Below the pieces are notes generated by a model that saw only the letters and a program-made list of their open reading frames with translations, ran no database searches and was not told the origin of the DNA. From a virus, in IMG/VR virus record IMGVR_UViG_3300047510_000217, positions 1-52,275 of that record: 52,275 nucleotides of DNA; one strand, 5' to 3'. Position 1 is the stretch's first letter; each line of letters begins with the position of its first letter. The translations under genes were made by a program, and so were the position numbers. Shown here one piece after another: positions 1 through 52,275 of the stretch.

Positions 1-1
1 T

Positions 2-82
2 GCTTATGTAGAAAAAGAACCAACAGACACACTAGAAGGAGGCGCGGCATTCAAAGCAGTTAAAGTCGCGTATTCAATCTAA
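2..82 (+). CDS. C-terminal fragment of an upstream gene, probably a virion protein
   Basis: An open frame enters from the left edge and stops at the TAA at 80-82. Only 26 residues are visible, ending in KVAYSI. The stop overlaps the next start (TAATG), as is common in this genome, so this is the real end of a co-transcribed gene. Position just before structural genes suggests a virion protein, but the fragment is too short to identify. Confidence 0.7.
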   Translation, partial: AYVEKEPTDTLEGGAAFKAVKVAYSI

Positions 83-1359
83 TGGCACAGTATAATAAAA
101 ATACTAGAGAGTTCTTAAATCAAGAAAAAACATTATTCGAAGTTATGATGCTTTCGGATAACTGGGGAACTCGTGCCGATTTTCGCCCCGACTTCACGAG
201 CAAGAATAGATTAAAGACATCTCCATACGAAACATCATTCTTCAATACATTTCAGTTTGGTAAGGAAACTGATGTATGGGATGAGACCACATCAAATGGT
301 GGAACAGCGACATTCAACGCAAACCTTTCTGGTGTTGTAATGGCAGTAACTAATACTGCTGGTTCTGAAGTAATCCGTCAGACGAAGCATGTGATGAGAT
401 ACATTCCTGGCAGAACATCCACACTAAGCTTTGCTATTCGCTTACAAACGCCAGTAGTAGGTGTTCGTAGAAGATTTGGTTTGTTTGATGAGAACAACGG
501 CGTCTTCTTTGAGGATGCTGGAGATGGAAATTACTATTGTGTATTGAGAAGTAATACGACTGGTTCTGTAGTTGAGACCAGAGTTGCTAGAGCAGATTGG
601 AATGGAGACAAGTTAGATGGAAATGGCAGAAGTAAAATTACTGCTGATCCAAATGCCCAGCACATGATCAATATTGAATATGAGTGGTATGGTGCTGGTC
701 AAGTCAAATTCTCTTACACTATTGACGGCGAAACTCACAACATTCACACATTCAATACTGGAAATGTATTGAACACAGTTTGGTCAGCAACACCATTCTT
801 ACCCATTCGTTTGGAACTAAAGAATGTAACTGGTGCTGCTGGAACTCATTATCTTTATCAAGGTTCTAACTCAATCATTAGTGAGGGTGTGCCAGAGAAG
901 TTGGGAACAGGTCAGAATATTCTGACGCCATTAGCAGGTAGAACGATGACACTTGCTAATACTTTTTATCCAATAGTTAGCATTCGTTTGAAGAGCACAG
1001 CACTTCAAGGTATTGCTCTCCCAACGGCATTCCAAGCAGCGACAACTGATAATGCTAACATTTTTTATAAATTAGTTGTGAACGCAACTCTTACTGGTAC
1101 TTCGTGGGTTGATATGGCAGATCCAAATTCATTCACTCAATATGATCTTAGTGCTACAGGAATGACTGGTGGAACTGATATTGATGCTGGTTTTGTTGTT
1201 TCTGGTGCGAGCTCAACAATTCAAATCAACCCAAAAACATCAAACCAAATTGGCAGAAGTTCCATGGGGACTGTTTCTGATACTCTCACTCTCGCTGTTG
1301 CTTGCGGCAACGCAAACAAAAGTGCTATCGCTTCGATGACCTGGATAGAACAACGATGA
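82..1359 (+). CDS. Virion structural protein, beta-rich lectin-like fold
   Basis: 425 residues. The middle (about 90-270) resembles a widespread tailed-phage minor structural domain: a stretch around VMRYIPGRTSTLSFAIRL, then RRRFGLFDENNGVFFE, then alternating strands that end in a jelly-roll-like part (INIEYEWYGAGQVKFSY). This is the pattern of concanavalin/LamG-like sandwiches in baseplate or fibre proteins. No catalytic motif is visible. It lies immediately upstream of the packaging and tail block. The ATG overlaps the previous stop. The structural assignment comes from context and fold pattern; the exact role (fibre, baseplate decoration) is inferred. Confidence 0.7.
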   Translation: MAQYNKNTREFLNQEKTLFEVMMLSDNWGTRADFRPDFTSKNRLKTSPYETSFFNTFQFGKETDVWDETTSNGGTATFNANLSGVVMAVTNTAGSEVIRQTKHVMRYIPGRTSTLSFAIRLQTPVVGVRRRFGLFDENNGVFFEDAGDGNYYCVLRSNTTGSVVETRVARADWNGDKLDGNGRSKITADPNAQHMINIEYEWYGAGQVKFSYTIDGETHNIHTFNTGNVLNTVWSATPFLPIRLELKNVTGAAGTHYLYQGSNSIISEGVPEKLGTGQNILTPLAGRTMTLANTFYPIVSIRLKSTALQGIALPTAFQAATTDNANIFYKLVVNATLTGTSWVDMADPNSFTQYDLSATGMTGGTDIDAGFVVSGASSTIQINPKTSNQIGRSSMGTVSDTLTLAVACGNANKSAIASMTWIEQR

Positions 1360-2075
1360 AAAAGAAAGTTCCTACTGAAAAAGAAATCGCCAAGAAGCAT
1401 GGTGTCTCTGTTGACACCATTGTTAGACAGGCAGAGATTGGTTCAACTGTAGAACGCGAGCATGTTACCACACATGAAGAAGCTTACGGAATTGCTCTAC
1501 AGCATTTAGATGAGTTTCCAGATTACTACACACACTTACTTAAGATGGAAAAAGAACTAAAATCACAACACAAGAAAAGAACTGTCAAAGAAATGTGGGC
1601 AATCTGTGAAAACCATGTTGCGGTTGCCATGGGTAAAGAGATTGATGATGAAGGTGGTATGATCATGAGTCAACTCGATACTATTGAGAATGCAGTGACT
1701 CGTCTTCGCACAGTTGTAAGTGATCCTAAAATGCAACTACCAGGATGGGTGCAGTCTAAAGTAACTCTTGCTTGTGACTACATTGATACTGCTGCTGACT
1801 ACATGACAAGTAAGACTGAAGAGTATGTTGCTGAGGGGGCTGCTTGGACAAAAAAGTCTGGTAAGAATTCAGAAGGTGGTCTGAATGAAAAAGGAAGAAA
1901 ATCTTACGAGCGTGAGAATCCTGGAAGCGACCTTAAAGCACCTTCAAAGAAGGTTGGAAATCCCCGCAGGGCGTCGTTTTGTGCCAGAATGAAAGGAATG
2001 CGTAAAAGACAAAAAGATAAGAATAATACTGGCGAAGATCGTCTATCCAAATCTCTTCGTGCGTGGAATTGCTGA
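1356..2075 (+). CDS. Modular DUF5661/DUF6321-type protein
   Basis: 239 residues starting at the ATG that overlaps the previous stop (ATGA); an in-frame ATG 54 bases upstream lies inside the preceding gene and is not needed. Residues 5-65 (EKEIAKKHGVSVDTI..., then EFPDYYTHLLKME) match the DUF5661 module common in cyanophages. Residues 76-150 are a helical module. Residues 160-239 are basic (SGKNSEGGLNEKGRKSYE, then NPRRASFCARMKGMRKRQ) and fit DUF6321. Such modules recur in different combinations in cyanophage proteins; none has a known activity. It may be virion-associated given its neighbours. Confidence 0.75.
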   Translation: MKKKVPTEKEIAKKHGVSVDTIVRQAEIGSTVEREHVTTHEEAYGIALQHLDEFPDYYTHLLKMEKELKSQHKKRTVKEMWAICENHVAVAMGKEIDDEGGMIMSQLDTIENAVTRLRTVVSDPKMQLPGWVQSKVTLACDYIDTAADYMTSKTEEYVAEGAAWTKKSGKNSEGGLNEKGRKSYERENPGSDLKAPSKKVGNPRRASFCARMKGMRKRQKDKNNTGEDRLSKSLRAWNC

Positions 2076-2097
2076 CATAAAAAGTTATTATTGTAAC

Positions 2098-2125
2098 TTG
2101 ACAAACATTCATTACCCTATATAAT
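2098..2125 (+). promoter_or_regulatory. Consensus sigma70-type early promoter
   Basis: TTGACA at 2098-2103, 16-base spacer, TATAAT at 2120-2125: both hexamers are perfect. It lies in the 77-base gap before the zinc-ribbon gene and upstream of gp17, so it should let unmodified host RNA polymerase transcribe them early. Confidence 0.8.
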
Positions 2126-2152
2126 ATCATTACCGTATCAAGGTAAGACTCA

Positions 2153-2386
2153 ATGGATACAAAGACCTGCCCCAAATGTGGGGCGTGCTGGATCGGTGGG
2201 CAACACTACTGGGTAGGCACAAATAAGAAGGGGAATGAAACGGAACTCGCTTCATTGGTTTGTGATAGATCAGGTGATGATACCTGCATCAATCCTGCAA
2301 GAGGAACCACCAAAGGAGATGGGTGGGAAAAAAGATTAAATAGTATGCAAGAAATCGAAAAGGATATTAGAAGAGCAAATGAGTGA
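2153..2386 (+). CDS. Small zinc-ribbon protein of unknown function
   Basis: 77 residues. CPKCGACW at the N-terminus and two later cysteines (C39, C46) suggest a zinc ribbon; the rest is short and charged. It follows a consensus sigma70 promoter directly and overlaps the start of gp17 by 8 bases. In T4 the small terminase gp16 precedes gp17, but this protein has no resemblance to it. Function not recognised; a DNA-binding or packaging accessory role is only an inference from position. Confidence 0.7.
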   Translation: MDTKTCPKCGACWIGGQHYWVGTNKKGNETELASLVCDRSGDDTCINPARGTTKGDGWEKRLNSMQEIEKDIRRANE

Positions 2387-4040
2387 TAATGTATATCTTG
2401 GTAATCCTAATCTAAAGAAAGCTAATACCGCTATTAGTTTCACAAAGGATCAAGTCGAAGAGTTTATTAAATGCAAAGATGACCCAGTTTATTTTGCAAA
2501 GAACTATGTGAAGATCATCTCACTTGATGAAGGTCTTGTTCCTTTTGAGATGTATGATTTCCAAGAGAAACTCATTACTAACTTCCATACACATCGATTC
2601 AACATTGCCAAACTCCCAAGACAGACAGGAAAATCCACAACGGTTATTTCCTATCTGTTGCATTATGCTGTCTTCAACGACAATATTAAGATTGCTATTC
2701 TAGCAAACAAAGCAGAAACTTCAAGAGAACTTCTGTCTCGTTTGCAGTTGGCATATGAGAATCTTCCAAAGTGGATGCAGCAAGGTATTATAGCATGGAA
2801 CAAAGGTTCGATGGAACTGGATAACGGTTCCAAGATTATAGCAGCATCCACCTCATCATCTGCTGTTCGAGGAAACTCTTTCAACATCATCTTCCTTGAC
2901 GAGTTTGCGTTCGTTCCCAACCACATGGCAGAGCAGTTCTTTAGCTCTGTGTATCCTACTATCTCGTCAGGTAAGACCACAAAGGTTATTATCATTTCTA
3001 CCCCACAGGGTATGAATATGTTCTACAAGCTGTGGCACGACGCAGAGCGCGGCAGGAACGGCTACGTGCCCCTAGAAGTGCATTGGAGTGCAGTTCCTGG
3101 CAGAGATGAGGCATGGAAGCAGGAGACGATTAGAAACACCTCTGAGAGGCAATTTACACAGGAGTTTGAATGCGAGTTCTTAGGTTCGGTTGATACTCTT
3201 ATCTCTGCTGCTAAACTCAGAGCATTAGCATACGACGATCCAATCCAAGATAATGGTAAGGGATTGAAAGTTTACGAAGAAGCAAAGAAAGATCGTGATT
3301 ATATTATGACGGTCGATGTTTCTAGAGGAACCAATAATGACTTCTCGGCATTTGTAGTATTTGATGTAACTACACTGCCTTGGAAGATTGTTGCTAAGTA
3401 TCGAAACAATGAAATTAAACCTATTCTATTTCCAAATATCATAGATCAAGTTGCTAGAAATTATAACAAATGCTATATACTAATTGAAGTGAATGACATT
3501 GGTGAGCAGGTTGGAAACATCCTCCACTATGACTTAGAGTATCCAAACATCTTGATGTGTGCGATGAGAGGAAGAGCTGGGCAAATTGTCGGGCAAGGTT
3601 TCTCTGGCACCAAATCTCAACTTGGTTTAAAGATGTCTAAAGTGACAAAAAAAGTTGGATGCTCTAACTTAAAAACACTGATTGAAGATGACAAACTTAT
3701 TATACCAGATTATGAGATTATCAGCGAATTGACTACATTTATTCAGAAGAATCAATCATTTGAAGCGGATGATGGTTTTAATGATGACCTAGTAATGTGT
3801 CTAGTTATCTTTGCGTGGTTAGCGGTTCAACCTTATTTTAGGGAGATGACTGACAACGATGTTCGCAAAAGAATCTACGACGAACAAAAGAATCAAATTG
3901 AACAAGATATGGCTCCCTTCGGATTTATATCAGATGGATTGGATGAAGAAGAGAAAATAATAGACGAAGATGGAAATGTTTGGTATACAGATGGATACGG
4001 AAATCCATATGCAGATGTAGAATATATGTTGGGATACTAA
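2379..4040 (+). CDS. gp17: Terminase large subunit
   Basis: 553 residues (T4 gp17 has 610). This is the motor ATPase and headful nuclease that pumps DNA into the prohead through the portal. Walker A is LPRQTGKST (79-87), Walker B is NIIFLDEF (169-176) and the coupling motif is STPQG (207-211). The RNase H-like nuclease domain begins near 310 with TVDVSRG (D313) and D321 and has a downstream acidic NDD motif. The start overlaps the previous gene. No small terminase (gp16) is recognisable beside it. Confidence 0.97.
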   Translation: MSDNVYLGNPNLKKANTAISFTKDQVEEFIKCKDDPVYFAKNYVKIISLDEGLVPFEMYDFQEKLITNFHTHRFNIAKLPRQTGKSTTVISYLLHYAVFNDNIKIAILANKAETSRELLSRLQLAYENLPKWMQQGIIAWNKGSMELDNGSKIIAASTSSSAVRGNSFNIIFLDEFAFVPNHMAEQFFSSVYPTISSGKTTKVIIISTPQGMNMFYKLWHDAERGRNGYVPLEVHWSAVPGRDEAWKQETIRNTSERQFTQEFECEFLGSVDTLISAAKLRALAYDDPIQDNGKGLKVYEEAKKDRDYIMTVDVSRGTNNDFSAFVVFDVTTLPWKIVAKYRNNEIKPILFPNIIDQVARNYNKCYILIEVNDIGEQVGNILHYDLEYPNILMCAMRGRAGQIVGQGFSGTKSQLGLKMSKVTKKVGCSNLKTLIEDDKLIIPDYEIISELTTFIQKNQSFEADDGFNDDLVMCLVIFAWLAVQPYFREMTDNDVRKRIYDEQKNQIEQDMAPFGFISDGLDEEEKIIDEDGNVWYTDGYGNPYADVEYMLGY

Positions 4041-4267
4041 TGGATTTAGAAGATCAGTTTTCATTAGAGCATTTATTGTTTCGAGAAAGAACTTGTAGAG
4101 TTTGTGGCGAAACAAAAGATGTCATGACTGATTTTTATATCACTAGAAAACCAAAAAAATATCTACTTTCTTCTTATTCATACGAGTGTAAGGATTGCAC
4201 CATAAAAAGAATTACTAATAATAGAAAGGGTAAGAACCCAATCGTGTGGGAATATCCTGACTGGTAA
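4040..4267 (+). CDS. Small Cys4 zinc-finger protein
   Basis: 75 residues from the ATG overlapping the gp17 stop (TAATG). CRVCGE and CKDC about 30 residues apart form a CxxC...CxxC zinc knuckle. The pattern (TCRVCGETKDV...DFYI..., then ECKDC) is like the N-terminal zinc module found in phage endonuclease VII-type and HNH proteins, but no nuclease domain follows. It could be a stand-alone DNA-binding knuckle. Function unknown. Confidence 0.75.
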   Translation: MDLEDQFSLEHLLFRERTCRVCGETKDVMTDFYITRKPKKYLLSSYSYECKDCTIKRITNNRKGKNPIVWEYPDW

Positions 4268-4307
4268 TTTGTTCATGCATTGTTTCCCCATTTGAAATAA
4301 ACATTTT

Positions 4308-4315
4308 CATAAATA
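4308..4315 (+). promoter_or_regulatory. T4-type late promoter (CATAAATA) for gp18
   Basis: One mismatch from TATAAATA. The predicted start of transcription is six bases downstream, about 38 bases before the gp18 ATG, in a 91-base intergenic gap with a GAGGAG ribosome site at its end. Confidence 0.75.
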
Positions 4316-4358
4316 TTTGTAGTTAAAAAAATGAACTAATTTCATCGAGGAGAGAAAC

Positions 4359-6506
4359 ATGGCAGGTCAAGTATCACCTGGAATTGTTCTAAGAGAGCGT
4401 GATTTAACTGCTTCTACTATCGTAGGATCTCAAGCAAACACAGCTGCATTTGTTGGCAGTTTTGCAAAAGGACCAGTAGGAGTTATTACCAATATCACAA
4501 CAGAAAGAGAACTCTTAGAAACATTCGGTGCCCCAAATAACAATAATTACGAAGATTGGTTTGTTGCTTCAACTTTCCTTTCTTACGGCGGTCAACTTAA
4601 TGTTGTTCGTGTTGACGATACCGCATTAAAAAATGCCGTCACTGAGAATGGATCTCAAGTTACTGACGCAACAAAATTATATGTTGCAGATGCAGATCCA
4701 TTTACAGTTGGAGATATCGTAAAAGTTGACTCCGAATATTTTGCTGTTACCGCAAAATCAACTACAGGAGCAGAAAACTTAACGGTTACCAGAGCACAAC
4801 TTGGTTCATCCGCTGCTAATCATGCTAGTGGAGCAACGGTTACCAAGTGGAATTATGCCGATTCAGCGACCACAACAGTTGTTAACGAAGCTCTAGATTC
4901 TACAGAAAACATTTTTACTCTTACTGGTGGATCTGGATTCAACGTCGGATCATATGTAAAAATTACTAACAACGTAGATTCTACGACTGAAATTGTTTTA
5001 ATTACCGATGCTGAAGGATCAGATATTGTTGTAACTCGTGGTCAATTAGGAACAACCGCTGCAGCACAACCAACTTCAACAATCACAGCAACCGTATTAA
5101 CGTTTGCTGCTACTGCTACAACAACTACTCTTTCGGAAGTATATCCTAGAGTAACAACCACTGGCATTGCTGCTCCAACAATCAAGTCTCTACAAAATTA
5201 CGAGTCTGGTTTTTCAGGGTATACTTGGAAATTTGCTTCTCGCACTCCTGGAACTTGGTCCAATGATATTAGAGTTGCCTGGATTGATGGTAGTGTAGCA
5301 TCATATGACAGCGTAACCATTGGCGGAACTTCTTCACTATGGTCATCAGTTGCTGCTCAACCAGCAAGTCCAACCACTGGATCTTCCACAGCAGATGATT
5401 TACATGTTATTGTTTTAGATTCAACAGGATTAATTTTAGAAAGTTTCTTATATCTTTCACGCACCTCATCTGCTAAAGACACTCAAGGTGCTTCTAGATA
5501 TTATATTGATGTCATCAAAAACAAATCAGCATACATTTATGCTGGCGGTGGGGCACTCGGATCGAGTGGTTCTCTAGTTATGACTGGTGGAGTTGATGCA
5601 TATACAACTACAGTTTCTACCATCAATACTTCATTCGATCTTTTTGCTGATACGGAAGAAGTAGAAGTTGATTTCATTCTAACTGGTGGAAGTCTTGCTG
5701 TTGAAGCAGACCAAGTAACAAAATCACAGAAAGTCATTTCTATTGCCGCAAATAGAAAAGATTGTGTAGCATTCGTTTCTCCACATAATGGATTTGTTGG
5801 TCTCTCTTCGTCAACTGCTCAAAGAGATGACATCATCACATTCTTCAATAGTGTAGGAACCAGCACCTCATATGCAGTTTTTGATAGTGGATATAAGTAC
5901 ATCTATGATAGATTTGCTGACACATACAGATACATTCCATGTAACGGAGACGTTGCTGGTTTATGTGTTCAAACTTCAGCAACTTTAGAAGATTGGTATT
6001 CACCAGCTGGTACTCAAAGAGGAAATCTAAAGAGTGCAGTTAAGTTAGCATACACTCCAACAAAAACAGATAGAGACAAACTATACCAAAAGAGAATTAA
6101 CCCAATTGCTTCCTTCCCTGGACAAGGCGTAGTTCTATTTGGCGATAAGACTGCTTTAGCAACTCCAAGTGCTTTTGACAGAATCAATGTTCGTCGTCTC
6201 TTCCTCTCGATTGAAAAGAGAGTAAATCAACTAGCGAAAAATGTTCTCTTCGAATTAAATGATTCACAAACAAGAGGACAATTCTTCAACGCAGTGAATT
6301 CATATATGGCGGAAGTTAAAGCAAAGAGAGGAGTCACTGACTTCTTGGTTGTTTGCGATGAAACAAACAACACTGCAGATGTAATCGACAGAAATGAATT
6401 TGTCGCTGAAGTTTATGTACAACCTACAAGATCTATCAACTACATTACCATTACATTTGTTGCCACCCGCACTGGCGTGACTTTCTCTGAAGTTGTCGGT
6501 AGATAA
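4359..6506 (+). CDS. gp18: Contractile tail sheath protein
   Basis: 715 residues (T4 659). Polymerises around the gp19 tube and contracts at injection. The N-terminus (SPGIVLRERDLTAST, then FVGSFAKGPVG) and the C-terminal region (DVIDRNEFVAEVYVQPTRSINYITITFVATRTG) are typical of the family. Residues about 105-247 hold two similar blocks with VTRAQLGSSAA (143-153) and VTRGQLGTTAA (225-235), probably small inserted beta domains on the outer surface. Its own late promoter and a strong ribosome site fit its high copy number. Confidence 0.96.
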   Translation: MAGQVSPGIVLRERDLTASTIVGSQANTAAFVGSFAKGPVGVITNITTERELLETFGAPNNNNYEDWFVASTFLSYGGQLNVVRVDDTALKNAVTENGSQVTDATKLYVADADPFTVGDIVKVDSEYFAVTAKSTTGAENLTVTRAQLGSSAANHASGATVTKWNYADSATTTVVNEALDSTENIFTLTGGSGFNVGSYVKITNNVDSTTEIVLITDAEGSDIVVTRGQLGTTAAAQPTSTITATVLTFAATATTTTLSEVYPRVTTTGIAAPTIKSLQNYESGFSGYTWKFASRTPGTWSNDIRVAWIDGSVASYDSVTIGGTSSLWSSVAAQPASPTTGSSTADDLHVIVLDSTGLILESFLYLSRTSSAKDTQGASRYYIDVIKNKSAYIYAGGGALGSSGSLVMTGGVDAYTTTVSTINTSFDLFADTEEVEVDFILTGGSLAVEADQVTKSQKVISIAANRKDCVAFVSPHNGFVGLSSSTAQRDDIITFFNSVGTSTSYAVFDSGYKYIYDRFADTYRYIPCNGDVAGLCVQTSATLEDWYSPAGTQRGNLKSAVKLAYTPTKTDRDKLYQKRINPIASFPGQGVVLFGDKTALATPSAFDRINVRRLFLSIEKRVNQLAKNVLFELNDSQTRGQFFNAVNSYMAEVKAKRGVTDFLVVCDETNNTADVIDRNEFVAEVYVQPTRSINYITITFVATRTGVTFSEVVGR

Positions 6507-6545
6507 TTTTTTAAAAATCATTAACATTAGAGAGGTAACAAACAA

Positions 6546-7148
6546 ATGGCAATTTCAAGTAGCGTAAGTGGATTCTTACAGAATATTAAAAATGGCGTAA
6601 GACCTAATCTTTACGAAGTTGATATCACATTCCCTTCAACACTTTCTGTTAGCACGGATGAGGATACATTAACTGGTATTCTTTGCAAATCAGCTGCTCT
6701 TCCAGCATCAAACTTAGGTGTTATTGAAGTTCCTTTTAGAGGAAGAACAGTTAAGATTGCTGGAGACAGAACATTTGATACTTGGACGGCAACGTTCTTT
6801 AATGATGGTCCTAATGCTAGTTCAACAGGATTCAAAGTTCGTAAAGCATTTGAAAAATGGATGGATGCAATTAATCAGCACGAAAAAAATTCTGCTTCAT
6901 TAGTTGTCCCTTCAAGCACTGGATACACAGCAAACATTCTTGTTAAGCAATTAGAAAGATCTAATTCTGCTACTGGTAATGTTATTGCAACTTATAAATT
7001 ATGGGATTGTTTTCCAACCAACATTTCTCAAATTGATCTTGCTTATGACAGCAATGATCAGATTGAAGAATTCACAGTTGAATTCCAAGTTCAATACTGG
7101 ACAAGAGGGGAAGGAACCAGCGAAACTGACGTTGTAGCTGGCGCATAA
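6546..7148 (+). CDS. gp19: Tail tube protein
   Basis: 200 residues (T4 163). Builds the inner tail tube on the baseplate. The start follows GAGAGG and lies 39 bases after gp18. The sequence has the tube-family pattern: a short helix, RPNLYEVDITFPS, CKSAALPASNLGVIEVPFRGR, then GDRTFDTWTATFFND. The pairing with gp18 confirms it. Confidence 0.95.
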   Translation: MAISSSVSGFLQNIKNGVRPNLYEVDITFPSTLSVSTDEDTLTGILCKSAALPASNLGVIEVPFRGRTVKIAGDRTFDTWTATFFNDGPNASSTGFKVRKAFEKWMDAINQHEKNSASLVVPSSTGYTANILVKQLERSNSATGNVIATYKLWDCFPTNISQIDLAYDSNDQIEEFTVEFQVQYWTRGEGTSETDVVAGA

Positions 7149-7151
7149 ATA
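7144..7151 (+). promoter_or_regulatory. T4-type late promoter (CATAAATA) for gp20
   Basis: The octamer overlaps the last codon and stop of gp19. Predicted transcription start is about 7157, giving a 23-base leader before gp20. Confidence 0.7.
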
Positions 7152-7179
7152 TAGTATCGGTAAGTGAGACAATTTAAAT

Positions 7180-8799
7180 ATGAGTCAACTTTTTGGATTC
7201 TCAATCAAATCTAAACAGGAGGAATTGAAAGGTCAGTCCCCAATTCCTCCTTCTGCTGACGACGCGGTAACCACTGTAGCAGGTGGTTATTTTGGTTCGT
7301 ATGTGGATATTGATGGCGTAGCGCGTAATGAGTTTGATCTCATTAGGCGCTATCGTGATATGTCGATGCATCCAGAAGTTGACTCCGCTATTGACGAGAT
7401 CGTTAACGAAGCAATTAATTCTAGTTTAGATGATACTCCTATTTCAATTGAGTTGTCTAATTTAGATGTAAGCGAATCAATCAAGAAAAAAATTAGAGAA
7501 GAGTTTTTATATCTTCTCCGTCTTCTTCATTTTGATACCAGAGCTCATGAAATTTTTAGAACTTGGTATATTGATGGTAGACTATATTATCATAAAGTCA
7601 TTGATCTTGCTAATCCTAAAGCGGGTATTCTTGAACTCAGATACATCGATCCACTCAGAATCAAAAAAGTAAGAGTTCAAAATAAAGATCCTAAGTTAGC
7701 ACAAAATTTACAAGGTATTCAAGGAACCGCTTATCAATATGACTTTGGTGAGTATGTAGATTACTACATGTATAATCCTAAGGGATTCATCAGTTCAACC
7801 TTTGACGTTAACAACGCAACAAGTGGCGTCAAAATTGCGAATGATGCAATCACTTATGTTCAATCAGGTATTCAAGACCTCAACAAAAAGATGGTTTTGA
7901 GTTTCCTACACAAAGCAATCAAATCACTCAACCAGCTTCGCATGATCGAAGATGCGCTGGTTATCTATCGTTTGTCACGCGCACCAGAAAGAAGAATTTT
8001 CTACATCGATGTAGGCAATCTACCTAAGGTAAAGGCAGAGCAATACCTACGCGAAACAATGGCGCGTTACAGAAACAAACTCGTTTATGACGCACAGACT
8101 GGTGAGATTCGTGACGACAAAAAGCATATGAGTATGCTTGAGGACTTTTGGCTCCCCAGACGTGAAGGTGGCAGAGGAACAGAAATCACAACTCTGCCTG
8201 GTGGTCAAAATCTGGGCGAACTTAAGGATGTCGAATACTTCAAAAAGAAACTATACAACTCACTTAACCTCCCACCATCACGTTTAGATGATGCTAACCA
8301 AGGATTCTCACTTGGTCGTTCATCTGAAATTTTACGTGATGAACTTAAGTTTGCCAAGTGGATTGCAAGACTTCGTAAGAAGTTTAGCGCAATGTTCCAT
8401 GACATGCTAAAAACTCAACTCATTCTAAAAGGAGTTATTGCTCCAGAAGATTGGGAAGAAATGCAAGAGCATATTCAATATGACTATCATTTTGATAATC
8501 ATTTTGAAGAACTTAAGCAAGCAGAACTTATGGGCAATCGCCTACAAGTTGCTACTCAGTTAGATCCTTTCTTGGGTAAATATTATTCTATTGAATATGT
8601 CAGAAAGCAAGTTCTTATGCAATCTGATACAGAATATGATGAGATCACTAAGCAAATGGAATCCGAAATTGGAGAAGGTAAGATTCCTGATCCTATTCAC
8701 ACCAACTTGATGAATGCTGCATCACTTGAGGTTGGCGCAATGCCTCCACCACCTCCAGCACCTGCTGCTCCACCTAAACCCAAAACATCAGAAAAATAA
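7180..8799 (+). CDS. gp20: Portal vertex protein
   Basis: 539 residues (T4 524). Forms the dodecameric portal at one capsid vertex, nucleates prohead assembly and docks the terminase. Typical sequence includes RYRDMSMHPEVDSAIDEIVNEAI, then SLNQLRMIEDALVIYRLSRAPERRIFYIDVG, then DKKHMSMLEDFWLPRREGGRGTEI. The C-terminal tail is Pro/Ala-rich (MPPPPPAPAAPP). It is followed by gp67, gp21, gp22 and gp23 in the order known from T4. Confidence 0.97.
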   Translation: MSQLFGFSIKSKQEELKGQSPIPPSADDAVTTVAGGYFGSYVDIDGVARNEFDLIRRYRDMSMHPEVDSAIDEIVNEAINSSLDDTPISIELSNLDVSESIKKKIREEFLYLLRLLHFDTRAHEIFRTWYIDGRLYYHKVIDLANPKAGILELRYIDPLRIKKVRVQNKDPKLAQNLQGIQGTAYQYDFGEYVDYYMYNPKGFISSTFDVNNATSGVKIANDAITYVQSGIQDLNKKMVLSFLHKAIKSLNQLRMIEDALVIYRLSRAPERRIFYIDVGNLPKVKAEQYLRETMARYRNKLVYDAQTGEIRDDKKHMSMLEDFWLPRREGGRGTEITTLPGGQNLGELKDVEYFKKKLYNSLNLPPSRLDDANQGFSLGRSSEILRDELKFAKWIARLRKKFSAMFHDMLKTQLILKGVIAPEDWEEMQEHIQYDYHFDNHFEELKQAELMGNRLQVATQLDPFLGKYYSIEYVRKQVLMQSDTEYDEITKQMESEIGEGKIPDPIHTNLMNAASLEVGAMPPPPPAPAAPPKPKTSEK

Positions 8800-8802
8800 A
8801 TA
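8795..8802 (+). promoter_or_regulatory. Probable late promoter (AATAAATA) for gp67-gp21
   Basis: One mismatch from TATAAATA, overlapping the gp20 stop. Predicted start is about 8808, 15 bases before the gp67 ATG. Confidence 0.55.
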
Positions 8803-8822
8803 GTTTATTATAGGTTAATTAC

Positions 8823-9017
8823 ATGGACACTATTGAAGTTGTAAACGCTGTGCGCGATGGCAATCGCCTCGCTGCTATAGATAAAATTGCTGACATTCTT
8901 TACGGAAAAGCATCACAAGCAATGGGTGACTATAAGCAAATTGTTGCTAAGTCATTCTTTGATTCTCCAGAAGAGGAGGTAGAGTTCGAATCACCACAAG
9001 AGGAAACAGAAGAATGA
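8823..9017 (+). CDS. gp67: Prohead core protein
   Basis: 64 residues (T4 gp67 is 80). Small acidic internal prohead component: the N-terminus (MDTIEVVNAVRDGNRLAA) and Glu-rich tail fit the cyanophage gp67 family. It sits between the portal and prohead protease as in T4 and overlaps the gp21 start by ATGA. Confidence 0.85.
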   Translation: MDTIEVVNAVRDGNRLAAIDKIADILYGKASQAMGDYKQIVAKSFFDSPEEEVEFESPQEETEE

Positions 9018-9658
9018 AACTAATCACCGAGAGCATTGAGGAAGTACAAGTCCTCGTAGAAGAATCAAACGGCAAAAAAAATCTTTACATTGAAGGTGTT
9101 TTCCTTCAAGCAGATATTAAAAATCGTAATGGTCGCGTTTATCCTTTCGGTGTATTAGAGCGCGAAGTTGGTAGATACACAGAGCAATATGTTACATCTG
9201 GTCGTGCTCTTGGGGAACTCGGACACCCAGATGGACCAACCGTAAATCTTGATCGTGTATCACATAAGATTGTTTCTCTCAAAGCAGAAGGAAGCAATTT
9301 CATTGGCAAGGCACAAATTCTTTCAACTCCAATGGGCAATATCGCTAAGTCTCTTTTAGAGTCTGGCGTAAAACTCGGAGTATCTTCTAGAGGCATGGGT
9401 TCTATTGAAGAAAAGAATGGAGCAAACTATGTTCGTGATGATTTCATGCTTGCAACTGCCGCTGATATTGTAGCAGATCCTTCCGCACCTGATGCATTTG
9501 TTAACGGAATTATGGAAGGAAAAGAGTGGGTGTGGGAAAATGGCATCATTAAAGAAGTAAATGTTGCTAAATATAAAAGATATATTTCTGAATCTACCAG
9601 AAAGAATCTTGAGGAGAGGTCGTTAAAAGCATTTAACCACTTCTTACAAAGTTTGTAA
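9014..9658 (+). CDS. gp21: Prohead maturation protease
   Basis: 214 residues (T4 212). Serine protease that cleaves core and capsid proteins after (I/L)xE during head maturation. Visible motifs: DIKNRNGRVYP (35-44), GELGHPDG with the presumed catalytic H71, and LGVSSRGMG with the presumed Ser at 124/125. The ATG overlaps the gp67 stop. Confidence 0.95.
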   Translation: MKLITESIEEVQVLVEESNGKKNLYIEGVFLQADIKNRNGRVYPFGVLEREVGRYTEQYVTSGRALGELGHPDGPTVNLDRVSHKIVSLKAEGSNFIGKAQILSTPMGNIAKSLLESGVKLGVSSRGMGSIEEKNGANYVRDDFMLATAADIVADPSAPDAFVNGIMEGKEWVWENGIIKEVNVAKYKRYISESTRKNLEERSLKAFNHFLQSL

Positions 9659-9661
9659 TTT

Positions 9662-9669
9662 AATAAATA
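9662..9669 (+). promoter_or_regulatory. Probable late promoter (AATAAATA) for gp22
   Basis: Lies in the 53-base gap after gp21; predicted start about 9675, 37 bases upstream of gp22. Confidence 0.55.
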
Positions 9670-9711
9670 ATCATAGAATAACCATATTGTAGAATTTACG
9701 AGGAATCTCAA

Positions 9712-10836
9712 ATGTCAGATAACTTAAACGAAAAGTTTGAGGAGCTTGTAACTGAGTCAGAAGTTGGACTAAGTGCTCTCTCTCCTTCAATCGTTCCTGG
9801 TCAGTCTTCTGGTAGTCAGTACATGCAACCAGTCGGCGGTGCCGTAAGCGACGCGCAAACTAGAGGTAAGGGTCAAGACCCTAGACCAACTGTTCCAACT
9901 TCTGTTGTCCCTTCAGAATCTGAAGTAGACAATGGTGGTTCAGATTTTGAAGATCCAGAAGGCGAAGAAAATCCTGGTGCTAAAGCTGCTAAAGGAATCA
10001 GTAAAGTTAGCGATGCCCAGACCAGAGGTAAAGGACAGGATCCAGCACCTTCAGTTAAGCAATCTGGTTATGGTCTTGAGTCAACGACTCAAAACACAGT
10101 AAAAGTATTTGGTATGGAAGCAATCGAATATTCCGCTGAGGAAGATGTTGCTGCCCTTACCGAAGGTGGAGAGTTCTCCGAAGATTTCAAAGCGAAAGCA
10201 TCAACAATCTTCGAAGCTGCTGTTAAGTCAAGAATCGAAGAGCAAGTAACTGCTATCGCTTCTTCACTCGAAGAGCAGTTCTCCGCCAAACTCCAAGAAG
10301 AGATTGCGTCTCTTGCTACTAAAGTTGATGAAACACTCAACTACGCAATCACTACTTGGGTAGAAGAGAACCAAGTGGCTCTTGATGCTGGTCTCAAACT
10401 TGAGATTGCAGAAGAGTTCATGGGTGGACTCAAAAAAGTTTTTGAAGAAAACTACCTCGATCTCCCATCGGAGAAAGTCAACGTTGTTGAAACGATGACT
10501 GAGGAGCTTTGTGAAATGGAAGGTCGCCTCAACGAACAACTTGAGCGTAACATTGAACTTAATAATAAACTCGCTGGTTATCATAAGCAAGTCGTCCTCA
10601 ATCAAATGAGCGAAGGTCTTGTAGATACTCAAAGAGAAAAGCTTGCTTCTCTTGCTGAAGGAGTAGAATTTGTTTCTGAAGAAGACTTCAAGAACAAAGT
10701 CGCAACTCTCATTAGCAGCTACTTCCCTAAGCATGTAGTAACTGAGCAAGTTTCTGATGAAGCAGTAGCAGAAGGTCAAGAGAATATGTCACCAGCAATG
10801 GCAGCATACCTCAAGACTCTCTCACGCTGGCAGTAA
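9712..10836 (+). CDS. gp22: Major prohead scaffold (core) protein
   Basis: 374 residues (T4 269), acidic and mostly helical. It forms the internal scaffold and is later degraded by gp21. The extra length is in the N-terminal 120 residues, where VSDAQTRGKGQDP occurs twice (45-57 and 99-111). The rest is a Glu-rich coiled coil (for example 160-240). Order gp21-gp22-gp23 supports the call. Confidence 0.93.
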   Translation: MSDNLNEKFEELVTESEVGLSALSPSIVPGQSSGSQYMQPVGGAVSDAQTRGKGQDPRPTVPTSVVPSESEVDNGGSDFEDPEGEENPGAKAAKGISKVSDAQTRGKGQDPAPSVKQSGYGLESTTQNTVKVFGMEAIEYSAEEDVAALTEGGEFSEDFKAKASTIFEAAVKSRIEEQVTAIASSLEEQFSAKLQEEIASLATKVDETLNYAITTWVEENQVALDAGLKLEIAEEFMGGLKKVFEENYLDLPSEKVNVVETMTEELCEMEGRLNEQLERNIELNNKLAGYHKQVVLNQMSEGLVDTQREKLASLAEGVEFVSEEDFKNKVATLISSYFPKHVVTEQVSDEAVAEGQENMSPAMAAYLKTLSRWQ

Positions 10837-10843
10837 TCATTTC

Positions 10844-10851
10844 GATAAATA
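10844..10851 (+). promoter_or_regulatory. T4-type late promoter (GATAAATA) for gp23
   Basis: In the 52-base gap before gp23; predicted start about 10857. The mRNA leader carries AAAGGAG before the ATG. Confidence 0.75.
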
Positions 10852-10888
10852 ATTAACAAACCCAAACACTCAAAGGAGTTTTAAGCAA

Positions 10889-12328
10889 ATGTCAGATTCA
10901 AGACTTTTGCAGGAAAAGTGGGCACCTGTCCTTAACGCTAATGGCACTGGTCTCTCAGAGATCAAAGATCCATATCGTAGAGCAGTTACCGCCGCCCTGC
11001 TAGAAAACCAAGAGCGTGCCATCCGCGAAGAGCATGGTATGCTAAACGAAGTATCAGTTAACAGCCTTGGTGGCGTCGGCGGTTACGCTGGCACTGGTGC
11101 TCTAACCTCAAACTCAGGTTCAACAGGACTTGCTGGTTTCGATCCTATCCTAATCAGCCTAATCCGCCGTTCAATGCCTAACCTTGTCGCTTATGACATC
11201 GCTGGCGTTCAACCAATGAGCGGTCCTACTGGTCTTATCTTCGCAATGCGTGCGCGTTACGAAGCTCGTGATGGTGCTGAGGCGCTATACTACGAACCAG
11301 ATTCAGGATTCTCTGCTGGTAACGATGGCAACACAGCTGGTTCTTACGCCGTTCGTGCTGCTGATGGTACTTCAGTTGGTGGTGGTTCGACTTCAGATGG
11401 TAACAACCCTGCTGTTCTTAACGACGCATCACCTGGCGCTTATGAAGTTGCTCGTGGTATGACCCGTGAGACTTCAGAAACTCTAGGCGAAGCTGCTGCT
11501 CTCTTCCGTGAAATGAGCTTCAGCATCGAGAAGACCTCGGTTACCGCTAAGACTCGTGCTCTCAAGGCAGACTACACCCTAGAACTCGCACAAGACCTCA
11601 AGGCTATCCATGGTCTTGATGCTGAGCAGGAACTAGCAAACATTCTCTCCAGCGAAATCCTTGCTGAAATCAACAGAGAGATCATCCGTACAGTTTACAC
11701 CGTTGCTCAAGCAGGTGCTCAACAGGATGTTGCTACTCCTGGTACTTTCGACCTCGACGTTGACTCCAATGGTCGTTGGCAAGCAGAGAAGTTCAAGGGT
11801 ATGCTCTTCCAACTTCAGCGCGATGCTAATGCTATCGGTCAACTAACCCGCAGAGGTAAGGGTAACTTCGTAATCTGTTCAGCAGACGTTGCTTCGGCAC
11901 TTAACCTTGCTGGCGCTCTAGATTACGCTCCTGCTCTTAACACCTCACTCAACGTTGATGACACTGGTAACGTCTTCGCTGGCGTTCTTCAGGGTGGCAT
12001 CCGCGTTTACATCGATCCATTCGGTGCTCCTGTTTATTCACAGGGTTCTGCTGCTAAGCACTACTATGTCATGGGTTATAAGGGCACATCACCTTATGAT
12101 GCTGGTCTTTTCTATTGCCCATACGTTCCTCTCCAAATGGTTCGTTCGATCAATCCTGACACCTTCCAGCCTAAGATTGGCTTCAAGACTCGTTACGGCA
12201 TGGTCAGCAACCCATTCGTTTCAACCACACAATCCAACGGAATTGCTGGTGGAACTCCTGATGGTTCAACTCTTACCGCTGGTACTAACCAGTACTACAG
12301 AAGAGTTAAGGTCATCAACCTCACCTGA
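10889..12328 (+). CDS. gp23: Major capsid protein
   Basis: 479 residues (T4 521). HK97-fold capsid shell. A likely gp21 cleavage site is LNE at 52-54, which would remove an N-terminal prohead peptide as in T4. Family-typical stretches include FDPILISLIRRSMPNLVAYDI and MSFSIEKTSVTAKTRALKA. Codon choice is richer in C-ending codons than in neighbouring genes, as expected for very high expression. A late promoter precedes and a strong terminator follows it. Confidence 0.98.
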   Translation: MSDSRLLQEKWAPVLNANGTGLSEIKDPYRRAVTAALLENQERAIREEHGMLNEVSVNSLGGVGGYAGTGALTSNSGSTGLAGFDPILISLIRRSMPNLVAYDIAGVQPMSGPTGLIFAMRARYEARDGAEALYYEPDSGFSAGNDGNTAGSYAVRAADGTSVGGGSTSDGNNPAVLNDASPGAYEVARGMTRETSETLGEAAALFREMSFSIEKTSVTAKTRALKADYTLELAQDLKAIHGLDAEQELANILSSEILAEINREIIRTVYTVAQAGAQQDVATPGTFDLDVDSNGRWQAEKFKGMLFQLQRDANAIGQLTRRGKGNFVICSADVASALNLAGALDYAPALNTSLNVDDTGNVFAGVLQGGIRVYIDPFGAPVYSQGSAAKHYYVMGYKGTSPYDAGLFYCPYVPLQMVRSINPDTFQPKIGFKTRYGMVSNPFVSTTQSNGIAGGTPDGSTLTAGTNQYYRRVKVINLT

Positions 12329-12346
12329 TCTTCACGATCATTTTTC

Positions 12347-12371
12347 AAGACCCCTTCGGGGGTCTTTTTTT
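12347..12371 (+). terminator. Rho-independent terminator after gp23
   Basis: 8-bp stem AAGACCCC/GGGGTCTT with a TTCG tetraloop followed by a T-run (12365-12371). It ends the capsid transcript 19 bases after the gp23 stop. Confidence 0.92.
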
Positions 12372-12376
12372 ATGGA

Positions 12377-12384
12377 AATAAATA
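12377..12384 (+). promoter_or_regulatory. Probable late promoter (AATAAATA) for gp3
   Basis: Begins six bases after the terminator T-run; predicted start about 12390, with AAAGGA before the gp3 ATG at 12404. Confidence 0.55.
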
Positions 12385-12403
12385 GTGAAAAAAGGATAAG
12401 ATC

Positions 12404-12916
12404 ATGTCAGCAAAATGGTTTCAAGAACAACCAGGAAATAGAAATTTTTTAGCTCCATCTGGATTTAAAATGAATCTAGAATTATTTCCTGGTGTTGACT
12501 TTTTTTGCCAACGAGCAAATGTTCCTGACGTTAATGCTCCGTTTGTAGATGTATCTTCAAAATTTAGAAACGTACCACTAATTTCTTCGGGTGGTATAAC
12601 ATATGGAGATTTCACAATAAAATTTATTGTGGATGAAGATATGAAAAATTATCTGACAATTTATAATTGGTTGCAAAAAAATAATTTAGCGGAAGATTTT
12701 GCAACTTCAGATATTGAATATTCGGAAGGACAATTATATATTTTAAATAGTAATTATCAACCAAACGTAATTGTAAATTTTGAAGATCTATTTCCAATAA
12801 ATCTCACTGGATTAGATTTTGATGTAGCAGATCAAGATGTAGAATACTTAACTGCTGAAGTAACTTTTAAATTTACACGTTATATTTTTAGAAATAAATT
12901 AAACAAGGAATTATAA
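12404..12916 (+). CDS. gp3: Tail completion and sheath stabiliser protein
   Basis: 170 residues (T4 gp3 176). It caps the tail tube tip and stabilises the sheath. The N-terminus (WFQEQPGNRNFLAPSGFKM, then FFCQRANVPD) is of the tube-like family annotated as gp3 in cyanophages, which usually follows gp23 and precedes uvsY as here. The fold relates to tail-tube proteins, so another tube-initiator role is a small possibility. Confidence 0.8.
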   Translation: MSAKWFQEQPGNRNFLAPSGFKMNLELFPGVDFFCQRANVPDVNAPFVDVSSKFRNVPLISSGGITYGDFTIKFIVDEDMKNYLTIYNWLQKNNLAEDFATSDIEYSEGQLYILNSNYQPNVIVNFEDLFPINLTGLDFDVADQDVEYLTAEVTFKFTRYIFRNKLNKEL

Positions 12917-12919
12917 TTT

Positions 12920-13396
12920 ATGAAATTTGATGATTTGAAAACTCTCTTTGATCATGTTAAATCAGAATGGCAGGAAGATTCCCATATCGACTTCCAATTC
13001 AAAAGCAAACAATACTCAGCAGATCTAGCACAGATCTCCCTAGACATCCCGTATCAACACAATAAATATTTAAACTTCTACAACGATTTCTCCACAGAGA
13101 AGACTGCACTGGAATTCCAGTATCGTATGAAGTTAAAACAAAAAAGAGAATATTATCAAGGCGAAGCCGATCCAGAAGTTTACAAAGAAAAACCATTTGG
13201 GCAATCCATCAAAACATCCGAAAAGATGAAAGTATATCTAGAGGCGGATGAGGATTTAATTAACATCGAAATGAAAATAGAATTTATTAATAAGGCACTT
13301 TTCTTTTTGGATAATATCCTTAAAATGATTTCCAACAGAAGTTTCCAAATTAAGAACGCTATTGAGTGGGAAAAATTTATTAACGGAAACACCTAA
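12920..13396 (+). CDS. uvsY: Recombination mediator UvsY
   Basis: 158 residues (T4 137). Loads UvsX recombinase onto gp32-coated single-stranded DNA. The C-terminal half is clear: YLEADEDLINIEMKIEFINKALFFLDNI followed by ISNRSFQIKNAIEWEKF. It is coupled to uvsW by a TAATG overlap, as in other cyanophages. Confidence 0.92.
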   Translation: MKFDDLKTLFDHVKSEWQEDSHIDFQFKSKQYSADLAQISLDIPYQHNKYLNFYNDFSTEKTALEFQYRMKLKQKREYYQGEADPEVYKEKPFGQSIKTSEKMKVYLEADEDLINIEMKIEFINKALFFLDNILKMISNRSFQIKNAIEWEKFINGNT

Positions 13397-14874
13397 TGTC
13401 AAATCTGGTAGTCGCAAAGAAGAATAACATCTTCTTAACCATCAACGCAGAACCACACGTTCACTATGAACTCGCAGATTATTTCACATTCGATATCCCT
13501 AATGCCAAGTTTATGCCCCAGTATAGAAGTGGCATGTGGGATGGAAAGATTAGACTCTACTCGCCAGGAACAGGCGAGCTCTATTGTGGTCTCATCTCAC
13601 ATCTCAAAGAATGGAGCGGAATCAAAGGTTATTCAATTGATTACAAACCAAACAAATTCTACGGAGATGTAGAAGAAAAGAATGATCACATTTCCCTTGA
13701 AGGTGTTAGAGGTTTCATGGGTGCTGTGTGCCCTAATCACGAACCACGCGACTATCAAGTTCAAGCAGTGTATGAAGCATTGCTACACAATCGTAGACTT
13801 TTATTATCCCCAACTGCCTCAGGTAAATCTTTGATGATTTATTCTCTGGTGCGTTACTACTATGCAGCAGAGTATAAGAAAACAGGAAAGAAAACTCTTA
13901 TCATTGTTCCCACCACTTCACTGGTGGAACAGATGTATAAAGACTTCGAAGACTATGGTTGGGATGTAGAGGAACACTGCCACAAAATCTATGGCGGTAA
14001 AGATAAGAACGTAGAGAAAGCAGTTATCATTTCTACATGGCAATCTATCTACAAATTTCCTAAGCGTTGGTTTGATGATTTCTCTTGTGTCATCGGTGAC
14101 GAAGCACACTTGTTTAAATCTAAATCACTTACTGGCATCATGACTAAACTCCATGAAGCTAAATATCGTTTTGGTTTCACTGGAACACTGGATGGTTCTG
14201 CTACACACAAGTGGGTGCTAGAAGGATTGTTTGGTGAGTGTAAGCATGTTATCAAAACAGACAAGCTTATCAAGGATGGTCACCTATCTGATTTTAGAAT
14301 CAAGGTTCTTCTACTCAAACACGAGAAGCAAGAGTTCTTTGATTATCAAAATGAGATTGATGCAATTGTTGACAACCCAAAACGTAATCGTCTCATTCGC
14401 AATCTAGTCAGAGACCTAGAAGGAAACACATTAGTTCTTTTTAACTATGTTGAGCGTCACGGAATGCCTTTACACGAGAGCATAAATAGTGTCGTTAAAG
14501 AAGGTCGTAAAGTTTTTCTAGTCTATGGTGGAGTAGACACAGAAGAACGCGAAGAGATTAGACGAATCACTGAGATTGAAAATGATGCAGTGATCGTAGC
14601 TTCATACGGAACATTCAGTACAGGTATTAACATTCGTAATCTACACAATGTTGTATTTGCTTCTCCATCAAAGTCTAGGGTAAGAAATTTACAATCTATT
14701 GGTAGGGTGCTTCGTAAAGGTCAAAACAAAACCTACGCAACTCTTTACGATATAGCAGATGAGTTCTGCCGAACACCTCAAAAAAACTACACGCTTAAAC
14801 ATTTGGATGAGCGTTTGAAAATCTATGAAGAAGAAAAGTTTAATGTAGAAATAATCAAAATCGATCTAAGATAA
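13396..14874 (+). CDS. uvsW: RNA-DNA and DNA helicase UvsW
   Basis: 492 residues (T4 503). Superfamily 2 helicase that unwinds R-loops and branched DNA, shutting off origin-dependent replication late in infection. Walker A is SPTASGKS (138-145) and the DEAH box is at 235-238. Motif III is visible as FGFTGTL and motif VI as QSIGRVLRKG. The N-terminal about 100 residues form the UvsW-specific double-stranded DNA-binding domain (FMPQYRSGMWDGKIRLY). It sits in the usual place after uvsY. Confidence 0.96.
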   Translation: MSNLVVAKKNNIFLTINAEPHVHYELADYFTFDIPNAKFMPQYRSGMWDGKIRLYSPGTGELYCGLISHLKEWSGIKGYSIDYKPNKFYGDVEEKNDHISLEGVRGFMGAVCPNHEPRDYQVQAVYEALLHNRRLLLSPTASGKSLMIYSLVRYYYAAEYKKTGKKTLIIVPTTSLVEQMYKDFEDYGWDVEEHCHKIYGGKDKNVEKAVIISTWQSIYKFPKRWFDDFSCVIGDEAHLFKSKSLTGIMTKLHEAKYRFGFTGTLDGSATHKWVLEGLFGECKHVIKTDKLIKDGHLSDFRIKVLLLKHEKQEFFDYQNEIDAIVDNPKRNRLIRNLVRDLEGNTLVLFNYVERHGMPLHESINSVVKEGRKVFLVYGGVDTEEREEIRRITEIENDAVIVASYGTFSTGINIRNLHNVVFASPSKSRVRNLQSIGRVLRKGQNKTYATLYDIADEFCRTPQKNYTLKHLDERLKIYEEEKFNVEIIKIDLR

Positions 14875-14875
14875 T

Positions 14876-15295
14876 ATGGAAGAAGAGTTTTATGCCACAA
14901 TGAAACTAACATCTGGTGAAGAAGTTGTAGCAAAAGTTTGTTATGACAAAGATGATGATGTTGTTATTGTTTTCAATCCTCGTGTGGTTGAGAAAATTGA
15001 AATGAAAAAAAAGAATATGATTGTAGAAGGAATCGTGTTCGATGATTGGATAAATGCTACTGAGGAAGATATGTTTATTATTCCTCGTAATCAAATTATT
15101 ACAATGGTCGAACTCGATAAAAGAATTGCTGGATTCTATGAAGATCATTTAGACGATAAAAGTCTGTATAGAAAATCAAGATCCTCTGAACCTAAATCAA
15201 ATTCAAAAAGACAAAACCCCAAGAACCATGAAGGTTACTTAGGGTCTATTAAAGAAGCTAAGAAGTTATTAGAAGAGATATATAACAAATCTTGA
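14876..15295 (+). CDS. Small Sm-like (LSm-fold) protein, unknown function
   Basis: 139 residues beginning one base after the uvsW stop. The N-terminal 80 residues read as alternating strands with the small-barrel pattern MKLTSGEEVVAKV, then VVIVFNPRVVEKI. The C-terminal 50 residues are charged and probably disordered. The same pattern recurs in two genes upstream of gp43 (27226 and 27548). Sm-like folds bind RNA or act as adaptors; function here is unknown. Confidence 0.7.
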   Translation: MEEEFYATMKLTSGEEVVAKVCYDKDDDVVIVFNPRVVEKIEMKKKNMIVEGIVFDDWINATEEDMFIIPRNQIITMVELDKRIAGFYEDHLDDKSLYRKSRSSEPKSNSKRQNPKNHEGYLGSIKEAKKLLEEIYNKS

Positions 15296-15344
15296 AAGCG
15301 CCACATTGCTATTATATACGGATTTGAAACCTCTGTCAAGCCCC

Positions 15345-15373
15345 TTTACAAAATCCATTTGGTGTGTTACAAT
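15345..15373 (+). promoter_or_regulatory. Sigma70-type promoter for gp55
   Basis: TTTACA at 15345-15350, 17-base spacer, TACAAT at 15368-15373. Transcription would start near 15380, downstream of a possible GTG start at 15364, so it argues for the ATG at 15397 as the gp55 start. A weaker alternative (TTGAAA 15292, TATATA 15313) lies upstream. It lets the host polymerase make the late sigma factor before late promoters are active. Confidence 0.75.
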
Positions 15374-15396
15374 ACGAACACGAATGGATACCACCA

Positions 15397-15912
15397 ATGC
15401 TAGTAGTAGATAAACCAATGGGTAAAAGGACAACTAAAGAAAATTATGTAAACAACCGAGAGTTCTTAGATGCCCTTATGGTTTATCGGCAGAAGGTTGC
15501 TGCTGCCAAAGAATCTGGTGATCCTAAACCAATGGTTCCCAACTATATTGGAGAGTGCTTTCTTAAAATTGCTACACATCTATCATACAAACCAAACTTT
15601 GTCAACTACATGTTTAGGGAAGATATGATTTGTGATGGTATTGAAAACTGCCTTCAGTATATTGATAATTTTAATCCAGAAAAATCTACTAATCCATTCG
15701 CTTACTTTACTCAAATTATCTACTATGCTTTTCTGCGTCGTATTCAACGAGAGAAAAAGCAACTAGAAATCAAAACCAAGATTCTTGAAAGGTCAGGGTT
15801 TGATGAAGTTTTGCATATGGATAGTCACAGCGGTGACATGTATGGATATAATAGCAGCAGTGCTGATATGAACAGCATCAAAGAAAACCTTGAAATGAGA
15901 TCTAAACGATGA
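15397..15912 (+). CDS. gp55: Late-promoter sigma factor
   Basis: 171 residues from this ATG (T4 185). gp55 binds host RNA polymerase core and recognises the TATAAATA-type late promoters, coupled to DNA-bound gp45. Typical motifs are KENYVNNREFLDALMVYRQ near the N-terminus and a sigma-2-like helix (NPFAYFTQIIYYAFLRRIQREKK). The frame extends to a GTG at 15364, but that lies before the predicted transcription start. An ATG at 15418 is an alternative. The stop overlaps gp47 (ATGA). Confidence 0.92.
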   Translation: MLVVDKPMGKRTTKENYVNNREFLDALMVYRQKVAAAKESGDPKPMVPNYIGECFLKIATHLSYKPNFVNYMFREDMICDGIENCLQYIDNFNPEKSTNPFAYFTQIIYYAFLRRIQREKKQLEIKTKILERSGFDEVLHMDSHSGDMYGYNSSSADMNSIKENLEMRSKR

Positions 15913-16958
15913 CAATTGCCCTTATTACTGACCAACACCTTGACGGAAGAAAAGGTAGCGTCGCGTTCTGGGAATATTTCAAAAAGTTTTATGATGATGT
16001 GTTCTTTCCTACACTAGAAAAGCATAACATCAAAACAATTATTGACCTGGGAGATACCTTTGACAATCGCAAAGGTATTGACTTTAATGTTTGGAATCGT
16101 GTGCGTCGGCATTATTTCCAACGCCTAGAAGATATGGGTGTTTATGTTCACATGATTCTTGGTAATCATTGTGTATACTATAAGAACACCAACGAAATTA
16201 ATTCGCCAGAACTTCTGCTAAAAGATTTTAGTAACATTGAAATCTATTCAAAACCAGAAACAGTAATGATTGAGGATACTAAAATTCTAATGATGCCATG
16301 GATTAATTCTCAGAACTACGATGAGACAATGACATGGATTAATGATACCAATGCCGAAATTGCTATGGGTCACTTGGAGTTGAATGGATTTGAAGTTACT
16401 CCTGGTATGAAGATGGATCATGGCATGGATGCTTCTATCTTCTCTAAGTTCAAACAAGTATTCTCAGGTCACTATCACCACAAATCATCTAGAGGTAACA
16501 TTACCTATCTTGGCAATCCTTACCAGATGTTCTGGAACGATTATAAAGACGAGCGAGGATTTCATCTATATGAACCAAAGACAAATAAACTCAAGCGGGT
16601 CAAGAACCCTTATGAGATTTTCACGAAAATCTATTATAATGATTCTACTGATTCTCATCTCAGCGTCACTCCCGCTGAGTGTACAAATACTTTTGTCAAG
16701 ATTATCGTAGAAGATAAAAAAGATTATCTAGCATTTGAGAAGTATGTAGATTCCGTATTTGCTTCTCAACCGCATGATGTTAAAATTATCGAGACTTTGG
16801 TTACTAGTGATATTGAAGACACAGAAGAGAATGTAGAAATCAAAGATACTCTATCACTTCTAAATGAATACATTGACGAAGTAGAGATATCCGTCAACAA
16901 AGACAAACTCAAGAATATTATGAAAACCCTATATATTGAAAGCTGTGAGGTAGTATAA
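15909..16958 (+). CDS. gp47: Recombination endonuclease subunit (Mre11/SbcD-like)
   Basis: 349 residues (T4 339). Metallophosphoesterase nuclease working with gp46 in end resection and host DNA degradation. Metal-binding motifs are visible in order: DQH (8-10), GDTFDNR, GNH, GHLELNG and GHYHH. It lies between gp55 and a DUF3110 gene and overlaps the latter by TAATG. Confidence 0.96.
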   Translation: MTIALITDQHLDGRKGSVAFWEYFKKFYDDVFFPTLEKHNIKTIIDLGDTFDNRKGIDFNVWNRVRRHYFQRLEDMGVYVHMILGNHCVYYKNTNEINSPELLLKDFSNIEIYSKPETVMIEDTKILMMPWINSQNYDETMTWINDTNAEIAMGHLELNGFEVTPGMKMDHGMDASIFSKFKQVFSGHYHHKSSRGNITYLGNPYQMFWNDYKDERGFHLYEPKTNKLKRVKNPYEIFTKIYYNDSTDSHLSVTPAECTNTFVKIIVEDKKDYLAFEKYVDSVFASQPHDVKIIETLVTSDIEDTEENVEIKDTLSLLNEYIDEVEISVNKDKLKNIMKTLYIESCEVV

Positions 16959-17245
16959 TGTTCCTCATCACCCTTAAAGAGCATCCCGATGGCGTATACT
17001 CAGTCATTGACGACGAGGGTGATCATGTGGTATACTTCTTTGAAGACGAAGACGATGCCGATAGGTATCTCGGATTATTGGAAGCTAACGATAAAGATGG
17101 CGACCTCCCACCTCTCAGAACATATGAAGTTGATGCTAAAGCAGGCATCGGTATGTGTGAACTGAGAGGAATGAAATACATTGTAGTTGAACCTGACGAC
17201 ATTATTATTCCTCCGCCAAATTATGATAATCTTCAAGACGATTAA
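16958..17245 (+). CDS. DUF3110-like protein of cyanobacterial type
   Basis: 95 residues. The pattern GVYSVIDDEGDHVVYFFEDEDDADRYLGLLEA, then LPPLRTYEV, matches DUF3110, a short domain known mainly from cyanobacteria and plastids. It sits between gp47 and gp46 and overlaps the gp46 start by 23 bases, so it is co-translated with the nuclease complex. Function unknown; it could be a host-derived accessory of resection or simply a carried host gene. The family call is from memory of the motif. Confidence 0.75.
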   Translation: MFLITLKEHPDGVYSVIDDEGDHVVYFFEDEDDADRYLGLLEANDKDGDLPPLRTYEVDAKAGIGMCELRGMKYIVVEPDDIIIPPPNYDNLQDD

Positions 17246-18947
17246 ATGGAAGAACTTTCTTTCAACTGGTAATCAGTTCACTGAGGTTGACCTGACCAGT
17301 AAAAAAAGCACTATCATTGTAGGTTCTAATGGCGCAGGAAAGAGCACCATTTTGGATGCTCTTACGTTTGCTTTGTTTGGTAAACCTTTTAGAAAGATTA
17401 ATAAACCCCAACTGATCAACTCAATCAATCAAAGTGATTGTGTTGTAGAACTTAATTTTGATGTTGGTAAGAATAAATACCAAGTGATTCGTGGTATCAA
17501 ACCAGCGAAGTTCGAAATCTATCAGAATGGTGCTCTTCTTAATCAAGATGCTTCTGCTGTAGATCAGCAAAAACATTTTGAGCAGACCATTCTCAAAATG
17601 AATTACAAATCATTTACTCAAATTGTGGTGCTTGGGTCATCGACCTTTGTGCCTTTTATGCGTCTTCCGTTGGCAGCTCGTAGAGAAATCATCGAAGACA
17701 TCCTTGACATTCAAATCTTCTCAACCATGAATGTCAATCTTAAGGAGAAGATTAAAATTATTAACGATGAACTGAAAGACCATGAATATAAATTCTCTTT
17801 AATTAAAGAGAAGATCGACATGCAAAAGCAGTTCATGCTTGACATTGAAAAGAAAAACAAAGAACACATCCAAGAGAAAGAAAATAAGAAAGAAATTCTT
17901 TTAACTGAAGCTCTAAATTATGAGACACAAATTCTCGATAACGACAAGGAAATCAACGTTAAGACCACTGCCGTTTCAGACACGTCGAAAGTTAAAGCAA
18001 CGATCGCTAAGGTTGACTCGCTCAAGAACAAAATTACAACCAAGCAAAAGTCATATAATAAAGAAAAAGTATTCTTTCAACAGAATGATTCATGCCCGAC
18101 ATGCGGGCAATCGATTGAGGAACATTTTAAACAAGAAAAGATCCAAGTTCTCACGGATAAACTTGCTGAGGTGGAGAAAGCAATGTCTGATTTGGGACAA
18201 CAACTTTCCAATCTCCAAAGTCAAGAGAATACCTTTGTTCTTCTGATTGATGAAATAAACGAACTCAATCTAAAGAACCGACAACTAAAGAATGACATTA
18301 CCTCACTTCATCGACGTATTGAAGAACTGGACGACGACATCAGAAAACTGCGGAATTCAGATGTCAATCAACGGGAGCAGTTTTCGATACTTAAATCCCT
18401 CAGCGAAGATGGGAAGCGAATCCAAGAAACGATTTCAGAAACAAAAGAAGAAAAAGATTGCCTCCTCACAGCGGCGCAGTTACTCAAAGACTCGGGGATC
18501 AAAACGAGGATCATCAAAAAATATCTCCCGACGATGAATAAACTCATCAATGGGTATTTGGAAAAGATGGAGTTTGCTTCCAGCTTTACCCTTGATGAAA
18601 ACTTTGAAGAAGTAATCAAATCACGTTACCGAGATGAATTTAGTTATGAATCTTTTAGTGAAGGAGAAAAGGCTAGGATTGATATCGCTCTGTTGCTTAC
18701 TTGGCGTAGCGTTGCTAAACTTAAGAATAGCGTGGATACTAATCTTCTAATCCTTGATGAAATCTTTGACGGGTCACTTGATCAAAATGGTAACAGCGAC
18801 TTAGGATGGATTCTTAAAACTTTTGATGAGAAGACAAACGTATTTGTTATTTCTCACCGCGACAATATGGCGGATAAGTTTGATCGTTGTCTACGATTTG
18901 AGAAACATAAAAATTACTCATACGTTACTGAAGACACATTAGACTAA
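17223..18947 (+). CDS. gp46: Recombination endonuclease ATPase subunit (Rad50/SbcC-like)
   Basis: 574 residues from the ATG at 17223 (T4 560); an upstream ATG would add residues unlike the family. Walker A is VGSNGAGKST (33-42), and a long coiled coil is interrupted by the zinc hook CPTCGQS (C291, C294). The ABC signature is YESFSEGEKARID and Walker B is LLILDEIFDGSLD. It partners gp47 in DNA end processing. Confidence 0.96.
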   Translation: MIIFKTIKWKNFLSTGNQFTEVDLTSKKSTIIVGSNGAGKSTILDALTFALFGKPFRKINKPQLINSINQSDCVVELNFDVGKNKYQVIRGIKPAKFEIYQNGALLNQDASAVDQQKHFEQTILKMNYKSFTQIVVLGSSTFVPFMRLPLAARREIIEDILDIQIFSTMNVNLKEKIKIINDELKDHEYKFSLIKEKIDMQKQFMLDIEKKNKEHIQEKENKKEILLTEALNYETQILDNDKEINVKTTAVSDTSKVKATIAKVDSLKNKITTKQKSYNKEKVFFQQNDSCPTCGQSIEEHFKQEKIQVLTDKLAEVEKAMSDLGQQLSNLQSQENTFVLLIDEINELNLKNRQLKNDITSLHRRIEELDDDIRKLRNSDVNQREQFSILKSLSEDGKRIQETISETKEEKDCLLTAAQLLKDSGIKTRIIKKYLPTMNKLINGYLEKMEFASSFTLDENFEEVIKSRYRDEFSYESFSEGEKARIDIALLLTWRSVAKLKNSVDTNLLILDEIFDGSLDQNGNSDLGWILKTFDEKTNVFVISHRDNMADKFDRCLRFEKHKNYSYVTEDTLD

Positions 18948-18953
18948 CTTAAC

Positions 18954-18976
18954 AGGGGTTGCTTCGGCACCCCTTT
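18954..18976 (+). terminator. Hairpin terminator after gp46
   Basis: AGGGGT-TGC/GCA-CCCCT stem with a TTCG loop and one bulged T, followed by only three T. The short T-run makes it a weak terminator. Its 5' arm and loop contain the -35 box of the next promoter. Confidence 0.6.
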
Positions 18977-18987
18977 CGTCGTATAGT
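18959..18987 (+). promoter_or_regulatory. Sigma70-type promoter for the CobT-like gene
   Basis: TTGCTT (18959-18964), 17-base spacer, TATAGT (18982-18987), ending 23 bases before the ATG at 19011. It overlaps the preceding terminator hairpin. Confidence 0.6.
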
Positions 18988-19010
18988 AGGTTCATCAACG
19001 AAAGAGACCC

Positions 19011-21155
19011 ATGTTAAACGTCGAAGTCAAGGGCAACCTCGCTCGCCTGCTCGCCACCGAGAACCTTATTGTAGAGCACCGCCCTGTAGAAACGGCGATG
19101 TTTAACGTGAAAGATCGTATCCTGACTCTTCCTATGTGGGAGCGGGCATCTGCCAACGTATACGATATGCTGGTGGGTCATGAAGTGGGTCATGCTATCT
19201 ACACTCCTGATAAATGGGGTGATGACTATGGCATTCCTCAGTCTTATCTCAACGTGTGTGAGGATGCTCGCATTGAGAAACTGATGAAGCGTAAGTTTCC
19301 TGGTCTTGCTCGTAACTTCTATTCTGGTTACAAAGAACTTCAAGATCAGGATTTCTTCTGTATCGGTGAACGTGAACTGGATAGTTATGCTCTGATTGAT
19401 CGCATCAATCTTTACTTTAAGGTTGGTATTCATGCTGGCGAAGTGTTCTCTTGGAATGCTGAAGAGAAAGATATTGTAGATGAACTTGCTGATGCTGAAA
19501 CCTTTGAACAAGTTGTGGATGTTGCTCGCAAGATTCTCGCATACACTGAGCAACAGGAACAACAGCAGGTCGTAGAAGCACAGGCAGACATCCAGCAATC
19601 TACTCAAGGTGGGGGTGATTCCACTCAAGGTGGGGGTGATCCTACCGATGGTGAAGGTGATCAACCTCAGCAAACTTCTGGCGACGGCAACCAAACTAAG
19701 GGTGCTGATTCCGATCAACCTGATGGTCAGGGTGAAGGTGCTACCAATGGCGGTGGTCAAACTAATACGCTTGAGTCTGAAACTGACAAGGCATTCACTG
19801 AGAATCAGAAACAACTCATTAGTCAGTATCCTCGCTCTCAGCACCTCAACTACATTGAGCTTCCTGACCTTAATGTAGATTCTTTTGTCATCAGCAACAA
19901 AGAAGTGCAAGATGATTGTAACACTAGTTTCAATGAGCAGGCGCAAGTTCTCTTCAAAGAAGTTGACAATCAGTATCTGAAGTTTCGTGCTGAAGCTCAA
20001 CGCGAGGTTAACTATCTTGTGAAAGAGTTTGAGATGCGTAAGTCTGCAGACCAGTATGCTCGTGCTAGCACTGCCAAGACTGGAGTTCTTGATACTGCTA
20101 TGCTTCATACCTACAAGTGGAATGAAGATGTGTTCAAGAAAATCAATGTTGTGCCCGATGGTAAGAATCATGGTCTGATTTTTATCCTTGACTGGTCTGG
20201 TTCTATGGGTGGTATATTGCAAGATACTGCTAAGCAACTGCTGAACCTCGCATGGTTCTGTAAAAAAGTGCAGATTCCTTTTGACATCTATGCTTTCACC
20301 AATGACTATTGGTATAACAAATCCTACGACTATTCTTCTGGTGTTCGCACCAAACCCCAACATCTACAGAAAGCTAAAGCAGGTCAAGTCAAACTTTGCG
20401 AACACTTTCGTCTGCTGAATCTTGTCAGTGGTAATGGTCGTAATGGCAAAGACCTTGAAGCACAACTCAAAAACTTCTGGCGTCTTGTTGTTGGCAATGG
20501 TAGTTACTCTGGTTACTCTATGCCTGCTGGATATAGTCTGTCTGGCACTCCTCTTCATGAAGCTGCTATTTCTCTTACCGCACTTATTCCTGCCTTTCAA
20601 AAACGTAACAAAGTTCAAAAGACTAATGTTATTATTCTGACTGACGGCGAATCTGCTAGCATCAACTACTACACTGATCAGAAGTATGGTAGTCGTATGG
20701 GCACGAATCATGTAACCAATGATTGTGTTTTGCGTGATCGTAAAACTGGTCGTGTGTATGCTCGCTTTGATGATGGTGGTTACTATGGTAACTCTGATAA
20801 AATCACCAAAGTGTTTCTTCAAAATGTTCGTGATCGCTTTCCCGATGTAAACCTGATTGGTATTCGTCTGGTGAATGGTCGTGGTCTGAATAGCACTTAC
20901 AGTGCTGAAGAATGTAAAACTTCTTGGGATGAAGTTCAGAAGCAGTGGAAGAAAAACAAGTCCGCTGAACTTGTTGAGCATCTGGGTTACCAGGCACTCT
21001 ATCTGATGGGCACCGATTCGCTATCTGCGAATAGCGAATTTGAGGTTGAGGATGATGCTTCCGAGAAAGAAATTGGCAAGGCATTTACTAAAGCACTCGC
21101 TAAGAAAGGTGTTAATAAGAAGATGCTGACCTCCTTTGCCTCACTCATTAGTTAA
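19011..21155 (+). CDS. cobT: CobT-like protein: HExxH N-domain plus VWA domain
   Basis: 714 residues. The N-terminal domain carries HEVGH (57-61) and a downstream CEDARIEK (E84), the arrangement of a zinc metalloprotease-like site. A Gln/Gly-rich linker (180-255) with two tandem STQGGGD repeats follows. The C-terminal half is a von Willebrand A domain with the MIDAS motif DWSGSMG (394-400) and a TDGES. The layout resembles cobaltochelatase CobT, which works with a CobS ATPase, and a CobS-like gene is next. Whether the pair inserts cobalt or remodels another target is unknown. It largely lacks TTA, CTA and TCA codons, unlike its neighbours. Confidence 0.8.
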   Translation: MLNVEVKGNLARLLATENLIVEHRPVETAMFNVKDRILTLPMWERASANVYDMLVGHEVGHAIYTPDKWGDDYGIPQSYLNVCEDARIEKLMKRKFPGLARNFYSGYKELQDQDFFCIGERELDSYALIDRINLYFKVGIHAGEVFSWNAEEKDIVDELADAETFEQVVDVARKILAYTEQQEQQQVVEAQADIQQSTQGGGDSTQGGGDPTDGEGDQPQQTSGDGNQTKGADSDQPDGQGEGATNGGGQTNTLESETDKAFTENQKQLISQYPRSQHLNYIELPDLNVDSFVISNKEVQDDCNTSFNEQAQVLFKEVDNQYLKFRAEAQREVNYLVKEFEMRKSADQYARASTAKTGVLDTAMLHTYKWNEDVFKKINVVPDGKNHGLIFILDWSGSMGGILQDTAKQLLNLAWFCKKVQIPFDIYAFTNDYWYNKSYDYSSGVRTKPQHLQKAKAGQVKLCEHFRLLNLVSGNGRNGKDLEAQLKNFWRLVVGNGSYSGYSMPAGYSLSGTPLHEAAISLTALIPAFQKRNKVQKTNVIILTDGESASINYYTDQKYGSRMGTNHVTNDCVLRDRKTGRVYARFDDGGYYGNSDKITKVFLQNVRDRFPDVNLIGIRLVNGRGLNSTYSAEECKTSWDEVQKQWKKNKSAELVEHLGYQALYLMGTDSLSANSEFEVEDDASEKEIGKAFTKALAKKGVNKKMLTSFASLIS

Positions 21156-21165
21156 CCTAATCAAT

Positions 21166-21181
21166 GGGGGCTTGTGCCCCC
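21166..21181 (+). terminator. GC-rich hairpin after the CobT-like gene
   Basis: Perfect 6-bp stem GGGGGC/GCCCCC with a TTGT loop, 11 bases after the stop. The following T stretch (CTCTTTTG) is broken, so termination is probably partial. The hairpin contains the -35 box of the next promoter. Confidence 0.55.
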
Positions 21182-21200
21182 ACCTCTTTTGCCCTATAAT
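21172..21200 (+). promoter_or_regulatory. Sigma70-type promoter for the CobS-like gene
   Basis: TTGTGC (21172-21177), 17-base spacer, perfect TATAAT (21195-21200), 26 bases before the ATG at 21226. Confidence 0.7.
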
Positions 21201-21225
21201 ATCTACATACCAAACGACCCACACC

Positions 21226-22308
21226 ATGAAAAACTTTGAAGTCGCCCCACTGATTGACCGCTTTGGTTCTGTTGTGACTGCCGCTGACCTTCGCACCTAT
21301 GCCGACGAGATTGGTATGTCCTACCAAACTCTCACCAAAAAACTGGATCAGTTTAAGGTGCATCGTGGCATGTGGCATCTGACTGCTATTGAACAACTGG
21401 AGCAAACTTATAATCAACCCGCCGTTGAACCTGTGGCAGAAACCCCTGAAAACTTTATTCCTGCGAAAGATGCTTCCTTCGTCAGCTTTGGTAACTTTAG
21501 TGATATTAAGAAGATTGTTTCTTCTCGTCAGTATTATCCTATCTTCATCACTGGTCTCTCTGGTAACGGTAAAACTTTCAGTGTGGAGCAAGCTTGTGCT
21601 CAACTGAAGCGTGAACTGATTCGTGTCAACATCACGATTGAGACTGATGAGGATGACCTGATTGGTGGTTTCCGTCTTGTCAATGGTGAAACCGTGTGGC
21701 ACGATGGTCCCGTGGTTCAAGCACTGAATCGCGGTGCTATTCTTCTGCTTGACGAGATTGACCTTGCCTCTAACAAAATCCTCTGCCTGCAATCTGTGCT
21801 TGAGGGTAAGGGCGTCTTCCTTAAGAAGATCGGTAAGTATGTCAAACCCGCTGATGGTTTCAACGTTGTTGCTACTGCCAACACCAAAGGTAAGGGCAGT
21901 GATGATGGTCGTTTCATCGGCACTAACGTTCTCAACGAAGCATTCCTTGAGCGTTTCCCTGTAACCTTTGAGCAGGCATATCCTACTCCTAAGGTTGAAA
22001 CTGCAATCCTTAAGAAAGCTTCTGAGGCACTCAACTGCTATGATGAGGAGTTTGTGAGTCGCTTGGTTGCATGGGCAGAGATTATTCGTAAGACCTTCTA
22101 CGATGGTGGTGTTGACGAAATCATTTCCACCCGTCGTCTGGTTCACGTTATTCGTGCCTTCAGCATCTTCGGCAAGCGCAAGAAAGCAATCGAAGTGTGT
22201 ATTGCTCGTTTTGATGATGAGACTAAGCAATCCTTCATGGAACTCTACACTAAGATTGATGCTTCTATCGATGCTCCTACTGAAACCACTGAACCTGCAA
22301 CCTTCTGA
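21226..22308 (+). CDS. cobS: CobS-like AAA+ ATPase
   Basis: 360 residues from the ATG at 21226. MoxR/CobS-type AAA+ domain: Walker A GLSGNGKTF (110-118), Walker B AILLLDEID (171-179), sensor-like VVATANTKGKGSDDGRF, then LNEAFLERFPVTF. The N-terminal 70 residues look like a helix-turn-helix or adaptor. cobS is a recurrent cyanophage auxiliary gene, usually described as a cobalamin-synthesis cobaltochelatase subunit. The adjacent VWA protein makes a chaperone-like ATPase/VWA pair. Codon use matches the CobT-like gene. Confidence 0.88.
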   Translation: MKNFEVAPLIDRFGSVVTAADLRTYADEIGMSYQTLTKKLDQFKVHRGMWHLTAIEQLEQTYNQPAVEPVAETPENFIPAKDASFVSFGNFSDIKKIVSSRQYYPIFITGLSGNGKTFSVEQACAQLKRELIRVNITIETDEDDLIGGFRLVNGETVWHDGPVVQALNRGAILLLDEIDLASNKILCLQSVLEGKGVFLKKIGKYVKPADGFNVVATANTKGKGSDDGRFIGTNVLNEAFLERFPVTFEQAYPTPKVETAILKKASEALNCYDEEFVSRLVAWAEIIRKTFYDGGVDEIISTRRLVHVIRAFSIFGKRKKAIEVCIARFDDETKQSFMELYTKIDASIDAPTETTEPATF

Positions 22309-22508
22309 TGTTTGATAATCTCCCTCGTCACACCCTCATTCGCAAAATGGATGGGGGTCTTTTTTTAATCAAATGTAAAATTTACCAATGGCTTGGTGGC
22401 AAAAATTGCCCGTGTTACATTGGTCATCTTTATTCTGGCAATGGGGTTGACTATGAACCCGCAACATGCTATATTACTGATATTGAATGTGTCTTGGAGG
22501 ACGCTTAA
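22308..22508 (+). CDS. Small protein of unknown function
   Basis: 66 residues; the ATG overlaps the CobS stop (TGATG), so it is translationally coupled. It contains a CKIYQWLGGKNCPCYIGH stretch and reads as a compact beta-rich domain. No family recognised. Confidence 0.6.
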   Translation: MFDNLPRHTLIRKMDGGLFLIKCKIYQWLGGKNCPCYIGHLYSGNGVDYEPATCYITDIECVLEDA

Positions 22509-22510
22509 CT

Positions 22511-22798
22511 ATGCAATGGAAATACAACGAGGAGCAAATCCTCAATGAACTGCGAGATTACATCGCCAAAACCTATCAGCAGCATTATTCTGCTGGTGAT
22601 GATAAAATTCAAACCCTTGATTTGATCGAAGCATGTGGTGATGGAGAAGCATTCTGTCGCAGTAATATCCTCAAGTATGCTTCTCGTTACGATAAAAAAG
22701 GTAGCGCCCGTATGGATATTATGAAGGTGCTGCATTACGCAGTTCTTCTCATGAATTTTAATGATAAAAATGCAACCCGTGAAGATTACCACCGATGA
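22511..22798 (+). CDS. DUF3310 (SaV-like) small protein
   Basis: 95 residues from the ATG at 22511; an in-frame ATG 24 bases upstream is inside the preceding gene. The core DLIEACGDGEAFCRSNILKY, ASRYDKKG and KVLHYAVLLM is the DUF3310 signature common in phage replication regions, where its function is unsettled. It overlaps gp45 by ATGA, so it belongs to the clamp operon. Confidence 0.85.
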   Translation: MQWKYNEEQILNELRDYIAKTYQQHYSAGDDKIQTLDLIEACGDGEAFCRSNILKYASRYDKKGSARMDIMKVLHYAVLLMNFNDKNATREDYHR

Positions 22799-23457
22799 GT
22801 ACAGTAGCACTTTCCCCATCTACACTTCAGATTCTAAAAAACTTTGCGACGATTAATACGTCCATCGTTATTAACAAAGGTAATGTTTTGAAGACTATCA
22901 GCAATGCTGAGAACATTCTAGCTACCGCCGCCGTGGAAGAAACTTTCCCTCGCACCTTTGCTATTTACGACTTAAACCAGTTTCTTTCTGGTATGTCATT
23001 GTTCGATAATCCTGTTCTGGTATTTGACAATGATGATTATGTTACTATTCAGGGTGGTCGTAGTCGCACCAAGTATTACTTCAGTGATCCTGAGATTACT
23101 TTGAAAACTGCACCAGATAAGAAAGTAAACTATCCTGGTTCTGATATTCAATTTACTCTTTCTGCTTCTGATATTTCTGGTATTCAGAAAGCAAAAGGAA
23201 TCTATGATATTCCTGATTTGAATATTATTACTACTGATGAAATTGTTCTTTCTGTTAAAGACAATGAAAGTTCGACATCAAACACTTATGATTTGATTGT
23301 TCCTGGAACATTTGAAGGTGAACATTCCCTTACTCTCAAGGTTGAAAACATTCGTCTTCTTCAAGGAGATTACTCGGTTGGTGTTTCTAAACATTATATT
23401 ACTGAGTGGAAAAATCTTAACCTCGATTTAACCTATTACATTGCTCTTGAACCTTGA
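22795..23457 (+). CDS. gp45: Sliding clamp
   Basis: 220 residues (T4 228). Trimeric processivity clamp for gp43 and co-activator of gp55-dependent late transcription. The sequence shows the clamp pattern: LSPSTLQILKNFATINTSIV at the N-terminus, FPRTFAIYDLNQFLSGMSLF, and a C-terminal HYITEWKNLNLDLTYYIALEP. It is followed directly by the clamp loader. Confidence 0.95.
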   Translation: MSTVALSPSTLQILKNFATINTSIVINKGNVLKTISNAENILATAAVEETFPRTFAIYDLNQFLSGMSLFDNPVLVFDNDDYVTIQGGRSRTKYYFSDPEITLKTAPDKKVNYPGSDIQFTLSASDISGIQKAKGIYDIPDLNIITTDEIVLSVKDNESSTSNTYDLIVPGTFEGEHSLTLKVENIRLLQGDYSVGVSKHYITEWKNLNLDLTYYIALEP

Positions 23458-24398
23458 TGAAAAATTTTCTGTGGGTGGAGGAATATCGTCCTCATACGAT
23501 TGAAGATTGTATCCTCCCTAATTCGTTAAAGAAAGTGTTTACTGGATTCATTGAACAGGGTGAGATTTCTAATCTTCTTCTGTCTGGTCCTCCTGGCGTT
23601 GGTAAGACTACCGTTGCCAAAGCATTGTGCGAAGAACTTGATCTTAGTTATATTGTTATCAATGGTTCTGATGAAGGTCGATTTCTTGATACTATTCGCA
23701 CTCGTGTAAAACAATTTGCTACTACTAAATCTTTGGTTGGCGGTGGCAAACACAAAGTTGTTATTATTGACGAAGCAGACAATACAACTTCTGACGTACA
23801 ACTATCTCTTCGTACATTTATTGAAGAGTTTCATTCAAATTGTAGGTTCATCTTTACTTGTAATTTCATTAACAAGATTGCTGAACCACTTCACTCTCGC
23901 TGTACGGTCGTTGATTTCCGTATTAAGACGGGGGAGCAGCAACGACTCCAAGCGCAGTTCTTCGACCGCTTGAAGGGCATCCTAGACGCCTCTGGCGTGG
24001 CGTATGAGGACAAGGTGCTGGTCAAACTGATTCAGCGTTACTACCCCGACTGGCGCCGTCTGCTGAACGAAGCGCAGCGCCACTCTGCTGGTGGTTCACT
24101 TGACACTGCTGTTCTCTGTGATATTGCAGATGTCAATATTGACCATCTCATGCGAGCGATGAAGAACAAAGAATATAATGTTGTGCGTCAGTGGGTTGTT
24201 GATAATATGGATAGTGATCCCAATACCATCATTCGTAAAATCTACAATTCCTTGAGTGAATGTCTCGAAGGTTCTTCTATTCCCCCAGCAGTTTTGGTGC
24301 TTGCTAAGTATCAATATCAAATTGCTTTTGTAGCGGATCAAGAGATTAATCTTCTCGCTTGTCTAACTGAAATCATGGTGGAGTGTAAATTTAAATGA
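23457..24398 (+). CDS. gp44: Clamp loader ATPase subunit
   Basis: 313 residues from the ATG overlapping the gp45 stop (T4 319); a TTG one codon earlier is less likely. AAA+ loader: Walker A GPPGVGKT (44-51), Walker B VVIIDEAD, and the LHSRC motif with the arginine finger. Bases about 23930-24080 are clearly more GC-rich than the rest of the gene. It overlaps the next gene by ATGA. Confidence 0.96.
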   Translation: MKNFLWVEEYRPHTIEDCILPNSLKKVFTGFIEQGEISNLLLSGPPGVGKTTVAKALCEELDLSYIVINGSDEGRFLDTIRTRVKQFATTKSLVGGGKHKVVIIDEADNTTSDVQLSLRTFIEEFHSNCRFIFTCNFINKIAEPLHSRCTVVDFRIKTGEQQRLQAQFFDRLKGILDASGVAYEDKVLVKLIQRYYPDWRRLLNEAQRHSAGGSLDTAVLCDIADVNIDHLMRAMKNKEYNVVRQWVVDNMDSDPNTIIRKIYNSLSECLEGSSIPPAVLVLAKYQYQIAFVADQEINLLACLTEIMVECKFK

Positions 24399-24907
24399 TT
24401 GACTGGAAACTCTTTGATTGGGAAGAAATTTTTGGGGCGGTTGAATCCACTGCAGGTCTCAAACGGAAACAAACCCGAGCATTAAGAACAGAAATACAAG
24501 AGATTGCTACTTCCAAATATAGTGGTAATCAACTTACTTATGTTGGTGACAAAGAAGATGGAAAAGATTACACTGATTGTAATGGTTTATCAGTAGAAGA
24601 TAAAGCACAGGAAGGAATGTTCTGTAAAACTATTGACCGAACAAAAGTTTTTATTTTAAAAAACTTCCAAGGCAATCAAACAGAGTTTGTAAAAACTTTT
24701 GATTATATTATTCTCAAAGACACAAAAAATATGTCTGTTGGTTGGGCAACATGGGAAGCAGTTGCTAAAAATGTAGTTATTAAAGATGCTGTTATCACAT
24801 CTTTTGTTAACTATGATGACTTACATATGATTGAGTTCTTTGTTAAACCAAAGCAGAAAGATGACTTTGGTATCAAACTTCGTAAACTTATTGAGGAACA
24901 TGTATGA
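24395..24907 (+). CDS. Unknown protein between gp44 and Dam
   Basis: 170 residues; start overlaps the gp44 stop and its end overlaps Dam, so it is fully within the replisome operon. Not recognised. A stretch KDYTDCNGLSVEDK (57-70) has an acidic residue followed by E-x-K, which would fit a PD-(D/E)XK nuclease core, and the C-terminal half (FDYIILKDT, then WATWEAVAKN) is of a regular alpha/beta type. A restriction-endonuclease-like partner for the neighbouring methylase is a guess. In most T4-like phages gp62 directly follows gp44. Confidence 0.7.
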   Translation: MIDWKLFDWEEIFGAVESTAGLKRKQTRALRTEIQEIATSKYSGNQLTYVGDKEDGKDYTDCNGLSVEDKAQEGMFCKTIDRTKVFILKNFQGNQTEFVKTFDYIILKDTKNMSVGWATWEAVAKNVVIKDAVITSFVNYDDLHMIEFFVKPKQKDDFGIKLRKLIEEHV

Positions 24908-25797
24908 TGAAATCTTTGAAAACCCCTCTTCGTTATCCTGGTGGTAAATCTCGTGCCACTAAGTATCTTCTTCCTAAGATGCCTAAGGATATTACTGAAT
25001 ACCGCGAACCTTTCCTTGGTGGCGGTAGCGTAGCAATCGCATTCACAAAAGAAAATCCAGACATTCCTGTGTGGGTGAATGACCTGTATGAACCACTGAC
25101 AAACTTCTGGTTTGCTTTGCGTGATGATGCAGAAGAACTACATCGTTGTATCAAAGGATATAAAGAAGATTACAACACACCTGACCTTGCTCGCAAACTT
25201 TTCAATGAGATGAAGATTCAACTGAATCACAAAGAGGCAGAAGATTTCTATCGTGCTGTTGCCTTTTATATCATCAATAAATGTTCTTTCAGTGGATTGA
25301 CTGAAGCATCTTCTTTCTCTCCCCAAGCAAGTGTATCAAACTTCTCAATGAATGGTATTGACAAACTCTTAGAGTATTCAAAACTGATTCAGAATTGGAA
25401 GATTACTACTGGTCCTTACTGGGACATGATGATGACATCTGCTCCTATTGGAACGTTTTGGTTCTTTGATCCTCCTTATGACATTAAAGATAATCTCTAT
25501 GGTAAGAAAGGAGAACTGCACAAAGGATTTAACCATGAAGAGTTTCATGCTTGGATTACTCAGGGGAATGTAAAAGACCGATGGATGATTACATACAATA
25601 CCAACCCAACTCTTATGGAGTGGTATGATGGTTACTATCAAACCAAATGGGATTTGACTTATACTATGCGTTCAGTGGGAGACTACATGAATGAGCAAAA
25701 AGATCGTGCTGAACTTTTGATTACTAATTATGACGAAACCAAGTTTGTCAGACTATCTGACCTCCATCAATCAAAGCAAGAAGTCCCTAGTTATTGA
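24904..25797 (+). CDS. dam: DNA adenine N6-methyltransferase
   Basis: 297 residues (or 296 from the second ATG). Dam/DpnM family: LRYPGGKSR (9-17), the AdoMet-binding EPFLGGGSVAIAF (35-47), and the catalytic DPPY (189-192, in FWFFDPPYD). Would methylate adenine, probably in GATC, to protect phage DNA or tune its replication. It lies between clamp-loader genes and overlaps gp62 by 68 bases. Confidence 0.95.
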   Translation: MMKSLKTPLRYPGGKSRATKYLLPKMPKDITEYREPFLGGGSVAIAFTKENPDIPVWVNDLYEPLTNFWFALRDDAEELHRCIKGYKEDYNTPDLARKLFNEMKIQLNHKEAEDFYRAVAFYIINKCSFSGLTEASSFSPQASVSNFSMNGIDKLLEYSKLIQNWKITTGPYWDMMMTSAPIGTFWFFDPPYDIKDNLYGKKGELHKGFNHEEFHAWITQGNVKDRWMITYNTNPTLMEWYDGYYQTKWDLTYTMRSVGDYMNEQKDRAELLITNYDETKFVRLSDLHQSKQEVPSY

Positions 25798-26116
25798 CGA
25801 GGAGACTGAGAAAGCATATCCACCTTTTATTGTCAACAAGTGTCTTGCTGCATTCCATGATACAGTTCTCTTTGCCAATGAGATGAACATGTATCCTCAT
25901 TTGGATAAGAAGATGCAATATGACTTTTTTATAAATAGTATCAACCCTCGCAAAAGGTTTTCACCTTGGGCGAAAAAAGCATCTATAGACTACCTTGATG
26001 CAATCAAAGAGTATTATGGTTATAATGACGATAAGGCTTTACAGGCATTGAGAATTTTATCTAAAGATCAACTTGAACACATTAAACAATTTGTAGACAA
26101 AGGTGGAAAGAAATGA
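25730..26116 (+). CDS. gp62: Clamp loader small subunit
   Basis: 128 residues (T4 187). Clamp-loader A subunit partnering gp44. Recognised by SLSDYLTSIN near the start and the core PFIVNKCLAAF, then LFANEMNMYPHL, then INPRKRFSPWAKK, which parallels the FMVENAL...RGKRYGKWAK core of T4 gp62. The start lies 68 bases inside dam; a TTG at 25745 is an alternative. The large overlap suggests dam was inserted before gp62. Confidence 0.88.
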   Translation: MTKPSLSDYLTSINQSKKSLVIDEETEKAYPPFIVNKCLAAFHDTVLFANEMNMYPHLDKKMQYDFFINSINPRKRFSPWAKKASIDYLDAIKEYYGYNDDKALQALRILSKDQLEHIKQFVDKGGKK

Positions 26117-26541
26117 CTCCTGATATTGAAGTAGAATGGAAGCAAGCTGATATGGTTGAGGTGACTCTCAATGAACCTGATGACTTCCTTAAAGTTCGTG
26201 AAACACTAACACGCATTGGTGTTGCTTCACGCAAAGAAAAAAAGATTTACCAATCTTGTCATATCCTTCATAAGCAAGGTAAGTATTATATTGTTCACTT
26301 CAAGGAGTTGTTTGCTCTTGATGGAAAGAATACTAATCTTTCAGTGAATGATGTTCAGCGTAGAAACAGAATTATTCAGCTGTTATCCGATTGGGGATTG
26401 ATTTCTGTTGTTAAAGTAGAAGCGATTGCTGATGTTGCTCCCCTGAATCAAATTAAAGTTCTTGCTTTCAAAGAGAAAGATGAATGGACCCTGGAAAGTA
26501 AATATAACATTGGTCGTAAAAAGACCGAAGTAACCGAATAA
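26113..26541 (+). CDS. regA: Translational repressor RegA
   Basis: 142 residues (T4 122). RNA-binding repressor of early phage mRNAs. Strong match through MVEVTLNEPDDFLKVRETLTRIG, IYQSCHILHKQGKYYIVHFKE, LLSDWGLI and WTLESKYNIG. It has about 13 extra residues before the family core. It ends the clamp-loader operon; a terminator follows directly. Confidence 0.96.
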   Translation: MTPDIEVEWKQADMVEVTLNEPDDFLKVRETLTRIGVASRKEKKIYQSCHILHKQGKYYIVHFKELFALDGKNTNLSVNDVQRRNRIIQLLSDWGLISVVKVEAIADVAPLNQIKVLAFKEKDEWTLESKYNIGRKKTEVTE

Positions 26542-26547
26542 TTTTGT

Positions 26548-26572
26548 AGGGAGTTCAACACTCCCTTTTTTT
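26548..26572 (+). terminator. Rho-independent terminator after regA
   Basis: Perfect 7-bp stem AGGGAGT/ACTCCCT, 5-base loop, followed by seven T (26566-26572). Confidence 0.92.
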
Positions 26573-26586
26573 ATTGCTTTCTGATA

Positions 26587-26615
26587 TATAATAATGAAGA
26601 CGCCTTCGGGGTCTT
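26587..26615 (+). promoter_or_regulatory. Leader region of hsp20: -10-like box and hairpin
   Basis: TATAAT at 26587-26592 with no good -35 box at the right distance (17 bases upstream falls in the terminator T-run). It is followed by a hairpin AAGAC...GTCTT (26597-26615) with a CC-TTC-GG tip and no T-run. This may be an activator-dependent promoter with a structured leader; weak support. Confidence 0.35.
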
Positions 26616-26648
26616 AATCAAACTCTCGCTTATTCAAGGAGAACTAAA

Positions 26649-27092
26649 ATGACAAACACATATACTTGGGATGTTTATACTCCCTTCAACGTAGGATTGG
26701 AAAGCATTTTTAACCGACTAGATGCGATGTCTGGTCATAATACAAACTATCCTCCCTACAACATCATCAAAAACGATGGCGCTAACTACGAAATTGAAAT
26801 CGCTCTGGCTGGATTTAAGTCAGACGAGATTGAAGTCTCTACAGAACAGAACATTCTCAGAGTTACCTCAAAAGTTGAGAAACGAGATCCTGAAAGAGTG
26901 TATGTTCACAAAGGTCTATCAAGACGTTCCTTCACAAATTCGTGGCAACTCGCAGATGATGTCAGAGTATCCTCTGTAAATTTTGCGGATGGTTTACTAA
27001 CAATCTCACTAGAGAAAATCATTCCAGAACACCAAAAGAAAACGACGTATAATATTGGTACGCATGTCAAACAATTATTGAACGAAGGATAA
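26649..27092 (+). CDS. hsp20: Small heat-shock protein
   Basis: 147 residues. Alpha-crystallin domain protein related to IbpA: N-terminal FNVGLESIFNRLDAM, NYEIEIALAGFKSDEIEV, RVYVHKGLSRRSFTNSWQLADDV, and FADGLLTISLEKIIPE, with a C-terminal tail that includes the variant IxI region. Hsp20 is a core gene of T4-like cyanophages, probably protecting proteins or assembly during infection. Strong ribosome site (AAGGAG). Confidence 0.95.
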   Translation: MTNTYTWDVYTPFNVGLESIFNRLDAMSGHNTNYPPYNIIKNDGANYEIEIALAGFKSDEIEVSTEQNILRVTSKVEKRDPERVYVHKGLSRRSFTNSWQLADDVRVSSVNFADGLLTISLEKIIPEHQKKTTYNIGTHVKQLLNEG

Positions 27093-27095
27093 ATA
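27088..27095 (+). promoter_or_regulatory. Late-type promoter (GATAAATA) at the end of hsp20
   Basis: Overlaps the hsp20 stop. Predicted start about 27101, only about 65 bases before a strong terminator, so it cannot drive a protein gene unless read through. Confidence 0.5.
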
Positions 27096-27100
27096 GTTGA

Positions 27101-27165
27101 GGGGCAACCCAAATATCGTCGCCGCTGGAGCCTCCCTGGCAACTATCAGGGTTGGCTCCCTTTTT
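27101..27165 (+). ncRNA. Candidate small late RNA
   Basis: The interval between the predicted start of the GATAAATA promoter and the T-run of the next terminator would give a roughly 65-base RNA that starts GGGGCAACCC and ends in a two-part stem-loop. No protein is encoded. Prediction only. Confidence 0.3.
27127..27165 (+). terminator. Long terminator hairpin after hsp20
   Basis: Outer stem GGAGCC/GGCTCC and inner stem CCCTG/CAGGG with loop GCAACTAT, followed by five T (27161-27165). Confidence 0.85.
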
Positions 27166-27171
27166 CTTGGG

Positions 27172-27199
27172 TTGACAAAAATTAAAAATGTGATATAAT
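27172..27199 (+). promoter_or_regulatory. Consensus sigma70-type early promoter for the gp43 operon
   Basis: TTGACA (27172-27177), 16-base spacer, TATAAT (27194-27199): same perfect hexamers and spacing as the promoter at 2098. It begins seven bases after the hsp20 terminator and is followed by AGGAG and the ATG at 27226. Confidence 0.88.
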
Positions 27200-27225
27200 T
27201 AAAAATAAAATAGGAGATATTTTGT

Positions 27226-27645
27226 ATGTTACCAGTTCGTATTTTTCATTTAGTTACTGGTCAACAAGTTATTGCTGGTCATGCAGAACTTTTTGATGAA
27301 GAAAATCAAAAGGGAAATGGATTCCCCCCAGGATTACTAATGAAATGTCCATATGTGTTGTCTATGACACCATATGGTGATGTGTCGCCAGATGGATCTC
27401 CATCTCAATTTAATGTAAATTTTACGAAATGGATGCCATATTCTTCTGACGATCAATTTAAAATTCCCATCTATCAAGTCATAGCATTGGGTGAACCAGA
27501 ACAAAACATTCTTGATATTTACATTGAAAAATTTGGAGATAGATTAGATGACGTTAAACTCGCAGGACAAAGTGATTCAAGTGATAGTTCTGAAGGATCG
27601 GGATTATTTGATAGCGGAGATCGAGGAGAGGGAGGAGAGTCCTGA
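27226..27645 (+). CDS. Sm-like small protein upstream of gp43
   Basis: 139 residues; first gene of an early operon leading into gp43. The N-terminal about 95 residues have the small-barrel pattern VRIFHLVTGQQVIAGHAEL, then LMKCPYVLSM, then IPIYQVIAL. The tail (115-139) is Ser/Gly/Asp-rich and overlaps the next gene by 98 bases. Related in pattern to the genes at 14876 and 27548. Function unknown. Confidence 0.75.
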   Translation: MLPVRIFHLVTGQQVIAGHAELFDEENQKGNGFPPGLLMKCPYVLSMTPYGDVSPDGSPSQFNVNFTKWMPYSSDDQFKIPIYQVIALGEPEQNILDIYIEKFGDRLDDVKLAGQSDSSDSSEGSGLFDSGDRGEGGES

Positions 27646-27937
27646 ATGCCTCTTAACTAATCCTTATAGAATAACTGATTTAACTTACTGGGATCATTCT
27701 AACGTTGATTATAAAAACGTTCGTAATCCTGATGCTCTTTTCATTGAGGAAAGCGAAGAAAAAGAAATCGACAAAGATGGTAATGAAGTGACAGTTATTC
27801 AATCAGATTATATTCTGTTGCAAAAGTTTCCCAAGTATACTAACCAAACTCAAATCTACGTGCGAGCAGATGACATTCTGACCATTTGCGATCCGTCGTA
27901 TTCTGTGCTAGAATACTACCAGAAGACCGTGGGTTGA
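27548..27937 (+). CDS. Second Sm-like small protein upstream of gp43
   Basis: 129 residues from the ATG at 27548; a GTG at 27572 is an alternative, because the family-like core starts at VIVLKDRDYLIAEIEE. The pattern continues with CLLTNPYRITDL and ends with TQIYVRADDILTICDP, a small-barrel arrangement with an inserted acidic loop. It overlaps the previous gene and ends three bases before gp43. Confidence 0.7.
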   Translation: MTLNSQDKVIQVIVLKDRDYLIAEIEEREESPECLLTNPYRITDLTYWDHSNVDYKNVRNPDALFIEESEEKEIDKDGNEVTVIQSDYILLQKFPKYTNQTQIYVRADDILTICDPSYSVLEYYQKTVG

Positions 27938-27940
27938 CGC

Positions 27941-30433
27941 ATGAGGTTTTATACGAACATTGAACAGGCGGGGAATCGCATCCTCGTTCGTGGTTATGAA
28001 AATGGTGATAGAGTTCAGTATCGTGTAAACTACAATCCTAGTCTGTTTGTTCTTGCTAACAAGCAGACTGATCATAAGAGTCTGGATGGGCGTTTCCTTA
28101 AGGAAGTCCGTCCAGGCTCTATTAATGATTGTAGGCAATTTATCAATCAATACGAGGGTGTGGAGGGATTTGAAATTCACGGGAATACTAGATACTTGTA
28201 TCAGTACATCAACGAAGCATATCCCGATGACGAAATTCGCTTCGACTCTTCTCTCATTCGTACATTTACTTTGGATATTGAAACTGGAGCCGAGAATGGT
28301 TTCCCTGATATTGAATCAGCAGACCAAGAGATTCTGCTTATTTCTATCCGTGATTCTTTTACAAACAGGATCATTGTCTGGGGATCAAAGAGTTTCAAGA
28401 ATGAAGACCGACAGGTTGATTACATCCATTGTAACGATGAGACGAAACTCCTTTCGTGCTTCCTCAAATGGTGGCAGGAAAATACCCCCGATGTAGTAAC
28501 TGGTTGGAACATCCAACTATTTGATATTCCATACATTTGCAACCGCATGAATCGTATTCTTGGCGAGGAGCATACTAAACTGCTCTCGCCTTGGAAACTA
28601 GTTTCTGGTCGTGAGATTTATATCAAAGGTCGTAAAAACTTTGCATATGATATCACTGGTGTTGCTTGTTTGGATTACCTTGAACTTTACAAGAAGTTCA
28701 CTTACACCAACCAAGAATCTTATCGCCTTGACCATATCGCATCTGTAGAACTTGATGCCAAGAAACTCGATCACTCTGAGTTTGATACTTTCAAAGAGTT
28801 CTACACTAAAGATTGGGATAAGTTTGTTAAGTATAACATCATCGACGTTCGCCTTGTTGACCAATTGGAAGACAAGATGAAGTTGCTGGAACTTGCGTTT
28901 ACTATGGCATACGATGCTAAGGTAAACTATGAGGATGTTTATTCTCAGGTTCGCATGTGGGATAACATCATCTACATCTATCTGGCGAAGATGGGCATTG
29001 TCATTCCCCCAAAGAAAGATAGTGTGAAGAATGATAAGTATGCTGGTGCTTATGTGAAAGAACCTGTGCCTGGCATGTATGACTGGGTGGTGTCGTTCGA
29101 CTTGAACTCCCTGTACCCACACCTGATCATGCAGTACAACCTGTCGCCAGAGACGCTCCTGCCGCGCCGTAGCAGCGTCAACGTGGACATGCTGCTGGAC
29201 AAGGCATTCGATACCAGCGACCTCGTAGGGGAGACCCTGTGCGCCAATGGGACGCACTACACCACCAAGCAGCAGGGGTTCCTACCCAAGCTGATGGAGA
29301 AGATCTATGAAGATCGAACCATCTACAAAAAGAAGATGCTTGCCGCCAAGCAGCAGTATGAGAAGACTCCAACGATTGAGTTGAAGAAAGAGATTTCTCG
29401 CTGCAATAACATTCAGATGGCACGTAAGATTCAACTGAACTCTGCCTATGGTGCTATCGGTAATGAGCACTTCCGTTACTACAAACTTGAAATCGCTGAG
29501 GCAATCACTCTTTCTGGTCAACTTTCTATTCGTTGGATTCAGAATAAGATGAATGCTTATCTGAATAAGATTCTAAAAACAACAGGTGCTGATTATGTTA
29601 TTGCTTGTGATACCGATTCTATGTATCTTAATCTGGGTCCGTTGGTGGACAAGATATTCGCTGGCAGAGAGAAAACTAGTGAAAGCATTGTTACGTTCCT
29701 TGATAAGGTCTGTGCGGTGGAACTTGAAAAGTATATTGAAAGTTCTTACCAAGAACTGGCAGACTACCTCAACGCCTACGCCCAGATGATGAAGATGAAG
29801 CGTGAGAACATTGCTGAGCGTGGTTTCTGGACCGCCAAGAAACGCTATGTTCTCAACGTCTGGGATAGTGAAGGTGTGCGTTATGCCAAACCTAAGATGA
29901 AAATCTGTGGTATGGAGACTGCTCGCTCATCAACTCCTGCTTACTTCCGTGACAAACTAGAGCAAGCATATCGTATCATTGTTACCAAAACAAATGAAGA
30001 TATTCTTGAGTTTATCAATGAGATTAAAGAAGACACCAAGAAGCAGAACTATCTCAACATTGCATTCCCTCGTGGTTGTAATGGTCTGAAGAAGTATCGT
30101 AGCAGTGCTGATATCTATGCTAAGGGTTGCCCTATTCAAGTGCGTGGGGCGTTGCTGTATAACTACTATGTAAAAAAGAATAATCTCGAACACAAATATC
30201 CTTTGATTCAGGAGGGAGAGAAGATTAAGTTCATGTATCTTAAGACTCCCAACACCATTGGCGAGAATGTAATCGCCTTCTTTCAACAGCTTCCTAAGGA
30301 ACTTAACCTTGAGAAGTATGTTGACTATACCACTCAGTTTGAAAAGTCGTTCTTCGAACCACTGAAAAATGTGCTAGAATGTATTGACTGGCAGTATGAA
30401 CGCCGTGGTTCACTTACAAGTTTTTTTAGTTGA
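27941..30433 (+). CDS. gp43: DNA polymerase (family B)
   Basis: 830 residues (T4 898). Replicative polymerase with proofreading. Exonuclease motif I is LDIETG with D112 and E114, the same numbering as T4. Polymerase motif A is FDLNSLYPHLIM, motif B is KIQLNSAYGAIGN, motif C is ACDTDSMY, and KKRYVL also appears. Bases about 29080-29290 (motif A and after) are 55-63% GC per 60 bases, against roughly 28-42% in flanks. It is one uninterrupted gene; no intron or split. Confidence 0.98.
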   Translation: MRFYTNIEQAGNRILVRGYENGDRVQYRVNYNPSLFVLANKQTDHKSLDGRFLKEVRPGSINDCRQFINQYEGVEGFEIHGNTRYLYQYINEAYPDDEIRFDSSLIRTFTLDIETGAENGFPDIESADQEILLISIRDSFTNRIIVWGSKSFKNEDRQVDYIHCNDETKLLSCFLKWWQENTPDVVTGWNIQLFDIPYICNRMNRILGEEHTKLLSPWKLVSGREIYIKGRKNFAYDITGVACLDYLELYKKFTYTNQESYRLDHIASVELDAKKLDHSEFDTFKEFYTKDWDKFVKYNIIDVRLVDQLEDKMKLLELAFTMAYDAKVNYEDVYSQVRMWDNIIYIYLAKMGIVIPPKKDSVKNDKYAGAYVKEPVPGMYDWVVSFDLNSLYPHLIMQYNLSPETLLPRRSSVNVDMLLDKAFDTSDLVGETLCANGTHYTTKQQGFLPKLMEKIYEDRTIYKKKMLAAKQQYEKTPTIELKKEISRCNNIQMARKIQLNSAYGAIGNEHFRYYKLEIAEAITLSGQLSIRWIQNKMNAYLNKILKTTGADYVIACDTDSMYLNLGPLVDKIFAGREKTSESIVTFLDKVCAVELEKYIESSYQELADYLNAYAQMMKMKRENIAERGFWTAKKRYVLNVWDSEGVRYAKPKMKICGMETARSSTPAYFRDKLEQAYRIIVTKTNEDILEFINEIKEDTKKQNYLNIAFPRGCNGLKKYRSSADIYAKGCPIQVRGALLYNYYVKKNNLEHKYPLIQEGEKIKFMYLKTPNTIGENVIAFFQQLPKELNLEKYVDYTTQFEKSFFEPLKNVLECIDWQYERRGSLTSFFS

Positions 30434-30439
30434 GGTATT

Positions 30440-31453
30440 ATGAGTTTCTTACAATCTGTTATTAAGGAGTTAGATAATGAATATGCGAACGTCGTTGACG
30501 ATTCCATCATGTGTAAAACGTTTGTGGATACTGGTTCTTACATACTCAATGCTCTTATCAGCGGGAGCATATTTGGTGGTCTCCCATCAAATAAAATCAC
30601 TGCACTTGCAGGAGAATCCAGCACAGGTAAAACCTTCTTTGCCCTCTCAATCTGCAAGCACTTCCTTGACAGCAACCTAGAAGCACAAGTAATCTATTTT
30701 GAATCTGAATCAGCTATCGAAAAAGATATGCTTGCTGAGCGTGGCATTGATATCAAGCGTGTTGGTTTGGTGCCTGTAACTACTGTGCAAGAGTTTCGTA
30801 CACAAAGTATTAAGGTTGTTGACGAATACATGAAACTTAAGAAGGATGCTAGACCTCCTCTGCTTTTTGTGCTAGACTCTTTGGGAATGCTCTCGACCAC
30901 GAAAGAGGTTGAGGATGCGACTGCTGGCAAGGAAACTCGTGACATGACTCGTGCTCAGGTTATCAAATCCATCTTCCGTATTCTTTCACTCAAGCTAGGT
31001 CAAGCAGAGATTCCTATGATTGTTACTAACCATACATACGATGTGGTTGGTGCTTATGTGCCCACTAAAGAAATGGGTGGTGGTAGTGGTCTGAAGTATT
31101 CTGCTTCTAGTATTCTTTTCCTTTCTAAAAAGAAAGAGAAAGATGGCACTGAGGTGGTTGGTAACATCATTAAAGTGAAGGCACAGAAGTCTCGCTTTAC
31201 TAAAGAAAACTCAGACATCGAAACGAGGTTATTCTATGACGCCAGAGGTCTTGACAAGTATTACGGATTACTGGAATTGGGTGAGAAGTATGGAGTCTTC
31301 GAGCGGGTGGGTAACCGCATTAAACTTGATTCTGGGAGTGTGTATCCTTCGGTCATCTATAAAGACCCTGACAAATACTTCACCCCCGAAATAATGCAAG
31401 CCCTAGATGAGTGTGCTAAGAAAGAATTCTTGTATGGAGTAGCGGATGAGTGA
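30440..31453 (+). CDS. uvsX: RecA-like recombinase
   Basis: 337 residues (T4 391). Strand-exchange protein for recombination-dependent replication. Walker A is GESSTGKT (58-65) and Walker B is [11 protein letters not shown]; a MGGGSGLKY loop is also visible. Six bases after gp43 and overlapping gp41 by 8 bases. Confidence 0.96.
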
Positions 31454-32831
31454 AAGAATTGAAACAACAATTTTGCGTAACCTTCTCTGTAATGAACCCT
31501 ATTACAGAAAGGTTGTGCCTTTTGTGAAACCAGATTACTTCAATGAAACCCATGAAAAGGTTATCTATGAAGAAGTGTGGAACTTCGCTAGCAACTATGA
31601 AATGCTACCAACAGCAGAAGTTCTCATTATTAACTTGGAAGGTAGGAAAGATTTAAATGAGGAAGTATATCAAAACGCAGTTAAAACGATTCAGGGACTT
31701 ACTAATGCCCCAGTCGAATACAACTGGTTGCTCGACACCACAGAGAAGTGGTGTAAAGACAGAGCAATCTATCTCGCCCTCCTTGAGTCAATCAAGATCG
31801 CGGACGGAGGCAATCAAAAAGTATCGCCAGACGCTATCCCAGCAATCCTACAAGAGGCCCTGGCAGTATCGTTCGATGAACACGTAGGTCACGATTACTT
31901 AGAGAATGGTGCTGAGCGTTATGCGTTCTATCATCTCACTGAGGATAAGATTCCATTCCATCTCGAATACTTTAATAAGATTACCAAAGGTGGTCTACCT
32001 AACAAGACATTGAATGTAGCACTTGCTGGCACAGGTGTTGGCAAGTCACTCTTTATGTGTGACTATGCTGCTCATTGTCTATCACTTGGTCGGAATGTTC
32101 TTTACATTACCATGGAGATGGCAGAGGAAAAGATTGCCGAACGTATTGATGCTAACTTGTTTAATGTTAATATCAAAGACCTTATTGATTTGCCAGAATC
32201 AATCTTTACTAATCGTATCAATGAACTGAAACGTAAAACACAAGGTCGTCTTATTATTAAAGAGTATCCAACTGCTGCTGCACACGTTGGTCATTTCAAA
32301 TCATTACTAAATGAACTATCTCTCAAAAAGACATTTAAACCAGATATCATCTTTATCGACTACCTTAACATCTGTGCTAGTGCAAGGTATAAAGGCGCTA
32401 TCGTCAATTCTTATACCTATGTTAAAGCGATTGCTGAGGAATTACGCGGCCTTGCTGTCGAACACAATGTTCCTGTTGTCTCAGCAACGCAAACAACCCG
32501 TAGTGGTTTTGGCAATAGTGACGTGGATCTTACTGATACTTCGGAATCCTTTGGTTTACCTGCTACTGCTGATTTCATGTTTGCTCTTATATCGACAGAA
32601 GATTTGGAGAAGGATGGTAAAATTATGGTCAAACAATTAAAGAACAGATACAATGATCCCACCATGTATAAGAGATTCTTGGTTGGGGTTGACAGAGCAA
32701 GAATGAAGCTCTATAATGTTGATAACGCTGTTGACCTATCCTCTGATAAAGAAGAGGAGTATGACTTCGAAGAGATGGCAGCGAAACAAAGCAAAGATAC
32801 TAAAAGCAAATTTACCAGTTTTATTTTATGA
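31446..32831 (+). CDS. gp41: Replicative DNA helicase (DnaB-like)
   Basis: 461 residues (T4 475). Hexameric 5'-3' helicase of the primosome. Walker A AGTGVGKS (194-201), [21 protein letters not shown], Walker [11 protein letters not shown], and [13 protein letters not shown]. The N-terminal domain is short, as in the family. Overlaps mazG by ATGA. Confidence 0.96.
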
Positions 32832-33232
32832 CAATTGATTTTAATAAGTATGTTGAATTCGTTGGTTCTGTTACCAGTCCAGCGTCACGCGACACCAGTG
32901 AGTTTGTTGAACGTATTCTCGAACTAAAAAATCAGGGTGTTGATATTCAACGTCTGATGACTGCTGCTTGTGGCATCACTGCTGAGGGTGGTGAGTTTAC
33001 TGAGATTGTGAAGAAGATTGCCTTCCAAGGTAAACCTTATAACGAAGATAACGTTTTCCATATGAAACGTGAACTTGGAGATATCATGTGGTATATTGCT
33101 CAGGCATGTATTGCTCTTGATATTTCGTTTGAAGAGATTGCTCAGATGAACTTCGAGAAACTGACTGCTCGATATCCAGAAGGAACCTTCAGTATTGAGC
33201 GAAGCGAAAAACGAGTTGCCAACGACGTATGA
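32828..33232 (+). CDS. mazG: MazG nucleotide pyrophosphohydrolase
   Basis: 134 residues. All-alpha NTP pyrophosphatase. The MazG-like metal site is visible as AEGGEFTEIVKKI and ELGDIMWYIAQACIALDI. Common in cyanomyoviruses, where it has been proposed to affect (p)ppGpp or nucleotide pools; the phage enzyme's true substrate is debated. It is the last gene of the gp43 operon before a hairpin. Confidence 0.93.
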   Translation: MTIDFNKYVEFVGSVTSPASRDTSEFVERILELKNQGVDIQRLMTAACGITAEGGEFTEIVKKIAFQGKPYNEDNVFHMKRELGDIMWYIAQACIALDISFEEIAQMNFEKLTARYPEGTFSIERSEKRVANDV

Positions 33233-33245
33233 TGTGCTATGATGG

Positions 33246-33277
33246 GGGGGACACCTAAATAAGGGTGGACCCCCTTT
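33246..33277 (+). terminator. Hairpin after mazG with a late promoter in its loop
   Basis: GGGGG/CCCCC outer stem and CACC/GGTG inner stem with loop TAAATAAG, then three T. The loop holds most of the CCTAAATA late promoter. Terminator activity is likely weak because of the short T-run. Confidence 0.55.
33254..33261 (+). promoter_or_regulatory. Late promoter (CCTAAATA) for the 33285 gene
   Basis: CTAAATA-type variant of the late octamer. Predicted start about 33267, inside the 3' arm of the surrounding hairpin, leaving an 18-base leader without an obvious Shine-Dalgarno. Confidence 0.55.
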
Positions 33278-33284
33278 CCCATAG

Positions 33285-35060
33285 ATGGCATCCCAGAACA
33301 AACACCTTGAGCACTTAGAAGACGAGTTAATCAATTATGGTTATGGTGGATACGTCGCTTCTAAAGACCTCATTCAGAATTTTCTTGACGAGCTTGGCGG
33401 TCGTCCTACTGGTAATGTAACGGTTACGACGAAGTGGGATGGCGCTCCTGCTGTGGTTTGTGGCATCGACCCAGAGAGCAAGCAATTTTTCGTCGGCACT
33501 AAATCGGTATTTAATAAGAAAGAACCTAAGGTCAATTTCACTGAAGAAGATATTGATAAGAATCATGGTGAAATTCCTGACCTCGCAAAAAAACTTAAGT
33601 ATTGTCTGAAGTATTTTGCTGAGTTGAATATCAAAGGAATCATTCAGGGAGATCTTCTTTTCACTGATGAAGATGTAGTAACTAAGACTATTGATGGCGA
33701 GCATTACTATACGGCAACTCCTAATACGTTGACGTATGCTTGGCCTGCTGATAGCGACTTAGGTAAGGCAGTAAACACTGCTAAGATTGGCGCTGTATTT
33801 CACACTTACTACAGCGGCACTGGTCCTATCAATACTCTCAACGCTGGTTTTGGTGTCAGTCAATTCAATTTGAAATCTACTCGCAATGTCTTTTTGGCAT
33901 CTGCGACGATGGATAATATCAGCTCTAAGTCTGGTTTAACTAATGTTGAAGAACGCACTCTCAAATCGGTGATTGCTGTAGCAGAACGCAATGCTTCTGC
34001 TGCTAAACCTTTTATTGAAATGGTGGCACACGAAGCAACCAAGCAGTTCACGCTTGGTTATACGATGAAGCGTTTTACTAACAGCTATGTGAAGGAAGGG
34101 CAGAAAATTAACAATGTCAATATTTTCATCACCAAGTTTGAAGCAGCATTCAAAAAGTCTCTGGTTGAAAAGGTTGAGAGTCTGAAGTCGGAGAAGTCTA
34201 AGAACGAATACCGCGATAAGTTAGCATCTGGTCTTCAGTTCCTTGAAGATAACAAGCGAGCATTCAAGGCATTCATTGTTATCTATAATTCTTTTACCAA
34301 CGCTAAGAATCTAATCAACAATAAACTTGCTGGTCTAAGCGATACCAAAGTATTCCTGCGTAGCGGTGATAACTTTGTTGTGACGAAGCCTGAGGGTTTC
34401 GTTGCTATCGTTGATGGTAAGGCAGTAAAGATTGTTGACCGCTTGGAGTTCTCCCGTGCCAACTTCACGCTAGAGAAGTCGTGGCGCCCTCCTACCACTG
34501 AGGGTGCTAAGGTTGCTGCGTTTACTTTCGGGCGCTTCAATCCCCCTACGACGGGGCATGAGCTGCTGATAAATAAGGTTAAGGAGTTTGCCGCTGGCAA
34601 CGACTACTTTGTTTTTCCTAGTCATACTACTGACAAGAAGGGGAAGAATCCTTTGACTGCAGAGCAAAAAGTTACGTTGATGAAAATGATGTTTCCTTCT
34701 CACAAGGATTCCGTTATTTTTGATGCTGATGTTAGGGATGCTATTAAGGCATTGAAGTGGTTGGAAGATAAAGGATATACGGATGCCATCTTTGTTGTTG
34801 GTTCTGATCGTGTTCCAGCATTCCAATTCATCAAACAATATAATGGTAAAGATTACAATATGAATACTGTTGAGATTAGAAGTGCTGGTGAGCGTGACCC
34901 TGATGCAGATGATGTATCTGGTATGTCTGCAAGTAAAGTGAGAAAAGCAATTGTTGAGGGAGACTTTGATGTTGTTGCTAGTGCTTTACCTAACTCAGTG
35001 AAGAATGATGCCAGCTTTAAAAAGATGTATATTCAAGCAGTCTTATCGGGGATGTCATAA
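33285..35060 (+). CDS. Ligase-like nucleotidyltransferase fused to an NMN-adenylyltransferase-like domain
   Basis: 591 residues. Residues 1-395 contain, in order, TTKWDGAPAV (K50, like ligase motif I KxDG), IIQGDLLF (119-126, like motif III) and PEGFVAIVDGKAVKIVDR (369-386, like motifs IV and V with K382); a helical insert lies at about 230-340. Residues 408-591 are a nucleotidylyltransferase: FTFGRFNPPTTGHELL (a TxGH variant of HxGH ending at H425), VVGSDRVPAF and GMSASKVRKAI. The C-terminal part could make NAD from NMN or transfer CMP; the N-terminal part corresponds to a cyanophage family of unknown function. Ligase relationship is inferred from motifs. Confidence 0.7.
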   Translation: MASQNKHLEHLEDELINYGYGGYVASKDLIQNFLDELGGRPTGNVTVTTKWDGAPAVVCGIDPESKQFFVGTKSVFNKKEPKVNFTEEDIDKNHGEIPDLAKKLKYCLKYFAELNIKGIIQGDLLFTDEDVVTKTIDGEHYYTATPNTLTYAWPADSDLGKAVNTAKIGAVFHTYYSGTGPINTLNAGFGVSQFNLKSTRNVFLASATMDNISSKSGLTNVEERTLKSVIAVAERNASAAKPFIEMVAHEATKQFTLGYTMKRFTNSYVKEGQKINNVNIFITKFEAAFKKSLVEKVESLKSEKSKNEYRDKLASGLQFLEDNKRAFKAFIVIYNSFTNAKNLINNKLAGLSDTKVFLRSGDNFVVTKPEGFVAIVDGKAVKIVDRLEFSRANFTLEKSWRPPTTEGAKVAAFTFGRFNPPTTGHELLINKVKEFAAGNDYFVFPSHTTDKKGKNPLTAEQKVTLMKMMFPSHKDSVIFDADVRDAIKALKWLEDKGYTDAIFVVGSDRVPAFQFIKQYNGKDYNMNTVEIRSAGERDPDADDVSGMSASKVRKAIVEGDFDVVASALPNSVKNDASFKKMYIQAVLSGMS

Positions 35061-36826
35061 TGACATTTGATTTAAGAAGAGAACAAAGAACCATTGATGA
35101 ATATATTGATATTGATATTCCAGCAACCAGAATCAGAAGAATGCTGAGGCTGGTTCACGTTGCTGCTGGGTATGCTTTCAATAAACAATATGGTGAAGTG
35201 AATGGATTTGATTTTCAGTTAGAGGGTGGGAGTAACGAGATTGAAGAAGATGGAAGCCTTATGGAAATTGAGGCAGTCATCAAAAGTAAATCCAGCATAG
35301 TTCATACTTACAAGATGACCTGTGATAATGGAAATGAAAAGTATGGTGATTTGAATTTGAGAATACCTAGAGCAACTTTTATTGAAAACATGATGGAGTT
35401 TATTAACTCAAGACAAATTAAGAATAAACTTCATATCAGAGAAATAAAGTTGCATACTTTATCAGGTGGTAAAAATCCAACTCTCCAAATTAAATCTGTT
35501 TATTCGTATAAGGAATTAGATGCAAAAGGAAGAGTAGCACCAAAAAGCACAAATTTAAATTTTAATTTTTCCATGAAATATGCTGGTAGTTCAACTGGCA
35601 GCAAAAAATTAGAATCATTAAAACCAAAAGATGTAAAACCAAAGATTACAGATACGTGGTTGACACCTCAAGAGTTTTATAACAATGTAATTTCTTTTAT
35701 TAATAGCACAGATTTTCCATCTAGTAATATAATTCTTAGAAAAGATTATGTTGATGCTATTACAGATTCGTATAGAAATACTGGTTTAGATGATAGGTTG
35801 GGTATTGCCCCTGACTTATCATCTGAATTTTTTGAAATTCTTTCAGTTCTTAAATTATCTAAGTTGCTGATGAATAACAATGCAAATATAAAACACATAA
35901 TAGGATGGCCTGAAGGAGAATCAATTAGTAGCGTGGAAATATATTTACCAGAAGCTGCCAATGAAGCATTGATTGATTATAAAATAGCAGTCAATGGGAA
36001 TAAAACTACTCCACTTAAGATTAGTGTTAAGTCTAAGGTTAGGGGTTCTTCTACTGCCACAGTTAAATTTACAACTGCTTTCTCTAATGAGGCAGAAGTT
36101 CATAAATGGTTTAAAAGTATTATATCTACAGCAAGAGCAAATCAAATAGGTCAACGAATGATTGCTTCGTCTGCTATGGAATACAACAAGTATTCTAAGA
36201 AAGGAACTTTGTATCCTATAAGAGCACTGAGAAAATTATTTGCTGGTTCTAAAAAATCTGAAGTAAAGAAGGATTTTAATTCTACGTTAGATACATCTTC
36301 CATGAAACCAGAAGAGTGGATAAAATTTATCACATTACTTGATAATAAAATAACAAGTGTTTCTAAAAATTATGCTCCAATAGATGATATAATTATTGAT
36401 ACCGAGTTATTAACAAAGGCAAAAAATTTCATAGCAGATAATTTATTCAAAGGTAATTCTACTAAAACAAAAATATTAAAACAATTAATATCTGCGTCTG
36501 TAGCAGAAGCAGAAAAGAAAAGTCCCAATAGAAAATATCCATTTGCTTTAAATAATGTCGCTTTGCTTTGCGAAAGAGTTTTGGTGAAAACTTCACAACA
36601 ATCTGGATCTTCTCAATTTAACTTTTATAAATTATTTTATGAGCAAGTGTTGGCAAAAGAAAGCGTGGTTTATTCTGTGACCAGTGAAGATACTATTGGT
36701 GGAGAAGCTAGACTCAAATATGATTTTATTAGCACCAAAAATTTCTCGCAATACAAACAATGGATTGAATTGCGAAGTAAAAATTATGCAAACAATATGC
36801 AAGACGCACTAGGGATGGGAGTATGA
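35060..36826 (+). CDS. Large protein of unknown function
   Basis: 588 residues; the ATG overlaps the previous stop (TAATG), so the two are coupled. Not recognised. The N-terminal 180 residues look alpha/beta (PATRIRRMLRLVHVAAGYAF, GFDFQLEGGSNEIE); residues 285-340 include IDYKIA and PLKISVKSKVRG, where D306 and S322-x-K324 could be a variant PD-(D/E)XK site. The C-terminal half is helical and Lys/Asn-rich. The gene is more A+T-rich than its neighbours. Conserved hypothetical at best; nuclease activity is speculative. Confidence 0.65.
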   Translation: MTFDLRREQRTIDEYIDIDIPATRIRRMLRLVHVAAGYAFNKQYGEVNGFDFQLEGGSNEIEEDGSLMEIEAVIKSKSSIVHTYKMTCDNGNEKYGDLNLRIPRATFIENMMEFINSRQIKNKLHIREIKLHTLSGGKNPTLQIKSVYSYKELDAKGRVAPKSTNLNFNFSMKYAGSSTGSKKLESLKPKDVKPKITDTWLTPQEFYNNVISFINSTDFPSSNIILRKDYVDAITDSYRNTGLDDRLGIAPDLSSEFFEILSVLKLSKLLMNNNANIKHIIGWPEGESISSVEIYLPEAANEALIDYKIAVNGNKTTPLKISVKSKVRGSSTATVKFTTAFSNEAEVHKWFKSIISTARANQIGQRMIASSAMEYNKYSKKGTLYPIRALRKLFAGSKKSEVKKDFNSTLDTSSMKPEEWIKFITLLDNKITSVSKNYAPIDDIIIDTELLTKAKNFIADNLFKGNSTKTKILKQLISASVAEAEKKSPNRKYPFALNNVALLCERVLVKTSQQSGSSQFNFYKLFYEQVLAKESVVYSVTSEDTIGGEARLKYDFISTKNFSQYKQWIELRSKNYANNMQDALGMGV

Positions 36827-37113
36827 AATCACTTAAAGAACTACTGGCACAATCAAAACAAAAATCCTACATGCTCGGCAATGTATTTGCTGAGGGTGAT
36901 TGGGTAGAAAATAATCTAGGTGAAGTGGGAAAGATTCATAGACGTGGTGTTAACTATGTGATTGCTGTAACTAATGAAGGCAAAATGTTTCGTGCATGGG
37001 TGAAGGATATCAAAGAACATTGTGGATGCGAAACCCCCAAAAAAACAACTGCCAAGGATACCATCAAGACTTTTATAAATAAAAATAAAAGAAAAAAGAC
37101 CAATGACAATTGA
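36823..37113 (+). CDS. Small SH3/KOW-like protein
   Basis: 96 residues, ATGA overlap with the previous gene. The core GNVFAEGDWVENNLGEVGKIHRRGVNYVIAVTNEGKMFRAWVKDI is a module seen in many cyanophage proteins and has the strand-turn pattern of an SH3/KOW barrel. The C-terminus is Lys-rich. The 3' end overlaps the next gene by 11 bases and carries a late promoter. Function unknown. Confidence 0.7.
   Translation: MKSLKELLAQSKQKSYMLGNVFAEGDWVENNLGEVGKIHRRGVNYVIAVTNEGKMFRAWVKDIKEHCGCETPKKTTAKDTIKTFINKNKRKKTNDN
37074..37081 (+). promoter_or_regulatory. Perfect late promoter (TATAAATA)
   Basis: Exact T4 consensus within the end of the preceding gene; predicted start about 37087, 16 bases before the ATG at 37103. 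Confidence 0.8.
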
Positions 37114-37717
37114 CGAATTTTCTAAACATCTCATTGAACGAGCAGTTGCCAAATTGGATGAAGGCAAAAACAAAGAAGGCAAAGAGCAAGGTGCCGATGG
37201 CAAAGCTTGCTGGAAAGGTTACAAGTATGCTGGCACTGAGAATGGTAAAGACAAGTGTGTGAAGTCTGAAGAGATTGAGCACATCGAAGAAAGAAAAGAC
37301 ATGCCTGGCAATCAAGAAAAGATTGATGCCAACAAAAATGGTAAAGTAGATGCTCATGACTTTGCTTTACTTCGTGCCAGAAAAGGTAAGAAGTCGGTTA
37401 AGGAAATGTGGGAGAAGGCAGCAGAAGTTGCTGAAGGAAAGAAGGTAGAAATTGAAGTCATGCCTAATGTTGATACTCCAAACGATCCAGAACCACCTAA
37501 GAGTCAGGACGATTTGAAGAAGAAGGAAAAGAAAAAGCAAGCAAACGAGCACGTTGAATTAGAAGAAAAGAAACTTTCAAAAGCAGAGACAGCCAAGAAA
37601 GAAAAGTTTGTTAAAGGAATGAAGAAGAAGTTTGGTTCTTTTAAATCAAAGTATGGCGATAAAGCAAAAGAAGTGATGTATGGAACTGCTACTTCAATGG
37701 CAAAGAAGGCAGCATAA
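37103..37717 (+). CDS. Modular Lys-rich protein with an EF-hand-like motif
   Basis: 204 residues, highly charged. Modules: GADGKACWKGYKYAGTENGKDKCVK (30-54, recurrent in cyanophage proteins), an EF-hand or dockerin-like calcium loop DANKNGKVDAHDF, a Lys/Glu linker, and a basic C-terminal segment (KEKFVKGMKKKFGSFKSKYG). Late promoter and neighbours suggest a head- or virion-associated protein. No enzymatic motif. Confidence 0.7.
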   Translation: MTIDEFSKHLIERAVAKLDEGKNKEGKEQGADGKACWKGYKYAGTENGKDKCVKSEEIEHIEERKDMPGNQEKIDANKNGKVDAHDFALLRARKGKKSVKEMWEKAAEVAEGKKVEIEVMPNVDTPNDPEPPKSQDDLKKKEKKKQANEHVELEEKKLSKAETAKKEKFVKGMKKKFGSFKSKYGDKAKEVMYGTATSMAKKAA

Positions 37718-37720
37718 ATA
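37713..37720 (+). promoter_or_regulatory. Late promoter (CATAAATA) for the 59-residue membrane protein
   Basis: Overlaps the previous stop; predicted start about 37726, 20 bases before the ATG at 37746. Confidence 0.7.
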
Positions 37721-37745
37721 GAGGCGACCTATAGCAGAAGTTATC

Positions 37746-37925
37746 ATGTCCGCTGTAATCGCATGGGCAATTGCTAACCAAGCACTCATCGCAACTGTAC
37801 TTTTTGCAGTTTCCGAGGCACTTGGAGCAAACCCAAAAGTCAAATCAAATGGTATTCTTTCACTCATTCTTTTACAAGTTCAAGGACAACTAAAAGCAAA
37901 GGGTGGCAAAGATCTTACCCCTTGA
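37746..37925 (+). CDS. Small hydrophobic membrane protein
   Basis: 59 residues with its own late promoter and a downstream terminator, so it is a one-gene transcript. Two hydrophobic segments (VIAWAIANQALIATVLFAVSE, residues 4-24, and GILSLILLQVQ, 36-46) separated by a short loop with GANPKVKSN. The charged tail is basic. Size and layout would suit a holin, antiholin or other membrane peptide, but it is not next to the lysins; function unknown. Confidence 0.75.
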   Translation: MSAVIAWAIANQALIATVLFAVSEALGANPKVKSNGILSLILLQVQGQLKAKGGKDLTP

Positions 37926-37946
37926 TATCAAATCTAAATATACACT

Positions 37947-37971
37947 GGGGATGTTCGCATCCCCTTTTTTT
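37947..37971 (+). terminator. Rho-independent terminator fused to a late promoter
   Basis: Perfect 7-bp stem GGGGATG/CATCCCC with TTCG loop and seven T; the last T is the first base of the next late promoter. Confidence 0.92.
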
Positions 37972-37978
37972 ATAAATA
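37971..37978 (+). promoter_or_regulatory. Perfect late promoter (TATAAATA) for the Ig-fold protein
   Basis: Exact consensus directly after the terminator T-run; predicted start about 37984, with AGGGGAG before the ATG at 38017. Confidence 0.85.
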
Positions 37979-38016
37979 TCTTTTAGATAAAAGAAACCTT
38001 TAAGGGGAGAACAGTT

Positions 38017-38679
38017 ATGGCTCTATGGGGCAAGACAGACGCAGCGGGTTCGGTGCCTAAGTGGTTCGATAGATACCACGCAATGGATTCGCTCGAAACA
38101 AATGCACCTACCGTTCCTGGTAGACAAGTCCTATTTGTTTCTATCGAAGAAGCACAAATGGAGGAAAATATCAAACGTGGGTTTGATACTCCTGGTTGGT
38201 GGTCGTATTACACAATCGAAATGCCAGATGGTACTAAGCGTTATAAGACAGAGTGCCTTGTAGTTCTACATGAAACTCAAGCAAATGCTGGCGATGGTAC
38301 ATATGCTCGTTATTCTGGTGGCGCATCAGTTAACGATGATGCTTTTGCGGGTGATCCACCAACAATAACTGCCATCACTATCTCAGCACAACCTGCTGAT
38401 GTTACTGGTGCTGCTACACCTTACACTGGAACCTTTGCGGTTACTGCTGCTGGTCAAGCAACACTTCAGTATCAGTGGCAGTATCAAACTGCTTCGCAGA
38501 CAACCAAGTGGACTAATCTTACTGATACAGCACCATTTAGTGGAACAACAGGTGCAACTCTTACACTCACTGCTGCTGCTAAGGCAACCTACGATGGTTA
38601 CAAGTTCCGTGTAAGAATCAGCTCTACTGGTGGCGCTACAACAGTAACTTCGAACTCTGCTTCGATTACCTACGCTTGA
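38017..38679 (+). CDS. Virion protein with a C-terminal Ig-like domain
   Basis: 220 residues. Residues 1-115 form a domain recurrent in cyanophage virion proteins (ALWGKTDAAGSVPKWF, then PGWWSYYTIEMPDGTKRYKTECLVVLH). Residues 120-220 are Ig-like: ATLQYQWQYQ, a central W, then ATYDGYKFRVRISSTGGATTVTSNSASITY. A strong late promoter implies high expression. A Hoc-like capsid decoration is plausible but not shown. Confidence 0.78.
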   Translation: MALWGKTDAAGSVPKWFDRYHAMDSLETNAPTVPGRQVLFVSIEEAQMEENIKRGFDTPGWWSYYTIEMPDGTKRYKTECLVVLHETQANAGDGTYARYSGGASVNDDAFAGDPPTITAITISAQPADVTGAATPYTGTFAVTAAGQATLQYQWQYQTASQTTKWTNLTDTAPFSGTTGATLTLTAAAKATYDGYKFRVRISSTGGATTVTSNSASITYA

Positions 38680-38685
38680 TAATAT

Positions 38686-39045
38686 ATGATTTTTCATGAG
38701 TTGACACCAGACAACTGGTTGTTATTTGCTATTAAAAACTATGACAACCCGTTGTCTGTTACATATGATGACTTCGAAGAGGACTTACAAAAGTTCAAAT
38801 ATATCAAAAGATTACTTCGTCGTTATGAAACTACTGGTGAATTGAAACACCACTTAATTCTCAATCATATTATTACACTATATAATGTATTCAATGACGC
38901 AGCAACGCTGCTTCTATTCTATAAAATAGAATCGCAATACTGGTCAATCTTAAAAGCATTTATGGTATTCCTTGATCGATTGCCAGAAGATGTAGATACA
39001 AAAGATGTAGACGAATCATGTCTGAAACTTCTAAAACTACTATGA
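38686..39045 (+). CDS. DUF7207-like small protein
   Basis: 119 residues, helical. SVTYDDFEEDLQKFKYIKRLLRRYETTGELKHHLILNHIITLYNVF is a conserved stretch in many T4-like and cyanophage genomes; the DUF number is from memory. Role unknown. It begins six bases after the Ig-fold gene. Confidence 0.7.
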   Translation: MIFHELTPDNWLLFAIKNYDNPLSVTYDDFEEDLQKFKYIKRLLRRYETTGELKHHLILNHIITLYNVFNDAATLLLFYKIESQYWSILKAFMVFLDRLPEDVDTKDVDESCLKLLKLL

Positions 39046-39833
39046 ATGAAATGATGGCAGGTGATGGATCTTCACTAGCACTTCCTCCTGCCTTTGTATT
39101 TGTTAATACAAACAAAAAGAAAAAATCAAAATGGAAAGGCGACAAACCAGATAAAATTGATGGTCGCAAAAAAGGTGCTAGAAAATTAATCCAACGTGTA
39201 ATGTCCAGGAGGAAAACTAAAATGGTTGAAGACAACAGAGAGATTATTGCTGAGGCAGTATCTGATACTGAAAAGGCACAGAAGCAGATTAAAGCTTCTA
39301 AGGAAATGAGAGCAAAGCGCGATCTTCAAGCAAAGCGCAGCGAAGCAAAAAGAAAAATGTCTGACAAATCAGACGAAATGAACACTCTGCTTCGTGCTCG
39401 TATGTCTGATTTCAAAAAGAAAGCAGCAGAAAAGCAACAAAAAGCAGATAAGCAAGTTCATAAAAACTCATATGACCCACAGGGTAATGTAATTTCGGAG
39501 ATGGATACTATGGATTGGAATAAAAGTCCTGTGACTGGTGCAATTCCTCGTGGTGGTTCTGCTGGTGGCGTTGATGTATTTACCACTGCCATGAAAGTTG
39601 CTGAAGAAGGTTCGGCATATGGTAGAGATCCAGAAACATCATTTGCAAATTTAGTTTTCAATGATGGTACGGCAGGAAGAATTGGTGTATTTGATGCCAA
39701 GAGAATCCTTGCTACATACGAAAATCTATCCGCAGAGAACAGAGACAAGTTCCGTGTGATGCTAAACATGAGCAATAGTTCATATCAAAAGGCACTTGAC
39801 TTTGCTATTCGTAATATTCCTGGCTCATACTGA
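39018..39833 (+). CDS. Cyanophage conserved protein, Lys-rich, unknown function
   Basis: 271 residues from ATG 39018; an ATG at 39042 overlapping the previous stop (ATGA) is an equally good start. Residues 30-160 are extremely basic and likely helical (KKKKSKWKGDK, KAQKQIKASKEMRAKRD). The C-terminal 110 residues are a compact domain (FANLVFNDGTAGRIGVFDAKRILATYENLS). Possibly an internal head or DNA-binding virion protein; not established. Confidence 0.7.
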   Translation: MSETSKTTMNEMMAGDGSSLALPPAFVFVNTNKKKKSKWKGDKPDKIDGRKKGARKLIQRVMSRRKTKMVEDNREIIAEAVSDTEKAQKQIKASKEMRAKRDLQAKRSEAKRKMSDKSDEMNTLLRARMSDFKKKAAEKQQKADKQVHKNSYDPQGNVISEMDTMDWNKSPVTGAIPRGGSAGGVDVFTTAMKVAEEGSAYGRDPETSFANLVFNDGTAGRIGVFDAKRILATYENLSAENRDKFRVMLNMSNSSYQKALDFAIRNIPGSY

Positions 39834-39845
39834 TAGCGAGGAATC

Positions 39846-40247
39846 ATGGCTTTCGGATTTGGTAAAACTGAACTATCAGTTTTAGAAGCAAAATTTTCTA
39901 TCTATGAAGATCTCTCGAAAGAGATGCTTGACAAACTTGAAAGGGCAGTTGACAAGATTAGTGAGAGCAACCAAAACGTTGCTCTCATTCTTGAAAGGCA
40001 TGAAAATAAAATAGAACAGACTGACAAAGCTCATTATGCTTTGTTAGAGTTGATTAAAGATGTTAAAGAAAAATTAACTACGCTTGAAAAGAAAGTAGAA
40101 GAACTTTCGAAGTTTAGATGGGCTACAATGGGTGTCGTTGGCGCTGCCACCCTAGTCATAGGATCAGCGGCATTTTTTGGAAACCTGTTGACAACTGGCG
40201 TCAGTGGTGCTAATCTAGGAGGAGCAGCGACCCCCCTTACAAAATGA
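39846..40247 (+). CDS. Coiled-coil protein with a C-terminal membrane segment
   Basis: 133 residues. Residues 15-92 form a continuous amphipathic helix with heptads (LDKLERAVDKISESNQNVAL, then LEKKVEELSKF). Residues 94-113 are hydrophobic (TMGVVGAATLVIGSAAFFGN). It is followed by primase with an ATGA overlap. A tail-anchored membrane protein or spanin/holin-like factor is possible; unknown. Confidence 0.75.
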   Translation: MAFGFGKTELSVLEAKFSIYEDLSKEMLDKLERAVDKISESNQNVALILERHENKIEQTDKAHYALLELIKDVKEKLTTLEKKVEELSKFRWATMGVVGAATLVIGSAAFFGNLLTTGVSGANLGGAATPLTK

Positions 40248-41230
40248 GTTATATTGATACCAAATATATTGGTTTGGTCTCTACACAACTTCTCAAATTC
40301 ACCCAGAAAAAGAAAGGAACTTACAACTTTCGTTGCCCTTATTGTGGTGACTCTGAGAAGAAGCAGAATAAAGCACGGGGCTATCTCTTTTCTATGAGAG
40401 ATAGTTTTGTTTTCAAGTGCCATAATTGTGGTGTAACTAGAAATTTCTCGCAGTTTCTAAAAGATCAAAACATTAACCTTCATGATGAGTATGTCATGGA
40501 GCGTTATAAGGAAGGCATGACTGGTAAGAACTATCAGGTGAAGACTCCTGATCTCAAACCATTTGTCACCAAACCAGTGTTCAAGAAGAACATTTTTAGT
40601 GAACTGCCAACTATCGAATCGCTAAATAATACACATCCAGCAAAGCAATATCTGCTCGCCCGCAAGATACCAGAGAAATATTTCTCAACCTTCTATTACG
40701 CAGATCATTTCAATGCTTGGGAAAAGAACGACAATCAAATTAAAGAAGGAAGAATCATCCTCCCACTTGTATCATCTGATGGGAAAGTGTTTGGGTATCA
40801 AGGGCGATCCCTTAATAAAAATTCAAGCTTACGTTATATCACTACCATCCTGGATAAGGAATATCCTAAACTATTTGGACTTGATCGTATAGATGTTAAT
40901 GAAAATATTTACATCACAGAGGGTCCGTTCGACTCTCTTTTCTTGTCTAACGGACTGGCAATGTGTGGTGCTGATGTTGTACTTGACAGGGTACATTACC
41001 CTACTCGTACATTTGTTTACGACAACGAACCCAGAAACAAACAAATTGTTCAGCGATATGAAAAGTGTATCGCCCAGGGAGAAAGTGTTGTCATTTGGCC
41101 ATCATCAGTAAGAGAAAAGGATATCAATGATATGATTCTCGCTGGACATGAAGTTCAAAGTATGGTAGAATGTAACACCTACAATGGTTTAGAAGCAAAA
41201 GTTAAACTTAACGACTGGAAAAAAATATGA
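40244..41230 (+). CDS. gp61: DNA primase
   Basis: 328 residues (T4 342). DnaG-type primase acting with gp41. The zinc-binding domain has CPYCGDSEKK (C31, C34) and CHNCG (C59, C62). The Toprim motif is YITEGPFDSLFLSNG. It overlaps nrdA by ATGA. Confidence 0.95.
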   Translation: MSYIDTKYIGLVSTQLLKFTQKKKGTYNFRCPYCGDSEKKQNKARGYLFSMRDSFVFKCHNCGVTRNFSQFLKDQNINLHDEYVMERYKEGMTGKNYQVKTPDLKPFVTKPVFKKNIFSELPTIESLNNTHPAKQYLLARKIPEKYFSTFYYADHFNAWEKNDNQIKEGRIILPLVSSDGKVFGYQGRSLNKNSSLRYITTILDKEYPKLFGLDRIDVNENIYITEGPFDSLFLSNGLAMCGADVVLDRVHYPTRTFVYDNEPRNKQIVQRYEKCIAQGESVVIWPSSVREKDINDMILAGHEVQSMVECNTYNGLEAKVKLNDWKKI

Positions 41231-43539
41231 GTAACGGCACCAAAGTTAAAAAGCGTGATGGATCTTTGGAATCTCTTAACCTTGACAAGATTCATCTGAT
41301 GGTAGAATGTGCGTGTGATGGTCTTTCTGGTGTGTCACCATCGCAAGTAGAAATCCAATCGGGTATTCAATTTTACGATGGCATCACAACACAAGAAATC
41401 CAAGAAATCCTTATTAGGTCAGCTAGTGACCTTATTGATTTGGAGTCTCCAAACTATCAGTTTGTTGCTGCTCGTCTCCTTCTGTTCTCTCTATATAAGC
41501 AAGTCTTTGGAGATAGTTGGAAGAACGGCTTTCCATCGGTAGCAGCACATTTGTGTGAAGGTGTTACCAAAGGTATCTACGACCAAGAACTGCCTTCTAA
41601 ATATTCCGATGAAGAATGGAATAAGATTAGTTCTTGGGTTGATCATGGGCGTGACTACTTGTTTACTTATGCTGGTCTTAGACAAGTAGTTGACAAGTAT
41701 CTGGTACAAGATAGAAGCAGTGGTAGTGTTTTTGAAACTCCACAATACGCTTACATGTTAGTTTCAGCAACCATCTTTGCTGAGTATCCTAAGGCAACTC
41801 GTCTGTCATATGTAAAGAGGTATTATGACGCAATCAGCAAACACAAAATCAACGTTCCCACACCTATCCTGGCGGGGGTTAGAACTCCACTTCGACAATT
41901 TGCGAGCTGTGTTCTTGTTGATAGTGATGACACCCTCGATAGCATCTTTAGCAGTGACATGGCTATTGGTCGCTATGTTGCTCAACGCGCAGGAATCGGC
42001 ATCAACGCAGGTCGCATCCGTGCTCTCAACAGCAAAATTAGAGGGGGAGAAGTTGCACACACTGGCGTTATACCGTTTCTCAAGAAGTTTGAAGCGACTG
42101 TCAGATGTTGTACGCAAAATGGCATACGAGGTGGATCCGCGACAGTACACTTCCCAATCTGGCACCGAGAAATCGAAGACATTCTAGTATTAAAAAATAA
42201 CAAAGGAACTGAGGATAATCGAGTTCGTAAGTTAGACTACAGCATTCAAATCAGTAAATTGTTCTATGAACGATTCATTAACAACACCACCATCTCTCTC
42301 TTCTCGCCACATGACGTGCCTGGTCTTTCAGATGCTTTTGGGCTTCCTGGTTTTGACGAGTTGTATGGCGTTTACGAACGAGATGCTTCTATTCCAAGAA
42401 AAACTATTGGCGCTCAAGAACTATTTCTTTCACTCCTAAAAGAGAGAGCAGAGACTGGTCGTATCTACATCATGAATATTGACCACTGCAATGAGCACTC
42501 TTCCTTTAAAGATAAGGTTTGGATGAGTAACCTATGCCAAGAGATTACACTTCCCACTAAACCACTTCAGCATATCGATGACCCTAATGGTGAGATTGCT
42601 CTGTGTATTCTTTCTGCTGTTAATGTAGGTAAGATCAAGCACCTAGAAGAAATGGAAGAACTTTGTGATCTTTCTGTTCGTGCTTTGGATGAACTGATTG
42701 ACTATCAGGGTTATCCAATTGAGGCAGCACGAATCTCTACTCAGAATCGTCGTTCGCTTGGTATTGGTTATATCGGTCTTGCACACTATCTTGCTCGCCA
42801 TGGCGAGCACTACGATGATCCTATGGCATGGAAACTGGTTCATGATCTCACCGAAGCATTCCAATATTATCTACTGAAATCATCTAACCAACTAGCAAAA
42901 GAGAAAGGAAAGTGTGGTTACTTTGATCGCACTAAGTATGCTGAAGGTATTCTTCCTATCGATACTTATAAAAAAGATGTAGATCAAATCGTACCTAATA
43001 ACCTTAACTATGACTGGGAATCTCTTAGGGTATCTATCTTGGAAAACGGACTTAGGAACTCAACATTGTCCGCACAGATGCCATCGGAGAGCAGTTCCGT
43101 TGTGTCAAATGAAACAAATGGAATTGAACCACCTAGAGCTTACTTGTCCGTTAAGAAATCGAAGAAGGGAGTTCTCAAACAGATTGTTCCCCAGTATACA
43201 ACTCTTAAAAACAACTATACGTTGCTTTGGGATATGTCTGGGAATACTGGTTATATTAATATTGTTGCTGTTATGCAAAAATTCTTCGATCAAGCGATTT
43301 CTGGAAACTGGTCATATAATCCAGAGCATTACGAGAATAATGAAGTTCCTGTTTCAGTAATGGCACAAGATCTTCTTACTACTTATAAACTTGGTTGGAA
43401 GACATCTTATTATCAAAATACATATGATGCTAAGAAAGATGCTGATGACGATGAGAAGAAAAAAGAAGTAGAAAATTTACTCAATTCAATTTTAGAAAAC
43501 GTACAGGAGGAAGAAGATTGTGACAGTTGCAAAATTTAA
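41227..43539 (+). CDS. nrdA: Class Ia ribonucleotide reductase, large subunit
   Basis: 770 residues (T4 754). Makes dNTPs from NDPs. An ATP-cone-like N-terminus (KKRDGSLESLNLDKI) is followed by the barrel with QFASCVLVDSDD (active cysteine), NLCQEITLP, and the radical-relay tyrosines near the end. The C-terminal tail CDSCKI is the redox-relay Cys pair. The last codons encode this tail and also hold the GTG start of nrdB. Confidence 0.97.
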   Translation: MSNGTKVKKRDGSLESLNLDKIHLMVECACDGLSGVSPSQVEIQSGIQFYDGITTQEIQEILIRSASDLIDLESPNYQFVAARLLLFSLYKQVFGDSWKNGFPSVAAHLCEGVTKGIYDQELPSKYSDEEWNKISSWVDHGRDYLFTYAGLRQVVDKYLVQDRSSGSVFETPQYAYMLVSATIFAEYPKATRLSYVKRYYDAISKHKINVPTPILAGVRTPLRQFASCVLVDSDDTLDSIFSSDMAIGRYVAQRAGIGINAGRIRALNSKIRGGEVAHTGVIPFLKKFEATVRCCTQNGIRGGSATVHFPIWHREIEDILVLKNNKGTEDNRVRKLDYSIQISKLFYERFINNTTISLFSPHDVPGLSDAFGLPGFDELYGVYERDASIPRKTIGAQELFLSLLKERAETGRIYIMNIDHCNEHSSFKDKVWMSNLCQEITLPTKPLQHIDDPNGEIALCILSAVNVGKIKHLEEMEELCDLSVRALDELIDYQGYPIEAARISTQNRRSLGIGYIGLAHYLARHGEHYDDPMAWKLVHDLTEAFQYYLLKSSNQLAKEKGKCGYFDRTKYAEGILPIDTYKKDVDQIVPNNLNYDWESLRVSILENGLRNSTLSAQMPSESSSVVSNETNGIEPPRAYLSVKKSKKGVLKQIVPQYTTLKNNYTLLWDMSGNTGYINIVAVMQKFFDQAISGNWSYNPEHYENNEVPVSVMAQDLLTTYKLGWKTSYYQNTYDAKKDADDDEKKKEVENLLNSILENVQEEEDCDSCKI
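43505..43522 (+). promoter_or_regulatory. Ribosome binding site that decides the nrdB GTG start
   Basis: AGGAGG at 43505-43510, nine bases before GTG 43520, lies within the nrdA coding sequence. The first ATG would be several residues inside the conserved NrdB N-terminus. Confidence 0.75.
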
Positions 43540-44704
43540 ACTCAACGAATTGCCATCAACTGAGATTGAAGGTATGACCGTTTTTAATTCGGAACATGTT
43601 GATCTCAAAAAACAACCAATGTTTTTTGGTGCTCCTCTTGGTGTGCAGAGATATGATACCTACAAGTATCCTATCTTTGATAAGCTAACTCAGCAGCAAC
43701 TAGGATACTTCTGGAGACCTGAAGAGGTCTCCCTCTCCAAAGATAGAGGGGATTATATGACTCTTCGCCCAGAGCAAAAACATATCTATACTGCTAATCT
43801 GAAGTATCAGATTATGCTTGACTCTGTGCAAGGTCGTGCTCCTGGTATGGCATTTTCTCCTTACTGCTCTCTACCCGAACTAGAAGCATGTATGTCTATT
43901 TGGCAGACAATGGAGATGATTCACTCTCGTTCGTATACATATATTATTAAGAATATCTATTCTGATCCATCGGAAGTATTTGATACTATCCTTGATGACC
44001 AGAATATCCTAGAGCGAGCAAAGAGTGTAACAGAAGCATACGATGATTTCATCCGTGCTGCACAAGAGTATTCATCTGGTAACCAGTGGCAACATCAACT
44101 TGAAGGAGTCGATGCTGCTAAAGAAACTCTCTATGAACTGAAGCGCAAGCTCTATCGTGCTGTTATTAATGTAAACATCTTAGAGGGGATTAGGTTCTAT
44201 GTTTCGTTCGCATGTTCATTCGCTTTTGGTGAACTTAAACTTATGGAGGGATCCGCTAAAATTATCTCTCTCATCGCCAGAGACGAAAGCCAACATCTTG
44301 TCCTTACGCAAAACATTATCAATAAGTGGCATGATGGAGATGACCCAGACATCGTTACAATCGCTAAAGAAGAAGAGCAGTGGGTTATTGAGCAATTTAA
44401 AAAGACGGTAGATGAAGAGAAAGCGTGGGCGCAGTATCTATTCAAAGATGGTAGCATCATTGGATTGAATGATAAACTTCTCAACTCTTATGTTGAGTAT
44501 ATTGCCAATCGTCGTATGCGAGCGATTGGTTTGAAGCCTGTGTTTGATACTCCTATGTCAAACAATCCACTGCCTTGGACTCAGCACTGGTTATCATCTA
44601 AGGGTCTACAAGTTGCCCCACAAGAAACAGAGGTTGAGAGTTATGTCATTGGCGGTATTAAACAAGACGTTACGAAAGATACTTTCGCTGGTTTTAAACT
44701 TTGA
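43520..44704 (+). CDS. nrdB: Class Ia ribonucleotide reductase, small subunit
   Basis: 394 residues (T4 388), GTG start overlapping the end of nrdA by 20 bases. Di-iron/tyrosyl-radical protein: iron ligands are visible in LEACMSIWQTMEMIHSRSYTYI (E, H and the radical Tyr region), FAFGELKLMEG and DESQH. The gene ends in AAA CTT TGA; an open frame in the +1 phase follows (see findings). Confidence 0.97.
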   Translation: MTVAKFKLNELPSTEIEGMTVFNSEHVDLKKQPMFFGAPLGVQRYDTYKYPIFDKLTQQQLGYFWRPEEVSLSKDRGDYMTLRPEQKHIYTANLKYQIMLDSVQGRAPGMAFSPYCSLPELEACMSIWQTMEMIHSRSYTYIIKNIYSDPSEVFDTILDDQNILERAKSVTEAYDDFIRAAQEYSSGNQWQHQLEGVDAAKETLYELKRKLYRAVINVNILEGIRFYVSFACSFAFGELKLMEGSAKIISLIARDESQHLVLTQNIINKWHDGDDPDIVTIAKEEEQWVIEQFKKTVDEEKAWAQYLFKDGSIIGLNDKLLNSYVEYIANRRMRAIGLKPVFDTPMSNNPLPWTQHWLSSKGLQVAPQETEVESYVIGGIKQDVTKDTFAGFKL

Positions 44705-44834
44705 AAAAGAAAAAAATAGAAAAGATACAAAAGAAACTCAGGGAGCAGGAGCAAAACATAGAGAATCTAAACCACCAACAAAGGTGGATACTAAAGATTC
44801 TAATGGAAAAATTCCAGACCCCTGGTTCAACTGA
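44703..44834 (+). other. Open frame after nrdB with no normal start
   Basis: The +1 frame relative to nrdB is open for 43 codons, with purine-rich first positions and A/T-rich third positions as in the real genes here, ending KIPDPWFN. The only in-frame ATGs (44544, 44644) lie inside the nrdB coding region. It could be a frameshifted NrdB extension, a separate gene with an internal or unusual start, or the remains of one. Confidence 0.4.
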
Positions 44835-44837
44835 ATA

Positions 44838-44845
44838 GATAAATA
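44838..44845 (+). promoter_or_regulatory. Late promoter (GATAAATA) upstream of the nuclease gene
   Basis: Predicted start is 44851, in the loop of the hairpin at 44845-44861, giving a 19-base leader with GGAGG. Confidence 0.7.
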
Positions 44846-44866
44846 CCTCCATCATGGAGGTTTTTT
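44845..44866 (+). terminator. Terminator-like hairpin that also holds the next ribosome site
   Basis: Stem ACCTCC/GGAGGT with loop ATCAT, then a T-run to 44866. The 3' arm GGAGG (44856-44860) is the Shine-Dalgarno for the ATG at 44870. Confidence 0.75.
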
Positions 44867-44869
44867 ATT

Positions 44870-45223
44870 ATGAATCCAAGTTCAGCGAAAGCGAAAGGTC
44901 GCCGTCTGCAACAGTGGGTGAGAGATAAACTTATTGAGATGCTTGAAGTTCATCCAGAAGATATCGAATCCCGTAGCATGGGAGCGGGTGGTGAGGATCT
45001 CATAATGGCTCGTGCTGCTAGGTTAAAGTTCCCTCACAGCATTGAATGTAAAAACGTGGAGAAGCTAAATATATGGGATGCTTATGAGCAAGCATCTGCC
45101 AACTCGGGTGACTATGAACCTCTCGTTGTTATTAAAAAGAATGGAAAAAAACCGCTAGCAGTGGTTGACGCAGAGTACTTCATACGTTTATTCGGAGACA
45201 AAAATGACGCTAGACCTTCATAA
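44870..45223 (+). CDS. PD-(D/E)XK nuclease, resolvase-like
   Basis: 117 residues. The catalytic arrangement SMGAGGEDLIM (E42, D43), then IECKNVE (E59, K61), fits a small PD-(D/E)XK nuclease such as phage Holliday-junction resolvases or VRR-type enzymes. KAKGRRLQQWVRDKLIEML forms the leading helix. No endonuclease VII (gp49) gene is seen in this window, so it may resolve branched DNA before packaging. The identity beyond the fold class is inferred. Confidence 0.75.
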   Translation: MNPSSAKAKGRRLQQWVRDKLIEMLEVHPEDIESRSMGAGGEDLIMARAARLKFPHSIECKNVEKLNIWDAYEQASANSGDYEPLVVIKKNGKKPLAVVDAEYFIRLFGDKNDARPS

Positions 45224-45875
45224 CTTTTTTAAATTTTATGATGAGAATAATGATAATCATATAGCAGCAGTTCAATGGTTAGAGGATAACCTACCTGCTC
45301 AATTTTTAGACGACTCGGAAACAGAATGGATTGGGATGTTCAGGACCAAACCACCAACTCCTGCAGTTCTTGCTGTTCCATATTTTAATCAAGTAGATAA
45401 CTATAGAGATGCACATAGAACTTGCAACTCTTCGTCATGTGCTATGTGTCTTGCATTCCTCAAACCAGGAAGCATCAAAGGTGATGATGAGTATGTCAAA
45501 AAAGTATTTGCGATTGGCGACACGACTGACCATGCGGTACAGACGAAAGTTCTCGCAGGTTATGGCGTTAAGTCTCACTTTAGTTATAATCTTTCTTTTG
45601 CTGACATTGATCGTAGCCTTGATGCTGGGAAACCTGTTGTTATTGGTATCCTCCATAGGGGTTCTTTATCTGCTCCTACTGGTGGTCACATGTGTGTAGT
45701 CATTGGTAAGACACCAGATGGCAAAGGATATTATGTTAATGACCCATATGGTTCACTCAACGATAACTATACTGGTCCAGTAACAAATGGTAAGAAGACC
45801 ATTTATACCAAAGCAGTTCTCAAGCATCGCTGGTGCCCAGGTGGCAACGATGGTTGGGGTCGTATTTTTGATTGA
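45204..45875 (+). CDS. C39-like cysteine peptidase with a shared N-terminal module
   Basis: 223 residues from ATG 45204, after GGAGACAAA; overlaps the previous gene by 20 bases. Residues 1-37 (LDLHNFFKFYDENNDNHIAA...) match the start of the next protein. Residues 55-223 are papain-like of the C39_2 type: RTCNSSSCAM (C74), GGHMCVVIG (H162) and YYVNDPYG (N179/D180). No signal peptide. A peptidoglycan peptide-cleaving endolysin or virion peptidase is the likely role. Confidence 0.85.
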   Translation: MTLDLHNFFKFYDENNDNHIAAVQWLEDNLPAQFLDDSETEWIGMFRTKPPTPAVLAVPYFNQVDNYRDAHRTCNSSSCAMCLAFLKPGSIKGDDEYVKKVFAIGDTTDHAVQTKVLAGYGVKSHFSYNLSFADIDRSLDAGKPVVIGILHRGSLSAPTGGHMCVVIGKTPDGKGYYVNDPYGSLNDNYTGPVTNGKKTIYTKAVLKHRWCPGGNDGWGRIFD

Positions 45876-45893
45876 TACTAACGGAGAACAATA

Positions 45894-46565
45894 ATGGCAA
45901 GAATCGATTTACACAACTTCTTCAAATTCTATGATGAGAAGAATGCTAACCATGTGAAAGCAGTTCAGTGGTTAGAAGATAACTTACCTGTCAAATATCT
46001 AGAAGATAATATTGATTGGGCGGAGATCTATAGAGGAAAAAAGGGTAATGCGGCACCAGTATCAGCATCATCTGCTGCCGCTCCTGTAGTTGGTGGCGAT
46101 GATGTTCCACAAATGGGCATTAAATTAGTTAAGGAATTTGAGGGATGCAGATTAAATGCATATCCAGATCCACTATCTGGTGGTTTACCAATCACGATTG
46201 GATGGGGTTCGACCAGAGATAAGAATGGCAAACCATTCCACATGGGAGATAGTATTACTCAAGCAGAAGCAGATGAACTATTAATTGAAGAAGCAAAGCA
46301 TCACTTTCTTCCAGCACTTCGTAAAATTCCTCACTGGAATGAGATGTCTGATGGCAAAAGAGGTGCCCTACTTTCTTTTGCTTATAATCTTGGCGCTGGT
46401 TTTTATGGTGGTGATAATTTTAATACTATCACTCGTGTTCTAAAAAATAAAGAATGGGATAAGGTGCCCGATGCGCTTTACCTCTACAGAAATCCTGGTT
46501 CAAATGTAGAAGCAGGACTAGCACGTAGGAGAAAAGCAGAAGGTGAAGCTTGGAAAAAAGGTTAA
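45894..46565 (+). CDS. GH24 lysozyme (endolysin)
   Basis: 223 residues. N-terminal module IDLHNFFKFYDEKNANHVKAVQWLEDNLP (4-32), shared with the upstream peptidase, then an Ala/Ser/Pro linker (50-70). The C-terminal T4-lysozyme-like domain has FEG (E83), PDP (D92) and ITIGWG (T101), the E/D/T catalytic triad with the 9-residue E-D spacing of T4 lysozyme. No signal peptide, so export needs a holin or virion delivery. Confidence 0.92.
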   Translation: MARIDLHNFFKFYDEKNANHVKAVQWLEDNLPVKYLEDNIDWAEIYRGKKGNAAPVSASSAAAPVVGGDDVPQMGIKLVKEFEGCRLNAYPDPLSGGLPITIGWGSTRDKNGKPFHMGDSITQAEADELLIEEAKHHFLPALRKIPHWNEMSDGKRGALLSFAYNLGAGFYGGDNFNTITRVLKNKEWDKVPDALYLYRNPGSNVEAGLARRRKAEGEAWKKG

Positions 46566-46581
46566 CCTCGCATAAGGACAA

Positions 46582-46935
46582 ATGGAAAACAACAAAAGAG
46601 AAAAATGTATGAGCACAATTATTAGGATTAGTGTTTTGAGTTGGAGTGCTGCTCTTCTCACTGCTAGTTATGCTGGTCTTCTTGCTAAGATGGACCCTAC
46701 ATTTATTGCTACAGTATTCACTGCTGCTGCAGCAACCTTTGGAGTTGATACTTTGAAGAAGGGAGAGGATAAAGAAGATGCCGATAAACCCGCTGGAAGG
46801 AATCCAGAACCTGAATTCGTCGTCGATACCCCAGCTCCAGTCGAGCCAACTATCGCCGCTACAGCAACCGAAGGTTGCCCAGAATGCGGTGCAGGGGATT
46901 CTCCCGACTATAGTAGAGCAACTACCGCCAGCTAA
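46582..46935 (+). CDS. Holin-like membrane protein
   Basis: 117 residues from ATG 46582, or 108 from ATG 46609. Two hydrophobic segments, ISVLSWSAALLTASYAGLLA and FIATVFTAAAATFGV, joined by a short KMDPT turn and followed by a charged tail (KKGEDKEDADK). It lies 16 bases after the lysozyme. Its last 158 bases also encode the start of the next gene in another frame. The holin role is inferred from position and topology. Confidence 0.65.
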   Translation: MENNKREKCMSTIIRISVLSWSAALLTASYAGLLAKMDPTFIATVFTAAAATFGVDTLKKGEDKEDADKPAGRNPEPEFVVDTPAPVEPTIAATATEGCPECGAGDSPDYSRATTAS

Positions 46936-47533
46936 AACTCAGGTTCCTGTTACCAATGGTTTGGCGCTTCCTGTATTTGAGGCGCCAAACCCTTCTATTA
47001 AATATCCTGTGATTAATGTACCAACACAGGAAGAGTTTGATGCGGCTGTACGAGCAGAGAAACAAAAAGAACAGCAAGAGAAGGAAGAGAAAGAAAGAAA
47101 ACTTCCTGATTCTCCACCACCAGTAATGCCAGCAATTAATGCTGTTCAACCACAAGATAAATCAGAGTTAACTACTGACCAACCTACTATAGACAAACCT
47201 GTAACAGCGGAGATACAGGTGCCTATCTTAGGAGCGGTTCCAATCCCCACAAACAAGGAAGTAGCACTCGCAGGCACCACAGCGATGGCAGCGACCGCAG
47301 CGGCGCTCCTAGGCAAGTCTGCCGTGGAATTTCTGTTGAAGTTCTTCAAACCAATTGCTAATCAAATTTGGATTCGTGGCAAGAAACTTCTATCCAAAGA
47401 TTTAACTGATTATGAGTTACAACTATTCTTTGCTTTTGAAAAAGAAAAAGAAATGAAAGCAGTTGCTAAAAAACTTAAGAAAGAATTTAAAGTTGAGAAG
47501 CAACGTCAGTATAAAGAAGCAAAGAAAAAATAA
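46778..47533 (+). CDS. Virion protein with a C-terminal membrane segment
   Basis: 251 residues. The family typical of cyanophage virions has a long Pro/Gln-rich N-terminus (MPINPLEGIQNLN..., SPLQQPKV), the core IQVPILGAVPIPTNKEVALAGTTAMAATAAALLG with a hydrophobic helix, and a Lys-rich end. The N-terminal start in the family supports the ATG at 46778, although this overlaps the holin-like gene by 158 bases; GTG 46889 is an alternative. A role in DNA delivery is possible. Confidence 0.75.
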   Translation: MPINPLEGIQNLNSSSIPQLQSSQLSPLQQPKVAQNAVQGILPTIVEQLPPAKTQVPVTNGLALPVFEAPNPSIKYPVINVPTQEEFDAAVRAEKQKEQQEKEEKERKLPDSPPPVMPAINAVQPQDKSELTTDQPTIDKPVTAEIQVPILGAVPIPTNKEVALAGTTAMAATAAALLGKSAVEFLLKFFKPIANQIWIRGKKLLSKDLTDYELQLFFAFEKEKEMKAVAKKLKKEFKVEKQRQYKEAKKK

Positions 47534-47947
47534 TTATTTCTTTCTCTTAGATTCAAGTAAAGCGAAATCTTTTTTCTTAGTGCCACCATCATATTCCCAA
47601 GCATATCCGTCAGCAATCATTTGATTGTTGACGGAAACTTCTTCACCATTGATATACAGATGACCGATGATACGACCATACTTCTCTGTGCTATCTGGAA
47701 GTTCGGTCTTGATTAGAATATCTTTAGCAAACTTCAATCTTTCCTTGAGCCATTCTTTAACCTCAAGACCAAGTTTCTTTTCATACGCATCAGTTGTCCT
47801 GCTCTCTGGGGTATCGATACCAGCAAGACGAATTCGCTTAGTAAGGGAGATATCAAAACCAAGATCAATGTCAGCATCAATAGTGTCGCCATCTACTACC
47901 TTGTGTACTGAACGTATTCTATAGACGTAAGGATCTTTGTCAGCCAT
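47534..47947 (-). CDS. Thermonuclease (staphylococcal nuclease family)
   Basis: 137 residues. SNase fold: VVDGDTI (D21), RIRLAGIDTPES (R40, D45, E48) and EKYGR (R92). The Arg-to-Glu spacing of 8 and Glu-to-Arg spacing of 44 equal those of staphylococcal nuclease R35, E43 and R87, so it should be active. No signal peptide, so it probably acts inside the cell, degrading host nucleic acid. It converges with the virion gene, the two stops abutting. Confidence 0.93.
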   Translation of the reverse strand: MADKDPYVYRIRSVHKVVDGDTIDADIDLGFDISLTKRIRLAGIDTPESRTTDAYEKKLGLEVKEWLKERLKFAKDILIKTELPDSTEKYGRIIGHLYINGEEVSVNNQMIADGYAWEYDGGTKKKDFALLESKRKK

Positions 47948-48159
47948 TAGAATGGGAGTTTAAACTTCTCTGTATTTAGTTTGGGAATAGGTAGTTTTTC
48001 AAATGCTTTTGTTACTTGCTTCTCTACAACAGCACCGACAAATGCTTCTGGATTATCTAGAATCTTTTGTGCTTTTTGATATGTCATGTAAGCACCGACA
48101 CCAATAGCAGCACTGATTGCTAAACTTGTAACTGATAATGCTAATGTTAAGTATTTCAT
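47947..48159 (-). CDS. Small membrane-anchored protein
   Basis: 70 residues. One N-terminal hydrophobic segment (LTLALSVTSLAISAAIGVGAYMTY) and a tail ending in KLPIPKLNTEKFKLPF. Overlaps the nuclease start (TAATG). Resembles small conserved cyanophage membrane proteins; function unknown. Confidence 0.75.
   Translation of the reverse strand: MKYLTLALSVTSLAISAAIGVGAYMTYQKAQKILDNPEAFVGAVVEKQVTKAFEKLPIPKLNTEKFKLPF
47973..47980 (-). promoter_or_regulatory. Minus-strand late promoter (ACTAAATA) for the thermonuclease
   Basis: CTAAATA-type octamer read on the minus strand; predicted start about 47967, 20 bases before the ATG at 47947. Confidence 0.5.
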
Positions 48160-48362
48160 TCTGATACCTGCATTGCTGTGATAGCGTCTACATACACGCC
48201 AGTACGATCTGATTTTGTTACGGCATCTTCTGCCGTATCAAATCTCATTGCCTTTGAAATATCTCCAGTCCACTTAGGAGAATCGTTTTCGTTGTCTTGG
48301 AAGTATAAACAATCACTACCAAATACTTCTCTTGATGCTATGTATTTCATTCGTTCCACCAT
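48156..48362 (-). CDS. Small soluble protein of unknown function
   Basis: 68 residues (64 from the second ATG). Contains KWTGDISKAMRFDTAEDAV, a pattern of small alpha/beta phage proteins, with a trailing VYVDAITAMQV strand. Overlaps both neighbours by a few bases, so it belongs to the same operon. Confidence 0.65.
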   Translation of the reverse strand: MVERMKYIASREVFGSDCLYFQDNENDSPKWTGDISKAMRFDTAEDAVTKSDRTGVYVDAITAMQVSE

Positions 48363-48547
48363 CCTTCTTCTTTATGTATCCAAACTTTCAAATCTTTTAC
48401 ATATTTTCTTAATGTTTCTGCTTGTGATAAATGCCAGTCATCTCCTGTTTTAATGTGTTGCCTGATGTGTTCATCAACAGCATCAAGGCACTTTTTAATT
48501 ACAGGATTCCAAGGTTCCCGAATAGGAGTATTCCATTCTCTTGGCAT
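48347..48547 (-). CDS. Small helical protein of unknown function
   Basis: 66 residues, Trp-rich (REWNTPIREPWNPVIKKCLDAV, HLSQAETLRKYVKDLKVWIHK). Two amphipathic helices. Overlaps the next gene by 16 bases. Resembles short conserved cyanophage proteins with no assigned function. Confidence 0.65.
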   Translation of the reverse strand: MPREWNTPIREPWNPVIKKCLDAVDEHIRQHIKTGDDWHLSQAETLRKYVKDLKVWIHKEEGWWNE

Positions 48548-48553
48548 AATACC

Positions 48554-48661
48554 TCACTTTTTCTTACCACCATTCTTTGCTTTTTTAGCAGTGGCATTAC
48601 CTTGATTCTGTTTAGGTTTCTTGGCTGCTTTATTACTGCCTTTATTTTTTGACTTGGCCAT
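48554..48661 (-). CDS. Very small lysine-rich protein
   Basis: 35 residues, almost only Lys, Asn, Ala, Gly and Gln (starts MAKSKNKGSNKAAKKPKQ, ends KKK). A late promoter lies 25 bases upstream, and its stop is followed by GAGG and the next ATG, which supports translation. Could be a nucleic-acid-binding or DNA-condensing peptide; unknown. Confidence 0.55.
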   Translation of the reverse strand: MAKSKNKGSNKAAKKPKQNQGNATAKKAKNGGKKK

Positions 48662-49235
48662 TATTTTGTGGCGCAGTTAACGTAGTATTTATCTGTGGAT
48701 ACCGCACAACTACATCCGAACATATCCTAGCGTAAGGAGAATCGTTGTGAAATGTTACACCAGATTTAATTGCTTCACCACATTTAAGTAATCTAACTAA
48801 TTCAAAATCTAAACGTGCTTTATCTGCTTCTGCGTTCTGCCTTTTGATTTCTACTCTTGCTCTTTCTTTACATAATTCAGTTAATCCTCCATCTAATGGA
48901 AAATTAAATCCCATACTAACTCCACCATTACCAGTGTATGATTGAAATGTTTGTGGATCTTTACTGCCATTCAGGTTACCTAATATGAATGGGGCAACAC
49001 TCATAGTGGGCCCCTGACAACTAACCCCCGCTCCGTATGTATTAAGAGCATACGGCCCTTGTAAAACTTGGACCGCTTGGTTTGTAACGTTTCCAGTAGC
49101 ACTAGCACTAGGGCCAGCAATATTAGTATTACTAGGAGCTGTTTGAGCCAGCACAGGCGATACATACAATCCTACTGCGTAAAGACAGATACCGAGTTTG
49201 TGGTAGATTGTTGTTCTGTTGTTCTGTCTATCCAT
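48642..49235 (-). CDS. Secreted protein of a cyanophage family
   Basis: 197 residues with a signal peptide (LGICLYAVGLYVSPVLAQ, cleavage after about residue 30). The mature part has VTNQAVQVLQGPYALNTYGAGVSCQGPTMSVAPF, a coiled helix (ERARVEIKRQNAEADKARLDFELVRLLKCGEAIKSG) and FHNDSPYARICSDVVV, a conserved cyanophage layout with paired cysteines. Exported to the periplasm or outer membrane; role unknown. It overlaps the upstream gene by 64 bases. Confidence 0.78.
   Translation of the reverse strand: MDRQNNRTTIYHKLGICLYAVGLYVSPVLAQTAPSNTNIAGPSASATGNVTNQAVQVLQGPYALNTYGAGVSCQGPTMSVAPFILGNLNGSKDPQTFQSYTGNGGVSMGFNFPLDGGLTELCKERARVEIKRQNAEADKARLDFELVRLLKCGEAIKSGVTFHNDSPYARICSDVVVRYPQINTTLTAPQNNGQVKK
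48686..48693 (-). promoter_or_regulatory. Minus-strand late promoter (GATAAATA)
   Basis: Inside the 197-residue gene; predicted start about 48680, 19 bases before the ATG of the 35-residue Lys-rich gene. Confidence 0.55.
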
Positions 49236-49531
49236 GTTTCTTTTGCCACTCCAGGTCCGAGATAAGTTTCACTGAACTGGAAGGGAGCACCTTGAGTTTG
49301 GATAGTGTAATTTGCTCCTTGTTGTGGAGTGCCAGGAATGTTAATATTAGTTCCAGTCACAGTATATGATGTGCCAGTTGTATATTCAACTTGACGTATA
49401 GTTTCTACAATCTTTGTAGTTGTTTCTGTTGTCGCAGTAATAGTACCCCTAGTAAAATTAGGGACCACTGCTTCCGCTAGGGCAGATTGAGAAAACCCTA
49501 GCAGGAACAACCCCGCTAGGATATATCTCAT
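49172..49531 (-). CDS. Secreted protein, paralog of its upstream neighbour
   Basis: 119 residues with a clear signal peptide (MRYILAGLFLLGFSQSALA, cleavage before E20). The mature part is strand-rich and Thr-rich: TSYTVTGTNINIPGT, then APFQFSETYLGPG. It aligns with ASYSASGTNIQS and QAFSFSETFNAAD of the next gene, so the two are tandem paralogs. Start overlaps the previous stop (ATGA). Function unknown. Confidence 0.78.
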   Translation of the reverse strand: MRYILAGLFLLGFSQSALAEAVVPNFTRGTITATTETTTKIVETIRQVEYTTGTSYTVTGTNINIPGTPQQGANYTIQTQGAPFQFSETYLGPGVAKETWIDRTTEQQSTTNSVSVFTQ

Positions 49532-49989
49532 TTAAATACGCTCAGTTCAACGCTACGTTGTCCTGTTGCTGTAGTTCCAGCACCACCAGCAGTTACAGTA
49601 GGAACACCAGTAGGTGATAATGTACCAGCGAGAGAACCCTTGTCCCCTGCTAACTGAGTAACACTATCCCCATAAAGGTTGGGAGAAGCAATAACTCCAC
49701 CACTGACCGACTGAGTGGTGACTGGTGTATCAGCAGCATTGAAAGTTTCTGAGAAACTGAACGCTTGACCTGCTGTATTAACGTCGTAGCTTCCAGCACC
49801 ATTTACCCCACCAAATGAGGTTGATTGAATATTTGTACCCGAAGCAGAATACGACGCCCCAATTCGAGTTGATTGTACCGCAGCACCCTGGACATTTAGT
49901 TGAACGGAATCAGTAATTCTAGATGTAATTTCAGCAGCACTTACAGGAGTAATAAAGAATAACGAAGAGATTAGAAGTAATCTTTTCAT
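49528..49989 (-). CDS. Secreted protein, first gene of the minus-strand cluster
   Basis: 153 residues from the ATG at 49989, chosen because it begins a normal signal peptide (MKRLLLISSLFFITPVSA); an ATG 48 bases upstream lies before it and would spoil the signal. The mature part is Ser/Thr/Gly-rich beta structure. A minus-strand late promoter is 27 bases upstream. Function unknown. Confidence 0.78.
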   Translation of the reverse strand: MKRLLLISSLFFITPVSAAEITSRITDSVQLNVQGAAVQSTRIGASYSASGTNIQSTSFGGVNGAGSYDVNTAGQAFSFSETFNAADTPVTTQSVSGGVIASPNLYGDSVTQLAGDKGSLAGTLSPTGVPTVTAGGAGTTATGQRSVELSVFK

Positions 49990-50015
49990 TGTTCTTTGGC
50001 TTGAATAACCAAATG

Positions 50016-50023
50016 TATTTAGT
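50016..50023 (-). promoter_or_regulatory. Minus-strand late promoter (ACTAAATA)
   Basis: Predicted start about 50010, leading the secreted-protein cluster; divergent from the plus-strand promoter at 50040. Confidence 0.55.
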
Positions 50024-50039
50024 AAAAAAAATAACATAA

Positions 50040-50047
50040 CCTAAATA
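50040..50047 (+). promoter_or_regulatory. Late promoter (CCTAAATA) for the large secreted protein
   Basis: Predicted start about 50053, giving an unusually long leader of about 127 bases before the ATG at 50180. The leader contains a small ACTC-GGT-GAGT inverted repeat and no recognisable gene. Confidence 0.5.
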
Positions 50048-50179
50048 GTGGTAACTGCAAATGATATTGCTTCACTGGTCTGAATCTATATCTCCAGTCT
50101 CCGTGACTCGGTGAGTATTTTACTTCTAAAACATACTTCGGTCTGTTTTTGTTAGTCCTCATCTAATCACGGATTTTCT

Positions 50180-52275
50180 ATGTCTACTACACAGAAGGCG
50201 CTGGCTGCAGCGTCTGTGCTTCTTTTTGGAGTGCCAACAGCAGCATTGTCTGATACAATAACTGGAACTGATTTCGAGGGGGGATCTCTATCTGGATGGA
50301 ATACGGGATCTCAACCAGGAAATCTAACCAACGGAACAATCACTGGTAATGGAACTGGTGTTACTGCAATCAACGGATCGGTAACATTTAGTGCGCCTTC
50401 TCATGGCGCGGTGGGTAGTCCCACACTCCCAGATGGATCACCAAATCCATACCATGCCCCAGCAACAACACCAACAACTTGGACATTCTCTCCATATGGA
50501 ACTGCTGGTGCTGCATTACAACCAACAGGTTCAACAACATTCGATGCAGCAACTTCTGCATTAGGTCTTACATCTGCAGAAAATCAAGCAATCAAAACAA
50601 AACTTCAGCAAGACCAACAGGCATCAGGTCTAGGAAATCCCAATCCAACTAATGCCGCATGGTTAACTCAAAGCGTAAATCTTGATGCTGGAAAAGTTTA
50701 TACGATGTCATGGAACTACATTGGAACTGATTATGTTCCATTCAACGATGGTTCTATTACATCTCTTGTTTATCAGGGAACTGGTTCTACTCCAGTTGTA
50801 AATGTCAACAACTATGTTCAGAACTATGCGTTACTTGGATTCACTAACCCAGGTACGGGAGATTACTCTACAGGAACTTATGGTTCAACTGGATGGCAGA
50901 ATTCAACATATCAAGTTGATGTAACTGGTGCTTATCTATTAGGATTTGCAGTATTTAATCTTGGAGATACTGCACTATCACCAGTTCTTTTAGTTGATAG
51001 TCAACCAGGAACCACATTAGCAAATGGACAACCATTTGGTGCTGTTGCTCCCAACAATCCAAATGCTCCTACAATAAATCCAACACCACCAACACCTCCA
51101 ACTCCAACACCACCACCTGCCCCAACAGTAACTGGAACATCTACGACAGATCAGGTATCAACATCTTCGTCAACTTCAAATGTTGTAGTAACAGCTCAGG
51201 TTACTTATAATGTAAGCAATCTTGACAATAATGGATATGGAGTAGTTCAGAACTATACTGATACTATAGAAACTACAACTCCAGTTACTACAACAACTAC
51301 AACTACAACTCCAGTTACAACGACCACATATTCTGATGGTTCTACAACCACCTCAAACGGAACGCCAGTAGTAACCACAACAACATCAAACGGATCTTCT
51401 ACATCACAAGTAACTGCAACAGTTCTTAATTCTACTTCAACCACTACTCCTTCTATAGGATATAGCACAGCACAATCAACTACGTTACCACAAACATATA
51501 AAAATGATTATGCGTTTGCTTCATCTGAGAATGGTGGAAAACAAAAAGTAAATGTTCATGTAGCAACTGAAATCACAACTCCATTAGTTACCACTGTAAC
51601 CGCAACTCCAGTAACTACGATTGTATATGCTGATGGAACTACAACTACAACTGAAGGAACACCAGTTGTAACTTATGTGTCTTCTGAAAGTGTAGATGTC
51701 GTCCATACTTACAAGGATTACTTTGGTCGTATAGATCAACTAGAAGTTCTTGATAATATCAGCAGTGCTATCAATGGTCTGTTAGATCATGAACCAATCA
51801 CCAATCATAAGAAGAGATTTAGAGTATTCGAAAACAATCGCTTCATGCATTCATATAATGCTGATGGTTATCAAGCAAAATCTACAGTATTTGGTGGTGG
51901 ATTTGAATATGACATCACCAAAGGATGGACTGCTGGAGCACAATACAATGATCTCTATACTGAAATGATAGGTGTGGATAGCATCTCACACCTCAAGAGA
52001 CAGCATGTTGGTATATTCAATAGCTTCCATGGCAGAGATGTAGCACTTGTTACAAATGCTGGTGCTTCTAGAGACAAATATGATGTTGCTAGAACCGTTG
52101 AATATATGTTTGGTAACTGGGCAAATGTAGAAGGAACACAATGGTGGGTTCATAACAGACTATATCTGAATAACTCTGGTTGGATCAAACCATTCTTAGG
52201 TTATACTATTTCTAACATTCGAAGAAATGCTTATACTGAAACTGGTTCTCCAGAATCAGCAAGAAGTGTCGAAGC
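50180..52275 (+). CDS. Large secreted protein with Thr-rich repeats and a beta-barrel-like C-terminus (3' incomplete)
   Basis: At least 698 residues, open to the window edge. A signal peptide (KALAAASVLLFGVPTAALS, residues 6-24) is followed by a lectin-like segment starting FEGGSLSGWNTG, of a kind common in PEP-CTERM-type cyanobacterial proteins. A Pro/Thr linker lies near 302-316. Two similar Thr-rich blocks follow at about 363-407 and 468-504 (TPVTTTTYSDGSTTT, then GTPVV; TPVTTIVYADGTTTT, then GTPVV). From about 540 the sequence is alternating amphipathic strands with aromatic residues (VFGGGFEYDITKGWTAGAQYND), as in autotransporter or porin barrels. A phage-encoded outer-membrane protein is the best inference; the end is missing. 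Confidence 0.75.
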   Translation, partial: MSTTQKALAAASVLLFGVPTAALSDTITGTDFEGGSLSGWNTGSQPGNLTNGTITGNGTGVTAINGSVTFSAPSHGAVGSPTLPDGSPNPYHAPATTPTTWTFSPYGTAGAALQPTGSTTFDAATSALGLTSAENQAIKTKLQQDQQASGLGNPNPTNAAWLTQSVNLDAGKVYTMSWNYIGTDYVPFNDGSITSLVYQGTGSTPVVNVNNYVQNYALLGFTNPGTGDYSTGTYGSTGWQNSTYQVDVTGAYLLGFAVFNLGDTALSPVLLVDSQPGTTLANGQPFGAVAPNNPNAPTINPTPPTPPTPTPPPAPTVTGTSTTDQVSTSSSTSNVVVTAQVTYNVSNLDNNGYGVVQNYTDTIETTTPVTTTTTTTTPVTTTTYSDGSTTTSNGTPVVTTTTSNGSSTSQVTATVLNSTSTTTPSIGYSTAQSTTLPQTYKNDYAFASSENGGKQKVNVHVATEITTPLVTTVTATPVTTIVYADGTTTTTEGTPVVTYVSSESVDVVHTYKDYFGRIDQLEVLDNISSAINGLLDHEPITNHKKRFRVFENNRFMHSYNADGYQAKSTVFGGGFEYDITKGWTAGAQYNDLYTEMIGVDSISHLKRQHVGIFNSFHGRDVALVTNAGASRDKYDVARTVEYMFGNWANVEGTQWWVHNRLYLNNSGWIKPFLGYTISNIRRNAYTETGSPESARSVE

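Follow-up and report, generated by a model that had tools for sequence, protein, structure and literature searches.

The gene at positions 33285 to 35060 (+ strand) of the window, which is the whole 52,275-nucleotide stretch of DNA analyzed here, probably encodes a bifunctional phage enzyme in which a ligase-like DUF6267 domain is followed by a HIGH-type nucleotidylyltransferase (NTase) domain; as we read it, this would be an end-repair or counterdefense pair that is often packaged in the phage head but is here a single fusion protein produced in the cell. The window is a contig from a T4-like cyanomyovirus near Synechococcus phage S-PM2, and the gene is surrounded by the replication genes gp43, uvsX, gp41, and primase. 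At the coordinates originally given, it is an intact open reading frame (ORF) of 591 amino acids with an ATG start and an in-frame stop codon immediately upstream. In Pfam, residues 5 to 398 matched DUF6267 (PF19782; E = 2e-109) and residues 414 to 554 matched CTP_transf_like (PF01467; E = 1.3e-7, above the cut-off); PHROGs assigned the two halves to a family of unknown function and to "cytidyltransferase." The end of the N-terminal domain proposed earlier, at about residue 395, was correct, and the motifs named with it are where they were placed (K50-W-D-G53; IIQGDLLF, 119 to 126; EGFVAIV, 370 to 376; AVKIV, 380 to 384; TTGH, 422 to 425; SASKVR, 548 to 553). The features of the gene are as follows.

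33285 to 34484, + strand: DUF6267 domain, residues 1 to 400, a ligase-superfamily-like nucleotidyltransferase as judged from PF19782, the AlphaFold2 model, and the RNA ligase rows of the VIA alignment
33432 to 33443, + strand: motif I, K50-W-D-G53, with K50 the predicted nucleotide-accepting lysine; K, D, and G invariant in 90 relatives
33501 to 33503, + strand: K73, invariant, placed by eye at the probable position of T4 Rnl2 K54/R55 (FFVGTKSVF versus VTCAKRTG)
33645 to 33653, + strand: motif III-like Q121-G-D123, with Asp for the usual Glu; Q121 and D123 invariant
33801 to 33803, + strand: H173 in the probable motif IIIa strand IGAVFHTYY (model strand 168 to 177), possibly equivalent to Rnl2 D120; H173 and Y176 invariant
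33933 to 34340, + strand: helical insertion in the model, residues ~217 to 352, lying after motif IIIa and before motif IV; N266 and K341 within it are invariant
34392 to 34397, + strand: motif IV, E370-G371, invariant
34428 to 34442, + strand: motif V-like K382-I-V-D-R386, with K382 and R386 invariant; the domain ends about 15 residues further on
34506 to 35057, + strand: HIGH-superfamily nucleotidylyltransferase domain, residues 408 to 591, supported by PF01467, Foldseek matches to NadD and PPAT, and VIA
34548 to 34559, + strand: TTGH motif (422 to 425) within the HIGH-superfamily domain
34926 to 34943, + strand: SASKVR motif (548 to 553) within the HIGH-superfamily domain

The S-PM2 homologue, S-PM2d138, is also fused and 591 amino acids long, has 84 to 86% identity to the window protein, and shares its neighbors (gp43, uvsX, gp41, and mazG). 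In the older S-PM2 record (AJ630128.1, 103025 to 104804; locus L002), a frame break splits this gene into two coding sequences; in the newer record, the gene is whole and the break is absent. Because other viral contigs hold intact relatives that are 91% and 96% identical to the window protein, the fusion is not a frameshift or assembly artifact.

Fold and motif residues of DUF6267

Of the phage records searched, 471 contained DUF6267, and most of these came from cyanophages. Conservation of the domain was assessed across 90 diverse relatives aligned over 402 columns, only 24 of which are invariant; these include K50, D52, G53, K73, Q121, D123, H173, Y176, N266, K341, E370, G371, K382, and R386. 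The probability that K50, D52, G53, D123, E370, G371, and K382 would all fall within the 24 invariant columns was 1e-9 (hypergeometric), a value that ignores the general conservation of K, D, G, and E. The ordered pattern KxDG...G[DE]...EG...K occurred in 88 of the 90 relatives, in 13 of 9,000 shuffled copies, and in none of 502 other ORFs of at least 300 amino acids. As judged from the alignment, the presence of these residues in DUF6267 is not due to chance, and the proposed order of nucleotidyltransferase motifs I, III, IV, and V is borne out across the family.

The AlphaFold2 model of DUF6267 is confident (mean pLDDT, 92.8; pTM, 0.88). Plain Foldseek comparison of this model with the PDB gave no significant match; VIA alignment was applied as a second look at Foldseek's 1,000 best PDB chains, and within this set, rows 1 to 17 were all RNA ligases (Z, 8.7 to 6.8; 169 to 195 residues aligned). 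The Naegleria gruberi RNA ligase (5cot and 6vt3) aligned with a Z of 8.3 to 8.7 and an rmsd of 3.5 to 3.8 Å over ~182 residues, and other rows included TbREL1 (Z, 7.8), T4 Rnl2 (7.1), and T4 Rnl1 (7.0). After row 17 came a tRNA ligase, archaeal RNA ligases, and many DNA ligases, and from rank 18 unrelated helical proteins were intermixed (Z ≤ 6.2). The ligases were separated from other folds by VIA alone, not by plain Foldseek. A Z of about 8.7 is modest when taken alone; joined to the invariant, correctly ordered motif residues, it makes the likeness in the model convincing. The original prediction had suggested a ligase-like N-terminal domain and the comparison of a predicted structure with ligases, and both the fold, which among the chains examined aligns best to RNA ligases, and the invariant residues support it.

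DUF6267 has in common with the Naegleria ligase, T4 Rnl2, and TbREL1 the adenylyltransferase-domain fold (178 to 195 residues; Z, 7.1 to 8.7) and the motif order I, Ia, III, IIIa, IV, and V, at an identity of 8 to 15%. It differs from them in having Asp at motif III, a probable His at IIIa, K-x-V at motif V, and a helical insertion of ~135 residues (model helices at 220 to 249, 257 to 270, 278 to 299, 303 to 322, and 324 to 351), and in lacking both the N-terminal OB domain and the Rnl2 C-terminal domain. The motif residues of T4 Rnl2, which we take to be K35, K54/R55, E99, D120, E204, and K225, were matched by eye to K50, K73, D123, H173, E370, and K382, respectively; if this equivalence holds, then the motif III Glu would be Asp, the motif IIIa Asp would probably be His, and the second motif V Lys would be Val. 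The invariant Asp at the presumed motif III position is a conservative change from the usual Glu, and motif V reads K382-x-V384, with V384 nearly invariant in the 90 relatives, rather than the K-x-K of Rnl2. Unfused DUF6267 relatives terminate ~15 to 20 residues past motif V, and neither an OB-fold nor an Rnl2-type domain follows that motif in DUF6267 or in these relatives.

Membership of DUF6267 in the Rnl2 family was considered and rejected on the basis of motif V, the missing Rnl2 C-terminal domain, and profile comparison. HHalign gave a probability of <1% against T4 Rnl2 (score of 16.7 versus a mean of 15.5 for shuffled columns), excision of the helical insertion likewise gave nothing above shuffled columns, and HMM searches of PDB sequences with DUF6267 profiles returned chance and coiled-coil matches only. 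Since the Rnl2 profile match is at chance, DUF6267 would be a separate, diverged family that works like a ligase nucleotidyltransferase domain. Taken together, the alignment and the model make it very probable that DUF6267 is a diverged nucleotidyltransferase of the ligase superfamily, one that carries a helical insertion, has changes in motifs III, IIIa, and V, and lacks a downstream domain; the ligase reading is supported by the fold and the invariant residues, with departures in those three motifs and in what follows motif V.

Ligases and capping enzymes have their fold and motifs in common, and DUF6267 might move a nucleotide, perhaps its partner's dinucleotide, to RNA or DNA 5' ends with no joining. 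Such a role would suit a motif V that is not followed by an OB-fold or Rnl2-type domain, as well as a fused partner yielding a nucleotide product, which is unusual for ligases. We consider it very unlikely: the nearest solved folds are all RNA ligases, and no capping partner, such as a triphosphatase or methyltransferase, was recognized beside DUF6267.

The C-terminal nucleotidylyltransferase domain

Within the C-terminal domain, T422, G424, H425, S548, and R553 are kept in at least 97% of 64 relatives. The model used for this domain, and for this domain only, came from an alignment in which the ends of unfused DUF6267 proteins were misplaced on the NTase region. Foldseek matched it to NadD and PPAT (E ~ 1e-4), and VIA gave a tie between PPAT (Z, 13.9), NadM (13.8), and NadD (13.6). 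The domain has in common with these enzymes both the fold and the (H/T)xGH and S-x-S-x-x-R motifs; the window family has its own, family-specific versions (GRFNPPTTGH and RDPDA..GMSASKxR), and the Nudix domain of NadM is absent from the window protein. Sequence and model thus support a HIGH-superfamily nucleotidylyltransferase with a NadD/NadM/PPAT-like fold. The earlier assignment as an NMN-adenylyltransferase-like domain holds at the level of nucleotidylyltransferase; NMN specificity is not established, because the three folds tie.

The further suggestion that one protein makes NAD and uses it found no direct support. In a related alternative, the C-terminal domain would make NAD or a similar dinucleotide cofactor, and DUF6267 would have lost covalent catalysis and become regulatory or nucleotide sensing. 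The NMN/NaMN adenylyltransferase fold and motifs of the C-terminal domain are consistent with this idea, as are the several changed ligase-type catalytic residues in DUF6267, and phages do encode NAD salvage (PMC9503650). We nevertheless regard it as unlikely, since K50, D52, G53, D123, E370, G371, K382, and R386 are invariant, unlike the residues of a decayed active site. Moreover, NadV accompanies NadM in every NadM phage surveyed (PMC9503650), and no NadV-like gene was seen among the scanned subset of window proteins.

Gene pairing, fusion, and neighboring genes

After near copies were removed, DUF6267 was fused to the NTase in 27 genes; in 60 further loci the NTase gene starts within 500 bp downstream of DUF6267, in 25 it lies farther downstream inside the fetched flank, and in 1 it lies upstream. 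No NTase was found within at least 3 kb of DUF6267 at 14 loci, and 26 loci were too short to be scored. On the maximum-likelihood tree, the fused state needs two separate changes, one in the S-PM2 clade and one in a clade formed by loci L053 and L184; the starred branches of the tree force these two changes, and no bootstrap tree gave a single one. Most relatives keep DUF6267 and the NTase as separate, adjacent genes, and the joining of such neighbors happened independently on at least two occasions. The two-domain fusion of the original prediction is real, and it is part of a wider pattern that the prediction missed, namely, a conserved gene pair that has been fused twice and often carries capsid-targeting-like leaders in relatives.

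In other cyanophages, the NTase protein consists of a leader, the NTase domain, and a small C-terminal domain. Two genes downstream of the fusion are relevant here.

35060 to 36826, + strand: 588-amino-acid neighbor with a D...SVK signature (family alignment, NeaL.Dy...kiSvKs), a candidate PD-(D/E)XK-like nuclease
36823 to 37113, + strand: small gene (phrog_395 match), the C-terminal domain that other cyanophages have on their leader-NTase protein, here as a gene of its own; it starts with a loosely leader-like MKSLKELLAQSK

The product of the small gene matches positions 213 to 298 of phrog_395 (E = 2e-11; compare the C terminus of S-SM1 GC190), and because this domain is a separate gene in the window, the NTase domain seems to have been moved onto DUF6267. 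In S-PM2 and its relatives, the small gene is labeled as a ribonucleotide reductase subunit or cytidyltransferase; we regard the ribonucleotide reductase label on neighboring genes as a misannotation. In other loci, the partner of the fused NTase domain is a P-loop kinase (L091) or a Pol-beta-type nucleotidyltransferase (L078). A 1,045-amino-acid protein (L136:5537-8671) combines the NTase domain with a RimK-type ATP-grasp domain and a zinc-protease-like domain.

The 588-amino-acid neighbor had no match in a Pfam search. The slot beside DUF6267 holds at least six unlike sequence clusters (for example, L003:2514-4001, L059:301-2034, and L057:2658-3944, upstream of DUF6267), and the signature D...[ILV]-S-x-K occurs in 55 of 86 ORFs upstream of DUF6267 versus 131 of 692 other ORFs. 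The genes that occupy this hypervariable position could possibly encode PD-(D/E)XK-like nucleases. A few genes of this slot have a capsid-targeting-like leader. If the signature does mark nucleases, DUF6267 might act with the adjacent protein on DNA ends, for example, in processing injected phage DNA or degrading host DNA, and both the setting among replication genes and the presence of DNA ligases in the fold list agree with such a role. The nuclease assignment is based on a short motif that often arises by chance, however, and RNA ligases outrank DNA ligases in the fold list; this alternative is, in our view, quite unlikely.

Close neighbors that carry leaders in relatives include P-loop kinases, HAD-like proteins, and an HD-domain protein. 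Leader-bearing HAD-like genes adjoin DUF6267 at L126:4544-5071, L055:1868-2491, and L137:2744-3490, and the L055 protein is a weak match to HAD_SAK_1, the HAD family found in RNA repair proteins of the "Swiss Army Knife" type. Phage RNA ligases usually have kinases and HAD-like proteins as partners (PMC7824862). We prefer sealing over capping on two grounds: RNA ligases have the folds nearest to that of DUF6267, and genes for kinases and HAD-like proteins lie nearby in several relatives. In the window, positions 37103 to 37717 encode a 204-amino-acid protein that starts loosely like a leader (MTIDEFSKHLIERA) and contains a CWKGYKYAGTENGKDKC stretch as well as a DANKNGKVDAHDF repeat of dockerin/EF-hand-like type; it may be a head protein.

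Capsid-targeting-like leaders and the proposed role

In many relatives of both halves, the conserved core is directly preceded by a leader of the pattern M-x-x-F-x-x-[FY]-[IL]-x-E (for example, MYSFKQYLNEAKNTHLEHLED). It was present in 39 of 125 DUF6267 proteins and 25 of 84 NTase proteins versus 31 of 573 other ORFs of the same loci, and in <1% of shuffles; this enrichment (P = 3e-14 for DUF6267 and 4e-10 for the NTase) is optimistic, because the ORFs are related. DUF6267 of cyanophages is mostly without a leader. T4 IPII and IPIII start with MKTYQEFIAEA, which fits the pattern and resembles the leaders of many relatives; 20 other T4 genes do not fit. The T4 ipI product, a true internal protein, starts with MKTFKEFTST and fails the strict form, which makes the pattern no more than a proxy. 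A leader is missing from the window protein, and the upstream stop codon rules one out; the T4 internal head proteins are small and have neither of its domains. In T4, this leader directs proteins into the head and is then removed (PMC5694885). Since many of the relatives carry such a leader, their enzymes are probably packaged in the head.

Published mass spectrometry data bear on this point. The cytidylyltransferase T4-GC190 was detected in S-SM1 virions (PMC3037559), and the gp154 cytidylyltransferase was detected in S-CREM2 virions (PMC10665884), whose authors caution that virion detection may reflect carry-over or copurification (PMC10665884). The S-PM2 homologue is listed among the proteins undetected in S-PM2 virions (PMC3037559). 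The leader is present in both S-SM1 GC190 (MKKFSAFLNEAE) and S-CREM2 gp154 (MKNFSSFLTEAD), the starts of the genes inspected being MKKFSAFLNEAERS and MKNFSSFLTEADEK, and among the 35 S-CREM2 genes looked at, just 2 had the pattern. Leader presence or absence therefore matches which versions of the "cytidylyltransferase" were or were not in virions. No published mass spectrometry detection of DUF6267 itself was found. S-CREM2 gp136 (L224:2302-3015), beside the terminase genes, also starts in a leader-like manner (MQTFSMFFSEDAG).

The steady pairing, the two fusions, and the shared leaders suggest that the two activities serve one process. We propose that ATP or another donor would nucleotidylate K50 and that the nucleotide would then be passed to a nucleic acid 5' end for sealing or capping; the most likely use would be the sealing or repair of broken RNA or DNA, the choice between the two targets being a guess. 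The C-terminal domain would join a nucleotide to a small phosphorylated substrate, for which NMN is one candidate, and its product may feed or regulate DUF6267. In relatives, the separate enzymes would be delivered from the head at infection as a repair or counterdefense pair. In the S-PM2 clade, the two enzymes are fused and carry no leader; the fusion protein is presumably synthesized inside the infected cell.

A broader version of this proposal, which is possible but which we hold as doubtful, is that the heads of marine T4-like phages carry, by means of leaders, a modular end-processing kit that acts at the start of infection and whose two core enzymes have become a single cell-made fusion in the S-PM2 clade. 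Besides DUF6267, which is ligase-like, and the HIGH-type nucleotidyltransferase, the kit would in some lineages include P-loop kinases, HAD phosphatases, and the variable nuclease-like protein.

In the mostly open-access literature, neither DUF6267 nor its likeness to ligases was found described, and no account turned up of cyanophage enzymes with capsid-targeting leaders; searches on cyanophage cytidylyltransferases and on RNA ligase/NMNAT fusions likewise gave nothing on the window protein. Placement in the ligase superfamily gives DUF6267, a Pfam family of unknown function, a testable chemistry, and the leader pattern offers a means to predict further head-packaged marine phage enzymes from sequence. 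If these phages inject the end-repair pair with their DNA, it would represent a new kind of injected counterdefense.
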